10,052 nt of DNA from the NCBI GenBank assembly GCA_014621425.1, contig JAANBB010000797.1, positions 1 to 10,052 of the forward strand. Reading direction: 5' to 3'. The position numbers were made by a program, and so were the translations under genes. Below the pieces are notes generated by a model that was not told the origin of the DNA, ran no database searches, and saw only the letters and a list, made by a program, of their open reading frames with translations. The DNA is from Cylindrodendrum hubeiense. Taxonomy: Eukaryota > Ascomycota > Sordariomycetes > Hypocreales > Nectriaceae. Every line of letters begins with the position of its first letter. The stretch's first letter is position 1. This document shows, piece by piece, positions 1-10,052 of this stretch.

Positions 1-188
1 CCTCGCTTTTCCGGTTGTGTCAGGCGCTTCAGGGCTCCGTTTTGTCTTCGGGGTCGGGCGGGGCATTTCCTATCATCAGAGGGATGAGGGCCTCGGCAAT
101 TGAGGCATTGGGTCTCGTATTCGCAGGGCATCCCCTCGTGGGGAGTCCTTCCGCAGCTGCTTCGGGAAGCGTTGAAGACAGTAATGTA
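1..188 (-). pseudogene. Remnant of LINE-like (Tad/I-type) ORF1 zinc-knuckle region
   Basis: On the minus strand a frame is open from just after a TGA (plus positions 189-191) to the window edge. It contains a C-x2-C-x3-H-x6-C zinc knuckle (codons at 107-105 to 65-63; residues CLNCRGPH then DDRKC) followed by a basic tail with PARPRRQ. This spacing and the C..CxGPH signature are typical of the last knuckle in ORF1 (gag-like, nucleic-acid-binding) proteins of fungal LINE retrotransposons. A preceding CGR...PHEGMPC stretch looks like another knuckle that has lost a cysteine. The upstream stop and the damaged knuckle suggest a decayed copy. The reverse-transcriptase part would lie outside the window to the left. 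The assignment rests on this short motif alone. Confidence 0.4.
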
Positions 189-467
189 TCACCCCTTCAC
201 CGTACTGGAAAGTTCAAATTTCAGATCGAATACTCGTCGCGGCCGGAATCGGTTTCCATCGAGAATCATTCTAGATGTCTGGACTATGTCGTGGAATTGC
301 TTGCAGTCAGCGATGCGGTGGCGTTGCAGGAGAGTAAAGCAGCGGTCATACATGACGCAGAGGTGGTAGATTTCAATTGCTCGTATCCTCTAAGCAGAGC
401 AACATGTATCTACATTGGTTATCGAGGGTCGGTTCTCAAGATCGATCTTCATGCAGAGGCGGCTTAG
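1..467 (+). CDS. Open frame of unknown function, possibly the 3' end of a gene
   Basis: A frame is open from the window edge to a TAG ending at 467, about 155 codons, with a first internal ATG at 84. I do not recognise the product. The C-terminal 90 residues (from about GKFKFQIEYSSRP to KIDLHAEAA) have an ordinary mixed protein-like composition. The N-terminal third lies antisense to the LINE zinc-knuckle scrap and is therefore probably fortuitous. No signal peptide, membrane segment or known motif is visible. It may be the tail of a degraded gene or simply a chance open frame. Confidence 0.2.
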   Translation, partial: SLFRLCQALQGSVLSSGSGGAFPIIRGMRASAIEALGLVFAGHPLVGSPSAAASGSVEDSNVSPLHRTGKFKFQIEYSSRPESVSIENHSRCLDYVVELLAVSDAVALQESKAAVIHDAEVVDFNCSYPLSRATCIYIGYRGSVLKIDLHAEAA

Positions 468-871
468 ACACTAAGTATAACAAATTGAAGTGATTGGCGC
501 TTGCTACCTAGTTGAAGGTGGGGATCTTTCTAATAATGGATGTGGAACGGCTGCGTGAATGAACGAATCTGGGAAGGATATCAAGATCCCTCTGCAACCA
601 GACTCGCAATGGATGATAGGACAGGTAATAGGATGTGATCATCTGCAAAGTAAGAAGATAGCAGAAGTTGGGGACAAAGGAATTAGAATTGAGCAAGATG
701 AAGTCAGTGGGCAAGGCCCGATGTAAGAAAAGTAACCGCAGGATCTATGTAGCAAAGGACTGAAAAGATGATCCTCCCCGCTCTCTGCAGAGAACACAGA
801 TCCCCTTAAATATCCCTATTTGCCCTAGTGGCACCCATACCATCCCTGTCAGTGGGCCAGATCTGCCCAAC
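468..871. other. Gene-free stretch downstream of the left KP4-like gene
   Basis: About 400 bases without a recognisable gene. Short open frames on the minus strand (508-714 and 745-984) have no recognisable motif. The second overlaps the KP4-like exon in another frame, so it is a shadow. No clear AATAAA signal, RNA gene or terminal repeat was seen. Confidence 0.5.
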
Positions 872-886
872 ACAGTAGTGGTTATA

Positions 887-1316
887 CTAGTTTGCACAAC
901 CGGATATGTAGTCGAGCTTGATTTGACACCCATTTCCAAAATCCACAAAGCCACATGCTTTACATCCATGGTTATGGATCTCATCGTAGAATTGCTTTAG
1001 GACGCCTCCTGTGGCTGTACAGCCATTGCCCTTTACAAATATACCAGCACCAGAGCCGACTGAGTTCCCAGCACAGACACCACTATCCTTCCTAAAATAG
1101 AAATATTAGTTTTTAATACTTAAAGTAACTCATAAGGCTAGTATTTTAAGCTACTTACCCGCTAGCACGGTATATATACTCATTGCTGATTTTCTGCCAG
1201 GCTGACTGAAATAATGGTATCATCTTGGTGCTACATACCGAGCTTCCTTTGCACGAATAAGTATCGGCGGTAGCGAAGCCTACTGTCGAAAGAGCGACAA
1301 GCTTAGAAAGCTGCAT
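887..1316 (-). CDS. KP4-like killer-toxin family secreted protein, left copy (intact)
   Basis: Two exons on the minus strand (1316-1159 and 1091-887) are separated by a 67-nt intron (1158-1092) with a GTAAGT donor and TTTTAG acceptor. The coding length is 363 nt, 120 aa, ending in TAG at 889-887. The N-terminus (about residues 1-17) is a hydrophobic secretion-signal-like segment. The mature part has 8 cysteines and the glycine- and cysteine-rich pattern of the KP4 family: a cysteine soon after the signal, a G-x-GAGIF-type core, and a paired GC..C motif near the C-terminus. KP4 from Ustilago maydis virus P4 is a small secreted protein with 10 cysteines that blocks calcium channels of competing fungi. 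Cellular fungal homologues are common and mostly of unknown target. The reading frame is uninterrupted. Activity is inferred only from family membership. Confidence 0.8.
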
Positions 1317-1394
1317 ATTGAGATATTAAATAGCCGAATTATTGAGTTTAATAGTGCTATAAGCTAAGTTAATTTAGATGATCTATCTTAACTC

Positions 1395-1402
1395 TATATA
1401 TA
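1395..1402 (-). promoter_or_regulatory. Candidate TATA box of left KP4-like gene
   Basis: TATATATA lies 79 nt upstream of the ATG at 1316. The identical motif sits at the same distance from the ATG of the right-hand copy (2338-2345). The extra tandem units between the genes lack it. Position and conservation make it a plausible core promoter element. Confidence 0.45.
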
Positions 1403-1403
1403 G

Positions 1404-1800
1404 TTATGGGTTCGCTTATAGTAGATGCAGACATATATGATTACTGTACTTTAAATAGCTGTAAGCATCTAGGATCTTTTGTGTAAGCCTTAAGAAGTCA
1501 GAATTTAGCACGCTATACTACAAACCATTCAGTGTCAGTATGTACCCACTACACGTGCATACCGCTGAAATAAAAATACGAGGTTGTAGTGAACTTAGAT
1601 GATGAATCCATATTAACCTCGTATTTTTTGTTTTAGCGGTGTGCACGTATGGTGGGCACATACTGACACTGAATGGTTTATAATACAGCGCGCTAAATTC
1701 TGACTTCTTAAGGCTTACGCAAAAGATCCTAGATACTTACAGCTATTTAAAGTACAGTAATCATATGAGTCTGCATCTACTATAAGCGAACCCGTAACCA
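1404..1800. repeat. Large palindrome between the divergent KP4-like genes
   Basis: Positions 1404-1585 and about 1615-1800 are inverted copies (roughly 182 and 185 bases, with scattered mismatches) around a 29-base spacer. The innermost stem is TACGAGGTT at 1577-1585 with AACCTCGTA at 1615-1623. Each arm is the distal promoter portion of the KP4-like gene. In single strand this would form a long hairpin. No coding potential was seen. Confidence 0.8.
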
Positions 1801-2335
1801 TACAGGGAGGCGCATCACATACACTACTCCGGATCCAGTTATAGAAGAGTATAGAAAGATAAGCGGAGGTTCTAATCAGAGGTTCCGAGGTTATAGTGAA
1901 TCCATATTAACCTCGTATTTTTTATTTTAGCGGTGTGCACGTATGGTGGGCACATACCGCGCTAAATTCTGACTTCTTAAGGCTTTTGCAAAAGATCCTA
2001 GATGCTTACAGTTATTTAAAGTACAGTAATCATATAAGTCTGCATCTACCATAAGCGAACCCGTAACTATACAGGGAGGTGCATCACATACACTACTCCG
2101 GATCCAGTTATAGAAGAGTATAGAAAGATAAGTGGAGGTTTTAATCAGAGGTTCCGAGATTGTAGTGAATCCATATTAACCTCGTATTTTTTTATTTTAG
2201 CGGTGTGCACGCATAGTGGGCACATACCGCGCTAAATTCTGACTTCTTAAGGCTTACGCAAAAAATCCTAGATGCTTACAGCTATTCAAAGTACAATAAT
2301 CATACAATTCTATATCTACTATAAGCGAACCCATA
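1604..2335 (+). repeat. Tandem direct repeat of promoter-derived unit (three copies)
   Basis: Copies begin at the shared string GAATCCATATTAACCTCG at 1604, 1898 and 2167, giving periods of 294 and 269 bases. The first unit carries 25 extra bases (beginning TGACACTGAATGG, about 1665-1689) that are missing from the other two. They are present in the left-arm counterpart near 1514-1538. Units 1 and 2 end with a stretch of about 100 bases (ACAGGGAGG to the next unit, containing TCCGGATCCAG) that is absent from the third. The third instead runs into the TATA-containing proximal promoter of the right-hand gene. Confidence 0.8.
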
Positions 2336-2840
2336 ACTATATATAGAGTTAAGATAGATCATCCAAATCAACTTAGCTTATAGCACTATTAAACTCAATA
2401 ATTCGGCTATTTAATATCTCAATATGCAGCTTTCTAAGCTTGTCGCTCTTTCGACAGTAGGCTTCGCTACCGCCGATACTTATTCGTGCAAAGGAAGCTC
2501 ACAGTGTAATAACAATTTGATACCATTTTTTCAGTCAGCCTGGCAGAGAATCAATAATGAGTATACATACCGTGCTGGAGGGTAAGTAGCTTAAAATACA
2601 AATCTTATAAGTTTAAGTATTAAAAACTAATATTTCTATTTTAGGAAGGATAGTGGTGTCTGTGCTGCGAACTCGCTCGGCTATGGTGCTGGTATATTTG
2701 TAAAGGGCAACGGCTGTATAGCCACGGGAGGCGTCCTGAAGCAATTCTACGATGAGATCCGTAACCATGGATGTAAAGCATGTGGCTTTGTGGATTTTGG
2801 AAATGGGTGTCAAATCAAACTCGACTATGTATCTGGTTGT
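2178..2840 (+). repeat. Right arm of inverted duplication carrying a KP4-like gene
   Basis: This is the reverse-complement counterpart of 872-1585. The arm resumes after the transposon insertion: the original end of the gene and a few bases of its 3' flank are found at 3779 to about 3806. The arm therefore predates the insertion at 2841. Confidence 0.85.
2338..2345 (+). promoter_or_regulatory. Candidate TATA box of right KP4-like gene
   Basis: TATATATA lies 79 nt upstream of the ATG at 2424, mirroring the arrangement at 1395-1402 in the left arm. Confidence 0.45.
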
Positions 2841-2843
2841 TGA
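2424..2843 (+). CDS. KP4-like killer-toxin family secreted protein, right copy (3' end altered by transposon)
   Basis: Two exons (2424-2581 and 2645-2843) flank a 63-nt GTAAGT...TTTTAG intron (2582-2644). The predicted product is 118 aa against 120 aa for the left copy. The secretion-signal coding part is identical to the left gene over its first 75 nt. All 8 cysteines are kept. A mobile element inserted after the codon for the last cysteine, and its first three bases (TGA, 2841-2843) form the stop, so two terminal residues are lost. The displaced original end, including a TAA, lies after the element at 3783-3791. The 3' untranslated region must now come from the element if the gene is expressed. 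Replacements against the left copy cluster around residues 27-35. Family assignment rests on the cysteine pattern and on homology to the left copy. Confidence 0.75.
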
Positions 2844-3778
2844 AGCGGTGGGGATTGCCGCTTCAGGCAGGAAGGGCCGGGAAATGTGGGGCCGCTCGGA
2901 AGGGTGGATAAAAGGGAGGGTCTCTGACCGGAGACCTGGGGAAGGGACATCAAAGCATCATTCATTCAAGCATCGACAAGAGACTCCTTTTGAAAGGATA
3001 GCTTGGTGGAGGAACGAGACCTTCCCTAGCCCTCCTAGCAGAGCCTGTTTTTATTTCTGTATTATCTGAATTAATTTGCATTTTCCTCCGATTTATCTCT
3101 TGTGTTTGTCGCGCCCGAGTCTTTGGGATCGGGATTTACATCACTTTATTCACGGTTTTCAACGCCTTGCCAACGCGAAGACCATCTTTCTTTCAGCCCA
3201 AGTGTCACGGCCCATGTAGTGACCAGGCGGTCACTACAGGCAGTAATTCATGACCCACTTTTCTTTTTATTATTACAGGCCAAATACTCTGGACCAATCA
3301 TGTAAGGAGCGACACGCTAGGGACCGACGGCGCTCCAGGAGCGCACCGCTCCATGGATCACGGCGCTCCGTCACTCCATCGCTCCACCAGTTATATATAT
3401 ACGAACCATTTCACTTTAGATAGATACACTCCTTAGCTATCAACAGACTTGATTACACAGACACTCCCGTTTGCACATTATCAGACCCCGTGACCCCTTT
3501 GCTCAGTACACGTCCTGGTCCACTTGGATCATACCCCAACACATTCCTGCCTACCCTATACCTTCACCAGTATATAGTAGCTAGAACGTCACACCAAGCA
3601 CCTCATTAGATGCTTTCCTTCCCTTTGAACCACGAGTCGAGAAGTCACAGCCAATAGCTCCAGCTGCGGCCTATGCACATACCCGACCCAGGGAGACTTG
3701 CTGCAGACACTTGAATGAGGATTTCTGTGGGAGGGCATTTATTTGGGTGTTGGGCTACGACTCTTTCCCGCCGCTTCA
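2841..3778. mobile_element. Short TIR element, copy 1, in the KP4-like gene (TSD TTGT)
   Basis: Termini are TGAAGCGGTGGG and, on the other strand, TGAAGCGGCGGG: a 12-bp inverted repeat with one mismatch. The flanks TTGT at 2837-2840 and 3779-3782 form a 4-bp target duplication. The uninterrupted left gene copy shows the empty site. Without the nested LTR and its duplication the element is 542 bp. The 5' end is a hairpin (TGAAGCGG, then CCGCTTCA nine bases later). A second hairpin is GGTCTC 2919-2924 with GAGACC 2931-2936, and a GGATAAAAGG TATA-like string lies near 2905-2914. There is no transposase. TIRs and length suggest a non-autonomous DNA transposon; I cannot name the superfamily. Confidence 0.75.
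3203..3593. mobile_element. Solo LTR nested in TIR element copy 1 (TSD CCAAG)
   Basis: A 391-bp insertion starts TGTCACGG and ends CGTCACA, flanked by the 5-bp duplication CCAAG at 3198-3202 and 3594-3598. The second copy of the host element reads straight through the corresponding position (about 4389-4394), so the boundaries are seen directly. TG...CA ends with a 5-bp duplication and no internal coding region are the marks of a solo LTR left by LTR-LTR recombination. TGTCACGG-type ends suggest a Ty3/Gypsy relative. Inside are a perfect 9-bp inverted repeat (GTAGTGACC 3216-3224, GGTCACTAC 3229-3237), several CGCTCC/GGAGCG repeats between about 3329 and 3386, and a TATATATATA at 3392-3401 that could be the LTR promoter. 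Confidence 0.85.
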
Positions 3779-4024
3779 TTGTGCAAACTAATGTATAACC
3801 GCTACATATAAGCTTTTCTTAGAAGCATGTTGATAATCTTCATCTAGGTGCTGATTTGGAATTCAGGGATGGGTTTGAAATATAAACGAAATTGGGTGAA
3901 AGAAAAGGGTCCTAACTATTACTATAGGTAACGATAGCTACCTAAGTACTTACTACTATCACTAATATATCCCTTTACAATAACATATACTGTAGTCAAG
4001 TAAAAGTGCAATGGTAACAGGTAC
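3779..4024. other. Original 3' flank of the right KP4-like gene
   Basis: It begins with the second TTGT target duplication and the displaced last codons of the KP4-like gene (GCA AAC TAA at 3783-3791), then an AT-rich stretch. Similarity to the left arm ends near 3806. No gene or repeat was recognised in the rest. Confidence 0.6.
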
Positions 4025-4571
4025 TGAAGCGGTGGGGATTGCCGCTTCGGGAAGGAAGGACCGGGAAATGTGGGGCCGCTCGGAAGGGTGGATAAAAGGG
4101 AGGGTCTCTGACCGGAGACCTGCGGAAGGAAGAAAAAGAAGAAGCATCATTCATTCAAGCATCGAGAAGAGACTCCTTTTGAAAGGATAGCGTGGTGGAG
4201 GAACGAGACCTTCCCTAGCCCTCCTAGCAGAGCCTGTTTTATTTTCTGTATTATCTGTATTAATTTGCATTTTCCTCCGATTTATCCCTTTTAGTTGTCG
4301 CGCCCGAGTCTTTGAGATCGGGATTTACATCACTTTATTCACGGTTTTCAACGCCTTGCCAACGCGAAGACCAACATTCTTTCAGCCCCAGCACCTCATT
4401 AGATGCTTTCCGTCCCTTTGAACCACGAGTCAAGAAGTCACAGCCAATAGCTCTAGCTGTGGCCTACGCACATACCCGACCCAGGGAGACTTGCTGCCGA
4501 CACTTGAACGAGGATTTCTGTGGGAGAACACTTATTTGGGTGTTGGGCTACGACTCTTTCCCGCCGCTTCA
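4025..4571. mobile_element. Short TIR element, copy 2 (LTR-free)
   Basis: A 547-bp copy of the element at 2841-3778, with the same TGAAGCGGTGGG start and CCGCCGCTTCA end and an uninterrupted site where copy 1 holds the solo LTR. Most differences from copy 1 are transitions, plus a few small indels. One is around 4131-4141, where an A/G-rich stretch replaces GGACATCAAA. The flanks do not match: GTAC before (4021-4024) and TTGG after (4572-4575). Left flank is the KP4-gene 3' region, while right flank is mid-transposase sequence. This is best explained by recombination between two copies of the element at different sites, deleting what lay between. Confidence 0.75.
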
Positions 4572-4870
4572 TTGGGCTATTGCAATAACTCTAAATGGCT
4601 GGACCGATAATGAAACAGGTCTTGAGTGGCTCAAGCACTTTGATCGGCATATAAAGAATCGATCGACCGGTCGCTATCGTCTTCTAATCCTCGATGGGCA
4701 TGAAAGTCATCACTCCGTCGACTTTGAGAAATATTGTGAAGAGAACGACATTATTACGCTTTGTATGCCGCCTCATTCATCTCACCTGCTCCAGCCTCTT
4801 GATGTCGGGTGCTTTGGGCCACTTAAGAAAGCCTACGGTCGAGAAATTGAGCAGTTGATCAGATGCTCTA
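4572..4870 (+). pseudogene. Pogo/Fot-type transposase, catalytic-core fragment (5' truncated)
   Basis: The frame reads WAIAITLNGWTDNE, then GLEWLKHFD, LLILDGHESH and PPHSSHLLQPLDVGCFGPLK, the hallmark of the DDE superfamily endonuclease of fungal Tc1/mariner, pogo/Fot elements. The second and third catalytic aspartates are at 4693-4695 and 4801-4803 with 35 residues between them (DD35D). The first aspartate (usually in an MDE-G context), the N-terminal CENP-B/HTH DNA-binding domain and the start are missing, cut off at the border of TIR element copy 2. The frame runs on into the next insertion, where it meets a stop at 4918-4920. The remainder of the same gene is at 8808-9460. It cannot encode active transposase. 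Confidence 0.85.
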
Positions 4871-4899
4871 CAGTTATGAGCAAAACTAGATTCCTATTT
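4871..4899 (+). repeat. Left terminal inverted repeat of NLR-carrying element
   Basis: Begins CAGTTATGAGCA directly after TA. It pairs with 8777-8805, with mismatches at TIR positions 13, 20 and 26. Confidence 0.85.
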
Positions 4900-5277
4900 G
4901 ACCAAGTATTAAAGAAATAACTAGGCGCATGGACCACGTGACGCAGTATTAATATGGCTGCTGTGGACTGTAGATGCACAGAGAGACTTGGTAGGAGCAG
5001 GAATAAGCCAAAACTGGCTTAAAAAAGTAAGCTAGTCTGGTCCGCGTCCACTTTAGAAATGTACTATAATCCATACACAGTGCAAACACACTGTACCCAT
5101 CTACGTCATTTCATCACGTTCGGTCCACAGTGGAAGGCCGAGACTGGGTACAGAATTGACTGACATAATCAATCACCTGATTACCTCCCACCATATCACG
5201 GGGATCTCCAATTTGAGCCCGCAAAAATGTCGCCACAACCAATTTAGAGTCTACATTAGATTGCAGTCTCTCCTGCC
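4900..5277. other. Non-coding left interior of the NLR element
   Basis: About 380 bases between the left TIR and the NLR stop codon, which would hold the NLR 3' untranslated region. It contains a small hairpin (AAGCC...GGCTT, about 5007-5021) and the strings AAATGTAC (5057-5064) and CACAGTGC (5076-5083), which reappear fused near the right end at about 8706-8720. These could be subterminal repeats. No AATAAA was found and no gene recognised. Confidence 0.5.
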
Positions 5278-8152
5278 TCAATCATGCGAATGATGAGACG
5301 GTACGGAGTTCATCCTGCTAGATAAGCGCGCATATCTTTGGCTGTCTCGCCCCCAAACTGCCTCGACCCCATTTCGTGCTCTCCGATAATACAACAAGGC
5401 TTCATCCACCCGGCCAAGCTCCACGCAAAGGATAGCAAAGTTCTCCAGTGTGTTTAAGGCAGGGATATAGGTCGCTATTAAAGTCGGCCCTAGAGCCTTC
5501 TCGTAGCCATCCAGTGCTCGCTGGTACATCGCCTTGGCGTCCTGAAGCCGGCCTTGGTCTTTGTAGAGAGCGCCCAGGTTATTGACTGTATCGAGTGTCG
5601 ATGTGTGATCTGGTCCCCATGCCTTCTCATAGCCATCCAGTGCTCGCTGGTACATCGCCTCGGCGTCCTGAAGCCGGCCTTGGTCTGCATAGAGAAGGCC
5701 TAGTGAGCCTAAAGCCACCACAGCTTTGTACTCAAGTGCCACTCCTCTCGTCGTCTCAAGACATCTGTCCGCATGCGCGAGAAGCCGCCGATGTGTAACC
5801 CAAAACTCTCTCTGATCTTGCCCCGGTATATGCGATGCTATACAACGAATCGCTGTTTGAACCATGTCTTCATCGAATTCCCGATTCAGCACATGTATCA
5901 TCCACGAATGGACGCATCCATGCACGCTGTACCCTCGTGACTCTGCCTGCTGGACTGGTGGATCAGCCTCAACAAGCCCATGACTACATAATATTCTCAT
6001 AATTCCATGAAACTGGAGCTTATTATTCGTTATCTCGGCAAGCCACCCTGGTCCATCCACTCCGCTGTCTTTCAAAAGCTCATACCATAGATCTTCATTG
6101 CTGAAATAAGCCCATTGTCGGAGAAGCATAGCTGCAATTGGGCTTTGCTGCTCGATGTGCTTATATGAAATACCCCATGTCGAGTATAAGGTTTGGTCGT
6201 ATGATGGCAGTTGCGGGGCTTCTTTATGCAATTGCAGCCACGATTGATCATACAATTGGAGATATTCAGCACAGGTCATTGCTACTTGTTCCAAGTACGC
6301 TCCAGCTGTCGCAAGAGCAAGGGGTAGTCCATCAAGTCGTAGTGCGAGGTCGTGCGCGGCGGAGTCTACCGAATTCAGCTTAGTATTCCGTTATTGTCGA
6401 TTTTGAGAGCGACTCACCTCGCTTGATGCTATCACGACGAGAAGCAGACGCTAGGATCTCTAGACTATCACTGATATCTTCCAACTTGCCCAGTTGGATA
6501 GACTGTCCCAGTTTTACCGATAACCGCGAGGTCACGATAATAGCGCCATGATCTGTCTCGGGTAGGTATTGGCGAAGATCGAAAGCCTTTGGGTCGGCGT
6601 GGTCCCGGTGATTTTTCGCTGCTTCATCAGTGTGGTCCTCCTCAGACAGGTCCGGTTGTCCACTCTTTATGGCATTTGTGCTGGTCAACATTGGGCGGTC
6701 GTAATTGTCGTAAATGAGTAACCAATGATCATTTGCCGGTTCATCCAACCACCGTTTAACCGCTTCCACAATTCTGTCGGCATCTCGGCTCTCCACCGCA
6801 CCAGATACGTACGTCATGGATGGGTCGTGTCGCATGATCCGCTCAGCAATGCGAGCAAAGCTTTGCTTCAATGTCGTTTCGTCCCTCGCGTTCAACCATA
6901 TCGCTGTTGAGTAGTCCGTACGATGTCGCTTGAAGTGTGCAATCGCAAGCTGCGTCTTGCCAATACCACCTAACCCATGTAGGATGGCAGTACGGCGTCC
7001 GATAGTCCCTTTAAGAATGTCTTGTATCCGGCTCAGCTCTTCTTCTCTTGCCACGAACCGGGTTACTTCGAAGATCTCGGACAAATTGATTGGGAGTTGG
7101 AAAGCGGCTGAATTAGATTGCGTGTTGCAGTTTCTACTATCAATAAGCTATGAATACAATATGTCATCCTTCCTATCATAGGATCGAGCTTACGTCTGCG
7201 TCTCTTCCTTAGGCAGGTGAAAGAATAGCTGTCTTGCATAGGCGGCCGCCGCTGCTGCTGCATAGCCATGCCACTGGTCATTCTTATGGCTATCGCAGTA
7301 GTCTGAGATGCCACGGATGACCAAGCATGGGAAATCGGCAAGCGCTCCTGCTGCCTCCATCTCGAAGCATAGTAGCCCATGCTGCTGTGCTAGGCGATCC
7401 CTCAGCGCAGCACTCTTGACAACCAGCTCCCCGGACGCTATTGTACCTCGGTGTACAACGACAAAAGATTCGTCGCCCTCGTTGATCTGTCTCTCGATTC
7501 GCTGCTCCGGATCACATGCACATTCATCGCAGGATTGCCCTGGCTGGTGATGAATGTAGTTTGGGTGGTAAAGATGATCATTCTCAATGCCAGGAAACTT
7601 GAAACGTCGAATAGTTCGGCGGTACTTTTGGGTTCTTTGCGCATCCACCCAGACAGGATCATCGTTCAATATCTCTCGTTGCACTGCCAGGGCTTGTGCA
7701 GCATTGAGAAGGATTTGCGGTGGCGGTGCAATAGCACCGGTCCGTTCAAAGTGACCCTCCTTTGCCTTTCCATGATCATATTGTACTGCCCCGGAGTGTA
7801 TGCCCGTCTGTTTGCTCACCACCACATGGCCTAACCGAATCATCCCGCTGTCCGTCTGTGCCGGTACACCACCTCCAATACCGACCAATAGGCCATATCT
7901 GAGGTTGGGGAATGTCATCCTCATCTGGGTAACGACCGTGGCTGCAGAGCAATTACCAGTCTGGGGGAGACCTGCAACGACGATATTGTGGTTGTTGATG
8001 CTGCCAAGCTTATAGGCATTGTGGTCTGCCGGCTTTTGGGGTAGAGGTTCGTGCTCTTCGTCCAGCATCGCCATCGCAGCGATCTGTTCTACCTCTAGCG
8101 GACAGATCCAACCCACTCTGTAGGCGTCGTGGTTGAGGCGTCTTAACGGCAT
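5278..8152 (-). CDS. NLR (STAND) protein: PNP_UDP - NB-ARC - TPR, three exons
   Basis: Exons are 8152-7194, 7133-6418 and 6365-5278, predicting 920 aa. Intron 1 (7193-7134, 60 nt) has a GTAAGC donor and a TAGTAG acceptor; either AG keeps the frame. Intron 2 (6417-6366, 52 nt) is GTGAGT to GGTAG. Residues 1-320 form a nucleoside-phosphorylase-like domain (GLLVGIGGGVP, MEAAG, RGISDYCDSHKN). Next comes NB-ARC with Walker A GLGGIGKT (373-380), Walker B WLLIYDNYD (457-465), GAIIVTSR (516-523) and GLPL (571-574). A winged-helix region has an MHD-like YSVHGCVH (704-711). TPRs lie from about 777 to 910. In fungal NLRs the TPRs are thought to sense, NB-ARC to oligomerise on ATP, and the N-terminal domain to act; related PNP domains in defence proteins bind or cleave nucleosides. 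The gene is complete and fills a transposon. The ATG at 8152 is preferred because it directly precedes the conserved YRVGWICPLEVE start of the PNP domain. Confidence 0.9.
5495..5686 (-). repeat. Near-identical TPR-coding direct repeat (126-bp period)
   Basis: The 66-base stretches 5495-5560 and 5621-5686 differ at only two positions and are 126 bases (42 codons) apart. They encode the helix pair DQGRLQDA-AMYQRALDGYEKA of two consecutive TPR units. A third, diverged unit lies C-terminal (ENFAILCVELGRVDEALLYY). Such high identity in a protein repeat indicates recent duplication or conversion and probable copy-number variation. Confidence 0.9.
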
Positions 8153-8776
8153 CTCCGGTCGGGTGAGCGCTGATGTTGTTGGAGCTGCGACGGTCTTCTC
8201 TCGAGGCTAAGGGATAAGGGAGATTTCGTGATCATCGACACGTAAGCAACATGCTGAAGATAGATTGGAGAACATGATCAGGAAACTCCAAGTACGAGCA
8301 ACAGATGTCTCGCAATCAGGCAGCATTGGGACCCGAGGAGGGGTAACGCCTAAGCGCCAGCCTTGTGCGGCTGAGCGCATCGGAGCCAACCAGACACCTT
8401 AACGTGCGGAACCAGAGTTCGCGGGTGACCTGCTGAATAGACGATTCTGTGCCAACCGAAGGCGGCTGGCCAAGGAGCTGCAGTCTCCGGTCGGCGGCTG
8501 AGGCAAATGATGATGCTTGTGGCCAGAATCGCCAGTTTCGCTTGGCTTGATGGCCGAGCTCGCTGCCCGCACGTTTCGAAGCCAGAATAAGACAACGCTC
8601 CCTGCGCCTTGTAATTCAGGTATTCACTGCTTTTGCCTGACGAACAGCTAAGGACCAATCCTGGCTCCTGGATTCTCAAAACTGCATCACACCCCGGCCC
8701 ATCCTAAATGTACACAGTGCCCAAGTTGGAAAAGTAGCACTATGTGGGGCGTAGTCTAAATTTGGAAGTGTGTTGT
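8153..8776. other. Upstream (promoter) region of the NLR gene inside the element
   Basis: About 620 bases between the NLR start codon and the right TIR. It should contain the NLR 5' untranslated region and promoter, since transcription runs toward lower coordinates. The only longer open frame (8350-8679 minus) has no recognisable motif and I regard it as chance. No convincing TATA box was found. Confidence 0.4.
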
Positions 8777-8805
8777 AAAGAGGAAGCTAGTTATGCTCAT
8801 AACTG
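8777..8805 (-). repeat. Right terminal inverted repeat of NLR-carrying element
   Basis: Ends TGCTCATAACTG immediately before TA at 8806-8807. It is the inverted partner of 4871-4899, with 26 of 29 positions matching. Confidence 0.85.
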
Positions 8806-8807
8806 TA

Positions 8808-9460
8808 TAACCCACGTTTCAAAGACCGAGTTCTTTCTAGCCTTTTATGCCGCCCACGAAGCCGCCATGACAAAGAGCAATATTGTGGGGGGCTTTCGAG
8901 GGGCTGGACTTGTTCCTATAGACACAGAAAATGTCATATCAAAGCTTGATGTGCAGCTACGGACTCCAACACCGATTGAGGAGGAGGCTAGCCTCCCTGA
9001 CCCTTGGGTCTCAAAGACGCCAAAGACCATGCTTGAGGCCAGCTCTCAGTCTGAATACCTCGAAAGACGAATTAAAAGGCATCAGAGCAGCTCTCCGGCA
9101 TCAATTCTTGAGGCCGTTATGTCACTTTCTAAGGGAACAAAGAGAATAATGCATGAGGTGGCATTATTAAGGTCTGAGGTCCAGATCCTTCGACAGGCAA
9201 ATGAGACTCTTAGTAAGCGACGGAGAGTTAAAAAAACACGGTTAAGGAATGGAGGGAAGATGACTCTAGATGAAGGAAGGGATATAATTGATCAGAAGGA
9301 CATTAATGCGCAGTTAGTGGCTGAATCGTCGAGAAGTGGTGGTCATAGAGGGTTGGCGCGATTGAAGAAAAGGTGCTGCGGAACTTGCGGAAAGACCGGT
9401 CATAATGCAAGGACCTGTCAGGTCATTATTGAGACATCTGGGGAAGAGGATAGTTATTGA
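8808..9460 (+). pseudogene. Pogo/Fot-type transposase, C-terminal part
   Basis: This continues the fragment at 4572-4870. The frame reads ITHVSKTEFF, FRGAGLVPIDTENVISKLDVQLRTPTP, then WVSKTPKT and SQSEYLERRIKRHQSSSPASI, all typical of the tail of fungal pogo/Fot transposases. A helical, heptad-like stretch (about LLRSEVQILRQANETL) is followed by a basic region and a CCHC zinc knuckle (C-x2-C-x4-H-x4-C, 9377-9418). The stop TGA is at 9458-9460. The frame is open with no internal stops, suggesting a fairly recent copy. The open frame extends upstream to 8744, but those codons come from the inserted element and are not transposase. Confidence 0.85.
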
Positions 9461-9521
9461 TTTTATTAATTTGACACTTTGTTGTGTTTTTATTTAATAT
9501 TCTATGTTAAAGGTTGGGAAT

Positions 9522-9562
9522 TTTGTTGCACTCACTAGTTTGTTGCACTCGCTAGTGGAGTA
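9522..9562. repeat. 17-bp tandem repeat and probable 3' end of the pogo element
   Basis: TTTGTTGCACTCACTAG (9522-9538) is followed directly by TTTGTTGCACTCGCTAG (9539-9555), then TGGAG and TA (9561-9562). Short repeated motifs just inside a TA are what the 3' terminal inverted repeat of this pogo element should look like. The 5' partner has been lost with the 5' half of the element, so the end is inferred. Confidence 0.45.
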
Positions 9563-9626
9563 CGTTAGTACTTTTGACTTAACGGATCATAAGCATATTG
9601 ATATGTAATTGAACACTCAGATTGAA

Positions 9627-10052
9627 CTAGTCTAGTAGCCAGAGATCAACAAATCTGATAAAAATCACTCTCCCCGAGTTACAGCCAATAACAATAGACA
9701 ATCCAGATACCTTTGAACAGCTGGGACGAAATGACACTGGTAACCAAAGCAGTCTCTTTTTCTGCCACATAATCCAGCACCCATCTCCACTAATCCCAAT
9801 ACCAGAGAGGCACTTAGTAAAAGGTATAGTGATGTTTTCAGGTGGTAAAACAGGAATGTTAATAGAGATAGCACCAGCATCGGTCAAGAGGCATGAATTC
9901 TTAGGGTCAAATTGCAGTTGAAAGGAGGAAATGCCAGTTACCTCTTGGATACATGTGCCATCCTCGATGCGCCAGAGCCGGACCGTCTTATCGCTAGAGG
10001 CTGAGGCCACGAGGGTCGAGCTGTGCGAGAAGGCCACTGATGTTACCCAGCG
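9627..10052 (-). CDS. C-terminus of a WD40-repeat NLR-like protein (5' end beyond window)
   Basis: Partial CDS entering from the right edge in frame (RWVTSVAFSHSSTLVASASSDKTVRLWRIEDG), which is the last WD40 blade with its conserved ASxSxDKTVRLW strand. The tail has GISGDGCWIMW, LLWLPVSFRPSC and VIGCNSGRVIFIRF before the stop at 9627-9629. In fungal NACHT-WD40 (HET-E/HNWD-like) proteins the final blade is commonly followed by this LLWLP..(Y/F)RPSC...GC.SGRV tail, so a second NLR on the same strand is likely. The NACHT and N-terminal domains lie outside the window. No intron is needed in the visible part. The last few residues (VDLWLLD) look less typical and may come from a slight 3' extension. 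Confidence 0.75.
   Translation of the reverse strand, partial: RWVTSVAFSHSSTLVASASSDKTVRLWRIEDGTCIQEVTGISSFQLQFDPKNSCLLTDAGAISINIPVLPPENITIPFTKCLSGIGISGDGCWIMWQKKRLLWLPVSFRPSCSKVSGLSIVIGCNSGRVIFIRFVDLWLLD

Follow-up and report, generated by a model that had tools for sequence, protein, structure and literature searches.

An NLR gene within a transposase reading frame

The window, by which we mean the whole stretch of 10,052 nucleotides of Cylindrodendrum hubeiense DNA analysed here, contains a pogo/Fot-type DDE_1 transposase reading frame (E 8.1e-25) that is split by a 3,935-bp unit bounded by terminal inverted repeats (TIRs), at positions 4871-8805. The 5′ part of this host frame occupies 4264-4870 on the plus strand and the 3′ part, whose end we take to be a CCHC-like knuckle, 8808-9460 on the same strand; the TA target-site duplication is present as a left copy at 4869-4870 and a right copy at 8806-8807. 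The frame is open to 4870 and open again from 8808, and when one TA is removed and the flanks are put together, the translation reads ...EQLIRCS-ITHVSKTEFF..., free of stops. The first-pass annotation had proposed an insertion into a transposase frame that is exactly restored by its removal, and this is what we find.

The host transposase is repeated in the genome, with 36 further matches to window positions 8806-9470, which cover its 3′ part. A 273-nt query across the rejoined junction aligns end to end with C6:1399-1671 at 82%. When the window's own two halves are excluded, nine of the query's ten genome matches span the junction, with query and target equal in length in each; the tenth, on C512, begins 5 nt before the junction. 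The nine paralogous transposase copies are unoccupied sites without the 3,935-bp unit, the empty sites for which the annotation had suggested a search. Since the host frame is restored and nine of the ten paralogue matches are uninterrupted at the site, the 3,935 bp were inserted as one unit, whose limits are given by the TIR pair, the TA duplication and the unoccupied site in the paralogues.

The gene carried by this unit lies at 5278-8152 on the minus strand. In our spliced model, with introns at 7193-7137 and 6417-6366, it runs from an ATG at 8152 to a stop ending at 5278 and encodes 921 residues with no internal stop; the database model, P0017, has 732 residues. The N-terminal effector domain matches PNP_UDP_1 (40.8 bits, cut-off 25.1), the STAND NTPase domain matches AAA_16 (33.0 bits, cut-off 32.6) and the C-terminal repeats match TPR_12 (80.3 bits). 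The NB-ARC score, 19.8 bits, is under its cut-off of 23.5; several homologues bear the name NB-ARC and TPR domain protein. Judged by its domain makeup, the predicted cargo is one intact fungal NLR, and the earlier description of a single intact PNP-NB-ARC-TPR receptor gene holds. Its closest other copy in the genome is 45% identical over the NB domain.

The left TIR (4871-4899, plus strand) and the right TIR (8777-8805, minus strand) are identical at 26 of 29 positions and are flanked by TA on both sides, as first annotated. Dinucleotide shuffles of the window (60 in all) gave no inverted repeat above 20/29. The pair is the highest-ranking TA-flanked inverted repeat in 2901-10052, a range that leaves out an unrelated palindrome with better-matching arms at 896-2840; the runner-up (21/29) is a shifted register of the same TIRs, and the next independent pair scores 18/29.

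A family of ends with different NLR interiors

Genome-wide TIR pattern searches and a profile identify complete TIR pairs on three contigs, C775 (the window element), C73 and C357, together with a pair on C667 whose right end is weak and single ends on C135 and C204. When each of nine family ends is scored with a profile from which it was left out, the values are 27-48 bits, against a maximum of 12.8 bits in a control of 134 kb of reversed sequence. TA stands on both sides of the three complete elements, and the left TA of C667 reads CA. The members have TIRs of about 31 nt in common, in units of 2.9-5.9 kb. The matched TIRs begin with CAGT and agree at 26/29 positions in the window element, 26/29 in C73 and 20/29 in C357; the last value alone is at shuffle level, and C357 takes its backing from the family profile and from right-end homology. 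Neither C357 nor the decayed C667 has any Pfam match in six frames.

Several weaker candidates were set aside. TIR matches on C46, C105 and C623 do not exceed the control and are partnerless in the stretches read, and that on C468 (18.2 bits) has no partner in the stretch read. A match at C335:96585, which scores 21.1 bits, above the control, and has no partner within 4.7 kb, may be a further family end. C135 was rejected as an NLR element: a PNP-NB-ARC-TPR paralogue lies some 470 bp from its lone TIR, but the TIR is oriented away from the gene and is partnerless in the 30 kb read. A spaced TIR pattern gave no matches, and also misses the window's own TIRs; one TIR pattern gave none in IMG/VR.

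C73 holds a second complete element of 5,901 bp, flanked by TA. It is collinear with the window element from the TIR inward, over 314 bp at the left (69%) and 110 bp at the right (70%). In the window, the left end module (4871-5184, plus strand; positions 1-314 of both elements) is non-coding and carries ACAGT/ACTGT motifs, and the right module (8697-8805) is shared from 8709 with C357 as well (68%). The cargo of C73 is a SesA-NACHT-WD40 NLR (SesA E 2.9e-43, NPHP3_N/NACHT E 3e-28, WD40 E 1.7e-19), unrelated to the window NLR and in the opposite orientation. Its reading frame is open in the spliced model, in which the joining of the WD40 part depends on our choice of intron, with seven bases there being N; the annotated model P0122 (697 aa) ends ahead of the WD40 part. 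The nearest genome copy is 41% identical over the NACHT part, and SesA alone reaches at most 51%. The element lies in a VCX1-like/XPB-like intergenic region.

The single end on C204 adjoins what is probably an NACHT-WD40 NLR killed by RIP. Matches to a WD40-type domain (E 1.3e-7) and to NPHP3_N (E 0.0016, below the curated cut-off for this NACHT match) lie on the plus strand in a stretch that is rich in AT and marked by RIP; its change point is 50-110 bp inside the TIR end. A RIP-tolerant scan for the left end of C204 did no better than the reversed control. The WD40 part of C73 matches this relic weakly (E 8e-4) and its NACHT and SesA parts do not. The RIP-marked stretch also holds a DDE_3 relic (C204:1368-1784), the sole remnant of a transposase found close to any family end.

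Taken together, these comparisons support a low-copy, apparently non-autonomous, TA-targeting TIR family in C. hubeiense with complete NLR genes as recurrent cargo; all of the family evidence comes from one genome, and neither a polymorphic site nor movement was seen. Segments bounded by this TIR pair, which the first-pass annotation had proposed looking for, are present in the same genome as the complete C73 and C357 elements, and with C73 sharing its ends the window unit is not a solitary occurrence. The refuting case named in the annotation, a TIR-bounded segment confined to this one place, thus does not apply.

Mobilisation and competing explanations

How, then, did an immune-receptor gene come to lie between these TIRs? 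The window unit is very probably a non-autonomous transposon of IS630-Tc1-mariner/pogo type, with the NLR as its one recognised gene, and belongs to a low-copy family with an exchangeable interior. The interior appears exchangeable in that the shared ends enclose different NLRs, which face opposite ways. Movement would be by cut-and-paste, through a trans-acting transposase that recognises the TIRs and end modules; NLR genes may have been repeatedly acquired or swapped between the conserved ends, and receptor genes would thereby be moved within genomes and perhaps between them. Six-frame Pfam scans reveal no transposase domain in the window element, C73, C357 or C667; those of the window element and C73 return NLR domains only, without the DUF3435 captain recombinase. 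The searches gave no intact transposase gene bearing this TIR, and the stretches read at the other two DDE_3 genes (5 kb on C83, 4 kb on C479) are free of the family TIR.

Compatible with this explanation, and naming the enzyme, is the tentative proposal that the unit owes its mobility to pogo/Fot-type transposases, of the same kind as the interrupted host frame. TIRs starting with CAGT and a TA target suit pogo as well as Tc1, and the genome has 16 DDE_1 matches, several with stops; against this, the one transposase relic near a family end, that on C204, is of the DDE_3 type. The ends of the element fit the whole IS630-Tc1-mariner/pogo group, and a DDE_1 transposase of its own, the mark of pogo/Fot, is absent from it, the DDE_1 domain of the window lying in the interrupted host frame. 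The annotated reading of an NLR as cargo of a pogo-like transposon is supported as to an NLR carried by a TA/TIR element, given the empty sites in the paralogues and C73; the term pogo-like belongs to the host frame only.

A single capture, with the second NLR element a coincidence in an NLR-rich genome, seems improbable. The genome does hold 148 NPHP3_N and 13 NB-domain matches, and C357 and C667, with their lack of Pfam matches, indicate that NLRs are not the sole content of the family. From these genome counts, however, we estimate that an NB domain is expected in about 2% of random 5-kb segments, whereas an intact NLR is present in one of the two other complete members and NLR relics adjoin the family TIR on C204.

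It is very unlikely that two separate MITEs flank a resident NLR that was never cargo. MITEs are numerous in fungal genomes, and the ends on C135 and C204 are single, but here a single transposase frame is split by the full 3,935 bp, with one TA duplicated and the entire insert missing in the paralogues, and the two ends differ from each other as modules and keep their order in C73. A chance MITE pair at the window is ruled out by the paralogues that lack the whole unit at this site. Least credible of all is an NLR contig joined into a pogo copy during assembly: the window is an entire contig of a 798-contig draft, but a mis-join would produce neither matching TIRs with an exact duplication of TA nor a frame that is restored, and it would not account for the same ends in C73 and C357.

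Receptor genes as probable transposon cargo

Among plant transposons, Pack-MULEs and similar Pack-type elements are likewise non-autonomous and bounded by TIRs, and their interiors consist of swapped host genes, usually as fragments. The C. hubeiense units differ from these in carrying whole, open, intron-bearing receptor genes, and in forming a TA-targeting family. A closer fungal parallel is ToxTA (formerly ToxhAT), which is described from Bipolaris, Pyrenophora and Parastagonospora, is reclassified as a likely non-autonomous Tc1/mariner element and is connected with horizontal transfer (PMC12506042). Like the window element it has TIRs and a TA target duplication and carries a host gene, ToxA. 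It differs in its 14-kb length, its 74-bp TIRs, its effector cargo and its being itself a Starship passenger (PMC12506042), the C. hubeiense units being only 2.9-5.9 kb long, with TIRs of about 31 nt and NLR cargo that varies between members. The annotation knew of no NLR in a Tc1/mariner-type element; we likewise found no report, in the open-licence literature, of an NLR carried by a TIR element of Tc1/mariner or pogo type, but gene cargo in such an element does have a precedent in ToxTA.

Starships also have NLRs among their accessory genes, including one SesA-NACHT-WD NLR with an architecture like that of the C73 cargo (PMC12134995, PMC12506042). They reach up to about 700 kb and are moved by a DUF3435 tyrosine recombinase; the C. 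hubeiense units are small TIR/TA elements without such a domain. In a survey of fungal NLR repertoires, the NLR classes are the same as those found here, NLR number varies strongly among families of Sordariales, and duplication is expected to conflict with RIP (PMC12258605). The text of that survey contains neither "mobile" nor "Starship", uses "transposon" and "transposable element" once each, and in the sections consulted does not treat carriage by TIR elements.

A broader role for these units, as small transposons whose ends take up and swap whole NLRs, spread, lose copies to RIP and cross between species of Nectriaceae, would be an immune-receptor shuttle; we regard this as rather unlikely, though far from negligible. 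With gap columns left out, the C73 cargo is 96.2% identical to Fusarium nematophilum P0121, whereas the neighbouring exchanger gene, the one host gene compared, is 83.7% identical. The excess of cargo over host gene may hint at horizontal transfer, as a lead and not a proof. P0121 lies on a contig of 5,934 bp, a length close to that of the C73 element (5,901 bp), and as a lead only, this contig may represent the element itself, collapsed as a repeat into a contig of its own. The cargo is nearly as close in Ilyonectria destructans (95.6%, again without gap columns), and the tree order is therefore not clearly violated. An apparent reversal in the order of relatedness (96% for F. nematophilum against 92% for I. 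destructans) was dropped in favour of the gap-free values; the excess over the host gene remains.

A small cut-and-paste element with a whole receptor gene would allow single receptors to be gained, lost or relocated without the very large Starships. If this explanation is correct, intact NLRs should be present or absent at TA sites between strains, and innate immune receptors would constitute a class of transposon cargo beside effectors such as ToxA.

Insertion of the NLR-bearing unit

The proposal that window positions 4871-8805 are bounded by terminal inverted repeats (TIRs) and a TA duplication holds: the two ends match at 26 of 29 positions and are flanked on each side by TA, whereas the best TA-flanked inverted repeat in 60 dinucleotide-shuffled versions of the window reaches only 20 of 29. 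The host of this insertion is a DDE_1 (pogo/Fot-type) transposase frame which, as the first-pass annotation had claimed, is restored on removal of the unit, the flanks rejoining without a stop once the element and one TA are taken out. Empty sites in the pogo transposase are also present. Searched with a 273-nt query made of the joined flanks, the genome gives 10 matches (the window's own halves excluded), nine of which span the junction uninterrupted, with query and target of equal length in each; the best, at C6:1399-1671 on another contig, is 82% identical across all 273 nt. For the tenth match, on contig C512, the alignment begins 5 nt ahead of the junction; it was left out of the count. 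With the frame restored and nine paralogous sites uninterrupted, we therefore conclude that the element entered the host frame as a single piece, with TA duplication.

The only gene recognised within the element is an NLR gene on the minus strand, running from an ATG at 8152 to a stop ending at 5278, with introns at 7193-7137 (GTAAGC...TAG) and 6417-6366 (GTGAGT...TAG), both on the minus strand. It encodes 921 residues with no internal stop, in agreement with the earlier description of a single intact PNP-NB-ARC-TPR receptor, although NB-ARC itself falls under the cut-off; PNP_UDP_1, AAA_16 (barely over the cut-off) and TPR make up the other domains, and, scanned in six frames against Pfam, the element shows no family beyond PNP_UDP_1, AAA_16/NB-ARC and TPR types. 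The Cylindrodendrum hubeiense (Nectriaceae, Hypocreales) database model P0017 (G7Z17_g13438; 732 residues) is 100% identical over 62% of the 921-residue model.

Several other features lie in the window. Positions 896-2840 form an extensive palindrome whose arms, in two blocks of 390 and 229 bp, match at 92-94%. It contains a small cysteine-rich gene in two inverted copies; in one of these, exon 2 matches MU117 (E 6e-10), with a Kp4 match under the cut-off. At 2841-3202 and 4025-4391 lie two directly repeated stretches of about 360 bp each (95-96%), 0.8 kb apart, possibly the termini of a small TRIM or LTR-type element. A 196-bp duplicate (93%) occupies 3589-3784 and 4382-4577, the second copy within the host transposase frame, and a WD40-repeat ORF fragment at the contig end (9627-10052) is possibly a piece of another NLR.

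Members of the TIR family

Other segments bounded by this TIR pair do exist. Three TIR pattern searches of the 47.5-Mb draft genome were complemented by a profile of nine ends applied to selected stretches. At three mismatches the patterns are unspecific (real against control matches of 38 vs 26, 33 vs 30 and 5 vs 2), and therefore only matches with additional support were kept. In leave-one-out scoring the nine family ends reach 27-48 bits, against a maximum of 12.8 in a reversed control of 134 kb. Besides the window element, complete pairs are found at C73:6237-12137 and C357:49573-52474; a pair at C667:183883-185157 has a weak right end (19.8 bits) and a left TA that reads CA, and single ends lie at C135:199447 and C204:7276. 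Neither the C357 nor the C667 element has a Pfam match in six frames. The C135 end, for which no partner was found in the 30 kb examined, faces a 627-residue orphan ORF with no Pfam match; on its other side, outside the TIR, is a paralogue of the window NLR, also of PNP-NB-ARC-TPR type (loci L049/L050, C135:197282-203834). A TA-flanked, TIR-like end of 21.1 bits is also seen at C335:96585 (locus L057), with no partner in the 4.7 kb examined.

The C73 element combines the same ends with a different receptor. Its first 314 bp align with the window element at 69% and its last 110 bp at 70%, running inward from the TIR in conserved order, and the two elements align nowhere else. Its interior encodes SesA, NACHT (NPHP3_N) and WD40, with no further kind of domain in a six-frame scan. 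A spliced model matches Fusarium nematophilum protein P0121 at the SesA/NACHT junction, where the annotated C. hubeiense model, P0122, lacks 30 residues; P0122 also ends before the WD40 part, in which seven bases are N. The window NLR points towards the left end of its element and the C73 NLR towards the right, and because of these opposite orientations we infer that the cargos were separately acquired or swapped, rather than being diverged copies of one gene. Two places on contig C468 (locus L052; 18893-19068 and 24472-24650) resemble pieces of positions 443-677 of the C73 element, at 71-82%.

A RIP-marked stretch, probably a decayed relative, spans C204:1-7276, where GC content is 22-24%, TpA/ApT 1.3-1.4 and (CpA+TpG)/(ApC+GpT) 0.44-0.50, compared with 45-53%, 0.7 and 1.1-1.3 outside it. 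The composition shifts between 7168 and 7225, 50-110 bp inward of the TIR at 7276; a left TIR end was sought in this stretch and not found. Translation with X in place of stops detects relics of a WD40-type domain (E 1.3e-7) and, under the cut-off, NPHP3_N (E 0.0016) on the plus strand, and of a DDE_3 transposase (E 2.8e-9) on the minus strand. Since RIP acts on repeated DNA, this stretch was probably once present in more than one copy.

Cargo ancestry and NLR content

Neither NLR is closely duplicated within the genome: the next match to the window NLR is 45% identical over the NB domain, and that to the C73 NLR 41% over the NACHT part (up to 51% for SesA alone). The window NLR clusters at 80-90% identity with proteins of Dactylonectria estremocensis (three sequences), Ilyonectria robusta (three, two probably from one contig), D. 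macrodidyma and Neonectria punicea. In a quick tree of 36 of the 120 proteins listed and two C. hubeiense proteins, sequences of the same species are spread over different subclades, a pattern that fits vertical descent plus duplication.

With gap columns omitted, the C73 NLR is 96.2% identical to P0121 of F. nematophilum and 95.6% to its Ilyonectria destructans counterpart (96% and 92% with gaps included). The exchanger gene adjoining the element gives 92.0% for Ilyonectria sp., 87.6% for N. magnoliae, 86.0% for D. macrodidyma and 83.7% for F. nematophilum (90, 85, 86 and 82%, respectively, with gaps). The cargo thus exceeds the host gene in identity to F. nematophilum, a difference that is real in these numbers but set against a single gene as a thin baseline, and rates vary among NLRs. 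P0121, which represents a cluster of six sequences, lies on a contig of 5,934 bp, nearly as long as the C73 element (5,901 bp); this contig may be a C73-type element present as a collapsed repeat.

Do these elements carry NLRs more often than chance would provide? Of 185 candidates in the genome, 150 were scored and gave at least 148 NPHP3_N matches, two of them in some genes; matches to the NB domain of the window NLR, itself included, number 13. If 160-200 NLR loci and 5-kb segments are assumed, about 2% of random segments are estimated to hold one. The window element was excluded from the count because it was chosen for its NLR; one of the two other complete members carries an intact NLR, and one of three incomplete members (C204) carries relics. 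By this estimate such content would arise by chance in about 4% of cases if only the complete members are considered, and in less than 1% once C204 is added, which is suggestive, not decisive, of NLR enrichment in the family.

Mobilising enzyme and known systems

ACAGT/ACTGT motifs are denser in the end modules than in the interior. The left end of the window element has four in 315 bp (TIR included) vs two in 3,510 bp of interior, and that of the C73 element six in 315 vs nine in 5,476; each right end has one in 110. The two remaining DDE_3 genes of the genome have ends unlike the family TIR, which is absent from the 5 and 4 kb examined. One, L058 (C83:73614-75131), is of Tc1/mariner type, with long matching TIRs starting TACGGAGG and an open DDE_3 ORF of 530 residues; for the other, on contig C479, the best TA-flanked pair matches at 17 of 24 positions.

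Our literature search found no NLR within a Tc1/mariner or pogo TIR element. Among known systems (PMC12506042, PMC12134995), the closest fungal precedent is ToxTA, in which a TA/TIR unit carries a host gene, and Starships are the known carriers of NLRs. The elements described here insert at TA as units, with common ends and differing NLRs; they would be moved by a trans-acting transposase that recognises the TIRs and end modules, and this could be either a pogo (DDE_1) or a Tc1 (DDE_3) enzyme.
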